DNA of 64,000 nt from Haliotis asinina (lineage: Eukaryota > Mollusca > Gastropoda > Lepetellida > Haliotidae), in the NCBI RefSeq assembly GCF_037392515.1, contig NC_090283.1, positions 16,067,001 through 16,131,000 on the forward strand. Reading direction: 5' to 3'. This document shows, piece by piece, positions 1 to 64,000 of this stretch. How positions within the stretch are numbered: the first letter of the stretch is position 1; the number at the start of each line of letters is the position of its first letter. The position numbers and the translations under genes were made by a program. The notes under the pieces are model-generated. The model had not been told where the DNA came from. It saw only the letters and a program-made list of their open reading frames with translations, and ran no database searches.

Positions 1-476
1 TCTCATACATTTGCTACTTTTCATGCAATCACATTTACCAGTACACAATGCAATGTATAAAACACTGAACATTAAGTGAAAAGGCAAGGCTCCAATGAAC
101 ATTATATTATAGTCTTAAGTCTTAGTGATCAATATATTATGTATGTGACCTGTTAGAGAGCACATACAACATACTTTCACCCGTTTCTGGTGCTTGGTTT
201 GGTGTAACCTTTTCCTGGAGAGATTCAGTGTGAGATTCTGATTTTCCACCACCTGTCAAATGCAAAAACATATTCAGGTGTGTTCGTTTGCTTTGGGAAA
301 CTGTGATTTTACGCCACTTGCAATACTATCATAACAATATCGATGCCATACAAACGCTTGTACCATTAAGCTGCCTCTTCGTCACCCCAAATCCACGTGT
401 GACATATTATCACAAACGGACAGTTATTATTGAGAAACCATGTCATGCCTATAAGACAAGGTATGGATGGTAACTT

Positions 477-515
477 CGACTGGGCTACTTCTTGCCCCTT
501 CTTCAGGTGATTGTA
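477..515 (-). repeat. CACCTGAAGAAGGGGC repeat fragment
   Basis: The minus strand reads CACCTGAAGAAGGGGC followed by AAGAAGTAGCCC. The motif recurs at 4732-4770 (duplicate) and at 22511-22540, so it is the end of a dispersed repeat. It can fold as a short GGGC/GCCC hairpin followed by GAA. Confidence 0.5.
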
Positions 516-959
516 TCGGCAATATTCAGAACGAAAATGAACAGAAGGCCTGTCTGCGGTATGCTGGTATATCATTAACTGAGACAGCTTTCCTAATTGT
601 GTCGTTAAATTGTTGCACATGACTTCCCACACAAAGTACTGTTATTACTATAGGGTATTTATATAGCGCACATATCCATGTAACTATTGCGCTGGCATTT
701 GTTTCCCTCGATCATTGGATGTCCGTCTTAGCGTCACATCGTATTATCAGTGGTGGACTGGGATACATAGTCACAGTACTTAGTGGCAGTAAACATTTTA
801 CTGCACATTACTGTACCCGCAACTAGGTGTATTCTTGTAGCCACCATCTGGTCTTATACCAACGAGTTCTTTTCAGTGCACAGGATTGTGCACTCTACAC
901 TAGGGGTTGTGACCACACTCAAAGAGTCTGCAAAGTCTTTTGACTCCAAGGTTTTTACA

Positions 960-1053
960 CTCGGTCACAGGTGGGTTCGATCCCGTCACCTCAATCTCGC
1001 TGGATCACTAGCTTGGCGCTTTAGCCAGCTCGCCCACCGCGCCCCACTGCACT
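960..1053 (-). repeat. tRNA-like SINE head
   Basis: On the minus strand the segment has an A-box-like GAGCTGGCTAAAGCGCC and a B-box-like GGGATCGAACCC, as in tRNA-derived SINEs. No cloverleaf closes, so it is not a tRNA gene. The duplicate lies at 5215-5308. Confidence 0.6.
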
Positions 1054-1394
1054 ACTAAATGCGAGTGGTGAGATGAGTTTCGTTGGACATAATTTTGCAG
1101 TTGCAATTTTGAGTTGTTTCACTTTCAAATAAGGAGGAAATGTGTCTTTAAAATTTTCATGAAGCTCATCAAAACAGTTGCAAGTGTTGATAGCCAGCAG
1201 TCACGATCCTATACAATAGTATGACATATTAGCACGTCATTTTGTGATGTCTGATGATAGATCTCTGGTAACACAAGCACACACTAAAGCGAATTCTTTC
1301 TCAAGGCAGCGGAGAGATTTGCTCTGCATTAAGGCACCAACACCTAACATCTGCATATGATTGAGTCACTGTCTGTAAACGAAGTAACACTTAC

Positions 1395-1514
1395 AAAGAT
1401 TACACGTTTGTCGACAGTTTTTACGCATGAATGGGAACATGACATTGTTCGTGTTGCAGAATCCATTCTTGGCATTAATATCGCATATTGGTGACGAATC
1501 CTCACAAACTGAGC
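1395..1514 (-). CDS. ShKT gene exon 4' (ShKT module, duplication copy 1)
   Basis: Near-identical second ShKT exon with the same splice sites and phase. If spliced after the 5650-5769 exon, T|GC at the junction supplies the missing sixth cysteine of the first module. The next exon must lie left of the window. Confidence 0.82.
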
Positions 1515-4500
1515 CTGGAAATATATAGAAATGCAGTCCACAAAAATGCTCAGCGTTCATGACACAAAAACACGCCATCGATAAGATAATTGGATACGAT
1601 ATGTATGTATATCAGCCAAGTCAGGCATGAAATCATGCCATCGAGAAACAAATCGGATATGTATGTATATCAGTCAAGTCAAGCATGAAATCATACCATG
1701 GAGAAACTAATTGGATCTGAAAATGTACATCAGCCAAGTCAGGTATGAAATCATGCCATCGAGAAACTAGCTGGATATGATATGTATGTATATCAGCCAA
1801 GTCAGGCATGAAATCATGCCATCGAGAAACTAATTGGATATGATAATGTATATCAGCTAAGTCAGGCATGAAATCATGCCATCGAGAAACTAATTGGATA
1901 TGATAATGCATATCAGCCAAGTCAGGCATGAATTCATGCCATCGAGAAACTAATTGGATATGATATGTATGTATATCAGCTAAGTCAGACATGAAATCAT
2001 GCCATCGAGAAACTAATTGGATATGATGATGTATGTCAACCACGTCAGGCATGAAATCATGCCATCGAGAAACTAGTTGGATATGATATGTATGTATATC
2101 AGCTAAGTCAGGCATGAAATCATGCCATCGAGAAACAAATTGGATATGATAAATTAAATGTATATCAGCCACGTCAGGCTTGAAATCATTCCATCGATAA
2201 TCAAACGGGACATAATAATGTATATCAGCCAAGTCAGATAAAAAGGGTTAAGGGTAGTGGTACTCCAGTTAATTGAAATAATGGAAATTTGGTCACAATG
2301 ACTGAACGACAAAGCAGTCCATCACGTTTTCTCATAACTGAACTCAAACAAATTTGAAAGACACGTTCGCATTGATAATATTTTTCATAGTGTGTGTTTT
2401 GCCTGCTACATTTCCTAAACACAACAAACTCGTTCCAAGTCATGACTGAATTTATCTTAAGACTTCAGGAAATTCATTTCCCTAACATACTACTCACCAT
2501 TTAAAGACTTGACATTTGTGAGAGCATTTTGTGTAATTAGCGAAAAGAGACGCTAAGACACGAAAGAACAACGTGTTGGGTTTTTTCGTTATTTTTCTGT
2601 ACTAACAATTATCATGGATGATAGAGTGGTTGTAATACGTCAGTCGTCAGTTGTAGTTTAACCAAAAGTAGTCTATTCTAGTAGGTGTTGCTGAAGACAA
2701 AGTCTTAGCCACATGTTCATACGTTCAGTTACATCATGACAAGCTTGAACATGTCCATTTGAAACATGCCAAGGCTGAACAAATTTCGTCAGGAAACAGG
2801 TGTCTTCTCTTTGGTAATTTTGTACATGCTGGAGGTATGAATAGTATGTTATTTCAGTTATAACATTCCTAGGCCTTGTGCAGGTACCTCTGTAAAAAAA
2901 ATACAGTTTGAGTTATAAGTTTTAATTTTTGATTTTTTAAAAAATTATTTTGATGTATATTTCTTCCAAGGGTTAGATCCACTTGACTGTTATGTGACTC
3001 AATGGAGTTTTCTGTGGGTTAGTGTACTCTGCGTAACGAGTAATCAGAGTCACATATCATACACCATAATCTGGAGCTATAGTCTCTACTGTTGATACTA
3101 ATCTATCATTCACAGAGTGCCACTGCAGCAGTTTAATGAAACAAGAATGGAAGTGCACGGTGTTTCACATATTTCGGAATGCTGCTACCATCGCTTCTAC
3201 AAGAAGCCGTGGAGATATGAGTTAGAACGGATGTTCTGGTGTCCATGCTTGGCAACTAACGGGATCGGGTCATCAGGCTCTCTGACTTGGCAGGCACATG
3301 TGATTGTGCGCCAGTTACTTACATCAGTGATTAGTTTCTATATTGCTGATTACGACATTAAACAAAAAACATACAAAACCTTTTAGCAGATGAAACGTTT
3401 GAAAAAGTGAATTCCTCCAGAAAACATTTTCAGGCACAATTGTTGTTTAGATTTTGACTTTTAGACAAATGCACAGAGTGAGTGAGTGAGTGAGTGAGTA
3501 CAGGTTTACGCCGCACATAGCAATATTCCAGCTATATGGTGGCGGTCTGTAAATAGACTGGACCAGACAATCCAGTGCTAAACAGCATGGACATCGTTCT
3601 GCGCAACTAGGAGCCGAAGACATGTCAACCAAGTCAGTGAGTCTGACCACCCGATCCCGTTGGTAGCCTCTTACGACAAGCATGGTCGCCTTTTATGGCA
3701 AGTATGGGTTGCTGAAGACCAACTGACCCCGGAAGTCCACATGCATCGCAAAAAGTCATGATAAGTATTGTTTTGTCTGCTTTTATTTTTTCACTTATCT
3801 CAAACAACACTCAGCAAATGTCCAGACTTCAAACTGACTGACTGAAGTTGGTTGTATGCCGATTTTAGCAAATATTTAAGCAACATCAAGGCAGGGGGCA
3901 CCAGTAATGGACTTCACACACTGTACCCGTGAGGGCATTCGAACCCAGGTATTCGGTGTGACGAGCCAATGCTGTAAACTCTAGTTTACCTCATCACCGT
4001 ATGACTTCAAAAGAAGCTCAAATGTGTTAAGATAATGTTCATGAACCAAAACAGCAAACATGTTTATCCGATTTTAACTCGCCTTTAAAGATACACAGAG
4101 GCTGAATTCTAAGTTAATTGTTGACAGTTCCAAGTTAATTTGTAACAAGCTTGAGCATGATCATTTAAAATATGTCAGCATTCAACTTCGTCAGGAAATG
4201 GGTGTAGTGCATGTGGATAACAATATTATTTGTTAATGTAAACATGTGCGTTGTTTCTCATACATTTGCTACTTTTCATGCAATCACATTTACCAGTACA
4301 CAATGCAATGTATAAAACACTGAACATTAAGTGAAAAGGCAAGGCTCCAATGAACATTATATTATAGTCTTAAGTCTTAGTGATCAATATATTATGTATG
4401 TGACCTGTTAGAGAGCACATACAACATACTTTCACCCGTTTCTGGTGCTTGGTTTGGTGTAACCTTTTCCTGGAGAGATTCAGTGTGAGATTCTGATTTT

Positions 4501-7500
4501 CCACCACCTGTCAAATGCAAAAACATATTCAGGTGTGTTCGTTTGCTTTGGGAAACTGTGATTTTACGCCACTTGCAATACTATCATAACAATATCGATG
4601 CCATACAAACGCTTGTACCATTAAGCTGCCTCTTCGTCACCCCAAATCCACGTGTGACATATTATCACAAACGGACAGTTATTATTGAGAAACCATGTCA
4701 TGCCTATAAGACAAGGTATGGATGGTAACTTCGACTGGGCTACTTCTTGCCCCTTCTTCAGGTGATTGTATCGGCAATATTCAGAACGAAAATGAACAGA
4801 AGGCCTGTCTGCGGTATGCTGGTATATCATTAACTGAGACAGCTTTCCTAATTGTGTCGTTAAATTGTTGCACATGACTTCCCACACAAAGTACTGTTAT
4901 TACTATAGGGTATTTATATAGCGCACATATCCATGTAACTATTGCGCTGGCATTTGTTTCCCTCGATCATTGGATGTCCGTCTTAGCGTCACATCGTATT
5001 ATCAGTGGTGGACTGGGATACATAGTCACAGTACTTAGTGGCAGTAAACATTTTACTGCACATTACTGTACCCGCAACTAGGTGTATTCTTGTAGCCACC
5101 ATCTGGTCTTATACCAACGAGTTCTTTTCAGTGCACAGGATTGTGCACTCTACACTAGGGGTTGTGACCACACTCAAAGAGTCTGCAAAGTCTTTTGACT
5201 CCAAGGTTTTTACACTCGGTCACAGGTGGGTTCGATCCCGTCACCTCAATCTCGCTGGATCACTAGCTTGGCGCTTTAGCCAGCTCGCCCACCGCGCCCC
5301 ACTGCACTACTAAATGCGAGTGGTGAGATGAGTTTCGTTGGACATAATTTTGCAGTTGCAATTTTGAGTTGTTTCACTTTCAAATAAGGAGGAAATGTGT
5401 CTTTAAAATTTTCATGAAGCTCATCAAAACAGTTGCAAGTGTTGATAGCCAGCAGTCACGATCCTATACAATAGTACGACATATTAGCACGTCATTTTGT
5501 GATGTCTGATGATAGATCTCTGGTAACACAAGCACACACTAAAGCGAATTCTTTCTCAAGGCAGCGGAGAGATTTGCTCTGCATTAAGGCACCAACACCT
5601 AACATCTGCATATGATTGAGTCACTGTCTGTAAACGAAGTAACACTTACAAAGATTACACGTTTGTCGACAGTTTTTACGCATGAATGGGAACATGACAT
5701 TGCTCGTGTTGCAGAATCCATTCTTGGCATTAATATCGCATATTGGTGACGAATCCTCACAAACTGAGCCTGGAAATATATAGAAATGCAGTCCACAAAA
5801 ATGCTCAGCGTTCATGACACAAAAACACGCCATCGATAAGATAATTGGATACGATATGTATGTATATCAGCCAAGTCAGGTATGAAATCATGCCATCGAG
5901 AAACAAATCGGATATGTATGTATATCAGTCAAGTCAAGCATGAAATCATGTCATGGAGAAACTAATTGGATCTGAAAATGTACATCAGCCAAGCCAGGCA
6001 TGAAATCATGCCATCGAGAAACTAATTGGATATGATATGTATGTATATCAGCCAAGTCAGGCATGAAATCATGCCATCGAGAAACTAATTGGATATGAAA
6101 ATGTACATCAGCCAAGCCAGGCATGAAATCATGCCATCGAGAAACTAATTGGATATGATATGTATGTATATCAGCCAAGTCAGGCATGAAATCATGCCAT
6201 CGAGAAACTAATTGGATATGATAATGCATATCAGCCAAGTCAGGCATGAAATCATGCCATCGAGAAACTAATTGGATATGATATGTATGTATATCAGCTA
6301 AGTCAGGCATGAAATCATGCCATCGAGAAACTAATTGGATATGATATGTATGTATATCAGCTAAGTCAGGCATGAAATCATGCCATCGAGAAACAAATTG
6401 GATATGATAAATTAAATGTATATCAGCCACGTCAGGCTTGAAATCATTCCATCGATAATCAAACGGGACATAATAATGTATATCAGCCAAGTCAGATAAA
6501 AAGGGTTAAGGGTAGTGGTACTCCAGTTAATTGAAATAATGGAAATTTGGTCACAATGACTGAACGACCAAGCAGTCCATCACGTTTTCTCATAACTGAA
6601 CTCAAACAAATTTGAAAGACACGTTCGCATTGATAATATTTTTCATAGTGTGTGTTTTGCCCGCTACATTTCCTAAACACAACAAACTCGTTCCAAGTCA
6701 TGACTGAATTTATCTTAAGACTTCAGGAAATTCATTTCCCTAACATACTACTCACCATTTAAAGACTTGACATTTGTGAGAGCATTTTGTGTAATTAGCG
6801 AAAAGAGACGCTAAGACACGAAAGAACAACGTGTTGGGTTTTTTCGTTATTTTTCTGTACTAACAATTATCATGGATGATAGAGTGGTTGTAATACGTCA
6901 GTCGTCAGTTGTAGTTTAACCAAAAGTAGTCTATTCTAGTAGGTGTTGCTGAAGACAAAGTCTTAGCCACATGTTCATACGTTCAGTTACATCATGACAA
7001 GCTTGAACATGTCCATTTGAAACATGCCAAGGCTGAACAAATTTCGTCAGGAAACAGGTGTCTTCTCTTTGGTAATTTTGTACATGCTGGATGTATGAAT
7101 AGTATGTTATTTCAGTTATAACATTCCTAGGCCTTGTGCAGGTACCTCTGTAACAAAATACAGTTTGAGTTTTAAGTTTTAATTTTTGATTTTTTAAAAA
7201 TTTATTTTGATGTATATTTCTTCCAAGGGTTAGATCCACTTGACTGTTATGTGACTCGATGGAGTTTTCTGTGGGTTAGTGTACTCTGCGTAACGAGTAA
7301 TCAGAGTCACATATCATACACCATAATCTGGAGCTATAGTCTCTACTGTTGATACTAATCTATCATTCACAGAGTGCCACTGCAGCAGTTTAATGAAACA
7401 AGAATGGAAGTGCACGGTGTTTCACATATTTCGGAATGCTGCTACCATCGCTTCTACAAGAAGCCGTGGAGATATGAGTTAGAACGGATGTTCTGGTGTC

Positions 7501-10500
7501 CATGCTTGGCAACTAACGGGATCGGGTCATCAGGCTCTCTGACTTGGCAGGCACATGTGATTGTGCGCCAGTTACTTACATCAGTGATTAGTTTCTATAT
7601 TGCTGATTACGACATTAAACAAAAAACATACAAAACCTTTTAGCAGATGAAACGTTTGAAAAAGTGAATTCCTCCAGAAAACATTTTCAGGCACAATTGT
7701 TGTTTAGATTTTGACTTTTAGACAAATGCACAGAGTGAGTGAGTGAGTGAGTGAGTACAGGTTTACGCCGCACATAGCAATATTCCAGCTATATGGTGGC
7801 GGTCTGTAAATAGACTGGACCAGACAATCCAGTGCTAAACAGCATGGACATCGTTCTGCGCAACTAGGAGCCGAAGACATGTCAACCAAGTCAGTGAGTC
7901 TGACCACCCGATCCCGTTGGTAGCCTCTTACGACAAGCATGGTCGCCTTTTATGGCAAGTATGGGTTGCTGAAGACCAACTGACCCCGGATTTTCATTGC
8001 GACATAGTTTTAGGGTCGACGTATTTGCCTCCACACACCAACATTGACGGTCCTGAAAGCCCCGAGGCTAATCTTGTTTTGTGTAGTTTTGTGAGTCTAC
8101 GTGCGTGCATGCGTGCGTGCATGCGTGCGTGCGTGCATGTGTATATGTGTATGCGTCACGGATCTCCATCGATCCCGTGGAACCAAGAGGAGTTCTGTTG
8201 ATCATAGGTCAGCTTATTGGAGGTCAAGAGTCGTTAATTGGACTGTCATGGTATATCATGAGCTGGTTTTGGAATCTCATGGAATATGCAATTTCGGGTC
8301 GTGTGTTTCGATCAATTAAACAAAAAAAAAGACATACCCAAGTTAACAAGAATTCGAAAAATCCAAAAACTAAATAAATCAAAACTTAATTGAAATAACG
8401 ATAATTCGGTTTAAAAGAAGAAAGAAGTAGGGTAAAGTCATTACCTTGTTTGCTGTGTATATCATCTCCGTGGACAAGGTTGTCTTCTACTTCCTGCACT
8501 GTAACAAACAGATAGCGCAAATTAAAATAACAGCTGTGAAGATCTAGGATAGGCTTGCTCTTCAGCAAAGTATCCATGAGCTAAAGGACAAGCAATCAGA
8601 GCGGATTGAAGGCTTGGCTAACACATGTCGCCGGATCTTAACTGCGTAGATAGAGTCTCCTGATCAACGGATTGTCCCTTGCGATAATCACGATACTGGT
8701 GCATGCGGCGTTAACCAAACAAGCTAACAAACCAACACACAAATGAGCCATGACGGCATATCATATGCACTGTTGTCACATGGCATCACTGGATTGTCCC
8801 TTCCGATTAAAACAGACAGCAGGGAATTTAACAACAAGCAAACAAACTAGTGTTCAAATATTGACTGGTAAGTGAATGAATACTGATTAATGCCTAACAT
8901 TATTTCAGCAGTATAATGGGATTTAGGAATTTAAGTCTGGACAATTCAATTCGTTTAGTACCTCCTTCGACAAGCATATCCCTTGGTTCTAGCGACAAAG
9001 CCTCAAATCTCCCTCAGCAGTGCTCCAGCTACATGGAGGCTGTCTGTAATTAATCGAGTTTGGAGCAGGAAAACCAGTGACCATGAGCATCGATCTACGC
9101 AACTAGGAGCACACGATACCGTTAGACGTCTGTTACGACAGGCTGGGGTCACTGATGACCAATTCTAGCCCGGATGTGCAGGGTTTATGAAACTAAGCAC
9201 TTCTAGAAATACATATGACGTGATAAAACTTACGTTTATTGAAAAGGGCTTTGTTTGATTCCTCCAATAGATTCAACTTCTGCATGACATCCTTTCTCAA
9301 GTCCGTGAAATACCTTTCAATGTCTGCAATGAAAAGGAAATGCAAACTATACCCTATGGTAAAGAATGGAATCGTCCGATGGGCAAGCCGAATGCTGAAC
9401 GACCTCGTTTAGGACAAGAATTTGGGGCAAATGGTATCAATAGCTGAATGGTGTCCATATCATAAGGGGTGAGGGAGGTAACTAGCTGCCATGACTGTCA
9501 TGAAAGGCGGCATTCCATCAATCTCTATTGGGTAAACCAAAAATGTAGTGAGTAGTCGTTAGTAAGTTGCCGCTTCCAGCAATACTACAGCGAAATAAAG
9601 AAACTGAAATTGAAATTGAATTGAAATCACGGCGGAGGACACCAGAATTGGGCCTCACATATTGTATCCATGTGGGGAAATGAACATGGGTCTTCGGTGG
9701 GATGGGCGGACGATTTGACCACTGAGCTACCTCATTGCCCGCAATCTTCTGTAATCTGGGTGACATTGGAACGAGTTTGCGGGAATGTCAGTTCGATGCA
9801 CTGACCATGTCTTTGGTCCCACAGCGCTCCAATCAAGATGCCTCTACGTTACCCCCTCAAAACAAGCATGCACGCGCGCACACTCGCACAAAACCAACTT
9901 GCTTTATGAATGATAACGGAGTTGGACCACATAAGTTCGCGAAAAACGCATAATTTTGTAAGATTTTTTATTATTGTCCAAAGTTAAATTTCTAGCATTT
10001 CTAGAAGATATCAAAATACTAAAAGAATTGCATCAGGTTCGCAAGGTATCCGTTTGCCGAACCTCCGTCTGTACAAAGCAATAGCAAATGCTGTGCTTAA
10101 AATAATTTGGTCTCTTAGCAAACAACTATATGAGGAACAAGTGAGATGTGAATCCATCGGATTCTGGCATGACAAAGGGTGAGTGAGTGAGTTTAGTTTT
10201 ACGCCGCATTTAGCAATATTACAGTCATGTGGCGGCTGTCTGTAAATAATCGAGTCTGGACCAGACAACCGAGTGATCGACAGCATGAGCATCAATTATC
10301 TGATACGTCTAATTACCTGTACGAGTATATTAGAAACCTAGGTTCCTCTGCAACGGGCTGTGCCATACAACGTGCTCTGACAAACGGAAATCTGGAAATC
10401 GTGGAAATCTCAAAACGAGGCTCGGTGGCTAGGAACGTTTGGCGGTCTGATACGGCCTAGATATTATATTAATCACATTGCACGTTGTGATAATACATTT

Positions 10501-10901
10501 GGAATGAGCAAAGAACACACAGCAGGTGTTACCAGTGAGCCAGATGAATTATGAATCATTGTAAGACGTCTTCAAACAGGAGTAGTAAGTGGCGTCTTAT
10601 GTAGTGAACGACATAAAACGTAGAAATCGGATTTTAAAAATGTAAATGAATCTGCAAATACAATTTTCTTTGAAACGAGTAATTAGAATTTAATGAAACC
10701 ATAGTTGTTTGTAGTCTCTCTTTTCACTTTCACTCGAGAAAATTCTGACCACTGAAAAGTAGGTCAGGGTCTGAATTCATTAATGAGACTCATGTTCGGT
10801 ATGACAATATGACAAAAAGGATCCTTACCCTCACTCTGTACTACGTGTCCCGAGGACGCCAGAAACACTGTAACCAAAACCGAGACGAATATCCCCGTCA
10901 T
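1395..10901 (-). CDS. Secreted ShKT-domain protein gene (5' complete, 3' end beyond window start)
   Basis: Five coding exons on the minus strand join in phase 1 throughout: 10901-10829, 9323-9234, 8498-8445, 5769-5650 and 1514-1395. The product starts with a hydrophobic signal peptide (MTGIFVSVLVTVFLASSG). A charged, probably helical linker follows with no cysteines, and then an ShKT module with spacing C-x6-C-x8-C-x13-C-x3-C-x2-C. The sixth cysteine codon is split across the following junction. ShKT modules occur in many secreted metazoan proteins, often beside enzymes; the name does not imply venom, and nothing here points to one. Because the ShKT exon is symmetric (phase 1 to phase 1), including both duplicate copies keeps frame and gives two tandem modules. 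The stop codon and any later exons are not in the window. The exons are clear; that all five lie in one transcript is inferred from phase, order and strand. Confidence 0.78.
1576..2235. repeat. Minisatellite (57-62 bp units), copy 1
   Basis: About eleven units built around AAATCATGCCATCGAGAAAC, with spacers varying between ATGATATGTATGTATATC and ATGATAATGTATATC. It lies in the intron just upstream of the ShKT exon on the minus strand. It reads open on the minus strand for about 200 codons, but that is a by-product of the repeat and not a gene. Confidence 0.93.
2250..2365. repeat. Dispersed repeat also found at 54203
   Basis: GTTAATTGAAAT, TTGGTCACAATGACT, ACGAC and AAGCA blocks occur in the same order here, in the duplicate (about 6508-6623) and at 54203-54312. 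Family unknown; no coding capacity seen. Confidence 0.5.
3235..3320 (+). repeat. SINE-B fragment
   Basis: Partial plus-sense SINE-B core (CATGCTTGGCAACTAACGGG to the GACTTGGCAGGCACATGTG region). The duplicate lies at 7492-7577. Confidence 0.7.
3476..3733 (-). repeat. SINE-B, near full length
   Basis: Reference copy for the family called SINE-B here. In sense orientation it has a head near CCCGGGGTAGAATAGG, a core with ACGGGATCGGGTGGTCAGG and ATCGATGCTCATG, and a tail GCGGCGTAAAACTAAAC followed by (ACTC)n. Here it is on the minus strand with a GAGT run at its left end. At least 25 copies or fragments occur in this window, so the family is supported by internal repetition. I recognise it as an abalone-type repeat from memory. 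Confidence 0.9.
3734..4255. other. Spacer between the duplicates
   Basis: No coding exon seen. It holds a minus-strand SINE-A fragment (3848-3978). At 4145-4205 there is a diverged copy of the segment at 2735-2805, sharing ACAAGCTTGA and TTCGTCAGGAAA. Confidence 0.6.
3848..3978 (-). repeat. SINE-A fragment
   Basis: Contains TTTTAGCAAATATT, GGGGCACCAG, TTCACACACTGTACCC and TTCGAACCCAGG, the minus-strand signature of the tRNA-derived SINE-A described at 52096. Confidence 0.75.
5215..5308 (-). repeat. tRNA-like SINE head (duplicate)
   Basis: Same element as 960-1053, carried by the segmental duplication. Confidence 0.6.
5650..5769 (-). CDS. ShKT gene exon 4 (ShKT module, duplication copy 2)
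   Basis: One hundred and twenty bases with acceptor TATATATTTCCAG and donor T|GTAAGT. It encodes five whole cysteines of an ShKT module (VCEDSSPIC, NGFCNTS, KNCRQTCNL); the sixth is completed by the next exon. It differs from the copy at 1395-1514 by an AGC serine in place of AAC asparagine. Confidence 0.85.
5831..6493. repeat. Minisatellite (57-62 bp units), copy 2
   Basis: Equivalent of 1576-2235 in the second duplicate. Total length differs by only about 3 bases, yet long- and short-spacer units follow a different order, so units have been exchanged or converted since duplication. Confidence 0.93.
7733..7990 (-). repeat. SINE-B, near full length (duplicate)
   Basis: The copy of 3476-3733 carried by the segmental duplication; its head end is the duplication breakpoint. 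Confidence 0.9.
8098..8155. repeat. GTGC/ATGC microsatellite
   Basis: Runs of GTGCGTGC and ATGCGTGC inside intron 3 of the ShKT gene. Open frames through it are repeat artefacts. Confidence 0.9.
8445..8498 (-). CDS. ShKT gene exon 3 (acidic linker)
   Basis: Fifty-four bases with acceptor TTTGTTACAG and donor CAAG|GTAATG, phase 1 on both sides. It encodes QEVEDNLVHGDDIHSKQ, an acidic linker leading directly to the ShKT exon. Confidence 0.72.
9000..9174 (-). repeat. SINE-B, degenerate
   Basis: Recognisable GCTGTCTGTAATTAATCGAG and ATGAGCATCGATCTACGC blocks, diverged from other copies. It lies in intron 2 of the ShKT gene, just below exon 2. Confidence 0.8.
9234..9323 (-). CDS. ShKT gene exon 2 (helical linker)
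   Basis: Ninety bases with acceptor TTTTCATTGCAG and donor C|GTAAG, phase 1 on both sides. It encodes about 30 residues beginning DIERYFTDLRKDVMQ, rich in leucine and charged residues at heptad-like spacing, with no cysteine. The exon is short but both splice sites are strong and the phase fits exons 1 and 3. Confidence 0.75.
9625..9740 (-). repeat. SINE-A copy
   Basis: GGAGGACACCAGAATTGGGC, TATCCATGTGGGGAAATGAA and a head CCACTGAGCTACC on the minus strand. Lies in intron 1 of the ShKT gene. Confidence 0.8.
10178..10312 (-). repeat. SINE-B, truncated
   Basis: Starts with a GAGT run and TTTAGTTTTACGCCGC and breaks off after GAGCATCAATTATCTGATAC. Confidence 0.85.
10829..10901 (-). CDS. ShKT gene exon 1 (start codon and signal peptide)
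   Basis: The exon encodes 24 residues plus one base and ends at a GAGG|GTAAGG donor. The ATG at 10901 was chosen because a typical signal peptide follows immediately: a hydrophobic core, then small residues near a likely cleavage after SSG or SGH. A longer frame runs upstream to 11159, but the residues before this methionine have no secretory character. Confidence 0.82.
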
Positions 10902-10971
10902 GGTTGGCGTTTGTTTTCCAATACTGTCAGGAACCGTTTGTGTTTTTCGAAATGTGTCGTCCACAGTAACA

Positions 10972-10977
10972 TATATA
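10972..10977 (-). promoter_or_regulatory. TATA-like element of the ShKT gene
   Basis: On the minus strand GCTATATATG lies about 75 bases before the ATG at 10901. That places a transcription start near 10945 with a 5' leader of about 45 bases. Spacing and sequence fit a core promoter; there is no other support. Confidence 0.4.
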
Positions 10978-11159
10978 GCACAATAAATATACTGCAGGTG
11001 ATTCCATGGAGGTAGATTGGTTGACGAAGGATTGTTTTCGTTTCTGTTCACGTCAAATGAAATATACTGCCACGCCCAGGTGGGGAGTTTGTTTACCGAT
11101 TGGTTGAGAAAATAATGAGAGGGCATCAGTTCGGCATTACTGCTGAACCATGTCTCCAT

Positions 11160-14019
11160 TGGTGTTTGCGGTGTTAAGTTAGAAATGTCATGAAGTTACT
11201 AAATTTTACTTGTTGGTTCTACGATTTCAGTATGGTTTTGTGTTTGCTGGTTTGGGGTTGTTTTGCTCGTTTTTGTTTTTGTTTTGTTTGCTGAGCTGTT
11301 TATTGCTATATTTTATATTTTTGTTTTGTATGTAGTTGGTTTGTTTTTTGTTTGTTTGTTTGTTTGTTAATTTGTAGGTATTTCTTCTTGTTTGTTTCAT
11401 TGTTGTTTGTTTTTGGTGTTTTCATATTTTGGATTTTTGTTTGTATGTTGTCTTTTGTTTGTTTGTTTTTTGTTTGCTTTTTTGTTGTTAGGTACTTTTT
11501 TGATTTTGTTGTTGCTGTTGTTGTGTGTTAGCTGTGTTTTTTGTTTGTTTGTGGATTTTTTGGAGAGGTTGTGTTATTTGACGGGGTAGGTGGGGTGGCT
11601 CAGGGGGTCATATCAATGACGTTATTGAGTAATAAAGAGAAAACTTAAAGATGTTCGCATTTCGTTTGTGTTTGAATAAACACTCAGTATGCTGGAGTTA
11701 ATTCTTGTTGGATCAATTTTGCCGTCATTGTAAATACATTCCACGTCAACAAGACCTAACGCTAAAATTATTGCAAATCCCACATGCCAATAACTCGATA
11801 TCCTCGCAGAATTTGAAAAATGCTTATTCTTCAACACATAGACATTAATAAGCAAATTCAGTGCATTCAATATATTTGCACCATCACGGTGTATCAGTGT
11901 GCTGAATAATGTTTAAAGTATACACGTGGAAGACTGGTAACTCGAGGGAAATAATCGCCAGGCGATCTACCTGCCGCCATGTTGCAATGGTGGTAACGCA
12001 AGTTACCAACACCACCTTCCGTACAGTGATAAATATAGTCGATATCTAAAAGTACTATTCCCGCCCGATTCAAAGCTGGAATAAGCTGGAAACGACATAC
12101 CCTTTCGAAAATCAACCAAAGATTAATATATCGTCTGCGGGCAGAGTAATGGCCGTGACCTTTCTCATAATTCAAGGGCAGCTAATCCTAATTTACACTC
12201 AAGATCCATTTGCCTTTTTACTATGCCTTTGCCGTAGAGCATGGTTTTGGTCAGTGCTTTCAATAGTGCTCCTCCAATGTTCCTTTTTGGTCACATTCTT
12301 ATCAATGTGTCCCTTTTCTCCCTGGATTTAAAATAAATTGATCGACAATTCGATACAATTAAGCATACCAGTTTCATTCACATTCTCTTATATCAAACTG
12401 AAGATGAGGGGTTTTAGTGTATGCATTGTAATATATCAAGCGGGTAAGCATTTGTATTTGCTTATGAAATATGTTGCGAATAGTTAAGCAGTTCCACAAG
12501 TAAAATAAATCACTTTAAAAGTGATTAAAAATAAATATACAGGGGCTACGTTTAACAACGTTTATCTTGTAATATCATTTATTATTCACATTCCTCTGCC
12601 GTACATTGTAATAACTTAAGATTTTCCCATTGTTATTTTCTATTTTCATTTTCCTTATCTCGAAATAAATTTATGAATGAAATTATTCGTATTTCAATAT
12701 TTGCATCAAACAGGGGAAGGCATTTCGCTGGTGTTTGTAGTAAATATGCTATCCAGAAATCGTTTGCTACAAATTGTGTGCTTTTCATGAAAACTGTTCC
12801 AGGTGCGATAGACTGAGGTACTTACTGGGGACCACATTGTATGTTATCCTATATACTAATTATAACCACAACAACCCACACCCAAGACATAAATTATGGA
12901 TGTGCAAGGGGAGTATGACAGCTGGCTGTTTATTATGTTGATTACATGTGTGTAGGATCAATTGTAACTGACGTTGCTCTATGCAAGTGGTCTCTGGTGT
13001 TGTTTTGACCGAACATTCCATACTTACATTCAAAAATACTTATACCATTGTAGTCGATTTGTTCCCAGAGATATCGTGATACATTGTGATACGTAATGTG
13101 CACCTGGCATTGTGGCTTTACGGCATATATACCGATTGTATACAGAGTGATAGAATTAAGAGAGTTGGAAGTACACTTTCATGTGTTTCTTGCTGGTAGA
13201 ACACAAGTGACACAACCCATAAGCTTCCTCTAGATTATTTTCGATACAGTGGCCTGAGCGGCACATTCATTTTATGGAGACTGGGCAACATTCAGCTTCG
13301 GCTGCCAAACATTACATATTTTCAAATCTGTGTGCCAAAATATTTGTTAGTGGAAGAACGACAATGCAACAATGCATTTTTGTTGCAACAGTGACAGTTG
13401 AGGACAAGGAATATTTTGGGAGGGCTTTTTTCAGGAAACAATTGTTGTTGTTTTTAATTTCGTTTATATTTTAAACTGTTGTTTGGGGGTATCTTTAGTC
13501 TCTGATCAGCTTCATTGCAAGTTGGGGAAATCGTTCTGATGTGAAAATGTCATTGTCACTAAGACTGCTACTCGACGGAGTAATAATCATAATAATGTAT
13601 TATGATTTATGTGCCAATGGTGTACAAAGTAATTATCGACCAGACATAATCGATCAAAATATACATTTGTGTGAATTGCTTCAACAGTTCTATATGCTAG
13701 TCAAAAATCTACATCGGATGTGTTTGGTATCGCCCTGTATATTAACTGCAAATGTGAAATGTCTCGTTCATGCCGATATGAATCACAGCAGAATACCAAT
13801 CAAAAACTATACTTTTTAGTGTGGAGAAAAGTAAAATACACAGTCGTACAAGAATCATGTTGGTAATTTACACTATGCATTCCACGTGCAACACATGCAT
13901 TTGAGACCGATCCCTTCAAGGAAGTAATGTATATTTATAATACCTCGTGAATATCCGGGCAAGAGTTGGTATTCTGAAGACCATGCTTTCTATAGCAAGC
14001 GACGAATGAGATTCAACTG
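11160..14019. other. Spacer without recognised gene
   Basis: A G/T-rich low-complexity tract lies at 11221-11545. The rest is AT-rich. Open frames at 11392, 12149, 13274 and 13541 look compositional, without exon-like splice signals or family motifs. No promoter or RNA gene was recognised. Confidence 0.6.
11221..11545. repeat. TTTG/TTGT-rich low-complexity tract
   Basis: Repeated TTTGTTTGTTTG and TGTTGTTG with almost no A or C on the plus strand. A Leu/Phe/Val-rich open frame inside it is a composition artefact. Confidence 0.85.
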
Positions 14020-14268
14020 AGTGAGTGAGTTTAGTTTTACGCCGCGCTCAGCAATATTCCAGGTTCATGGCGGTGGTCTGTAAATAATGAGTCTGGACCA
14101 GGCAATCATGAGCATCGATCTGCGCAATTGGGAACCGATGACATGTGTCAACCAAGTCAGCGAGCCTGGCCACCCGATCCTCTTAGTCGCCTCTTACGAC
14201 AACCATAGTTGCTTTTTTATGGCAAGCATGGGTTGTTGAAGGCCTATTCTATCCCGCACCTTCGCGGT
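14020..14268 (-). repeat. SINE-B, near full length
   Basis: GAGT run, TTTACGCCGCGCTCAGCAAT, core, and head CTATTCTATCCCGCACCTTC. Confidence 0.9.
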
Positions 14269-14350
14269 CGAGATTCAGCTGTCAGATATTGCTTCCTAAA
14301 TGCAGAGATATACGTACGTTCATTATGTTAATGGTTATTTTCAGCCTAAA

Positions 14351-14425
14351 AATTCTCTCACTCACTCTCTCACTCCCTCACAGTCTCACTCTCACTCTCT
14401 TATGCCCACACACGCTCACTCACTG
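14351..14425. repeat. CTCA/CTCT simple repeat
   Basis: CTCACTCACTCTCTCACTCC-type tract about 80 bases past the SINE-B copy, of the same composition as the SINE tails. Confidence 0.8.
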
Positions 14426-14722
14426 TAACAAACCACTGCATGAAGTATTTCGTTGTCGTTGAAGTCGTTGAAGAAACATAGCTGTAGATTCTAAGTGTCT
14501 GCCTTGTAATTGCCCATGAAGACCACTGTACAGCTTTTTCAGCACGTTAGTTTTATCCTTGAAGATAAAAACAGAATAAAATGGACACTATACCACCAGG
14601 AAGCACTGCTTGACAGTCAAGGTAAGGGGAACAGCTTCGGTAAATCTCTACAAGGACTCTACAGATCATGTAAAGTCGCAGTCAGCTGCCCTTCACACTA
14701 ACCTCTGTGTACCGGGTTTCAG

Positions 14723-14926
14723 GCCTTCATTCACAGTTTTATCGATGCTGGAAGTTTTGAGGACGTTGTCATCACTGCTCAGAAGGAAAAACAAACCGTC
14801 ACGAATGTGGCCATCTCACTCAAAATCAGATATTATGTACGCTTCAATCGGTTTATTTGTCTCGTCAAGTTCGCAACATACCAATTAATCCCCCGGAATT
14901 GCACAAACCCCTGCACTAAATCGTAA
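14723..14926 (+). other. Unidentified 67-codon open frame after a splice-acceptor-like site
   Basis: GGGTTTCAG precedes an open frame starting AFIHSFIDAGSFEDVVITAQ and ending at TAA 14924-14926, one base before the ATG of the BOK-like fragment. No family recognised. It could be a terminal exon, a decayed exon or chance. Confidence 0.2.
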
Positions 14927-15103
14927 ATGAGTAGTTTCGCTGTCTACGTGCAAAAAGTTTTGTCCTTTGTTATGGAATCGCTCGGAATGGAGACAAGGTC
15001 GGATCTGCCATTGCCTCAATCGACGTCCAAGACGATCATGGTCGTAAATGAGTACTTTCGCTGTCTACGTGTTAACGTTCCTACGTCAAGATGTTCTTCG
15101 TGA
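14927..15103 (+). pseudogene. Captured fragment of the BOK-like exon
   Basis: Bases 14945-15040 match 16933-17028 of the BOK-like coding exon, in the same reading frame ([14 protein letters not shown] here, [14 protein letters not shown] there). An ATG at 14927 and a stop at 15101-15103 give a 58-residue open frame, of which about 33 residues are BOK-derived. It lacks all BH1-BH3 regions, so it cannot be a working Bcl-2 protein. The match is flanked by two 30-base direct repeats (14921-14950 and 15042-15071, one mismatch). Most differences from the parent change the amino acid. It is probably a small local duplication; a start exon of a paralogue is less likely. Confidence 0.75.
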
Positions 15104-15299
15104 AAGGAGTCAATGTTTTACATGCGTGAATACAAACTTTGTCGAGGCTATGATCAATATTATATGCTTACATGTTATATCTTATACACCGGCGCTGAAG
15201 TATTTCATTTGTTGCAGAATCATCATGAATGTTTATCACCAGGGAACATGTGTAATCAATACATACGCTAACAAGGACCATTTTAATCATGGAATGTGT

Positions 15300-15990
15300 A
15301 TAATTGTCTTGTATGTGTAATGGTGAAATGTATACAATATGTATGATTAATCAGACAGTATGTATAACCGTGGGATAGGATTAATCAGGCTATTCGTATA
15401 ACCGGAAAATATCATGATTCAGATAATATGTATAGCCGGGAAATATGATCAATCAGATAATATGTATAACCGTATAACCGGAGAATACGATTAATTAGAT
15501 AATATGAATAACCGTGGAATATGATAAATCAGGATATACGTGTAACCGGTGAATATGATTATTCAAATGATATTATAACCAGGGAATATGATTATCTAGA
15601 TAGTATGTATAACCACGGAATAGGATTAACCAGGCTATACGAATAGCCAGAGAATGTGATTATTCAGATGATATGTATAACAGGGGATTATGATTAATCA
15701 GATGTCATGAATAACCGCGGAATAGGATTAACCAGGTTATACGTAAAACCGGAAAACATCACGATTCAGATGATGTTTATAACCTGAGAATATGCGTAAC
15801 CGGGAGAAGTGTTTAACCAGATAATAACCGGTGAATATGATTAATCAGGCCATACGTATAACCGGAGAATAGGAATATTCAGATAATGCGAAGAACTGGG
15901 AATATGCGTAATCATACAGTATGTATAACCAGGAAATATGTCATTGATTAATCACGCAAAATATATAACTGGGGACTATGCTTTATCAAA
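15300..15990. repeat. Degenerate minisatellite (about 33 bp units)
   Basis: About twenty diverged units of the type GATTAATCAGATAATATG plus TATAACCGGGGAATA. It sits 0.8 kb upstream of the BOK-like start codon. Extensive divergence suggests an old array. Confidence 0.85.
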
Positions 15991-16017
15991 CAATGTGTAT
16001 GAGTGCATTGTGCCCTT

Positions 16018-16025
16018 TGACGTCA
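16018..16025. promoter_or_regulatory. Consensus CRE (TGACGTCA) upstream of the BOK-like gene
   Basis: A perfect CREB/ATF palindrome lies 776 bases before the start codon. An 8-base site can occur by chance; it is listed because two more lie in the gene's intron (27589 and 27606). Confidence 0.35.
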
Positions 16026-16800
16026 CAAACCTCGGGAAATATGTTTGTCACACCTGTTACAAGCTGTTGTGAACGATAACCAGTGATCGGGCAGAGTGAA
16101 GTGAAAATGGAAAACAAAACACGCTGCTATTGAATCCTTGGGGCCTGCGGATGGGCCTGGCAAAGACACTTCGGGTAACAGACAACGCGAGTGTGGCTGT
16201 GCTATTGTGAAAGAGAAGCAGGTTAAATTAAGAGGTTAGGCACGGGCTAGACCTGATGATTAAAATACACTAACTAATACATACATAAGTACATACTTCT
16301 ACATATCATTAACAGTTGACAAGAATATACTCTTTCACGAAAGATTAAGAAAAATTCTGCACTTTTCAGTGAACGCGCTGTGCTTTCTCTAAGGACAAAA
16401 CGTTTGCATATATTCCTCGAAGGATTTTCGCTCATGCATATATAACACGCACATAAGATTGTTTATATGTCGCAGTTACTAATCAATATATTTATTTCCA
16501 TTTCCGCGTGCAAGTGTCTGATCAATATTGTGTGGAGGACAGCATGGTACGTGCCGAATGTCCCGCGATGTCACAGTGCAGACGCGTCTATTCTCATCCC
16601 AGAGCACATGCCATCTGCTACCTATCCACAAACATATCGATAACCTCAATACTACGGGTCGAAATACAATCTACAGTACAGGACTGATATGAAGTACTTA
16701 GACTTGCAACCTTCTAATCATCTCGCTCACGCACAGACTTTTGCATGTTGTATCGGACTTGTAAGGGCACGATTGAGTAAATACGCATAACTCGTCAATC

Positions 16801-17442
16801 ATGCCAGTCGACGATCGAGCGTTTGTGTCCTCCAGCCGGCGACAGGTGACGTTTGCCAGAGAAGCTGTCATTGCAGACGACAGTATTCGCGCAGGCGCAG
16901 ACGAAACGTGGTTTGTCGTCTGCTTCACTAACTATGTGCAAAAAGTTTTCTCCTTTGTTATGGAATCGCTCGGAATGGAGGCAAGGTCGGATCTGTCATT
17001 GCCTCAATCGAAGTCCAAGACGGTGATGGACGAAGCTAAGAAAATATGCATGGACTACATATATCACCGTCTCTTAGAAAAGGACTTGACAAGGAAACTG
17101 AGGTTTGGAGGTTACAATTCAGTACTGTCCGAAAGATACATTCACGCAGGGCAGGTGTTGGAGACGATGTATCCTCGGGTTTACACGGACGTTTCAAGGA
17201 AAATAGGCAGAACCATGAGCAGCACAGGTGTTGTGAAAGCAACTCTAAACGATGTCTTGAACATACTGTTTCGTGATTCTATCACCTGGGGTAAGGTTGT
17301 GTCAATGTTCGCGATAAGCAGTTCGTTTGCCGAGGAGTGTGTACAACAGGGACACCCTGACTTCGTCAACGAAGTAGTGGACACGGTTGGAGGATTTGTC
17401 GTCGTGCACCTCGTGGAATGGCTTGTAAAGCAAGGTGGATGG
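16801..17442 (+). CDS. BOK: BOK-like exon 1 (BH4, BH3, BH1, BH2)
   Basis: A single large exon of 214 codons ending GGA TGG|GTAAGA, so the donor follows the BH2 tryptophan codon. The first 35 or so residues are basic and acidic mixed sequence without an obvious domain. Confidence 0.92.
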
Positions 17443-20400
17443 GTAAGAACTTGACGCATTCTTTCTTTTTTTTAATTTGCCTCGTCAGACATAACTTTGT
17501 CATTACAGTGTTTGTGGATAATAACAGGGAAATATGAAACAGGGCCGAACGTGTCTCTAGTTAGTATGGACTGGGACCAGTCTCTGTTTGGAGTGTTTAA
17601 TCATTTACTTTCACATGGATTTATACGTATGTTTATGTTTAAGATATTTTAAGAGATGATTCACAACTAATAAGAGAAAGCAGACTGTTTTAGCGTAGAA
17701 TCTGTGCCTATTGCGCTATTGGTTTATTCGTACATGGAGGGTTGCAGAGGTTTGGGTAGGTTTGACCAATGATAGAGTGAATGAGTTTTAGGTTTAGGCC
17801 ACTCATATAGCGGCGGTCTGTAAACAATCGAGTCTGGACCAAACAATCCAGTCATCAACAACCAGTAAAAGTGGGGGGACCCAAAACACGATAAGGTCAT
17901 GAAGAAATGAGTTGTAATTGATTTGTAGTAGTGTTAACTGCCACCACCACTAAAGGAGATTGTCCAGGATAACCTGAGCAAATATTTACAAATATCCGTT
18001 AAAGAAACAAACCAAACGAATCGCGACCTCGTCTTCCATATCTAACAATATCAGGTACTTATAAATAACCCGCTCCCCAAACAACAAACTGTTGCACTAC
18101 GGACCTTATCGTGAACAACCATGGGGAAACAAACGTTTCACGTCATTCAAGGCCGCACAATGAATCCCTCTGGGTGTGAAGGAAATAACATGTTTACCCG
18201 TTAGGTCGATAGCATGTGAACGACAGAAACAGATAAACACTACACCTTAATTGATCCATAATGATCATGGCCATAGAGGACGCAGCAGGTATTTTTATCG
18301 AGCCAAGGATCTGGGACTGCGCAATATACGTCCGTTTGGTCTGGTGTTATCCGATCGTATATCTATCAGTATCTATGAGCGGGCTACAAGTGCCGACTGA
18401 CGATGGAATGTTTGACGTAGTTTTGAACTGGTGTCAGATGTTATGCTTATGTAGAGTAGTTCCGAGGTTGCGCAATATGCTTGGTCGACTGATTTACCTA
18501 TAGCTTATATGTTAGATGAAGAGAGATGCATGGAGTTTTGAATCATTGCATGTGTGGGTCATACGGTATCACAAATGCGTAGATCGATTTTCGTGCTGTT
18601 CATCATTTGATTGTCTGGTTCAGATCTCATTATTTACAGACCAATTTCCTATCTGAACATTGCTTAGTGCAGCGTTTAACAACGTACTATCACGCTTATG
18701 CGTGCGTCCGTGCGTACGTGTGTGGGTGTGAGTAGGCGAGCGTGTTTTCGTCTTGTCAAATACCGCATTTATAGTGCTGGTGCACTCTGATATATGGAAA
18801 ACCATCTGGGACACGGTGCCCTAACTCCAGGGCGGCCATTCTTGCTTCAGCCTCGTAAAGGCGATCTGTTGGCAATTTAGCAACAACTTTCGTCAAAGAC
18901 ATGACTCGGGGTCGAACCATCGACCTTCCGCTCTCCGGGCGGACGCTTAATCCCCTCGACCACGCCTACAGATTCTGCAACTAAGAGACCGACAATGGTG
19001 TCAATATTTGTTCCAAACAGAACGTATTCAAACATTTCCATTTTGAATGTTTGATCCAAAACACATTTAACCATATCGCATTGGTGTTCGGTAGCCTAGA
19101 GCACTTGGTTAAAGTATCAGGTTTACACATGAGCAGGACCCGTGTAGGTCCCGGGGTAGAATAGGTCTTGAGCAACCCATGCTTGCCATAAAAGGCGACT
19201 GTCCTTGTCGTAAGAGGCAACTAACGGCATCGGGTGGTCAGGCTCGCTGACTCGGTTGACACGTCATCGGTTCCCAATTGCGCAGATCGATGCTCATGTT
19301 GTTGATCACAGGATTGTCTGGTTCAAACTCGATTATTTACAGACCGCCGCCATATAGCTGGTATTTTGCTGAGTGCGGCGAAAACTAAACTTACTCACTC
19401 ACTCAAATGAGCAGAATGGATGGTGCCGTGATACTACTGGAATATCGCTTAAGTCGGCGTTAAATTAGATTCATTCATTTATTCATTCATCCATTCATTC
19501 ATTCATTCATTCATACACTTGGATTATTTTTTTCACATATTACTAGAACGGAGAAAGACTGTATGTCAACTACCTATACAAAGAGGAACACAGCATTCAT
19601 GCACTCAATTCATCTGATGAAGAGACGATATGGCTGCAATACTGCCGATGTGACGTTAAATATTAACTCACTCACTCTGATGAAGAGGAAGCACATCCTA
19701 GGAAAACTGTGCTCCTGAAAATATGTTAGCAACCATAAATTGTCTCTTTTATGTGTATCAGTGACAGATGCCACTCAAAGACTTGATTCAGGAGAGCAGT
19801 AAAGCCCTACATTCACTCCACTCTATCCTCGCTATCAAATATTCGCTCTGTTGTGGTGCGACTGTTAATCATTCTATGTCAGTTCTGAATGCTAGTTACA
19901 CAACTACCCATGTTTAGGTCAACGTTCTTGACGACCCCTCGTGGATGAAGTTTGTGTAACTGTATCGAACTCCTAAACACCCGCAGTGTTTGTCCGGATT
20001 TTCACTGACGCCACATACAGAATATATTTGCTGTTTAACGCCGCACTTAGCAATATTTCACCTATATGGCGGCGGTCTGTAAACAATTGATTCTGGGCGA
20101 GGCAATCCAGTGATCAACATCAAGAGCATCGATCTACGCATTTGGGATACGCTGACAATCAAGTCAGTGAGACCTTACGACGTAGTCGCCTCTTACGACA
20201 TGCATGTGTTGCTGAAGATTCCGCGGAAACCGTTCATAGACACGGGCTGCGTATATGTCGAAAGCGAGTACATAATCGACCAGACAGTCCAGTGATCGAT
20301 GTCATGAGCAACGGCCTGAATACAAAGACTAATAATTCACCAGCCGTACTGCCTGTCTCGCGTCACATCTTACTGGCGTCAGTGGTTGCTATGGGCCAGT

Positions 20401-23185
20401 CTTAACCCTCATTCCCAAAGGGTTAAATTCGTGCACTGTCTACTTCATGCCGCCTGAAAGTTTGAGGACTGATAGCCTCCTCCATGATTACGCAGATATG
20501 CGTGTTAAATGCGTACAAAAACTCCCATGATACAATATTTCACTGAAACAAACCGCCTGTCTCATTAAGAAGAAAATTCGAATAAAGGACTAGTATTTGG
20601 CATGCAACGTTTCCTGTGAACATGATGTTGAGAAATGAAATGAAGGTGTCCCGGTGTCCTTTGGTCTTAGATAATGGTTGACGCTAATTGTGACCGCTCA
20701 GTTATATACGTTCAACGCGATTCAACAGGAAAACACGGGAACTCAAAGTAGCCAGTTAGCATGAAACAAACAAACATTCGGAAAGTGGTGACGAGCGAAC
20801 GCTTTAACCACTGGGCTACCCAACCTCGCTTTGAGCACAACTAAGGGTGCATGTACGTTTACAGTGGAACGTAAGGCTACATAGATAGGTGTTAAAATTA
20901 TTCACTCTTTTTATTCTGTAGGAACAAGCATCATAAACAGACATGAGCAGGGAGAGTCAAATCCAATTTATAGGGTCGTGAAACAGTTGAAAGGATCACG
21001 GATCCGTGTACATCTGAGTTAGAACGGGTGTTTAGAGTGAATGAGTAAGTGAGTTTTACGCCACGCTCAGTAATATTCCAGTTATATGACGGCGGTCTGT
21101 AAATAATCGAGTCTGGACCAGACAATCCAGCGAATAGGAACCGATGATGTTTGTCAACCAAGTCTTGATACGATGGTTTACAGACCATGTACCTGGAATA
21201 TTGCTGAGTGCGGCGTAAAACTGAACTCACACTCATTCATATAGAACCTGTTTTACTTTGCAGCGTAATGTGTTTCGATTTTTATATCTAATTGAAGGAC
21301 ATTCATATATCGGTTTGTTACATTCAAGTGATTCAAGTTTGAATGCTATGAGACCCGTGAAGGTCCCGGGGTAGAACAGGGCTTCAGCAACCCATGCTTG
21401 CCATAAAAGGCGACTATGTTTGTGGTAAGAGGCAACTAACGGGATCGGGTGGTCAGGCTGGCTGAATTGGTTGACACATGTCATCGGTTCCCAATTGCGC
21501 AGATCGATGCTCATGTTGTTGATCACTGAATTGTCTGGTCCAGACTCGATTATTTACAGACCGCCTCCATATAGCTGGAATATTGCAGAGAGCGGCGTAA
21601 AATTAAACTCACTCACTTGAATGCTATGACATCCTGGGGGAAATAAACTATTCACCTCACGACAGTTACTAAGTATATATGAGACCGTCTGTTTGATGTT
21701 TGTACTTACGTCTTTAATCTATTTCCGATTTGCTACAAGAAAATCTATTTACCCTTATCCAATTTCTACTGACGCATTATGATACTGGAATCGTGTACAT
21801 TAGCCACGATAAGAGCGGACACAAAGTCTCCGGAAATATAATGTTTTATATTATAAGTTCAGATATGTTGAAACTTTGGCGATTGGAATTCTGAGATACC
21901 GTATATGCAACGCCGTTAACCATAAAATCCGGGAACCTTCAGCCACCCATGCTTGTAAGAGGTGTCAAGCGGGATCGGATAATCAGGTTCGCTCACTTGC
22001 TTAAAACATGTCATCGGTTCTCAGTTGTTTGATCGATGCTCGTGTTCTTGATCACTGGATCCAGACTGGAATATTTACAGACTACAGCCACATGGCTGGA
22101 CTATTGCTGAGAGCGGAGTTAAACGAATCAGACACACTTCCACAGAGATCGCACACTGCATTCTAGGTCACCAGGTTGCCATATCTTTTCGGGTTTTTCA
22201 GGGGAATCTCTACATTTGGAACACAAACATTGTCGTTTCAACATACATTGTTTGCAAAGTATTGACGATTGGCAAGGTTTGCTTGCTGAAGCTTGTGAGT
22301 CTACCGAGACTTCGTGCCATGGTACCAGAATATGAGGAGTCCAGTCTGTAAGGAGTTGATGGTCCGTCATCACACACACAGCCTTAAAATGGGAACATTT
22401 TTGTTCAAAATTAGTATTTTTGAAAGTTTTGAATTTCATTTTAGTATTCAGATTTATTTTAGCATCGTATTAATGTAAAACTAAGCGTACTACTTTCATG
22501 TTCTCTGTCAACCACCTGAAGAAGGGGCAAGAAGTAGCTCGAAGCTGCCTTAGCGCTGAGACAGTCGTAAGTCAATGTATGGCACTTACGACTATCCTTG
22601 CACTAAGAGAGCTTAGAAAATCTAGGCCCAGAAACGTAAATAAAGAAGTCGTCATCTATATCCTCATCTTGAGCATAAGTGTTGTAAGTATGATCAAGTA
22701 TATATACGTTAAAAGTAGATAAAAGTCGTTATTGTAGATAAAGAATTTATTGCACACTTGGGACTTAATTTATCTGTCTCAGAGTGGGTCTTGTTTCGTA
22801 ACTAACATAATAATCTACTCGGTAACATGAACAAATTGAGTGATACATAACTTGAGTATCACACACTGAGTGTTGTGCGCTCTGACTGTTTACACAGTAT
22901 TGGATTAATGTATAGAGACAACAACGCTATGACATTAAGGAGGTGAGTCCACCTACCTCAAACGAGTGACCCTTGAGACATATAAAAAAGGGTGCGCAAA
23001 CTTTCATTATGGGGATAGTTTGTGGCAGTAGTTTTAGCAGATGAATGAATGTACCTTTCCTGCAGGTAAAAGTATTTCCATTCGAAAAGGAACAGGTTAA
23101 ATGAATTGATTTTCTTTAAATGCGGTGTGGATCAGCGTTAGAAATAACCGTTGGAGGGGTCGGGTCGAGTTCCCGAATGCGCGCA

Positions 23186-23217
<32 letters not shown>

Positions 23218-23269
23218 TACACACAAACACACACACACAACACACGCACGCGCGCACGCGCGCACACGC

Positions 23270-23301
<32 letters not shown>

Positions 23302-25428
23302 GCGCACGCGCACACACACACACACTAACTGACTGATGTTCATGCTATTGATAACTGGGTGGTCTGGTCTGAACTGGATTATTTACAGACCGAAACCATA
23401 TAAAAATGGAATATCTTTGGGTGCGGCGAGAACAAGAAACTATCAATCAGAAATGCCACTTCAAGAAATTTCTTCTCGTCAGAAAGTTGATTAATATCGG
23501 TGAATGGTTTTTAGACAGTAACACAACAATACCACGTGTTTATAGTTCAGTCATGTAACCTCTGTGTCTGTATCATACAGATTCAGTGAGTGCATCACAT
23601 AGCGCGTCCAACAAAGCAAAAGTTTGTCAATGATTACCGATGTGAAAGTGACAGTGTATCCGCCTGTGTTTCGCAAATGCCTGCATATATTGAGCTGGGT
23701 GCCGTTGTACAAAACAATCTAAGCCCTACGGTGATTGTAAGTACCATACCGTCCTGTTTTCCGTTCACATTTTGAGCAAATTACAGAAACTGGCTGCTTC
23801 GATGTCCAACAAGGAAGGTGGGTAGCTTAGTGCCGCGTCTGCTCGTTTCACCTCAATATGGTTCGGTTCTGGATATGTAAGTAGTATTTGAAACTGCGAA
23901 AGAAAAACAAAACAAACATTTTGTCTGAAATATGGATTCCAGTACTTCCGGGGAATGCGTCCCATACAGAATCCGAACCCTAACTTTCAGAGTAAGGCAC
24001 CAAATCGCCAGGACCTGTCTCACTCGTTTGTTATTCATGTCCACATTTGACCACTTTCTGTAAAAGGCATTGTGCATTTGTTCATAATTGTGTCTTCGAA
24101 TTAGAGGAAAGGTCCATAATATTCCGATTCTCAGTTGACGGTGTATTGTTATTGCTCTGGGATTCCTTTCTGGAAACAACCTTTATTAAGGGTACCCTTA
24201 CTAAGTGTAACTCCCATTCTTTAACATTGCACTAAGGTTACCTTAGTGACTTACGATCACCTTACTGCTTCGTGATAGGTGGTCCAGGTCTTACATTGCC
24301 CGTCAATCAACCCTTCGTGACATGTTGTGACAGATATTGAGTAGAATGTCTACGTGCTCTGCAGGGCCGTGGCACAGAGCACTTGAATACAGGAAGTTCC
24401 AGTTTCGTTCACTTTGAGACTTGCAGCTTCATTGAGCGTATGTTTTAACTGCTTATTTGATGTAGGTTTCAAGTTTGTTGCCAGGAATTATAAGAGATAA
24501 TTACTTCAACCTGCTTTTATTCCATGTAAATTATACATTCATTTGGAAAATGACTTCAAATGAGACAATTCAAGGAGAACAAAGCTATTGCAATCGCAGT
24601 GCAATAGTTGTGCGCAGTAGCCTTCAGCTATCGCAATAATCGGTTGCAGTAGACTGTCACTATACCGATACTTGTTTCCCAATCAATACATCATAAAATA
24701 ATGCACTGCAGTTGGTATTCTAAGCACCACAGTTCGTTACGGCCCTTTGGCGGTCGGAATCTGCGATTTGTTTGTTTGAATCCAAAAATAGATAAAGTAC
24801 TGATGCTTGATCTGTTGGCACCAGACCCATGTTTTTTTTTTGTGAATCTTGTTAACGCCTTACCTTGAGGTCCCTCCTGTTATGGTATGGTATAATTGAT
24901 TTTCATACATGCATATCTATAAAGCATTGGAGTACTTGCATAGTGACCCGTAAAATTACCCATCACTGTATATGTTCTGTTATATCCCCCATGCCTTAAT
25001 ATACTTGTATATTATCTTGCAAAATCTATTGCATCGTTGCATATGGACTGATATACCTTCCATATCTTGATGTGCTTGTATGAGTACCTTGTAAACTTAT
25101 GCATCGCTACACATATGAACCAGTCTTCGCGTTAACACAGACACCTGCATTTTTCACGAAAAAAATCCCAACGCAAACAATATTTTGCGTGCATATTTTG
25201 GACGCATAGATTCTGAACTACCCAATTTTAAATAGGGTATCTTAAAACAGCAAGAAAAAAGACATTAAATTTTGAAATCATTCAGGAATGATAGTTATAA
25301 GATTTGCACTACGTATTTATAATTTTATTTCTGCACGCAGTCGTACAAGACCTACCTCGAACACTGATGAACGTGGGACATACATACATACATACATACA
25401 TACATACATACATACATACATACATACA

Positions 25429-25464
<36 letters not shown>

Positions 25465-28400
25465 TATATCCCATGCATTGATACATTTGTATACGTGCTC
25501 TGTAAATCAGAGGTATTTCCGTATATAGACTGTAGTGTGTCTAAGTGCCTTGTAAAGTGTCTAATTGCATTGTAAACCCTAACCCCAAACCCTAACCCTA
25601 AGGATCGTAAAGGTTGCCTAACCCTGACCCCAAACCCTAACCTTAAGGATTGTAAAGGGTACTGCGCTCGGTAAGCTGCATTCTAGCGTAAAGAATATCG
25701 AGTGAGTAGGTTGGGTTTTAGCAATATTACAGCACATTGTCCTCCAAATGGGGAATCGAACCCAGGCCAAAACAAAACCACAAGGCTACCCAACAGCCCA
25801 CCGAAGAGGGACAACTCGCTGAATATTCGGTCCTCAGCCCGCGTGATCGTGTGGTCAGGCTCGCTGAGTTGGTTGATGCATCTTATAGTATTCCATATTC
25901 GTAGATCGCTGGTAATGGCGTCTGTCACTGGTCTAGATTCAATCACTGAAAACCGTCGTACGTCAGGTTTTTCTCAGAATAGTTAATCCAGTGTCTAGGT
26001 AAACGTCATAACAAACGTCATGAATTATCAAATCCCTCCGTCCAGACGAACTCACAAAACCTAGCGTCACGTTATTCTGGTTGTCATGGAGACTATGTAC
26101 ATGAACATACAAACTGATCTCTCCAACTCTGAAATAATGTGTTAATGTTTGTGCAAAGGTTAGCAAGATGTCTGTTCTGCACGCCAACTAGTTTTGTTCT
26201 TAACACTTTTCTCGCCCGTTATGAAGGGCGCTAATTCACAGTGATTTTCAAGATGAAGGACATTGCCTTTCATTCACGAGTGTCGCTCAAAAAAGAAGTA
26301 GAAAATGGTACAAATGCACATGTTTATACGTTGTTGTTTTGTCTACATATTATTTGTCAACATCAAGAAAATTGATTTTTGCTGTGTTACAGCCTCCCGA
26401 TCCACATCTTGTTTGACGGTTTATGTTTATACACCCGCAAAGTCTGCAGTAAATGCATCACAAACTTCAGGCAAGAAAATATGCAAGAAACAATTTGTGC
26501 ATTTAACATAGCTTAAAGTCCGCTGGTTCAATGTTGGATATTAAAGTGCATTAGAAAGCAAATTGAAGCGATTTGTTAGTGTGACTTTCCTCTTCGTGAT
26601 TACTGCATGAAAGACCTTGTCTTGGAGACACTGCCACCCCTTCATAGATGTGTGAGTTTAATTTTACGCCGCACTCAGCAATATTCCAGCTATATGGCGG
26701 CGGTCTGCAAATAATCGAGTCTGGGCCAGACAATCCACTGATCATCAATATGAGCATCGATCTGCGCAATTGGGAACCGATGACATGTGTCAACGAATTC
26801 AGCCAGCCTGATCACCCGATCCCGTTAGTCGCCTCTTACGATAAGCATAGTCGCCTTTTATGGCAAGCATGGGTTGCTGAAGCCCTATTCTACCCCGGGA
26901 CTTTCACGGGTACCTTTCTAGATAACGTAATCATAAGGACATAACTTATTCTAATGTTTTCACTTATTCATATGTGATGCCAAGGGTTCAAACGAAATAC
27001 TGAGTGGTCAGACAAGTGTCTGTTCTCATGTACTGTTAATAGTGCCGACTTCAATAAATGGATACAATGTCTTGAAAGACTGAAATGGGAGTGTCTGTGT
27101 CTAAATCTAAATCAAGCAATCCAAATTTTGAATGTTGATTATGACTCTAAGTCATCCAGTCCTATACTGAACATATTTTACAGGATATTTTCTGAGGGCA
27201 TACCATTATCCAAGAGGTACCAAATGACAGATCGTTTTTCACTTTCTGCAATTTTTAAAGGAATATTATATCCCGATGTGTTGTGATGACTAATATCAAC
27301 TACATACATATGTGATTTTTTTATTAATGGCTTGTGTAATTATTTCTTCAAAATAGAATGAAATGCTTTTCAAACACTAGACATTGAGAATGTAGTTACA
27401 CGGACTACATTTTTACCTACCCTCGTATAAAGAAACAAATGAGCCCAAACATGATAAACACGTTTATGAAAAAAAGATATCACCCAAAACTGTATTCAAG
27501 AGGAGATATCGCTTGTGTGAGATCAAACGGTATCTCCAAGGAGATATCACTTTGGCAATAGATTTTGCACAATGCCCTGACAATGCTATGACGTCATGAA
27601 CTGGATGACGTCACAATGCTGACATCGCTGCAGTGCAAGTCTAACGGTAATACAGTGAGATGTACATTTTTCGTTGAAAACTAAGGAAGAATGATTTTAG
27701 ATGATAAATAGAGTTTAGTATTTACTGATATCATTTATGTAAACTCACTTGATAAAGTTACAACTATCGGAGGCAAATATATGTACTTGTTTTCCAGGGT
27801 GACCCAGACACGTGATAGACTTGTTTACTGATCCATACATATTCTTAGCAACCCATGATTGTCGCAACAGGCAACTAACGGGATCGGGTGGTCAGGCTCG
27901 CTGACTTTGTTGACACATCGTATCACAGTTGCGTGTACGTAGATCGATGCTCATGAGTTCTGTTACTGTATGCATAATCCAGATGTATTTATAAGTATCA
28001 TATATCTCAACATTAGAAAGTTTTTAACGCAAGCTGCAGTAACGATGAGCGTCATTCATAGCTCCACACTACACTGCACATACAGTGCGATGTGAAATTT
28101 CGTTTCCGTTCCAGAGTATACTCGCTTTGTTGTAAGTCTACAAATATACAATCTGAGGTTCTTTCCTCTGAGTTACCCATATGCAAAACAACTTAATTAT
28201 CAAACCACTGATAAGACAATGAATAAGGCAATACACGTGCAAATGTTTAACTGATCTAAGATGTGAAAATTCCCGGTCGATGTTGATGTTTGAGTGTTTG
28301 GTTTCAGTTTTACTAATAATGCATTATTTAACTTTATCTGTAAACGCTGTGTATTTTAATCTGTAAAACATGATAATAAAATGATACTATTGCGTTGTTT

Positions 28401-29753
28401 GTGTAACAAGGTAAAATTTATGAAGATTGTTATCTAGAATGGTTGCAGTGCGGGTTATATTAAACACATAGTGCACACAATCTCATGATAACTGAGTATA
28501 GCCTAGTGGTTAAAGCATTTCCTCGTCACGCTGATGGTCCGGGTTTTATTCCTCACATGGGTACATGTGTTAAGCCCATTTCTGGTGTCCCCCACCGTGA
28601 TGTCACTAGAATTATGCTAAAACAACTCAGTAAACCTAAACTCCCTCACTCATACTAATCCAATTTGCATGGGCCTATGTACATCTGAGCATCAAGCAAT
28701 TTTACTGGTAAACGTGTCCATAGCGCGTGAGTGATTGATAGGTTGTGTAACCGCGCGGAGTGTTATTTGACGCCTGTCAGTGAAACTGCCTGCAATCCAG
28801 ATGCTTGAAATGCATATGACAGTAATCTCTCACCGAGGCATGTGGGTTGACCTGACCTGACCTGAGCGCTAAGACACCTTTAAGTCTATGATTAATATGA
28901 CTCTGACACGATTGCTTTCAGGCACGCGACCCTTACAACAACAGTCGGTGTAAATCAAGTTTAAACTCTGTATTTGTATCTACTTATGTAGGGAGACAAT
29001 TAAGCCACCAGAATGTGTGGCAGTTTATTCACCTTCATTCCTAGCATATGTCTTGGGGCTATGACCCCGTTAGTGCGATCAATCAGACACACGATGTGTG
29101 TATGTGTGTGAGGTAATAGCTATTAGGAAAGTATATACATCTAAAGCTTAGGTCAGATTGCATAACGAATCAATACGACTTTTATCAAAGAATGTACATA
29201 TACTGTTCACAACCATTCGAACCCGTGGGGTATTATATAATAACTGAGTAAAGATACATGAATGAATGAGTATAGTTGAAGCAATATTTCAGCAATAATT
29301 CGACGGGGGACACCAGAAATGGACTTCACATATTGTACACATGTGGGGAACTGAGCCCGAGTGTTCATTGTTACGATGGAACGCTTTAACCATTAACAAT
29401 GCTAAGCTGGTTTGATTAGTTCTTCATAGGCCGGTGGTATGTAGTATCCTTGGTCTCTATTGATCAAAGGTTTGTGGCGGCTGATTTCGATGGCTTCCAA
29501 CAGTTTCCTTTTTCAAACTATAGACTCTATAAGTATTGTGTCTGTTTGATATTATGACTTAATCTCCCTCGTCATTGGCTTCATCACTATTGCTATAACA
29601 AATTGATTGTTATATTTCGTGTTGCAGAAGGGTCTAGACGGCGCCTTAAAGGAAAACAAAGACATCATTAGCCCAACGTTCCTCATCGGCATCGTCGGGG
29701 CTTTCGTCGGCGTCGTCACCGTCACAATGTCCTTCATCATAGAGCTCAGGTGA
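16801..29753 (+). CDS. BOK: BOK-like Bcl-2 family protein
   Basis: Two coding exons, 16801-17442 and 29628-29753, join in phase 0 to encode 255 residues. Bcl-2 proteins control mitochondrial outer-membrane permeability; vertebrate BOK is a multidomain pro-apoptotic member found mainly on ER and Golgi membranes. Visible here: a BH4-like helix near residues 75-92; a BH3 region near 109-124 ([12 protein letters not shown]); BH1 near 153-172 ([20 protein letters not shown]); BH2 at 206-214 (EWLVKQGGW); and a C-terminal anchor at 232-252. The ITWGKVVS block and the following [13 protein letters not shown] stretch resemble vertebrate BOK more than BAX or BAK. BH3 has Gly-Gln where the family usually has Gly-Asp. 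The ATG is the first methionine after an in-frame TGA at 16774-16776. The intron falls at the BH2 tryptophan, a position conserved in many animal Bcl-2 genes. Confidence 0.9.
17775..17865 (-). repeat. SINE-B, truncated
   Basis: Tail-side third only: GGCGGTCTGTAAACAATCGA and GACCAAACAATCCAGTCATC. Confidence 0.75.
18600..18670 (+). repeat. SINE-B fragment
   Basis: GATTGTCTGGTTCAGATC and TCATTATTTACAGACC blocks, degenerate toward the tail. Confidence 0.55.
18805..18970 (-). repeat. tRNA-derived SINE (second head type)
   Basis: The minus strand begins GTAGGCGTGGTCGAGGGGAT (A-box-like) and has GATGGTTCGACCCC (B-box-like). A body continues to about 18805. The acceptor stem does not close, so it is not a tRNA gene. 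Confidence 0.6.
19138..19407 (+). repeat. SINE-B, near full length
   Basis: Sense orientation from GGTCCCGGGGTAGAATAGG to GCGGCGAAAACTAAAC and the ACTC tail. Confidence 0.92.
19468..19514. repeat. CATT microsatellite
   Basis: TTCATTCATT-type tract. Confidence 0.9.
20032..20222 (-). repeat. SINE-B, head-truncated
   Basis: TTTAACGCCGCACTTAGCAA through TCGCCTCTTACGACATGCAT to TGTTGCTGAAG. Confidence 0.85.
20786..20830 (-). repeat. SINE-A head fragment
   Basis: AGCGAACGCTTTAACCACTG and GGCTACCCAACC, the complement of the SINE-A tRNA-like head. Confidence 0.6.
21036..21166 (-). repeat. SINE-B, truncated
   Basis: Tail half only, running from the GAGT-type run to CAACCAAGTCTTG. Confidence 0.8.
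21180..21238 (+). repeat. SINE-B tail fragment, inverted relative to 21036
   Basis: ACCTGGAATATTGCTGAGTG, GCGGCGTAAAACTGAAC and ACTC. With 21036-21166 it forms a fold-back. Confidence 0.75.
21355..21617 (+). repeat. SINE-B, full length
   Basis: CCCGTGAAGGTCCCGGGGTA to GGCGTAAAATTAAACTCACT with all core blocks; one of the best copies. Confidence 0.93.
21936..22125 (+). repeat. SINE-B, diverged
   Basis: CAGCCACCCATGCTTG to CTATTGCTGAGAGCGGAG with several internal changes. Confidence 0.8.
22511..22629. repeat. Chimeric repeat: CACCTGAAGAAGGGGC fragment joined to a GGGCCTAG MITE
   Basis: CACCTGAAGAAGGGGC is followed by a MITE body (AGTCGTAAGTCAATG, GGCACTTACGACTATC) and the MITE's right end (GAAAATCTAGGCCC). 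The MITE's left end is replaced by the other repeat. Confidence 0.65.
23179..23325. repeat. CG/CA alternating purine-pyrimidine tract
   Basis: 147 bases of almost unbroken alternating purine-pyrimidine (GCAC, GCGC, ACAC), including an 18-plus-base CG run. Open frames in all directions are artefacts. Confidence 0.95.
23337..23440 (+). repeat. SINE-B tail half
   Basis: TGTTCATGCTATTGATAACT, GATTATTTACAGACCG and GGTGCGGCGAGAAC, directly after the CG/CA tract. Confidence 0.7.
25379..25470. repeat. CATA microsatellite ending in TA run
   Basis: About twenty CATA units followed by TATATATATAT. Confidence 0.95.
25577..25660. repeat. Interstitial telomere-like repeats
   Basis: CCCTAACCCCAAACCCTAAC and a second, similar block (CCCCAAACCCTAACC) about 50 bases on, in a short degenerate tandem with AAGGATYGTAAAGG. 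Units resemble the animal telomere repeat CCCTAA. Confidence 0.6.
25698..25805 (-). repeat. SINE-A copy, degenerate
   Basis: GGGTTTTAGCAATATTACAG, GGGGAATCGAACCCAGG and AGGCTACCCAACAGCCC. Confidence 0.7.
25842..25950 (+). repeat. SINE-B fragment, degenerate
   Basis: GATCGTGTGGTCAGGCTCGC, TGAGTTGGTTGATGC and CGTAGATCGCTG core blocks. Confidence 0.6.
26649..26912 (-). repeat. SINE-B, full length
   Basis: GTTTAATTTTACGCCGC to CTACCCCGGGACTTTCACGG. Confidence 0.93.
27589..27613. promoter_or_regulatory. Pair of consensus CREs in the BOK-like intron
   Basis: TGACGTCA at 27589-27596 and again at 27606-27613, spaced 9 bases. Two perfect palindromes this close are unlikely by chance, but enhancer function is inference. 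Confidence 0.4.
27842..27970 (+). repeat. SINE-B, truncated
   Basis: AGCAACCCATGATTGTCGCA, GGGATCGGGTGGTCAGG and GATCGATGCTCATG; tail missing. Confidence 0.8.
28493..28650 (+). repeat. SINE-A, near full length
   Basis: A-box-like ATAGCCTAGTGGTTAAAGC, degenerate B-box GTCCGGGTTTTATTCC, body CCCATTTCTGGTGTCCCCCA and a CTCACT-type tail. Confidence 0.85.
29262..29402 (-). repeat. SINE-A copy
   Basis: GGGGGACACCAGAAATGG, ACACATGTGGGGAACTGAGC and CGCTTTAACCATTAAC. Confidence 0.8.
29628..29753 (+). CDS. BOK: BOK-like exon 2 (C-terminal membrane anchor)
   Basis: Acceptor TATATTTCGTGTTGCAG is followed by 41 codons and TGA. Residues [12 protein letters not shown] lead to a hydrophobic segment ([19 protein letters not shown]) and a short IIELR tail, typical of a tail anchor. 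The phase matches exon 1. It is too short to find by open-frame length and was located as the only downstream anchor-like exon in phase. Confidence 0.85.
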   Translation, partial: KGLDGALKENKDIISPTFLIGIVGAFVGVVTVTMSFIIELR

Positions 29754-29917
29754 CAGACGAACCATGCCTTCAGTCTTCCAATGTGGATGAGAACAGCGAA
29801 TATACAGAATGCCCTGTTGGAAGCATTCCTCAATCACCGAACCCAGACATGAATCTTGAGTGAAAGCAGAGTCACGTCCGTCGTAATCAGGTGTTTCCCA
29901 CGTCATGTCACCGGATG

Positions 29918-29923
29918 AATAAA
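29918..29923 (+). terminator. AATAAA polyadenylation signal of the BOK-like gene
   Basis: First AATAAA after the stop codon, giving a 3' untranslated region of about 190 bases. Confidence 0.55.
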
Positions 29924-30224
29924 CATGATTGTGTTTATGAGAAATCGCCATTTCATCAATATCGTCCACCAGAATAACCACCAACAAGACACAAGAAAGA
30001 GTTTCAGTGGGTTCATTTTCTTGGACACTGACAGCCGTTCACGGTGGATTAAACAGACTTTTCAAATTTGGTTACGATTTTGGACAAGTCCCTTTGAAAA
30101 GGTCAGATAACATAAAGGGACGTTGAATATGACGCTTGCCAAATCTGAATTCACGCGTGTCTGCTATTGAAAAAGCCTTGTCACGAAAATATCACCAAGC
30201 GGGGGGCCATTTTTCAGTATGTTG

Positions 30225-30226
<2 letters not shown>

Positions 30227-30280
<54 letters not shown>

Positions 30281-30318
30281 ACGTGTGTGCGTACGTGTGT
30301 GCGTTCGTGTGTGTGGTG
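30227..30318. repeat. GT microsatellite
   Basis: About 25 GT units followed by a mixed GTGC/GTAC stretch. Confidence 0.95.
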
Positions 30319-30365
30319 TTTCTGCCCCAGATGGTGGAGGAGATAATGTTTTTGTGATACGACTG

Positions 30366-30510
30366 AGATGGTAGGGTAGCCATTGCAGCATTAGCTCGTC
30401 ACGAGTTCGATTCCCACATTGTATGTGTGTGTAGACCATCCGCCGAGAGAACCAGGATATTTGCTTAATGCTTGATCGTCTGGCTTCCGCATTAAACAAC
30501 AAACTAACAC
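30366..30510 (+). repeat. Possible tRNA-derived SINE of another type
   Basis: GGTAGGGTAGCCATTGCAGC (A-box-like) and CACGAGTTCGATTCCC (B-box-like), then a body without the SINE-A tail. Only one copy seen here. Confidence 0.45.
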
Positions 30511-30567
30511 ACGTTTATCACTAAACTCCATTTCTTAAATCACGAAACTATCGATCATTCTTCGTTT

Positions 30568-30616
30568 AGCCACACAGCAGGAATATTGCTGAGTGCGGCG
30601 TAAAACTAAACTCAGT
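30568..30616 (+). repeat. SINE-B tail fragment
   Basis: GGAATATTGCTGAGTGCGGC plus GTAAAACTAAACTCAG. Confidence 0.75.
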
Positions 30617-31935
30617 TATTCTCCATATCCCACCGGTCTACCATTGAAAAGATAAACATGATTTTGATCTCTTTAGAACACTATAAGCACAACCTTGAAT
30701 GTATATTTATTGGGTTGAGTTCGTGTAGATAACGCTTTCAGTAAAACACCTACTACTTCAGATGTTTAGTGTGTCAAGAATGATCTCACACTGGATATAG
30801 TGTACCTTTCAGACATGCATTACTTACGTAGATGTATTACCCTTCTACCCATGTATTAATTCACCTTACTCATGATATGCTATGACAATATTTTGCATTC
30901 TGCATAATCTATGTTGAGTATCCTTAATAAAGATAGCACTTTTGGTATAATACTCAGAGCTGCGCGACCTTGACCCCGTTTGGCCTCAAACGGTTGTCAC
31001 GTGGGTGTTTGTATTCTTCAGCTGTGTATCTAATTTTGTATTAATAAATGCAACATCGATACCAGTTCCTGTGAAATTATGCCACACCTGTACATATACA
31101 CTGAGTTGAGGGGGGTATTCAGTTTCAGATGTTGTTCAGTCGAATCTTGTCGTTCGCAAACAATGAACATGAGAATACATAAAGGAAACACTGCCATGAA
31201 GTGACAATTTAATTGCAATCTGAGAAGAATGCGGGGAAAACAGCACTATCAGTTATGCCTCATTAGTGGTCACCATGACTACGCCACCTTTGTGAATGTC
31301 ACATTGTTCTCAAATAATGATTGATGACGTTATGTGAACCATCACTATAGTGACCTCCTGATTTTCAGTGGCGTTGCTAATAAAGGTGTTGTCTAGTGTT
31401 GTCATCCAGGTCACTGGACGACTCGCAAGGGGATGGTTATCAAAATGTGGCACGAGGACGACATACAGTAGTTCCTCTTGATAACATTAACTGCCCCAGC
31501 TACTGTAAATGAGTAATATTCAAAGGAAATGCAGCGGAGTAGTCTGGTGCTTAAAGCGCCCGCTCATTTGTCTTACCCTGGTTCGATGCTGTACGAGGTT
31601 GTGCCACCAACGTATCGTCTCAGTCTCCAGGGGTCTGTTTTGTTCCCTGCCATACTAGACGATGGTTGTTGTTACCCTGCCTGGCTGGGAATGAAACTGG
31701 TAAAACAAGGACGAATCCGTTCTGAATAATGTGTTCGAATCGGGTGTATCTATGTTGACATGTTATGTCAGCAGGCTTACTCTACAACATCAGAGATGTT
31801 CATGTACACACGCACCTGCACACACGCACCTACAAACACGTTTGGAACGCACCACCATCACCTTACAGTATATATACTTCATGACGTCAGAACATAATAG
31901 CCGTGAAGGTCTGGTTTATAGTGTGTCTCCAGCGA

Positions 31936-32204
31936 GTGAGTGAGTGAGTTTAGTTTTACGTCGCACTCAGCAATATTGCAGATATATGGCGGCGGTCTGT
32001 AAATAATCTAGTATGGTCCAGACAATTCAGTGATCAACAACATGAGCATCAATCTACACAATTGGGAACCGATGACATGTGTCAATCAAGTCAGCTGGTC
32101 TGACCACCCGATCCCGTTAGTCGCCTCGTATGACAAGCATAGTCGCCTTTTATGGCAAGCATGGGTTGCTGAAGGCTTATTCTACCCCGGGACCTTAACG
32201 GGTC
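31936..32204 (-). repeat. SINE-B, full length
   Basis: GAGT run, TTTACGTCGCACTCAGCAAT, and head CTACCCCGGGACCTTAACGG. Head-to-head with the next copy. Confidence 0.93.
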
Positions 32205-32211
32205 GTGTCTC

Positions 32212-32390
32212 CGGCAACCCTTGCCTGTAGCAAGAGACGACTAACGAGATCGGGTGGTCAGGCTCGCTGACATGGTTGACACGTGTTCGTATCACAATTT
32301 AGTAGATCGATGCTTATGCTGTTGATCACTGGATAATCTGGTCCAGTCTTGATTATTTACAGACCGCTGCCACGTGACTATTGCTGATGA
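32212..32390 (+). repeat. SINE-B, inverted neighbour
   Basis: GCAACCCTTGCCTGTAGCAA through GATTATTTACAGACCGC, opposite in orientation to the copy ending at 32204. Confidence 0.85.
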
Positions 32391-32518
32391 ACAATAATAG
32401 TCAATCAACCACACGTACACATACACATGCATGGAGCGCATCCTACAGCATGCTCAATAACGTCAGAACATATGGGAACAGGATGGGTGAAGGTGAAGTC
32501 TCCGGAATTATGCAATAG

Positions 32519-32578
<60 letters not shown>

Positions 32579-32587
32579 TGTGTGTGT
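32519..32587. repeat. GTGC microsatellite
   Basis: Sixteen or so GTGC units. Confidence 0.95.
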
Positions 32588-32913
32588 CTTTGCCTGATGT
32601 TTGAAAACATCATAGTGGTGGCCACTTTCGATACTGAAAAGAGAAAATTACCATTTTTAAGACCTTTTATAGATTTAAAGAGAAAGATTTAAAAAAAAAA
32701 CACGTTCATAAGACCATTTTTGCAATCCTTGGAAAAACGGGCAGAAGAACACAAATATAACTGTTTTCTAATAAACCCGTTTAAACAATGTAATTGAATA
32801 ACACAGACGATCAACATAACACACACACCTATACTAGAGAAATAAAACTGCGACACTTGCAACACCATTACTTCATGCTTAGAATTAATCAGAAGGGTTT
32901 CAGTATCTTAAAT

Positions 32914-33063
32914 GAATGTAGTTGAACGCGGCTTTTAGCAATATTCGTTTATCACGGCGAGGGGACACCTGAATTGGGCTCCACCAATGAACCCATGTGG
33001 GGATTCGAACCCTGGTCTTCAACAGGAGGCGTGAACGCTTTGACTGATAGGCTATCCCACCAT
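32914..33063 (-). repeat. SINE-A copy
   Basis: GCGGCTTTTAGCAATATTCG, GGGGATTCGAACCCTGG and GATAGGCTATCCCACC. Confidence 0.85.
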
Positions 33064-33089
33064 TTTGAAGTCTTCCACTTCCGTCACGA

Positions 33090-33256
33090 GGGGGTGGTGG
33101 GGTAGTTGATGATTATAGTGTTCGCCCGTCAAGCCGAAGACCCGGGTTCGAATTCTAAAGTGGGTACAATCTGTGAAGGCCATTTCTGGTTACCCCCGTC
33201 GTGACAGAGCAGAAATATTGCTAAAAGCGGCGTAAAACGTAACTCACTCACTCACC
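33090..33256 (+). repeat. SINE-A, near full length
   Basis: GGTGGGGTAGTTGATG, ACCCGGGTTCGAATTC, body and tail GCGGCGTAAAACGTAACTCA. Confidence 0.88.
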
Positions 33257-33414
33257 AATGGCGTGTGCGCTTGATGTGGACTAAAAGTCCAAAGCGAAGC
33301 AGGTCTTGGATGTCTCTCTTGGATGACCACAAACATGTTGATGACAAGGGTAGACAGACGCTTGACAAGGTCGAACTGGATTCGAACCTACCACTATAAG
33401 ATTCTGGTGTGCTC

Positions 33415-33510
33415 AGGGGCGGTGGGTTAGCCTTGTGTTGAAAGTGTTCACTAGCCACGCTGTAGATTCGGGTTCGATTCCCAACGTGTCCATTTCTTGT
33501 GTCCCCGGCA
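33415..33510 (+). repeat. SINE-A head and body fragment
   Basis: GGTGGGTTAGCCTTGTGTTG and TTCGGGTTCGATTCCC, then CATTTCTTGTGTCCCC. Confidence 0.7.
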
Positions 33511-33551
33511 GTCAGTACGACATTGAATGAATAGCAGTGGAATGTGTGATG

Positions 33552-33625
33552 GTGTGTTTGGAGCGGTGTATTTGGAGCGGTGTGTTTGGAGCGGTGTGTT
33601 TGGAGCGGTGTGTTTGGAGTGGTGA
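33552..33625. repeat. 15-bp minisatellite
   Basis: About five units of TTTGGAGCGGTGTGT. Confidence 0.9.
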
Positions 33626-34154
33626 GTTAGGTTTAATTGTTTTCCTGAATCAAGTCTTTGAGTGATATCTGTCAGTGATACACATAAAGGAGACAATTTT
33701 TGGATGCCAATATATTTTCTGGAGCACAAAGTTTCTGTGCTTCCTCGTCATCAGATGAACTGTATGCACAATCAATAGGTATTACCTCCCTTTCAGACTT
33801 ACTCTTGGTGACGCTTTGACGTGCCGGGATACCCCTAAGCTGGGTCCCGTTTCTGAGAATGTGCTTCCTCTTCATCAGATGAACTGGATGCATAACTCCA
33901 AGACATTATATGTTCCTTATTGCAGAAGACGTCGATACACATAAAGTCGATCTTTCCCCGTTCTAGTAAATATTTGAAAACGTTATTGTGGAAATAAATG
34001 TTCACATGGTGCTTGAAAAACCGAGCGGTATGGTTAAACCCATTCTTGATTATATAGTCAAAATGAAAAGTTTCATGGTTTGGAAACGCTGATTGGACAC
34101 TATTTCTGGTGTCCCTCTCCGTAAGCGTCGTAAAACTCACTCGCTGTTAGTTGT

Positions 34155-34433
34155 AGTGAGTGAATGAGTGGGTGAGTTTAGTTTTACGCCGCATTCAGCA
34201 ATATTCCAGCTGTATGGGGCGGCAATCTGTAAATAATCGAGTCTGGACCAGACAATCCAGTGATCAACAGTATGAGCATCGATCTGCGCAATTGGGAACC
34301 GATGACATGTGTCCACCAAGTGAGCGAGCCTGACCACTCGATCCCGTTATTCGCCTCTTACGACAAGCATACTCGCCTTTTATGGCAAGCGTGGGTTCCT
34401 GAAGGCCTATTCTACCCCGGGACCTTCACGGTG
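34155..34433 (-). repeat. SINE-B, full length
   Basis: GAGTGGGTGAGTTTAGTTTT to CCCCGGGACCTTCACGG; one of the cleanest copies. Confidence 0.94.
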
Positions 34434-35210
34434 TAAACAAGGAACAAACATATATACTCACATCAGATAAGGACAAACGTTATAGATGAACAACTTCTTT
34501 ATTCGAGCACAGACTATATGCATGGTCTCTGATTCGGGTAATGCTACTGTTTGTGTAAAAATAAAAAGGAAAAAAAAAGAAAACTTTTAAGTTGAGTTAA
34601 TGAATCCAACACATTGAGGTTCTATGGTACAATATTCCATCTTCAAAGCACAGCAAATTCTTTGTAAATACTAACAGATCAACTGAAACAAAAAATAAAG
34701 AGGTGATTTGAACTAAAATGCTCCTACTGAAAACCCAAGCGAATGATGGAAGATAAACTTTCTAAAAAGTCCAATAAATTGAATTTACTGAAAAAAATTA
34801 CAAATGATAAATTCTAAGAAATTAACACTTAATGAAAGATAAATACATTTACTAAGTATTTGAAATTGATTTCCTGTCATTATTATGTCTGTAATATGGT
34901 CCTCAACTTTCCATCTCCTGGGGTGCTTGCTGTATACCGGCTCAAACATGTGCTCCATCAAGGAGCAAGTACATGGTCCAAACGATCATAACCAGAGTAA
35001 CCCACCCTTGACTATAGAGTTACTAGCCCCTTGATATAAAGTCTTAACTGACACTCAGTTGAAACAATTAGATATGGGTTCAAATCCAGATGTGGAAAAC
35101 AATTTTTTGCAAATTAATATTTTACAAAAGTAAAATATTTGAGAAAAATACAACTAAACAAAATCTAAAATGTACCAATGATAAACTAAGACAACTTTGG
35201 CCGTTAAAGA

Positions 35211-35264
35211 GACGTTTCGATACAGTTTCTTGTATCGTGAAGCAAGTATCTGTATCGAAACGTC
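35211..35264. other. 15-bp perfect inverted repeat hairpin
   Basis: GACGTTTCGATACAG (35211-35225) and its exact complement (35250-35264) flank a 24-base loop. TTAAAG outside the left arm and CTTTAA outside the right arm can extend the stem imperfectly. It may be a tiny MITE or a small-RNA-like hairpin. Confidence 0.7.
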
Positions 35265-35596
35265 ACACATTGCTTTAACAGTTGTTCGTCCATAACGTCC
35301 TTATATCCGATTCCCCAACTTTCAAATATGCCACTCAAAGAAATTCTCAGACAGACTGTTATAGTCGGGAGACTACTAAAGCATTTATCCACAAGCAGAC
35401 CCTCTTTAGAGATCCATAACATGAAAACTGCTCATCAGAAACACTGTGTCACCAAATAGAAGCATTAATTGTGAATATGCATGTTCAGTAACAAAACAAA
35501 ACTTTAAACAGTTTCTGATACTGAGCAAGTATGCAAAACACTGTTGATTTGTTTTCATAACGCTGTTTTAGAACGTTCAGCAATTACTTCTCTATT

Positions 35597-35632
35597 TTCA
35601 TTTATTTATTTATTTATTTATTTATTTATTTG
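35597..35632. repeat. TTTA microsatellite
   Basis: About eight TTTA units. Confidence 0.95.
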
Positions 35633-35730
35633 GTAGCTTTAAAAAGTCGATATCGAAACTAGATCCCAAAATATGATGCAATACGTCTAGATGTTCTCCA
35701 TTTACAGCCGTTCGCTAGACGGCGCTTTGG

Positions 35731-35740
35731 TATTTATAAA
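35731..35740 (+). promoter_or_regulatory. TATA box of the EPSTI1-like gene
   Basis: TATTTATAAA about 170 bases before the start codon, predicting a start near 35768 and a leader of about 140 bases. Confidence 0.5.
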
Positions 35741-35816
35741 GCGAAATTTCCTCAAAGCTGGGCTCCGTCTCATAATGGCAAGTTGAAACGCGCACAAGGA
35801 ACCGTGACCCAGCTTA

Positions 35817-35826
35817 GGGATTCCCC
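35817..35826. promoter_or_regulatory. Consensus kappaB site
   Basis: GGGATTCCCC fits the NF-kappaB/Rel consensus GGGRNWYYCC exactly. It lies 80 bases before the EPSTI1-like start codon. Confidence 0.55.
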
Positions 35827-35887
35827 AACAACGTAAACGTCAACAGATCAGTTATATTTAGAGAAAACGATAGCACATCCAAGAAGA

Positions 35888-35897
35888 GAAAGTGAAA
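35888..35897 (+). promoter_or_regulatory. ISRE/IRF-like element
   Basis: GAAAGTGAAA matches the GAAANNGAAA core recognised by interferon regulatory factors, 8 bases before the start codon. Vertebrate EPSTI1 is interferon-inducible, which makes the match notable; use in a mollusc is inference. Confidence 0.45.
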
Positions 35898-35905
35898 GTG
35901 GCACC

Positions 35906-36240
35906 ATGAGTAAGACATTCACCGCACGTCCATCAGTTTCTAGCAGGACTCGCGGATCTACAAGAGGACCAGGAAACCAAACTGCAGCCAGGGGTGGATC
36001 CCGAGGACGAGGGACACCCACGGGACGAGGTCGAGGGGCTGTCAGCAATCGATCAGATCAAAACAGGGCAAATCCGTCAACGAGACGGGGAATGTACAAT
36101 CGAGGCGAGATGGGGTCGCGAGGGGGACGAGGAGGAACTTATCCCCCTAGACGAGGAGGGACGTTCCCCCCGAGGCCTGGCGAGGAGGACGACGGGGGTG
36201 CGACCGGAGCAGAAGGGGGAACAGAACAGAGAATATCTCA
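35906..36240 (+). CDS. EPSTI1: EPSTI1-like exon 1 (RGG-rich)
   Basis: 111 codons plus two bases, donor CA|GTAAGC. Higher in GC and CGA arginine codons than the surrounding DNA. It ends with an acidic EEDDGGATGAEGG stretch. Confidence 0.9.
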
Positions 36241-39200
36241 GTAAGCATAGTGTATAACCATATAGATAATTTGATGTCTTCGCATAATCTCATATGCAAA
36301 TAAACACTTAATTTCTCAGGAGACATTTTATTTTGTTAAAAAAAACACTTTTTAGATCAACGGTTCAGATTTTTAAAACTATTTTTCCAAGGTTTGTTGA
36401 TACATCAGCATTGCAACAAACTTTACCAGATTAAATTCTGTCCATCCGTTCTTGATCAACAAGGTGATCAAGTCAACTACTGTCAACTCTGAGAAATGTC
36501 CACATTTCCATTTTTGTGAAAAAAACGTCACCTATTTATTTCAAGTACCAAACTATTTTAAGTAAATGTTGTTGAACCACAAATATATTAATAGTCTTTT
36601 CTATCAGCACAGTGCTTTCCAGAGGAAAAATGTTTCATCTGGAATTATACGTCTTCTTTGAACATCCTAGAACTTCGAATCAACGTATGTTTCAGGTCTG
36701 CAGAAGAAGAAAGAAACGGTTCATTAAACATCATGACTGATGTACAGTGTCAATGTTGGCAAAATCAGTATCTTAACACTAAATTATTGAAACAGATTCA
36801 AGTTAGAGTCAAGATTATGAAGTGCTACCTTTGTTTTGCATCAATTAAGATGAACTTAAGATTGTAACATGTTTTCATATATTCTAATCTTAAACCTGTA
36901 TCACCAGTGTTGAAAATTCAATTTAGACTGTGCTTTTAAAGACAGTGCTGAAGATACCATGTTTCAAACCTGAAGCAAATCTGATGCTGAATTATATCAG
37001 TGTATGTTGCGCGTATGTGGTGATGCTGTAATGTGCAAAAAATACTTACTCTCTACCCAAATCTACATCATGTGTTTATGTAAGTGCTATGACATCCACA
37101 AATGAATAATGCTGAATTCTGCTTAAATTAAAAGATCAATAAAATATTGTCAGTTTTCAAATACTACTATTATTAGCCACAATTTTGTGTTCTATGGCTG
37201 TCACTTCTGGATACAGACAGAAAATACATGTAAATCTGAAAATAACATACATATTGCACAAGGTATTTGAAACAAATAATGCTTTCCTACCTGTTTAATA
37301 ATCAAAGTACACACATTTGAACACTTTAAAACATATTAAGCATGTTAAATAAAATTACTCAATGAATGAGTTAATGACACGATCATTGTTAGCTGGATTA
37401 ACACATGGAGTTGTCTGCCCCTGGCAATACACCCCTCCCTCACACAAATCTATGTGAAATGTGCATCCCTGGTTACATTAAGTTAAAATTTGTTTTATAA
37501 TGGAGAGGATTGATGTGTGCTTATGATAAAAATAATCTAAAGTGTGCCATCGATTGATAAAACAAATTTCAATGTTCAGCAATATTTTAAATTGTTGGAA
37601 AACTATGAAAGAACAGAGCAGACCAACCTTTTTCGCCAATGGCGCCAACGCGGGAATATCTTCTGAAGGGACCAGTCGTTGTTTTTCACCCAAATACATC
37701 GTGGAAAAAGCCAGAACGCGTAAAACAAGGACCCCCAAAATTGGACCAGGTTTTCATGAGTACTACAGAGTTACGTCCCTTGGCAACTCACTTAGTGTGG
37801 ACTTGCTACTTACATACATCCTTTGAATTCTTTCACTGTAAATGAAATAAGTATTTAAGTGACAACAGTGTCACTATCCTCACAAAGCTAAATGATCCAA
37901 ACTCACATACAGCACTGGAGTGTAACACTGATTACAACAGTCGTTGTGCAAGGATGGCATTGTCCCCTGGTATGTCATGGTACATATGATTCCGAATCAG
38001 CTTCTACTGTTGATAATACATGATGTTTCAAATTTTCTTTGGATGCATAAATCATGTTCTTTGTTTTCTTGACAGTCAAGGAGCGTATTCTGTTATCAGT
38101 CCCAATGAGAAGAAAAGGCAACAGATTTCTGAGCGTAGGTATCAGTGACACTATTCACTGTCCTTATTAACATTTGGCAAAGGGGTAGCTTAAAGCATTT
38201 GCTTGTCATGTCTAGGCTTCAGTTCCCTTAATGGGTTCAGTGTGAGGACCTTTTGTAGTGTTTGTCGCTATGAGATTACTGCATTATTGCTAAAGGTTTT
38301 GCTTGGACACATTTTATTTAGAAAAAAAATGCTCTTGGATTTCTCTCACTAATAAGGAGATTGTTAATGAAGGTTCCCTAAATATGGTTATAATGAGTGA
38401 GTTTAGTTTTATGCCGCATTCAGCAATATTCCAGCTATATGGCAGCAGTCTGTAAACAATCCAGTGATCAACAGCAACTGATCTGCGCAATTGGAAATCT
38501 ATGACATTGTGTCAACCGAGTCAACGAGCCTGACCACCCGATCCATTCAGTCGCCTCTTACAACGAGCATGGATTACTGAAGACCTCATTTTCATGGGTC
38601 TCATTGTAATGAACTCAAACAGACTCAGCACTGTTTTATATCTGTAGTTTGCAACCTTACCCTTTCAGGTGCCCAAACTATTCACTGCTGATCGCAACTG
38701 ATGCTTAGTGCGATCCTCCCATGAATCATGAAATCCAGGTTTGCAGAGCACAAATAGACTAACATCTAGTTTCTGAAAAGAATAAACTTTACACCCAAAA
38801 AGGTTTCTAAATCATACCCATAAAGTGGAATGAAAGGGACCTCGAGACTTTCTACACTTGACACATATTCTAGACTTGCATGGGCTGAATTGAATATATT
38901 TGTTTGAGACAGATTAGTTAAAGGGTTGGGTGGTCAAGTTTGCTGATATGGTTGTATGTCATCACATCCCCGATTAGGGTGGTGGGGTAGCCTAGTGGTT
39001 GAAGTGTTGACTTGTCATGCTGAAGACCCGGGTTCATTTTCCCACATGGGTACAATGTGTGAAGCCCATTTCTGGTGATCGCCGCTGTGATTTTGCTGGA
39101 ATATTGCTGAAAATGGCATAAAAACAAACTCACCAAGTCAGTGAGAATCACTGAGTCATGAGTTCTCATGACAACAGATCACCATCATGTCTATGGATGG

Positions 39201-42200
39201 AATATTACTGTGTGGTGTTAAACAACAATGTAAACAGTATTTTTCTGTTTTGAAAACTTGAATCAAATTACTTCATTACCTAACCACCCCACCCCATACA
39301 TACTTGACCCCACCACCCCACCCACTTGCCCACCCTTTTCCTCTGTTACAGTACATCTCAAATGGTAGATACATAGATACCACGGTAACTATGAAAGTCC
39401 GGGCGATGGGTTAGCCTACTGGTTAAAGCAATTATTTTTCCCATCTGGGTTCATTTCACCAAATAGGTACAACATGTGAAGCCTATTTCTGGTGCACCAC
39501 ACCGCGATATTGAGGGAATATTGCTAAAAGCTACGTAAGAACTAACCTCACTCAATCACTTAATAGTCTTTTCTCTTTGCATGTACAGAGGCACGACGCG
39601 AAACAGAAGCTTATGAGAGACACAAAGCCGAGAACAAGCCTGGCCACGTCTCATATCACGGAACAGTAGGTGAGATATAAAGGATGTAATGTCTCATAAT
39701 TGCACAGTGAGATACGGTGAGTGATAAGACATCCCTGCATGCATGACAGATGGATAGCCCAGTGGTTAAACCGTTTGGTTATAACACCTAGGACCTGGGT
39801 TTCAACCTAGGCACTATACATGAACCACAGTGGTATTGCATGAGTAACACAAATACCCACTCACTCACACACTCCTTTACTCACCCACACACTCACACTT
39901 TCACTCACTGACCCACACGCTCACCCTCTCCTTCACCCACTGCTTCACTCATCTGCTTACTCACACACTCCTTTACTCATCTGCTCCTTCACTCACCCAC
40001 TCCTTCATTCATCTGCTCCTACACTTACCCACTCTCTCACCCACTCACTCACTCTTTCCTTGACTCACACACTCCTTCAATCCTCTACTCCTTCACTCAC
40101 CCACTGCTTCACTCACCCGCTCCTTCACTCATCTGCTCCTTTACTCATCCGCTCCATCACACATCTGCTCCTTCACTCACCCACTCACCCTTTCCTTGAC
40201 TCACCCACTCCTTCACTCCTCTGCTCCTTCACTCACCCACTGCTTCATTCATCCGCTCCTTCACTCACCCATTTTCTCATCGGCTCCTTCACTCATCTGC
40301 TCCTTCACTCATCCGCTACTTCATTCATCTGCTCCTTCACTCACCCACTGCTTCACTCACCCACTTACTCATCCGCGCCTTCACTCAAGCACTCTTTCAC
40401 TCATCCGCTCCTTCACTCATCTTCTCCTTCACTCATCCGCTCCTTCACTCATCTGCTCCTTCACTCACCCACTTACTCATCCACTCCTTCATTCAAGCGC
40501 TTTTTCACTCATCCGCTCCTTCACTCATCCGCTACTTCATTCATCCGCTCCTTCACTCACCCACTGCTTCACTCACCCACTTACTCATCTGCGCCTTCAC
40601 TCAAGCACTCTTTCACTCATCCGCTCCTTCACTCATCTTCTCCTTCACTCATCCGCTCCTTCACTCATCTGCTCCTTCACTCACCCACTGCTTCACTCAC
40701 CCACTTACTCATCCGCTCCTTCATTCAAGCACTTTTTCACTCATCCGCTCCTTCACTCACCCACTCCTTCACTCACCCTCCTTCACTCATCCGCTCCTTC
40801 ACTCACCCACTCACTCACCCACGTCTTCACTCACCCACTCATTCATTCATCCACTCCTTTAATCATCCGTTACTTCATTCACCCACTCACTCACCCACTC
40901 ACTCACCCACCCCTCACTCACCCATTCCTTCATTCATCTGCTCACTCACTCAGTAACACACCCTTTCACTCATCCGCTCCTTCACTCACCCACTCTCTCA
41001 CCCACTCCTTCACTCACTTACCCACTCTCTCCTTTACTCACCCACACGCTCACTCCTTCACTCACTCCTTTACTCACCCACACACTCTCTCCTTCACTCA
41101 CTCCTTTACTTGCCCATACTCCTTCACTCACTCCCTTACTCGCTCACACACTCACTCCTTCACTCTCCTTTACTCACCCACACTCACTCTTTCACTCACT
41201 CCTTTACTCGCCCACTTACTCCTTTACTTACCCACACACTCCTTCACTCACTTCTTCACTCACTCCTTCACTCATCTGCTCCTTCACTAACCCACCTACT
41301 CCTTCACTCAAACGTACATTCCCCAATCCTTCACTCACTAACCCACACACTCATCCACTCCTTCACTCACTCACTCCTTTACTCACTTCACTTGCTCACT
41401 CCTTAACTCACTCATTCCTTCACTTCTTCACTCACACAACCCACCCACCCACTCACTCTCACTTACAGTCACGCAGTCAGTCACTCACTCACTGACTGCT
41501 CCAGGATCTCACAAAGTGTTTTTCACTGGCTCCAGTGTAATGAGACTGTTGTGTCTGTTTCAGGAGGAGGAGAGATAACGGAGGGAGAGGCGAGGAGAAA
41601 TATGGCAATGAAGAATATGAACGCCAAGTACAATATGCTGGTTAGTGTCATCTAAAATCATACACGCTGTCATATTGAGTTGAGCTGCACTTATGACACT
41701 TGATAACCCATCTTTGATTTCTAATGAAGAGTTCATGTATTCTCTCCCATTATGTTTCTGACTCGCAGCTGTGTAACATCTTTTTAGATTTCACTACGGG
41801 AAAAATACTAAGTTTAAAGCATTCTAAGACAAAAAACATCAATATCATGAAGAGGGACACCAGAAATGGTCTTCACACATATTGGGAACCCGGGTCTTTC
41901 AGCATGATTATGTATTGGCTCGTCATGTCGAAGACACGCATTCGATTCCTTACATGGCTACTATGTGGGCGGACCATGTCTGGTATCTCACACGTTAATA
42001 TTGCTGAAACTGACAGTCAACTCTCGTCTGTCCGACACTCAATGATCTGACATTCATGTTAATCCGACCAAAAATTAGGGAACCATTTAAAACAGTGATT
42101 ATTTGCTATCCTTAATCCGACATTCTAGCTTTCCGACTCCGACACACCAAGCTAGCAAGTGATTATTGTAAATACATCGTAAAAACATTTGTTAATCCGA

Positions 42201-45200
42201 CAATCAACACAGCTGGTCAGATAATCTGACCAGAAACAGTCACACATGGGTGGTAATTAATGTGTTCCTTACTGGCTGCTGCTTGACACCACTGTCGGTG
42301 AACATCACACTTGTAATTACAAATACAAGATAATTAATTGAGATGATTTAATCAAGAAATAACAATAGAGCAAGCTGTTTTTAGAATTTGCCAAATATAA
42401 CAAATAACTCACACACCTAAGCAATGTTTTCCATGATATCTTGTTGGTAATAAACCAGTTATTAAATATGAGCTTTCAACCAATTCCCAACACTAGTAGT
42501 GATACAATATTGTATTGTTGCTACATTACAATACATGATACAACTCTTGTTGCCAGGAGCAACGGAAAAAGCGAAAGGAGGAAGAGAAGAGGGTCCAGGA
42601 GGAAGAGTTCTTGAAAAAGAAGATGGAGGGCAGAAGGAAGGTGAGTCAGACACAATTTAGTTTCAGGAGACTGAATATATGTAACAGTATAAAAATTTCT
42701 GGCCTTGACCACGTGACCAAGGATAAGCCTGTTGCAAGCTGACAAGGTAAGGATGTCACCGATGGGATGACGCCACGTCCGGCATACACAAGGCCATTCT
42801 AGATCATAGGGAACAAATGTTGGGAATATAACTTTTGGATTACACTTTCTTAGTAAAGTGGAATTATTGTACTTTCTTAATTAAGATCCATTTGCTGGGT
42901 ATGAAACGCCCAAAAATTTCAGCTAGACCACAGGGCTGGTTAGAAGTAAAACTTGCCAGCCTGGACCAAAACTGACATGCCCTAAAAAAATATGTATTTA
43001 CTTAACATAATTACATTAAAATTTGTAAAACATTGACAAGCCTTATAACAATGCAAGAATGAACAATTTATTTCAGATTTGTGTTTAATACTTGAATTCA
43101 TGTTATCACTTCATCATTGTGTTGCACAAATGCAAAGCAAGACAATACACTTTTCACATTGATATAGCACTAATGTGAATACAAGGAAAAATCAAAGAAA
43201 GCCATTGAAAATACATACACATGCATTCAACCACACTCACAGTTTACCTCATCCGACTCATTTTAGTGAGTGAGTTTAGTTTTACGTCACTTTTAGCAAT
43301 ATTCCAGTAATATCACAGATGGGGACACCAGAAAATGGGCTTCACACATTGTACCCATGTGGGGAATCGAACCTCTAGGCTAATCCACTGCCCAGGGCCT
43401 AGATTTTCAAAGCTCTCTTAGCACTAAGATAATCATAAGTGCCATACATTAACATTAATTTTCAACTATCCAAGCGCTAAGAGAGCTTTGAAAATTTAGG
43501 TCCTGGCTCGTATGTGGCTATGCAAGGGAGATAACTACAGGTAAGGATATATCCTATGGTTGAAGGTGTCTGATGAGTTTGTGCCTTTATCCCTGAATCA
43601 AGGTGAAAGTTGTTTTTGTTGATTATGTGAGACAGTGACATCTTAGATATTTTCTGTTGGCAGACCGAGGAAAACAAGAGGCGGGCTGAGAGAGAGGATG
43701 CAAAGAAACATGAAGAAATGGACAGGTGAGGCTCGTTAGTTCTTTTTAAGGTTTTAGAATTGAATGTAAATGATAGACAAAAATGGAATTAAAAATGCAG
43801 TCAACTTTTGGTTAGCATGATCAATCAATTCATTTTTAGCTGCTCAAGTGCAAATATGCTAAAAACTTAAACAGAACTCTATAGTTACCAAAGTCTTTCA
43901 GTTTGAGTACAAGGCTCCAATGAGACCTCCGTTTGATTTGGTGTTTGACCTGCTATTTGATCATTTTCAATAAGATTCTTCATACAAGTAGAAACATCAG
44001 ATTTCATTTAACTCTAAAACTCTGAAGAGGATAAAATGGATCGTGATGGAGCATTAATAAACTTGCAAGAATTACATTGTTGTCAGAGGGCAAGGTTGGG
44101 TTTGGATGTTTTTAAACACCTTAATCAGCAATATTCCAGCAACATAGCGAGTGTCTGTAAATAATCGAATTTGGACTAGACAATCCAGTGGTCAACAGCA
44201 TGAGCATGGATCTATGTAATAGGGATACCATGACATGTGTCAACCAATTTAGTGGGCCTAACCACCCGATCATGTTAGTTGCCTCTTACGACATGCATAG
44301 TCGCGTGTATCACTTTCCATATACACAACTGGAGTGAGTGAGTGAGTGAGTTTAGTTTTACACCACACTCAGAAATATTCCAGCTAAATGCGGCTGTCTG
44401 TAAATAATTGAGTCTGGACCAGACAATCCAGTGACCAACAATATTAGCATCCATCCGTGCTAATGAGTCTGACCACCCAATCCCATTAGTCGCCTCTTAC
44501 CACAAGCATAGTCGCCTTTTGTGGCAAGCATGGGTTGCTGAAGACTTATTCTACCCTTGATATTGGCAGAAGGAAGTTAAAAAATTACATCATCCTGAGA
44601 CTGATAACGTCCTAGTAGTTAAAGACTATTTCTTATGACAAGTATGTGTTACTGAAGGGCAGCTCTAACATGAATCTTCAAGGGTCATAGGGCATGGATA
44701 CATCGGATGTTTTCATAAGAATGCAGTGTGTCATGTTTGAGTTTGGGATGCGATGAATAATTTTTGAGAATGTTAAGTGAAGAACAGTCATAAAAGTTTC
44801 CAGCTTCAAAATATATTTCAATATTTCAGCCATATCGTGTCATATTTCAGTAAATAATGAATTTTTAGAAATATTTGGTGAGAAATAACTATATTGCATT
44901 CTCAGCCAATTTTCATTTAATTTTCAAAGCTGATTGTGTTTATTTATATGTTTGGTTAATTTTTCGACTAGAACTGAATTTTATGAATGTTGTTTGTCTC
45001 TGTTCCAGAATCAAAAACAAATTTCTGGAGAGATTTGAACGATCTGCGCCTAAAGGTAAGACACTGAATACTCTTCATGATGAATGGTTAAGTACTGAAG
45101 TATTAAGTACTGAGTGAATGAGTGAGTGAGTGAGTGAGTGAGTGAGTGAGTGAGTGAGTGAGTGAGTGAGTGAGATTTAAATTTTCCCTCAGCCTTACCA

Positions 45201-47043
45201 TGACACAGTGGCACCAGATATTGACTTCAGCATAGGTCCATTTATGGAGCCACATGGGCTAAAAAATCCCCTTGCCCAATGCCCGGGACAAATCATTTTT
45301 TATTTCATGAAGTGAAATAATGGTATCTTACTTGTCTGTGGGCTGCTAGATAATTTCCACTTATGATTTCAAATTCCAAATAAACTTGGATTTGATTTCA
45401 TATCTGCTCAAAATGTAGCTATTAAATTTCACAGTGATAATAAAGTAGATATGAAATAAATCATTTTTGAAAGCCTCAAAGAAGTATTATGAATGTCAGG
45501 ATCTTCTCTTTTCTATACACGTTTCTCGGCTTTTCTTTGTCCCTTTGTCTTGAGTATCATAGAAATTCTATATGAGAGGATTTAGTGATATTTCAATGCT
45601 GTCGCATTCAAATGACAACAATAATTTTGCTCCAGAAGCTGTTGACCTGTTTTTCCTACAGTAGAGTCTTTGGTTATTTGAAATATAAAACAGTAAAAAG
45701 GAATTAATTTTGGTGATAAATATAATCTCACTAAGTCTCTTTCATCATACCGTCTTTGTTCCTTCATCATCTCAGGAATAGCTGTTTCTTGTTGAGAGTT
45801 GTGTCCCTTGAGCACACCAGGAACCAATAATTCTGGTTTCAAATCACACTTCAACATGTTTTTATCTCAATTCCAGCACTATAATTATTGTGTGGGTTTT
45901 GCCAACATGCTAATCTGAGACCTGCATTGCCATTAATTTTTAATTTCGTAATTAATTTTTGACATTCTGATATAAAAAGAATATTGTTTAAATACTTTTT
46001 CCAAACTTACTCACTCTCGTAACAAACATGACTCAGATACTGTATTGAGTAGACCATTTGTAATCTATGGAGGGGAGTCTGGGATTGTGTAAAAAAAAAG
46101 TCACTGTTTTTTCTGGATTCTGGTAAATTATTTTGGGGTGATTTTCACCCATAACGCATGGATCAAAGGACTGTTATACAAAATTGTCTCTCCTCATGCC
46201 GTGGTAACATTTATGAACTGTGCATTATCCATCATCCATAATATCCAGCAAAAACTCTCCAATAAATCTTCTACAATACCCTGGATGCATCTGCTGCTAC
46301 TTTTGTTATCTCCCTTAGCTGGCTTTTTATCCAGTCAGGTGTTTAGGCTGGGAAAATGAGTGCGGCAGTCACAAGCGTTCTATCATAACTGACTTCTGCT
46401 TCTTTTATCTAACCGATTAAACTTGGCATCATAATTGTCGCAGATTTACTGTGAAAGAGGTAGAGTGAATGCTTGCATATATTTTTTTAAGGTTTCAGGT
46501 CTGTCAATTTGTGTGTATAATTATTTCCCTAAGTCAGAATCACACAGTTAGAAAACCTTCAAGGCTGCAGCCACCATCTTTGTTTACACTGGCAAGCTCA
46601 GATGTAAAGGCTTAACTGATTGGCAAATGTGAGAATGCGGAGCCAGCAAAGGGAGGCAATGAATTTGAATGTACGGTACTAGTGGAAATTCATTGGAATG
46701 TATATCCTGGGGATTATCGAGGATGTTGCTTACCCTGTTGACCGAAGCTGATGTGATTGTCTATGTTTCAGCTGTTCCCTCTAAGACTTCAAGTGCCAGT
46801 GTTGCTATTCCCTCCAGGTCATGTGACCCTCAGCCTCATTCACACCCAGTCAATGAGCCACAGCGCCCAGTACGTGATCAGCCAAAGAGAGAGAGAGACA
46901 CTCATCAAATGAGCTCTGAAATGAACTCTGACCTTGCCACTTTACATGCCATGTTTCCCCAGTATTCTCAAGATGCTATTGATGAAATCTACTCCCAGAG
47001 TGGGTCACTGGAAGTCACAGCAGGAATACTGGCAGATCAATGA
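35906..47043 (+). CDS. EPSTI1: EPSTI1-like protein with RGG-rich N terminus and C-terminal CUE-like domain
   Basis: Eight exons join with matching phases to encode 338 residues: 35906-36240, 38076-38134, 39589-39669, 41564-41640, 42557-42640, 43664-43725, 45009-45055 and 46772-47043. Residues 1-100 are rich in Arg-Gly (ARGGSRGRG, SRGGRGG), a pattern typical of RNA binding. Residues 113-250 resemble vertebrate epithelial-stromal interaction protein 1: GAYSVISPNEKKRQQISE matches the human SAYTLIAPN block, a long charged coiled coil follows, and IKNKFLERFERSAPK matches the human NNAFLDRLQGK end. Residues 302-338 form a CUE-like ubiquitin-binding fold (LHAMFPQYSQDAIDEIYSQ). Human EPSTI1 is an interferon-induced protein linked to antiviral and NF-kappaB signalling. 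Neither the RGG region nor the CUE part is in the human protein as I recall it. The start codon has a good Kozak context (CACCATGA). Confidence 0.86.
37639..37845 (+). other. Unidentified 68-codon open frame in EPSTI1-like intron 1
   Basis: A GC-richer island in AT-rich intron, starting MAPTREYLLKGPVVVFHPNT. The frame is open on both strands and no family was recognised. It could be an alternative first exon, an inserted fragment or chance. Confidence 0.2.
38076..38134 (+). CDS. EPSTI1: EPSTI1-like exon 2
   Basis: Acceptor TTTTCTTGACAG, donor C|GTAGGT. Encodes the family-diagnostic GAYSVISPNEKKRQQISE block. Confidence 0.88.
38396..38599 (-). repeat. SINE-B, internally deleted
   Basis: GAGT run and TTTATGCCGCATTCAGCAAT, with the ATCGAGTCTGGACCAGA block missing, ending near GATTACTGAAGACCTC. 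Confidence 0.85.
38927..38965 (+). repeat. SINE-B core fragment
   Basis: GGGTTGGGTGGTCAAGTTTG and CTGATATGGTTG, immediately before a SINE-A copy. Confidence 0.55.
38976..39134 (+). repeat. SINE-A, near full length
   Basis: GGTGGGGTAGCCTAGTGGTT, ACCCGGGTTCATTTTCC, body and AAACAAACTCACC tail. Confidence 0.9.
39398..39561 (+). repeat. SINE-A, diverged
   Basis: GGGTTAGCCTACTGGTTAAA, a degraded B-box, and GGGAATATTGCTAAAAGC. Confidence 0.8.
39589..39669 (+). CDS. EPSTI1: EPSTI1-like exon 3
   Basis: Acceptor TTTGCATGTACAG, donor G|GTGAGA. Encodes ARRETEAYERHKAENKPGHV, matching the human spacing between the N-terminal block and the coiled coil. Confidence 0.88.
   Translation, partial: RHDAKQKLMRDTKPRTSLATSHITEQ
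39746..39870 (+). repeat. SINE-A whose tail runs into the 1.6 kb minisatellite
   Basis: Head GATAGCCCAGTGGTTAAAC and B-box-like CCTGGGTTTCAACC, shortened body, then CCCACTCACTCACACACTCC leading without a break into the array at 39862. Confidence 0.7.
39862..41500. repeat. 1.6 kb CTCCTTCACTCATCYG minisatellite
   Basis: Sixteen-base units (CTCCTTCACTCATCCG and variants), nearly free of G on the plus strand, in intron 3 of the EPSTI1-like gene. A higher-order period of about 110 bases is marked by CCACTTACTCATCC near 40360, 40468, 40577 and 40697. Long open frames (about 300 and 360 codons) arise only because the units lack stop codons. Confidence 0.95.
41564..41640 (+). CDS. EPSTI1: EPSTI1-like exon 4
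   Basis: Acceptor TGTGTCTGTTTCAG, donor CTG|GTTAGT. Encodes EGEARRNMAMKNMNAKYNML, the start of the coiled coil. Confidence 0.86.
41835..42013. repeat. SINE-A fragments in both orientations
   Basis: Minus-sense GAGGGACACCAGAAATGG to 41910, then plus-sense GGCTCGTCATGTCGAAGACA and GCATTCGATTCC to AATATTGCTGAAAC. Confidence 0.65.
42014..42240. mobile_element. Possible pogo/Tigger-type DNA element fragment
   Basis: Begins CAGTCAACTCTCGTCTGTCC and contains repeated TTAATCCGAC motifs, as at the ends of pogo-group elements. No matching far end was found. Confidence 0.4.
42557..42640 (+). CDS. EPSTI1: EPSTI1-like exon 5
   Basis: Acceptor CTCTTGTTGCCAG, donor AAG|GTGAGT, 28 codons of Glu/Lys/Arg coiled coil (KRKEEEKRVQEEEFLKKK). 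Confidence 0.88.
43265..43395 (-). repeat. SINE-A copy
   Basis: GAGT run, TTTACGTCACTTTTAGCAAT, GGGGAATCGAACC; its head end is interrupted by a MITE. Confidence 0.85.
43395..43504. mobile_element. GGGCCTAG palindromic MITE
   Basis: Terminal inverted repeats GGGCCTAGATTTTCAAAGC and GCTTTGAAAATTTAGGTCC flank a self-complementary body with AGCACTAAGATAATC. About 110 bases, no coding capacity. Relatives at 22511-22629 and 62674-62788. Confidence 0.8.
43664..43725 (+). CDS. EPSTI1: EPSTI1-like exon 6
   Basis: Acceptor TTTTCTGTTGGCAG, donor CAG|GTGAGG, coiled coil (TEENKRRAEREDAKKHEEMD). Confidence 0.87.
44112..44310 (-). repeat. SINE-B, diverged
   Basis: CAGCAATATTCCAGCAACAT through TTGCCTCTTACGACATGC. 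Confidence 0.85.
44336..44555 (-). repeat. SINE-B with internal deletion
   Basis: GAGT run, TTTACACCACACTCAG, and ACTTATTCTACCC head; part of the ATCTGCGCAATTGGGA core is missing. Confidence 0.88.
45009..45055 (+). CDS. EPSTI1: EPSTI1-like exon 7
   Basis: Acceptor TCTCTGTTCCAG, donor G|GTAAGA. Encodes IKNKFLERFERSAPK, the conserved end of the EPSTI1 core. Confidence 0.88.
45111..45174. repeat. GAGT microsatellite with SINE-A remnant after it
   Basis: About sixteen GAGT units, followed to about 45270 by a degenerate minus-sense SINE-A body (CAGTGGCACCAGATATTGAC). It fits an expanded SINE tail. Confidence 0.85.
46772..47043 (+). CDS. EPSTI1: EPSTI1-like exon 8 (linker and CUE-like domain)
   Basis: Acceptor TCTATGTTTCAG, 90 codons to TGA. 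A polar Ser/Pro/His linker leads to the MFP-containing CUE-like helix bundle at the very C terminus. The frame stays open upstream into the intron, but the acceptor and phase fix the exon start here. Confidence 0.9.
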
Positions 47044-47087
47044 AATGAGACAATATGAAAATCCATAATTTTTCCATTTAGCTCACC

Positions 47088-47215
47088 TGTAATGAGTGAG
47101 AATGGTTTTATGTCGCTGATAGCAATAGTGAGGAACTCCAGAAATTGGTTTCACACAGTGTACCCATATGAGGAATTGAATCAGGCTCTTCGGCGAAGAA
47201 GAGCGAATGATTTAA
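47088..47215 (-). repeat. SINE-A, diverged
   Basis: GGAACTCCAGAAATTGG, TTTCACACAGTGTACCC and GGAATTGAATCAGG. Confidence 0.75.
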
Positions 47216-47269
47216 TCTTGATCTTATACCACTATTCTTCTTCCTCCAGAATGTGAAGAGCAGTGTGAC

Positions 47270-47387
47270 ATTTTTCAGCAATTCGTGCTTGTCGTAAGTG
47301 GCAACTAACAGGATTAGGCTGTCAGGCAAGTCAACTATGTTGACACATCATGGTAGAGTTGTGCACATCAGTGAGGATGCTGTTGAT
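47270..47387 (+). repeat. SINE-B fragment, diverged
   Basis: TTCAGCAATTCGTGCTTGTC, AACTAACAGGATTAGG and GTTGACACATCATGG. Confidence 0.7.
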
Positions 47388-47409
47388 CTGAGTGAGTGAT
47401 CATGAGTTG

Positions 47410-47567
47410 AGAGTGAGTGAGTGAGTGAGTTTTTACGCCATTTTTAGCAATATTCCAGCAACATCACGGTGAGGGACACCAGAAATGTACTTCACACATT
47501 GTACCCATATGGGGAGTCATACCTAAATCTTCAGCAAGAATGAACACTTTAATCACCAGACTAATGG
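47410..47567 (-). repeat. SINE-A copy
   Basis: GAGT run, TTTTTACGCCATTTTTAGCA, GAGGGACACCAGAAATG and a head near CTTTAATCACCAGACTAATG. Confidence 0.85.
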
Positions 47568-49230
47568 TTTAAGAAACAGATTTCTGCATTCATGTCTGTG
47601 AGGTACCATTTATCTCTCGCTCATTAGACCTGTTGTGAAACTGCTCATGAGGTAAGTTCTATACCTAAGCCATAAATAAAAGCTGTGATGTCTCTTTATG
47701 ATTTGCACAATAGGAACACTAAGTATTGTGGAGAAAAGACAAAAAAACTGAATAGCTTCTCTTTTTCCTGTGCATTGCAGTTGCATTCTGTCAAAATAGT
47801 TTGTGATGTGTCTTTCAGCTGTGACATATTGCATTGTTCTCCCACACCTGTCATGGACATGTTTAACCAAGGTATCCAATGGCAACAAGGCGACGAGGGT
47901 TTAACATTAACTAGGGGGTTCACCATAATCTATTGTCAGCTGGCGCGAGATAGGAAAGAGCATGATACCTTCATGCCTCTTGTTCTAGAGTGCATGTTTG
48001 TTATGTGGTATAGGGTATATCAATTAAGAAACTAATTCTGATTTTGTGTTTTTTTGTTTGGACATTTCATAAGATAATGTTTGTATTCATGGTTTTCAGT
48101 CCATATTTGACAAGGCATTTCAGGGTGACCATTTAATTGATTTGTTCATTCTTATTACAGACATATTCTGAAGCACCCTTGAGGGCTCTGTCGATTTTTA
48201 TCACAGAAGTCATGAGAATTTGTCAATATATTTTTATCAATCAGGCATGAGAATTTTTCACAGTTTTCTGTGACTTACATATCAGCTTGGGACAGTTTTT
48301 ACATCAGCATCAGTTTCTATTGCATATGTCATTCAGTGCTGATGGCATTTAAAATTTTCCTCCAAAATTGAAATTGGCTGTTCTTATCCCTGATCAATAT
48401 TGAATGAAAAATTCCCGATTTGTTTCTGTTTCCACAAATACTCCACAAAAGTAATTAAAGACAGTGATGAAGGATGGTATGACCTAGTAAACGAATAATT
48501 GTCATTTAAGGAAAAAGTTTGGTTCCAAACGTTTTTCATCCATTGGATGATTGTTCTCATTTTTTGGACAATCTATTTGTACTTGACAAACATGTGTATC
48601 TGGATTTGTAAATACTGCACACCTTACTAGTTTCATGTCGCATGTTTTGTGATTTGTATTGTTGGTCCAAAATCAAATTTCTAAACAATAAAATGCTTTT
48701 TTAGGATTCACGTGTTATGTTATTATTAAAGCTTTTGTCGTTACGGCTCAAAACAATGGCAGACAGATAATAAACTTGCTCACTGCTCACTCAGATGAGA
48801 GGCTAGTTTGTGTCAAGTGGACAAGTGCCTGAATCAGGGATGGCAATTTTCAATGAATTCGCGGAAATCTGTGGATTTAAATGCAAATCAGTTGATCTTG
48901 AAATTCATTTAAATCCCGGGAGAAAATATGCAGGAGGTTGAAGTCATGCCCATTGACGTCGGGTTACCACATCTGTGTCTCTTCGGCTATCAAATTTCAG
49001 AATTTCATCGTAACTTCTTAGATACATATACATTGTTTCGGTCCAAAGACCCCTAGCTGATTTTCAGCTGAAATCAATTTCGCTTGTTGCCATCCCTGCT
49101 GAATGGTTAAATGATTGGACACATAAATAAGCAAGGGAGCGAGGGGAGGTAAGTGAGTCATAATTTATTGCACATGGGCAATACTTCAGCCGTAGAGTGA
49201 TGAAAACAATTAAATGGTATACATAGTAAT

Positions 49231-49497
49231 TAAGGCCAGACCAATTCTACTTCTTGTTTTACAGATTTGTGTCCTCTGAAAACCTAACGGGAGGCAGGGA
49301 AAAAAAAAAAATGAAATTTCCAAAGCAATATTCCATCTAAATACTCAAAATATTTTACTTTTGGCAATTTTTTAGCCTATAAAAACATTAGGATTTTATT
49401 TTTTGAGCGGGAGAAATTAATTTATTTATTTTTCTCATTCTTGAAAAAATATGGCAGGCAGATCCGTTAAACAAGAAATATAATTGGTCTGGCCTAA
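49231..49497. mobile_element. 267-bp MITE with TAAGGCCAGACCAATT ends
   Basis: Left end TAAGGCCAGACCAATT and right end AATTGGTCTGGCCTAA form terminal inverted repeats that continue imperfectly inward (TTCTTGTTTTACAGAT against its counterpart). AT-rich centre, no coding capacity. No second copy in the window. Confidence 0.78.
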
Positions 49498-50152
49498 TGG
49501 TAAATTATAAAAAAAATGTCTCCAAAGGACAGTAAAATAACGAGTATCACATGGACGAATTTAAATGTATTAATTAAACCTAAAATAGTTTAACTGTAGA
49601 TGATAATACAATAGAAAAATAGGCTATAAACTGCCAACAACTGAGGGAAATGACCATTCTTCAGACCATGGTGACTTTCAGTGTATATGCTTCCTGCATG
49701 GACCATACCTGGATTTACACACCATCCCTTTAGCTGTTAGCAAGTTCAGATATTCTAGCCAGAAACCAAAAGAACATATATGCTAGGATTAAATGTCATA
49801 GTAGATATAAATTTACATTGAATGCTTTGGGACTTATGTAGGTGTGGTGACGTGAAATTGACTTTAACGTTGTACTATCTCATTCATGTGTGGCTGCTTG
49901 TACTAGCCCAGACTTGAGCTGTTTGCATAGTGCTAGCTCATTGAGACACCATGCAGTGGTGAAGAATGAATACCCCACTCAGACACAGTATACTGACTCC
50001 AAGCCAACCAGTCTTTGTACCCATTCATGGTGAGCTCCAGACAGGGACCAACAAGTACAATATTTAAATATCTTTTGGTATGACGCAGCCTGGAATTGTT
50101 CCCATGACTTTCCACTCTACGGGTGGACACTCTGACCACTACATCACAGAGG

Positions 50153-50406
50153 AGCGAGCGAGTGATTGAGTTTAGTTCTATGCCACACTCCCCAATATTA
50201 TAGCTAAATAGTCAAGTCTGGACCAGTCAATCCAGTGATCAACAGCATGAGCATTGATCTGCGCAAATGGGAACCGATGACGTGTTGACCAAGTCAGCGA
50301 GTCTGACCACCCGATTCTGTAAATCGCCTTCTACAACAAGCCTAGTCACCTTTCATGGCACGCACGGGTTGCTGAAGGCCTCTTCTATCCCCGATTTTCA
50401 CAGGTC
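50153..50406 (-). repeat. SINE-B, near full length
   Basis: GAGTTTAGTTCTATGCCACA through CTTCTATCCCCGATTTTCAC. Confidence 0.88.
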
Positions 50407-50999
50407 ACAGTACAGAGGTGGTCATGAATGAGTAAGAGTTGTGTGAGTGTGTGAGGAAGGTTAAATACTGTTTTGAAGTGTATTTCAGTTTTATCACAGC
50501 AGCTGGATATAAAGCTGCGTGTTTGTGGAACCTATACACACAGATATGAGCTGACAAACTTACAAACATTTTGGTAAATTGGAGACTTAAATATAGAGTG
50601 CTGCTACTCATTCCTCACACTGAAATCTTTGGTCATTCCCCCACGCTCCGAAACAAAGAATATTTCTTCTAAGGTGATACGTCTCCGTAACAAAAATCCT
50701 TTCTGACAAATAAGAAATCCTATACATGCAAAATGACTTTTTATTACATAACATCTCTGCAAAACGGAAACATGACACAGTTGATGATGAGAAATGGTTT
50801 GAATGATCAAAAGAAAACACATCTCGGCATGTAACCACATCCAAAATAACCACATCACAAAAAGACTTCATACTTTATGTACAAAGGGTAGTTTGTTTGG
50901 CAGATGGTAGCAGTGGTGTAAAACTGCACTCACTGGACAGACAATCAAGGGCAGATAATCAAGTCAATACTTAACGAAAATATCAATACACAAGATGAG

Positions 51000-51146
51000 A
51001 TTGTGAGTTTAGTTGTACACTGCTTTGGGCAAAATTCCATCATGGCAGGGGACCCCAGAATTGGGTTTCACACTCTGTATCCATGTGATGAATCAAACAT
51101 GGGTCTTGGGCATGATAAGTGAACGCTAGGCTACCCCACCGCCCAA
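51000..51146 (-). repeat. SINE-A copy
   Basis: GGGGACCCCAGAATTGGG, TATCCATGTGATGAATC and GGCTACCCCACCGCCC. Confidence 0.85.
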
Positions 51147-51202
51147 AATAAGATCATGACATCCAGGACCCAATTCAAACCTGATGCATGAAGAGATCAC
51201 AT

Positions 51203-51352
51203 GAGTGAGTGAGTTTGGTTTTAGTCTGTGTTTAGCAATATTCCAGCAATTACATGGCAGGGGACACCAGAATGGGTTTTGCTCCTTGTACCCATCAAAC
51301 CTGGATCTTCAGCAGGATGACCGAATGCTTCAACCACTAAGACACCGCCCCA
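51203..51352 (-). repeat. SINE-A copy
   Basis: GAGT run, GTGTTTAGCAATATTCCAGC, GGGGACACCAGAATGGG and CCACTAAGACACCGCCCC. Confidence 0.85.
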
Positions 51353-52095
51353 GAGATCACATGAAGAGATCAGTGAGTGCTCAATTACGAAGGAAGTCTA
51401 AACTAGCACTCATCGGGACAGAAGAAACAATCCAGTTTAGACAACATGCCAGATTGTAGAACTGATGATAAATGTACAAGCCACACTGATATTTTATGCC
51501 GGTGTTGACAACTTGCCAGATTGGAGAGTTGCCGGTTTTGACAGCTTCCATTGGTAGTTAGAAAGTGGTGCTTTTTCCCTTCGTGGATTTTGCTCTTATC
51601 CACAAGTCTTCAGAGCGTAATGAGACTCTACACTAGATTTTTTTAATGGAGTTTTGATGGGAGAAACACAACATGACCGCTGTAGGACTTTGAAGTTGAA
51701 AACCTCATCACCCTTTATACATACATAATGATGTCTGACTATTGATACACATAATGGAAATTGATAATTGTGAACAAATACTGATTGACTCGTGAGCAGT
51801 GACATGTTTATGCCTGGATTGCTAACAAAACACCATTTTCAAATGTATGAGCAGGCATGAACTTAAACCCACCATTGCATACTGTGTGTGAGTAAATTAA
51901 AACTTTCTTATATCGCAAAAGTACTAACTATATTATCAAGGACAGAATTTTTATACCAATAATCATTAATAATTTTTCCTTTTGACGATATTGCAGATTA
52001 TTGTTCTTTCTTTTTAGCCTACCCTGTACACCTTTAACTGGAGTGTCCCACCTTTAAGAGGGCCATACCACCTGTACTTTGTAGTGTTTGAGAAG

Positions 52096-52265
52096 GGGAG
52101 GTGGGGTAGCCTAGTGGTTAAAGCATTCGCTCGTCACGCCATAGACCCGGGTTTGATTCCCCACATGGGTACAATGTGTGAGGTCCATTTTGTGGTGTCC
52201 CCCACCGTGATATCGCTGGAATATTGCTAAAAGCGGTGTAAAACCAAACTCACTCACTCACTCAC
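52096..52265 (+). repeat. SINE-A, full length (reference copy)
   Basis: A-box-like GGTAGCCTAGTGGTTAAAGC and B-box-like GACCCGGGTTTGATTCCCC mark a tRNA-derived RNA polymerase III promoter. The body reads ACATGGGTACAATGTGTGAG and GTGTCCCCCACCGTGATATC. It ends GGAATATTGCTAAAAGCGG, TGTAAAACCAAAC and (ACTC)n. The end is closely related to the SINE-B end, so the two families share a tail but not a head. Confidence 0.93.
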
Positions 52266-53959
52266 ACTAGTATTTGAGAAAAGTGATGCTATTGTGAGTA
52301 TGTATAAGCTGCGTCGTTATGAAGTTGACTGAACAGCAAACATCAGCAACACACTTCAAAACAAAGATGGTTTGATGACAATGAAACAAAACACAAAATG
52401 CAAGAAATCTTCAGGCAGAAAACATCTAGTTTCCTGGACTAGCATTCTGGTGAGCCTACACTGACCACTTGAATCATTCCTACAGTTTTCACAATCTCTA
52501 AATACCTGCCCTTGAATTTTCAGTTTGTTGGGTTTCACATGAATTTTCGACTTTAAAAAGAGCGATGTAAAAATAGCCACTGGCCTACTTCAATTATGGT
52601 CGTATGCTTTACACACTAGAGAAAACAAAAAAACAAACGTATAGTTTCTTATGAAACTTATCTTACTTTTTTTATGAACCAGGACCAGGATTAGCTAAAT
52701 AAACAGCTTAATTCATGTCAACAAGCTTTTGTATAACACATCTCATCACCACTGTCCTTCCTGCACATCACCTTCTCACAGCTAAAAAAAAGACATATTT
52801 CTGATGCAAGTGCAATCAAATAGGACAATATTTTATTTATTTATTAATCAATAATTTAAAAGAATGCATGTACTCACCTGTGAAAAAAATTTGTCATATG
52901 TAAGTCATCGTATATTTATTCTAGTTTGAGAAAACATATGACCAAATTGGAAGTTGGCCAGCGTAGACTTTTACATGCTCTGCGCATGTGGACAGCAAGT
53001 TGAAAAGTAATATGAAACCATCGAATAGCCAACTAGATTCAGAACTCAACTGACCAATCAGAATGTATGTTACAAACCAGCCTCTGAGTAGTGGACTGGT
53101 GATGTGAATGACATGTCAGCAAGGGCCGTGTTTCACAAATTGATCAATGGTTTACAACTATCATATCTCCTACTTTAACTTACAGATATGACAGCCACAG
53201 TGCCATGATCTCTTTGTGAAGCAGGGCCCAGTTCCAGTGATTACAATAGTGAACACTGAGAAACTAACACGCAGATGTAAGCCCTTTATAAATGATTTGG
53301 AAAAGATGTCTTCACATCCATCCCAACTACTGGGTCCCGATTCACAAAACGATCTTTGCACTAGAACATTCTCAATCCTACCATTAACAATAGAATTACG
53401 GCAGTGATAACATTATGAACACTTTGTGGACTGCGCTGGTGGCAAGTTTTTGTTGAACTACTTATCACAAAATCTCTGGTATGTTTGAGTATAATCAGGT
53501 GACAATAAAATCCTACGTCTAATGTAATGCAAAAATATACCGATGTTGACAATGCATTGTGTCAGAGAGACAGTTACTTTCTGAAATTTCAGTTTGTACA
53601 AAAATTCGTATAAAAATTGTCAAAAAAGACAACATAAAATACATAGCATCTGAACACAGCATTTGTAAAACACCTCTTTCTAGTGTATCAAAAAACACCT
53701 TCAAATACATTGAATACGTGGAATCAGCATTCATGAGTTTGCAATGAAATACCTCTTGACTTACAAGATAACATCCCTACCAATTATAACAATCAAACAT
53801 TTGTATTCATGCAAAAAATGTCTTGTTATACAAGAATCAAGACAACTTGGCAATGGTAAAGGTTCAATACATGAAGAAAATGACAACAGAAGTAAAAAGT
53901 GTTCAAGCCAAAGCTCAAGCTTGTTTACTTAAGATTCTTGTTTGTTGTTTGTTTGTTGC

Positions 53960-54177
53960 TGCACTAAGCAATATTTCAGCTATATGGCGGTGGTCTGTAA
54001 ATAATTAAGTCCAGACCAGAGAATCTAGTGATCAACAGCATAAGCATCGATCTGTGCGACTGGGAACCAATGACATGTGTCAACCAAGTCAGCGTGCCTG
54101 ACCACCTAATCCCATTACTCGCCACATACAACAAGCATGGGGTACTGAAGAAACCTTCTATCCCAGATCTCCGTGGA
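53960..54177 (-). repeat. SINE-B, tail-truncated
   Basis: GCACTAAGCAATATTTCAGC through ACCTTCTATCCCAGATCTCC. Confidence 0.88.
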
Positions 54178-54202
54178 TACAAGCAAAAGCAAGTGCATAT
54201 AC

Positions 54203-54312
54203 CATAGTGGTGTTCTGATTAATTGAAATTATCAAAGATTGGTCACAGTGACTAGACGACCAAGCAATTGATCAGATTTTCTCTTAATCAAATGCAAATG
54301 ATTTTGGAACTA
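54203..54312. repeat. Dispersed repeat also found at 2250
   Basis: GATTAATTGAAATTATC, TTGGTCACAGTGACTAGACG and CCAAGCAATTGATC in the same order as 2250-2365. Confidence 0.5.
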
Positions 54313-54979
54313 CTTATTAGTGTATAAAACACTTGGCCATGGAACATATCTGTGAAGTTGTCAGGGCCAGAAAATGCACTCCAAATACTGACAACATTGA
54401 AATCGCAAAATGCCCTTAAGAGTCGGTAAAGTACAAGTTGTTAATAAAATGCATACTAGAATCTTCTCAGTTAAAAAGTTCAATAAAACCATTCAAATTC
54501 TAAAATACCTATCTTAAAGTTATAAAACTATGTCTCTGAGAATTTCACAAGTGGACGTTATCGAATACAAAAAGTCGGACCCTCATGAACACATCAGCAG
54601 TTTGTCATCGGAACGTATTGCTTTGGTTGTTTGCAATGGAAACAGGAGTGTCTTTGGAGGCCGAGATGGAAGCCGGGAAGGAATGTGTTTAATAGTCAAA
54701 AGACATGACACAAAAACATATTAGTTTGTCACATATTTGGTATATGCTAAAACATACCCTGGTTGTCATAACATGGCAAGACGATTACTTGAGATCAAAC
54801 TCAGTCACAACAATTATATCGCTGGCTTAAACAGGTACGTGTTTGTTACTTGAAACCTCACTCAGCGAGGTGGTCTCACCTAAGGCAAGTGAGTTTGTAA
54901 AAAAAACACCAGTGGTCATCCAGCAGGAAATGGATACCCAGTGGGATAGGTCACATGGCTATTAACCTTCACTATACAT

Positions 54980-55025
54980 CACTGTCTGGATTAGTCAGAC
55001 TGTCCTGATTAGCCAGGTTCCACTG
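54980..55025. mobile_element. pogo/Tigger-type terminal repeat
   Basis: The minus strand reads CAGTGGAACCTGGCTAATCA, the characteristic end of pogo-group DNA transposons or their MITEs, followed by GGACAGTCTGACTAATCC. The other end was not found. Confidence 0.5.
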
Positions 55026-55759
55026 CAGGAAATACATTCCACATCACTGCTAAACAAATTAAATTTTACTTCAACATGAAGAAAAGACAATAACTGATTG
55101 ACATCACAGTCTCTATCTACAAACTACAAATCAACTCTCCGTATCTGGAAGCAACAGAAACAAGGCTCTGGTAGAGAATTACTTTCCAAAACTCTCGGGG
55201 GATTAAACACTGGGAGATCAGGGGAAATTATCCAAAAAACAGCTGTAACTACAAGTAGCACCAAATGAAATAGACATAACAATCAACAACAGAAGTCTGG
55301 ACAAGTTCTGCAATGTTTGTGAAACTGCCTGTAGTTTGGCATGACAAGGACAAATATAGCAGGGGTTCAAAGATTTTTTTAAAAGCGATATGCCACAGGG
55401 CAAATGACTTCAAGAAAGTAACTTGTCCTGACAAATATTCCACTTGCCCTGATTTTATAACACAATGTTTGATGTTAATATTTACTGGACTATTTTTTGG
55501 AGAGTTAAAAATTTTTAAAGATCGATAACTCTAAATTACTATAGTCCAAGTTTATTTGCAGCTTGAAACCATAAGTGGAAATTATCTAGTAGTCCACAGA
55601 CAAGTAAGATACCATTATTTGAATGCCCGAAATGAAACTGATTTGTCCCGGGTGTCGGGCAATGGGATTTTTGAACCCCTGTACAGATTTCCATTTCTGT
55701 GGGTTCCGTATACATTTTCATTATATGAACTATCAGACCAAACATGTCTATGAACATCC

Positions 55760-56345
55760 TACATCAAAATATGATACATTTCATATCCTAGCTGAAATAT
55801 CACAATACATGCTGTATGCTAGCTCAAATATCCTGATACATGATGCATCCTTGATCAAATATTCTCATACATGCACTATCCAAGCTCAAATTTCCTGATA
55901 CATGATGTATCCTAGATCAAATTTTATGATACATCCACTATAAGAGCTCAAATATCTTGATACACGTTGTAACCTGGATGAAATATCCTAATACATGCAC
56001 TATCCAGCTCAAAAAAGATACATGTACAGTCTTAGCTTCAATATCATGATACAGACAGTATCTTTGATGAAATATCATTGATGAAATATCCGGATACATG
56101 TACTCTCCTAGCTCAAATATCCTGCCACATGTTGTATCTTAGCTCAAATATTAAGACACATGTATCTTATATTGTGATATTGATTGTACTTTTCCCCAAA
56201 TATCAAGATACATATCATAAATCAAAAACTGCCACACAATGACCGAAGCTCAAATAGTGCCATACAAGCTGCCTGATATAGTCATACATATTATATCCGG
56301 GCTCAAATATCTAAATACATCTTGGTTTAAATATAGTGACAAATG
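55760..56345. repeat. Degenerate minisatellite (about 36 bp units)
   Basis: About fifteen units of the type GCTCAAATATCCTGATACAT plus GATGTATCCTA. Confidence 0.85.
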
Positions 56346-57767
56346 GTTACACAGGTGATAAATATCCACAAATAGGGGTCCATTGTTAGTAAAAACATAA
56401 AATTATGTTTGCGACCCTATATGCTGGTTCATGATTACAACACGTTTCATGGGGAATAACTCTTCTGCCATTTAACAGAGAAACATTTGAACATATTCTC
56501 ATCTTGATATTGAAGGTCATGCATTTACTGCTATGGAGGTTAATGCACACCAGCAGTAGGTTCACACTGACCAATAACAACAAATAAATAGCACTCTTGT
56601 AAGGATAAAAATCATATATGGTGAGAGGGGCATCTGTACAGCAAAGACTTGTAATCATTCAGAGATGCCAACCCCCAAATTGGTGCAATTAGGAATATGA
56701 GCTCTCTTAGTTTAAGAAAAAGTTAGGAATTTTCCCAACAAATTAGGGATTCCTATAAATTGTTGCACTAAAGGAATGAATTTTTTCAATGCCACTACAC
56801 ACAGCCATCCTCATACAACAGAAACTGGTTTGCAGCACTTGGCAGCAGTGTTTGTGAATGTTCAGTGAAAAAAAGTAAACAGTGTTTGGAATTTATCAGG
56901 CATCCTACTCAATTTCCAGATTACTTTCATGTGTAAACAATTTGAGAGCTTCTGTAAATTTGGAGGTATATTTATTGAGTTACCATTATTTAAAGTCCAA
57001 GATGATCCTAGTCCTCCAGACTATCCATATCTACAGAAAATCAGAATGAATTTGGCTTTGTCGGAATGGCAGGACCGAAATCCAGTTTTCATAAGGATTC
57101 TGATAAATTCGGGAAGGTTGGCATCTCTGTTGCTGGTTGGGTGAGAGGGGATGGTTAGGGAGTGTAGGACGGCAGGGTGTAGTTGAGGTGGTATGACTCT
57201 CATCTACGGGGAGTGATGTTGGGCTGCTAAACATCTATCCACATATCTGAGGAGGGTAATCTAAATATAGGCATTTTAATACACAACATAAAGCATATTT
57301 GCATTTTGTCATTTTAGGAATAGTCATGAAAAAAATATACACTTGGGAAGTCATAAAAAACATGACATCGGTGCACCACAGATGTGTAAACGAAGACGCC
57401 ATTCAGCTGTATAAAAATAGTACTAATATAAAAATCCACATTTTGTAAACAAATAACACAAATTCATCAGTTTTGTAAAAGCTGTAACAACCATAACTTC
57501 ATGTGTCATAAAGACGACTCATTCCAGCTTATAAATATCCAGTCTGACTTCTGAAGGGGCAATGCAAGTCTTCCCCAACAAGCCTTACCACAACCACACT
57601 TAGTTCATCAAATTCTAACAACATCAATGTGTGCAACAGTATTCGATTTACAGAGTAACTGTTTATATTCCATATATGTCAAAAGCTCCTTGTTTGGACG
57701 CTGTTCACCTCAAAATTTCAATTATTGATTTCAGGCAAGTTGGAAGGGACAATATATAGCAAGTTAA

Positions 57768-57988
57768 AGTGAATGAGTTTTACATCATAAAATTCCAGCT
57801 ATATAGCAGCAATCTATAAATAGTCGAGTCTGGATCAGACAATCCTGTGATCAACATCATGAGCATCAATCTGTGTGACTGGGAACCAATGACGAGTCAA
57901 CCAAGTCAGCGAACCTGACCACCCGAACATGCTAGTCACCTCATACAAAAAGCATGGGGCACTGAAGATACCAGGGTCTTCATGGATG
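57768..57988 (-). repeat. SINE-B, diverged
   Basis: AATTCCAGCTATATAGCAGC through AGCATGGGGCACTGAAGATA. Confidence 0.85.
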
Positions 57989-58039
57989 CAAGGGTAAGTG
58001 AGTGCAAATGCCCAAATCTATATAATATAGGCCTAAATA

Positions 58040-58162
58040 ATGTCTGTCAGCATCATCGCCAAAGGAAAGTCTGAAAGCCTGAAGAAATTGAGAAACGCTT
58101 TGGTGAAACCAAAGCATGGGTATGATGTTGACAAACTCAAAAACAGGAATACAAATCCATGA
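58040..58162 (+). other. 40-codon open frame (unidentified)
   Basis: MSVSIIAKGKSESLKKLRNA and 20 further Lys/Asn-rich residues, just past the end of the minus-strand gene. No family recognised; probably chance. Confidence 0.15.
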
Positions 58163-58242
58163 TCATAGGATCCTGAAATATCTAAGGGACGGAACTCTGT
58201 ACATACTTCACATCTAAGATGACTGGGTCATTAGTGCTGCTA

Positions 58243-58601
58243 TCAAATTGATACTGCCCTAGGTAACGGGTCGATATTCAGATCAGAAGGCAAGTTGCCA
58301 TTAGACATCTCAATGCTCACATGGCCACTGTCACTGGAACTTTCATTTTGTTCAGGAATTGTGGGTAAACTGAATCGGACAACTGGTGATGTATTGTCAT
58401 GGAGTCCAAGGTTGTGGGGCTCCCGCAGACTCCCTGGAACACTGTTGGTTGTTTCGTTGACCTCCATCTGCTGAATAATAGCATTTTCTTGTTCTGCTAG
58501 ACGGCGCCGATGGCGAATAACCAGAAGAATGCCCAACAGAACGCCTGCGACGACGAGCAGAACTATGAGGCAGCCCAGCGCAATCTTACCTGCCGTGTTT
58601 A
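58243..58601 (-). CDS. Membrane protein exon E (transmembrane and tail)
   Basis: Acceptor TTTCATTCACAG, then two bases completing a codon and 118 codons to TGA. Hydrophobic core IALGCLIVLLVVAGVLLGIL, basic stop-transfer RHRRR, polar tail. The open frame continues upstream to 58794, but that part is repeat-like Tyr/Pro/Thr sequence from the intron. Confidence 0.85.
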
Positions 58602-61600
58602 CTGTGAATGAAAGACAGAGGAATGACTTGTCATTGAGGAAAACATTTTGAACAAATGCGACTCTGGATTTTCCGACTCCAGGTTTTGGCCAAACAACAA
58701 TAATACGGATGTAGGTGGGGTATATAGGGTTTGTGGATGTATACAGGTAGTATGGGTGTATGCAGACAAGTGTAGAATATATGAGTGCATACAAATGGGT
58801 GTTGGTGACTGTATAAGGTGGGGTAGTTGCACATAGGTGAGGTGAGCCTATATAAGTATGGTGACTGCTTATAGGTGGGTGTTATATATACATATATATA
58901 GGTGTGGTGGGTGTATACAGGTTGGGTGACTGTATATAGGCATGTGTGTAATAGATGAGTATATACATGGGTGTATATAGGTAGGTGTGAATACATATAG
59001 GTGAGTGTAGTTGTACATTGGAAATGTGACTGTATATGGGTGGATATAGGCAGGTGTATACAGGTGGATATGGGTGGCTGTATGCAGGTATGTGTAGGTG
59101 TATACAGATGGGGTAGTAGGTTTCCTTGTGAATTGTTTGAGCTCTGTTTTCACAGGATTTTTTTCATCACATTATTTTTCAGCTTTGTAAGTTGTATTTA
59201 CATTTTTGATAATTTGGTATTGTAAGTCCACACGTGCGAAAGAATCTGCAAAGTTGTGTTTAGATTTAAATTCCAAGAACTGACAGACATAGGTAAATCC
59301 TGGAACTTACACTGTAAACAGGACTCCGCCTTGGATAGTCCAACTCTGTCATTTATGAAGAATGTCCTCTGTTGACTCTCTACCAAGAAGTCCGCCTGAA
59401 AAAAGGTCGAGATTGCTTGTATAATACCCTAGAAACTTTCCTGAGATGCCAAGTTACTGTTGTGCCTCTGAGATGAAGCTATGGTATTGACTAGTCCTTG
59501 GTTTTAGAACAATAACTACTGCATTTCTGGTGCATCATAACACACTGTATCTTGTCATCTAATAGTTGATTGTGACGGAGCATCCACACAACACTTACCT
59601 ACCCCATAGAATCTTGTCATCTGACAACTGATTCTGACTGGGGGATCCACACAACACTTAACCCACAGAATCTTGTCATCTGATAGCTGATTGTGATGGA
59701 GCATCTACACAACACTTGCCTAACCCACAGAATCTTGTCTTCTGATAGCTGATTGTGATGGAGCATCCACACAACATTTACCCTAACTTACAGTATCGTG
59801 TCATCTGATAGCTGATGTAATGGAGGATCTGCCAAACCCAAGACGTACCTTAACCCACAGTTTCTTGTCATCAGTCATACCAAGCAGGACTTGCATCTGG
59901 ATGCTCTTGTCATACCCAGGTATGATCTGAATCTCATTGTCATTTGTAAAAGTGTGGCTCCACACCTGGGGGGGTCTGTCCGACTGAAACACAAACATGA
60001 AACATGAAACATTCATACAGACTTCAGCATCATGAGTTTCCTCAGGAATGAGATCCTTTCATTGGTGTGGGAGAAAAGTGAATGAGTGAGCGAGTGTAGT
60101 TCTTGCCACTGTTAGCAATATTCCAGCAGTAGTGTAGCAGGGAACACCAGCAATGGGCTTCATAAATTTGTACCAGTGTGAGGAATCAAACCAAGTCTTC
60201 GGTGTGATGAGCAAAAGCTTTAACCATTAGGCTTCCAAGACATCATGTAGAAGAAACGAGAAGGGACGCCGTAAAAATCAAGGAACAAGTGCACACAAGG
60301 TAACCAGGTAAGTGAAGTTAATTCTTCTTTTCATTCACACAACATCAAACAAACAAACATACCTACCATGTAGTAACAACCTAAGCACAAGTTGTAGGTA
60401 GAAACTCTAACCATAATGAAACGTACAATCGCCACGACACTTGAAGTAAAAGTGAACTTTGAAAGGTTCGCACTTGTGCGGTTCAGGAGATCAGGCCACT
60501 TCCGTGCCTACAGATTTGTCGATACATGAGGTAGCCATTCATGGGAATGGCGAATCAACAACTGTCTGATCTCATTCAAGTGAAGCTTGAGGTAATATGT
60601 ATAGTCCTATGGTAAGGTAAGTAAAATATTTATAGCACTAAAGACAAATAGGTTACCAAGTTGTAAGCACTCAAATCTTTGAAGGGCATTTATGCAGAAT
60701 GTAGAAGAAAAACAAGATTTATAGGTGTCAGCTCTTTTATTGTCAATAGCATGACATTTCAGAGCATATGCTGGCTCCTTCATCAGGTGAATGGTAGGGA
60801 GTATCAAGAGTGTAAATATACATACATGAGAAAAGAAGAAAAGAAACATGTTTAACTATGTTGAGGAATGAATATGTTATACAAACATGATGCAAGTAAC
60901 ACACTAAAACAACATGGTAATAGTCTAATAGACTTTATGGGATAAAATATATAATATAAGCTCATAGGTGACGTCTATGGTACAGACACACAGGTGTTGT
61001 GCTCTGACCTATCATCAGATGGAAGCTGACATCTGTGGTACAGGCACACAAGTGTTGTGCTTTAACCTACCATCAGCTGGAAGCTGATGTCTATGGTATA
61101 GACACACAGGTGTTATGCTCTGACCTACCATCAGCTGGAAGTTGACATCTATGGTACAGCCACATGGGTGTTGTGCTTTGACCTACTATCAGCTGGAGCT
61201 GAGGTCAGAGGTACAGACACACAGGTGTTGTGCTTTGACCTACTATCAGCTGGAGCCGAGGTCAGAGGTACAGACACACAGGTGTTGTGCTTTGACCTAC
61301 CATCAGCTGGAAGCTGGCATCTATGGTACAGACAAGTGTGCCATGACCTACTTTCAACTACAGGCTGGCATCTATGACACAGATAAGCAGAGAGATATTG
61401 TGCCATGATGTACCTTCAACTGAAAGCTGACATCTACGGCACAGAGAGACAGGTGTTGTGCCATGACCTACCTTCAACTGAAAGCTGACTTCAATGATAC
61501 AGACAGACAGTTGTGCCATAACCTACCTTTGACTGCAAGCTGACATCTACAGTTGAGAAAGACAGGTGTTGTGCTATGATCTTCCCTCAACTGGAAGCTG

Positions 61601-63270
61601 ACATCAACTGTTGAGAAAGACAGGTGTTGTGCTATGACCTACCTTCCACTGGAAGATGACTTCTATGATACAGACAGACAGTTGTGCTATAACCTACCCT
61701 CAACTAGAAGCTGACATCAACTGTTGAGAAAGACAGGCGTTGTGCTATGATCTACCTTCCACTGGAAGCTGACTTCTATGATACAGACAGACAGTTGTGC
61801 TATAACCTACCCTCAACTGGAAGCTGACATCAACGGTTGAGAAAGACAGGTTTTGTGCTATGACCTACCTTCCACTGGAAGATGACTTCTATGATACAGA
61901 CAGACAGTTGTGCTATAACCTACCCTCAACTAGAAGCTGACATCAACTGTTGAGAAAGACAGGTGTTGTGCTATGATCTACCTTCCACTGGAAGCTGACT
62001 TCTATGATACAGACAGACAGTTGTGCTATAACCTACCCTCAACTGGAAGCTGACATCAACTGTTGAGAAAGACAGGTGTTGTGCTATGACCTACCTTCCA
62101 CTGGAAGCTGACTTCTATGATACAGACAGACAGTTGTGCTATAACCTACCCTCAACTAGAAGCTGACATCAACTGTTGAGAAAGACAGGTGTTGTGCTAT
62201 GACCTACCTTCAACTGAAAGCTGACTTCTATGATACAGACGGACAGTTGTGCTATAACCTACCCTCAACTGGAAGCTGACATCAACGGTTGAGAAAGACA
62301 GGTTTTGTGCTATGACCTACCTTCAACTGAAAGCTGACATCTATGGGTTCATTACAGTAGTTGATGGTTGCTGTGATATGCACCATGATGACACCATCAA
62401 TTCTGTAGCGACAGTCAGCATGGTAGCCACTGAATCTACAAATCTGACCTGTAAACACAAGCAGACCGTGTCTATCATAGGGGTTCTGCACCAAATCCCA
62501 GTGTACTCAATGAACCTGCCTGAAAACACAAGGACATCAAGTTTATGATGGGTTAAATACCTTCTTTTAGAGCAGCTGTTCTACTTCCAAATCCAGTATA
62601 CAAATACAGGTTCTATCATGGGTTCATCTATCATTGTACACACCTACAGTGTAGCCACCGAACCTACAAATCTGGGCCTAGATTTTCGAAGCCCTCTCAG
62701 TGCTAAGAGTAAGATAGTCGTAAGTTAATGTTAGTGTATGGCACTTACGACTATCTTGGTGCTAAGAGAGCTTCAAAGATCTAGGCCCTTACCTGCAAAC
62801 ACAAGGATTATTATCATCATCATAATGCACAACATGGGTCCATACATCTTTTTATTACCTATGAAGACTAACATATCAGGGTTAATATTTTTCATATGAT
62901 GCCCTGGGGCAAATTATCACTGTGTCATGGTGACGTGTCGCTATGAACAATGCTACAACGTTTCTTATCTGACGTTGTGGTCTACATGTGGCAATGGTGG
63001 TTAGCAAACCTATGTTTAAAGTAGACTTTAGTTTATTTTCCTAAATTTGACAATTTGGTTATAATATAAACAGAACATTATATGCATGCCCATGTCATAC
63101 TGTGTCTATGACACTTGTGAATAAATATTGGTATGTACCTTGCTCTCTCACAGGAAATACCAACATTTTGGCATTCGTGTCGTAAACATAGTATGACATG
63201 TGCATTCGTATAATATCCTCTATTTACATGCTCATAGTTCTGACACGGAATGTACAAATCTACACATCCA
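58243..63270 (-). CDS. Unrecognised single-pass membrane protein (5' end not found)
   Basis: Five exons join in phase on the minus strand: 63270-63152, 62448-62321, 59983-59849, 59395-59311 and 58601-58243. They give 274 residues of an incomplete protein. The ectodomain (1-161) has a cysteine-rich part (YIPCQNYEH, LCLRHECQNVG, CRFSGYHADCRY, NYCNEP) and then a mostly cysteine-free beta-like stretch. A hydrophobic segment at 162-184 is followed by RHRRRL, which fixes the tail inside the cell. The 90-residue tail is polar with a DSGHVS motif at 246-251. I do not recognise the family. The first listed exon needs a preceding exon ending in two bases, so the signal peptide lies upstream, possibly beyond the window. 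The donor chosen for the first exon (CCT|GTGAGA) is the one whose phase fits; AAG|GTACAT 11 bases later does not. Confidence 0.75.
58695..59117. repeat. GTATA/GGTG minisatellite in intron D-E
   Basis: Loosely repeated TATACAGGTGGGTG and TATATAGG units of about 24 bases. Frames open on either strand are artefacts. Unlike the next two arrays, it is not built from exon sequence. Confidence 0.85.
59311..59395 (-). CDS. Membrane protein exon D
   Basis: Acceptor CTTTTTTTCAG, donor T|GTAAGT, 28 codons (ADFLVESQQRTFFINDRVGL to ESCLQ), the membrane-proximal ectodomain. Confidence 0.8.
59523..59848. repeat. Minisatellite copied from the exon C 3' end and donor
   Basis: About five units of about 60 bases. 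On the minus strand each contains a version of exon C's end (GATGACAAGATTCTGTGGG then TTAG). The following donor position varies: GTAAGT after GGGTAG near 59600, GCAAGT near 59718, and a lost GT near 59660. The array directly abuts the true donor at 59848. Confidence 0.85.
59849..59983 (-). CDS. Membrane protein exon C
   Basis: Acceptor TTTGTGTTTCAG, donor AAG|GTACGT, 45 codons (SDRPPQVWSHTFTNDNEIQI to DDKKLWVK). Its last bases and donor seed the array at 59523-59848. Confidence 0.82.
60078..60238 (-). repeat. SINE-A copy
   Basis: GAGTGTAGTTCTTGCCACTG, GGGAACACCAGCAATGGG and CTTTAACCATTAGGC; in intron B-C. Confidence 0.8.
60738..60786 (-). ncRNA. Hammerhead-like motif (probably inactive)
   Basis: The minus strand reads CTGATGA, a short GGAGC/GCTCT stem, GAAA, then a TGTCA/TGACA hairpin and ATA. 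That is the order of a hammerhead ribozyme core. No convincing stem I was found, and one base bulges in stem III. Such motifs occur in Penelope-like and related retroelements. Confidence 0.3.
60961..62320. repeat. Minisatellite copied from the exon B 3' end and 5' splice site
   Basis: About 23 units averaging 57 bases directly abut the true exon B donor. On the minus strand each unit has exon-like GATGTCAGCTTCCAGTTG, then GAAG or GAGG, then in most units an intact donor GTAGGT followed by TATAGCACAAC or CATAGCACAAC. Two unit types alternate over 61600-62320, giving a higher-order period of about 115 bases. Left-hand units (60961-61330) are more diverged. Confidence 0.95.
62321..62448 (-). CDS. 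Membrane protein exon B (cysteine-rich; seeds the minisatellite)
   Basis: Acceptor TTGTGTTTACAG, donor AAG|GTAGGT. Encodes QICRFSGYHADCRYRIDGVI to IDVSFQLK. Its last 20 or so bases and its donor are the unit of the array at 60961-62320. Confidence 0.8.
62505..62673 (-). repeat. Duplicated exon B acceptor segments
   Basis: On the minus strand CTTGTGTTTTCAGGCAGG (62513-62530) and CAGATTTGTAGGTTCGGTGG (near 62673-62654) repeat the acceptor and the start of exon B at 62448. The second copy is separated from its polypyrimidine part (TTGTGTTTGCAGG near 62800) by the MITE at 62674. Confidence 0.65.
62674..62788. mobile_element. GGGCCTAG palindromic MITE
   Basis: GGGCCTAGATTTTCGAAGC and GCTTCAAAGATCTAGGCCC ends with a self-complementary body (AGATAGTCGTAAG and CTTACGACTATCTT). 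Inserted in the duplicated acceptor copy of exon B. Confidence 0.88.
63152..63270 (-). CDS. Membrane protein exon A (cysteine-rich)
   Basis: Acceptor CATGTTCCTTAG, donor CCT|GTGAGA. Encodes GCVDLYIPCQNYEHVNRGYY and 19 more residues ending HECQNVGIS; the next cysteine is split across the junction. Confidence 0.65.
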
Positions 63271-64000
63271 CTAAGGAACATGATCATTACAATTAACAAA
63301 CCCTACATATATATATCATGTGTGTAAGAATCAGGAGCCAGTGACTTCAAAGACATGCAATGTTATTGTTAATGAACATTATTTAAACAAAGCACAGGAC
63401 AGGTAGGATAGACCCTTGGCCTTTGTCACATTATTAAAAATGTCTAAATTTGGGCATTAAAATTAAGAGATATGTTCAAGTGAATGAAAACTAATGTCCA
63501 GAAATTATCAAATTAGGCTTTGAAGATTAATCGATATATCAAAAAAGTGAAAAATCAAACTTTGGAAAGTATTATTAGAATTGTTTTGTTTGTTAAATTT
63601 ACACATCTGATGCTGTTTCTTGACATGTAAAATGCCTGTGTGGGTCTCAGAAGAAAGTATCTTTGACCGTAGTATTAACTGGTGACAGTTTCTTCTGCAG
63701 AATCTTGTAACTGTACCCCTTTCTTGAGATCATGAGTTATCTTGTGGGGTTTAGGATTACAATCGATTATTGATCAATTACCAGGCTCTGATTATCATTC
63801 TACAAATTGTGTGAACAGCAGCACTAATTATACCTAAAATGTAATGATGCCAGCCATGGTGACTGTTTTGATTATGTTCCAAGAATCAGATGACCTTGAC
63901 GTGATGAAATCTGGCATAGAGCCATCTTCTGTTCTCACAGTAAACACGATTTCGCCGATGCGTGATACTTAGACTAGTTAGAGGTTGTTTACGTCACTGA
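63271..64000. other. Region upstream of exon A, no exon assigned
   Basis: A start exon ending with two spare bases is needed but none fits. Near the edge, the minus strand has TGACGTAA (about 63987-63994) and AAGATGGC (about 63923-63930), CRE-like and YY1-like motifs that could mark a promoter. This is weak evidence. Confidence 0.3.

Follow-up and report, generated by a model that had tools for sequence, protein, structure and literature searches.

A 24-unit minisatellite across an exon-intron border of an abalone gene, a probable mollusc counterpart of the lancelet mirages

Tandem arrays that span exon-intron borders are rare and have already been described, the closest case being the "mirage" minisatellites of lancelets. 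In the available text of the two reports, the lancelet mirages have the following characteristics: (i) they cross borders of Adh3, of the globin genes BflGb6 and BflGb9, of TnC and of PGBD5; (ii) their units are 10-160 bp long, both 5' and 3' borders are affected, and many units, not all, keep AG/GT; (iii) regular splicing is reported, and the number of units differs between two haplotypes of one gene; (iv) homogenised units stand next to diverged ones (PMC3087553, PMC3902484). The abalone array described here shares several of these properties. Its unit spans the exon-intron border of a real gene, its units are several, tandem and of minisatellite size, and its splice signals are kept in many, not all, units (GT in 21 of the 23 decoys, i.e., the intronic copies of the donor). 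Both border types are also affected in the abalone gene, and homogenised and diverged units coexist, as in the accessible part of the lancelet descriptions. On the contrary, the abalone array belongs to a mollusc, it has 24 units, mostly of 58 or 55 bp, with a 113-bp higher-order period, and three borders of one small gene are concerned. In BflGb6 the edges of the array are left out of homogenisation, according to the same partial text, whereas in the abalone the distal part is diverged and the exon-bearing unit 1 is 97% identical to unit 3.

The minisatellite of human IFI6 has an in-frame unit of 12 bp, and its downstream repeat donors can yield longer in-frame proteins. In the text available, several splice donors are present in this gene (6-16/G1P3), and the use of two downstream units leads to isoforms (PMC4526556); the multiple-donor minisatellite is traced to Turri 1995 through the reference lists of PMC4526556 and PMC2572611. 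Like IFI6, the abalone gene has repeat units at an exon end that carry donor sequences. Unlike IFI6, the spacings are mostly 58 or 55 bp, every decoy leads to a stop and a longer in-frame product is obtained from none of the 23.

Internal tandem repeats at human exon-intron boundaries have been tied to new introns (PMC2812944), and novel introns have been proposed to arise from tandem repeats or duplicated splice-signal DNA (PMC4974935, PMC3087553), as far as the available parts of these papers go. The abalone locus likewise has a tandem duplication at an exon-intron boundary; however, its copies lie inside an old intron, with no sign of a new one. For molluscs, the literature covered (titles and abstracts, with few subscription journals) contains no recognisable mirage. 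A polymorphic 27-bp intron minisatellite is described in abalone, in a text whose accessible part does not mention border-spanning (PMC6905558), and simple repeats are described in introns of a cone snail, the accessible part of the text having nothing on border-spanning repeats (PMC3862624). The first-pass annotation of this DNA was aware of no described gene of this design; the lancelet mirages (PMC3087553, PMC3902484) and human IFI6 (PMC4526556), even in the portions available, lead to the opposite conclusion. The locus is probably a mollusc member of a described kind, in which the array is large and ordered and the gene is affected at more than one border.

The host gene and its border-spanning copies

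The window, i.e., the whole stretch of DNA that was analysed, comprises 64,000 nucleotides of Haliotis asinina (contig NC_090283.1), and all positions are given within it. The gene that carries the array is an abalone gene located on the minus strand. The parts identified are:

62321..62448, minus strand: exon 2 ("exon B" of the first-pass annotation), 128 bp, ending in PIDVSFQLK; repeat unit 1 starts with the last 25-26 bases of this exon
62315..62320, minus strand: GTAGGT in unit 1, the authentic 5' splice site of exon 2, from its score and the lack of inserted residues at the junction in P0001 and four homologues
59849..59983, minus strand: exon 3 ("exon C") of 135 bp, whose last 24 bases recur in an adjoining second array
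59311..59395, minus strand: exon 4, 85 bp
58243..58601, minus strand: exon 5, coding part including the stop codon; tail and likely transmembrane helix (by eye)

Exons 2-5, once joined, give a piece of 235 aa that agrees along its entire length (100% identity) with P0001, an annotated, uncharacterized protein of Haliotis asinina (255 aa). In P0001, exon 2 is joined to exon 3 by donor 62320 (AAG/GTAGGT, the exon edge lying between 62321 and 62320), so that the earlier placing of an exon edge at 62321 is confirmed. It must be noticed that P0001 may be a gene prediction biased toward an open frame. Exon 1, which encodes the first 20 residues, was searched for within the window and was not found there; by eye, these residues are likely a signal peptide. 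The protein of H. cracherodii (P0002) is 77% identical to that of H. asinina, and profile searches led to further homologues in Patella vulgata and in two freshwater mussels (Sinanodonta woodiana and Potamilus streckersoni). No Pfam domain was found above the cut-off in this gene.

The array at the exon-2 donor is described by two features:

60961..62345, minus strand: minisatellite of 24 units across the border, with donors 51-62 bp apart, mostly 58/55 in alternation; 23 decoys, 21 of them with GT
61610..62345, minus strand: exon-proximal homogenised part, units 1-13, with a 113-bp higher-order period, from lag-2 identity

An array of about 23 units made of the exon end and its donor had been announced here. 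Two approaches, TRF and donor anchoring, agree on it, and the figure is right for the decoys. TRF reports 60969-62346 with a period of 58 and 24.2 copies, while super-periods of 113, 226 and 339 bp score higher. Anchoring on the donors gives 24 units, i.e., unit 1 (~25 coding bases from the end of exon 2 plus the true donor) and 23 intronic decoys, the 58/55 bp units being nested in the 113-bp period. Once the 24 units are aligned, the unit is seen to span the 3' end of exon 2 and its donor. The 26 donor-adjacent exonic bases match their intron copy with a score of 47, whereas 200 dinucleotide shuffles reach at most 27; it is thus not by chance that the exon end is found again in the intron. 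At lag 2, unit identity reaches 93-98% in units 1-11, falls to 81% in unit 12 and varies between 63 and 90% from unit 13 on; next-neighbour identity is 72-78% for units 1-12. This pattern suggests recent growth or homogenisation by pairs on the exon-proximal side. The differences from unit to unit are scattered point changes, and the order of the units is graded.

Copies of this kind are not restricted to the exon-2 donor. Among the seven exon borders of the gene in the window, three have intron copies beyond all of 200 shuffles: the exon-2 donor, the exon-3 donor and the exon-2 acceptor. For the other four, the copies are not beyond chance, being reached by 38, 197, 107 and 142 of 200 shuffles, respectively. 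The corresponding features are:

59538..59872, minus strand: second border-spanning minisatellite, period ~62; end of exon 3 plus donor, then five further copies
62651..62805, minus strand: decayed copy of the exon-2 acceptor (polypyrimidine-CAG and 26 exonic bases) in intron 1, interrupted by a palindromic element
62513..62532, minus strand: a further copy of the exon-2 acceptor (CTTGTGTTTTCAG), possible but weak and not established; its score of 25 compares with up to 26 at unrelated places of intron 1

The decayed acceptor copy, when joined across the 114-bp element, has a score of 58, the maximum in 500 single-base shuffles being 25. This element is palindromic and MITE-like, with GGGCCTAGAT ends, and splits the copy at 62675-62788; its end motif recurs at 43395 (plus strand) and 22629 (minus strand). 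The exonic overlap is 24-26 bases in all three border copies (62448, 62321 and 59849), which may be a coincidence; three cases are too few to be interpreted.

The placement of arrays relative to gene borders was also compared with random placement, using eight arrays picked by hand from 58 TRF rows, mostly of period at least 30, some with merged or hand-set edges. In 0.2% of the trials, two or more arrays have an edge that lies within 40 bp of a gene border, a measure chosen post hoc, and plain coverage of at least two of the seven borders is obtained in ~19%. For these two reasons this statistic is not relied on as evidence.

Strength of the decoy donors and consequence of their use

Donors were scored with human values for the matrix and for the 5' end of U1, unfitted to abalone, and the scores are a rough guide. 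With this matrix the true donors of exons 2, 3 and 4 score 5.8, 5.0 and only 2.1, respectively. The 23 decoys of the exon-2 array are distributed as follows: six equal the true site, six are AGG/GTAGGT (4.2), three are ATG/GTAGGT (3.7), six are weaker (at most 1.9) and two have no GT. The opinion that most decoys keep a good donor is therefore borne out (GT in 21/23, and a score of at least 3.7 in 15/23 with the human matrix). The presence of near-equal donors is supported too: six decoys equal the true donor in score, and 15, these six included, are near it. An equal-score decoy is located only 113 bases downstream of the true exon-2 donor. By comparison, outside the exon-2 array, the segment 62448-58602 contains seven sites scoring at least 3, the true donor of exon 3 included. 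The second array has its own strong decoy, at 59598 (TAG/GTAAGT), which scores 6.3 versus 5.0 for the true donor at 59848.

The donor is not specially conserved within the array. Conservation equal to that of the donor or higher is seen in 16 of 47 nine-column windows (the donor's own included); among dinucleotide columns, 12 of 39 (GT included) are kept in at least 22 of the 24 units, i.e., as well as the donor GT. Specially conserved decoy donors are rejected on these counts, and the splice-site reservoir that had been put forward gains nothing from conservation. Local RNA folding does not make the first donor more accessible (0.001 unpaired, versus 0-0.049 for the decoys, several being more open); RNA structure hiding the decoys is rejected as well. 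With six decoys tied in score and an accessibility that is no higher, no sequence feature explaining the choice of the first donor was found.

The coding consequence was then computed for each decoy, exon 2 being extended to each of the 23 in turn and joined to exons 3-5. In all 23 cases the first stop is one shared TGA, located 12 residues past the true edge, after VGHSTKPVFLNR. The added length is a multiple of three for 10 of the 23, and for none of them does the frame stay open to exon 3. Since the TGA is shared by all, none of the decoys is able to extend the protein or to stand in for the true donor if the latter is lost. Two further suggestions, namely that alternative donor choice lengthens the protein and that the decoys buffer the loss of the true site, are thus contradicted, a substitute donor yielding the same truncation. 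Each of the three frames contains 26-33 stops across the array. Decoy 59598 of the exon-3 array, if used, also meets a stop, and either upstream acceptor-like site, if used, breaks the frame as well. The cost of mis-splicing would likely be either the loss of the message via nonsense-mediated decay or a product of 75 aa without the membrane helix.

Origin of the array and competing explanations

The reading that we favour, with a probability of roughly 0.84, is that the array is a mirage-type minisatellite of a mollusc, i.e., a neutral duplication of an exon border which would be spliced normally. A stretch of ~57 bp (~25 coding bases from the end of exon 2, followed by the donor and by ~30 bp of the intron) would have been duplicated in tandem, probably by slippage or unequal exchange. 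The array would have grown to 24 units, its exon-proximal part being later homogenised as 113-bp pairs. The intronic copies would be removed along with the intron, and the authentic first donor would lead to the normal 255-aa membrane protein, as suggested by the annotated protein and the conserved junction. The decoys would play no role in making the protein, any of them adding the same premature stop. The same process would have operated at further borders of the gene, i.e., the exon-3 donor and the exon-2 acceptor. If splicing is indeed normal, the locus is a clean natural test of how a single 5' splice site is selected by the spliceosome when many near-equal ones stand 55-58 bases apart. 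The mirage phenomenon would moreover be known beyond the lancelets, in a mollusc; introns would then grow by this route, and perhaps be gained by it, more generally.

Among the alternatives, the best placed, though unlikely, is that the decoys act as a poison switch: used in some tissues or conditions, they would lower expression via nonsense-mediated decay or give a secreted form that is short and lacks the membrane helix. The convergence of all 23 decoys on one truncated frame, the 15 good donors among them, and the exon-3 decoy that beats its true donor and also has a stop after it are in agreement with such a switch. But an early stop is expected in any frame of this intron, given the number of stops per frame, the donor columns are not specially conserved, and the described lancelet mirages splice regularly, at least in the accessible text (PMC3087553, PMC3902484). 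More speculative, and a little harder to credit, is the idea that abalone genes repeatedly grow border-spanning minisatellites whose poison donors form an off-switch tunable by copy number: more units would mean more decoy splicing to the same stop, and array length would set the amount of membrane protein or of short secreted form.

It is very unlikely that the real array is shorter and that the copy number results, wholly or in part, from an assembly artefact. The 113-bp pairs, being highly similar, are difficult to assemble, and a 3.7 kb duplication is present elsewhere in the window; however, the units differ by scattered point changes in a graded order, and the diverged second array, at exon 3, is an independent instance of the phenomenon.

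The direction of the copying was assessed on an alignment, at the protein level, of five mollusc proteins (P0001 and those of H. cracherodii, Patella vulgata, Sinanodonta woodiana and Potamilus streckersoni). In the exon-2 tail PIDVxF, all residues except x are invariant in 5/5, i.e., in the gastropod and the bivalve proteins alike, and no residue is inserted at the exon-2 junction in any of them. This suggests that the exon end is old coding sequence and that, as judged from these sequences, the intron copies derive from it. The reverse order, an exon extended into a pre-existing minisatellite, could account for the greater divergence of distal units 13-24; it is nevertheless highly improbable, the exon end being common to the gastropod and bivalve proteins aligned and hence much more ancient than the array, in which paired units are still 93-98% identical. 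Least credible is a splice-site reservoir or a lengthening of the protein with downstream units as donors, for which the near-equal decoys and the IFI6 precedent, in its available text (PMC4526556), can be invoked, but which the present sequence contradicts, with an open frame to exon 3 in 0/23 decoys, including the 10 that add a multiple of three.

Other features of the window

Positions 1-3733 and 4256-7990 are duplicated segments, with an offset of 4255 bases and 98.9% identity over 3739 aligned bases. Each of them holds an array of ~60-bp period (1567-2237 and 5822-6495, TRF). The pair is either a recent tandem duplication or an assembly duplicate. At 39933-41497 a strongly strand-biased repeat of the ACTCACCC type extends over ~1.5 kb and contains long repeat-coded open frames; the GC skew is -0.65 in 40001-42000. 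The open reading frame at 16777-17451 encodes a Bcl-2 family domain (Pfam, E 1.3e-19).
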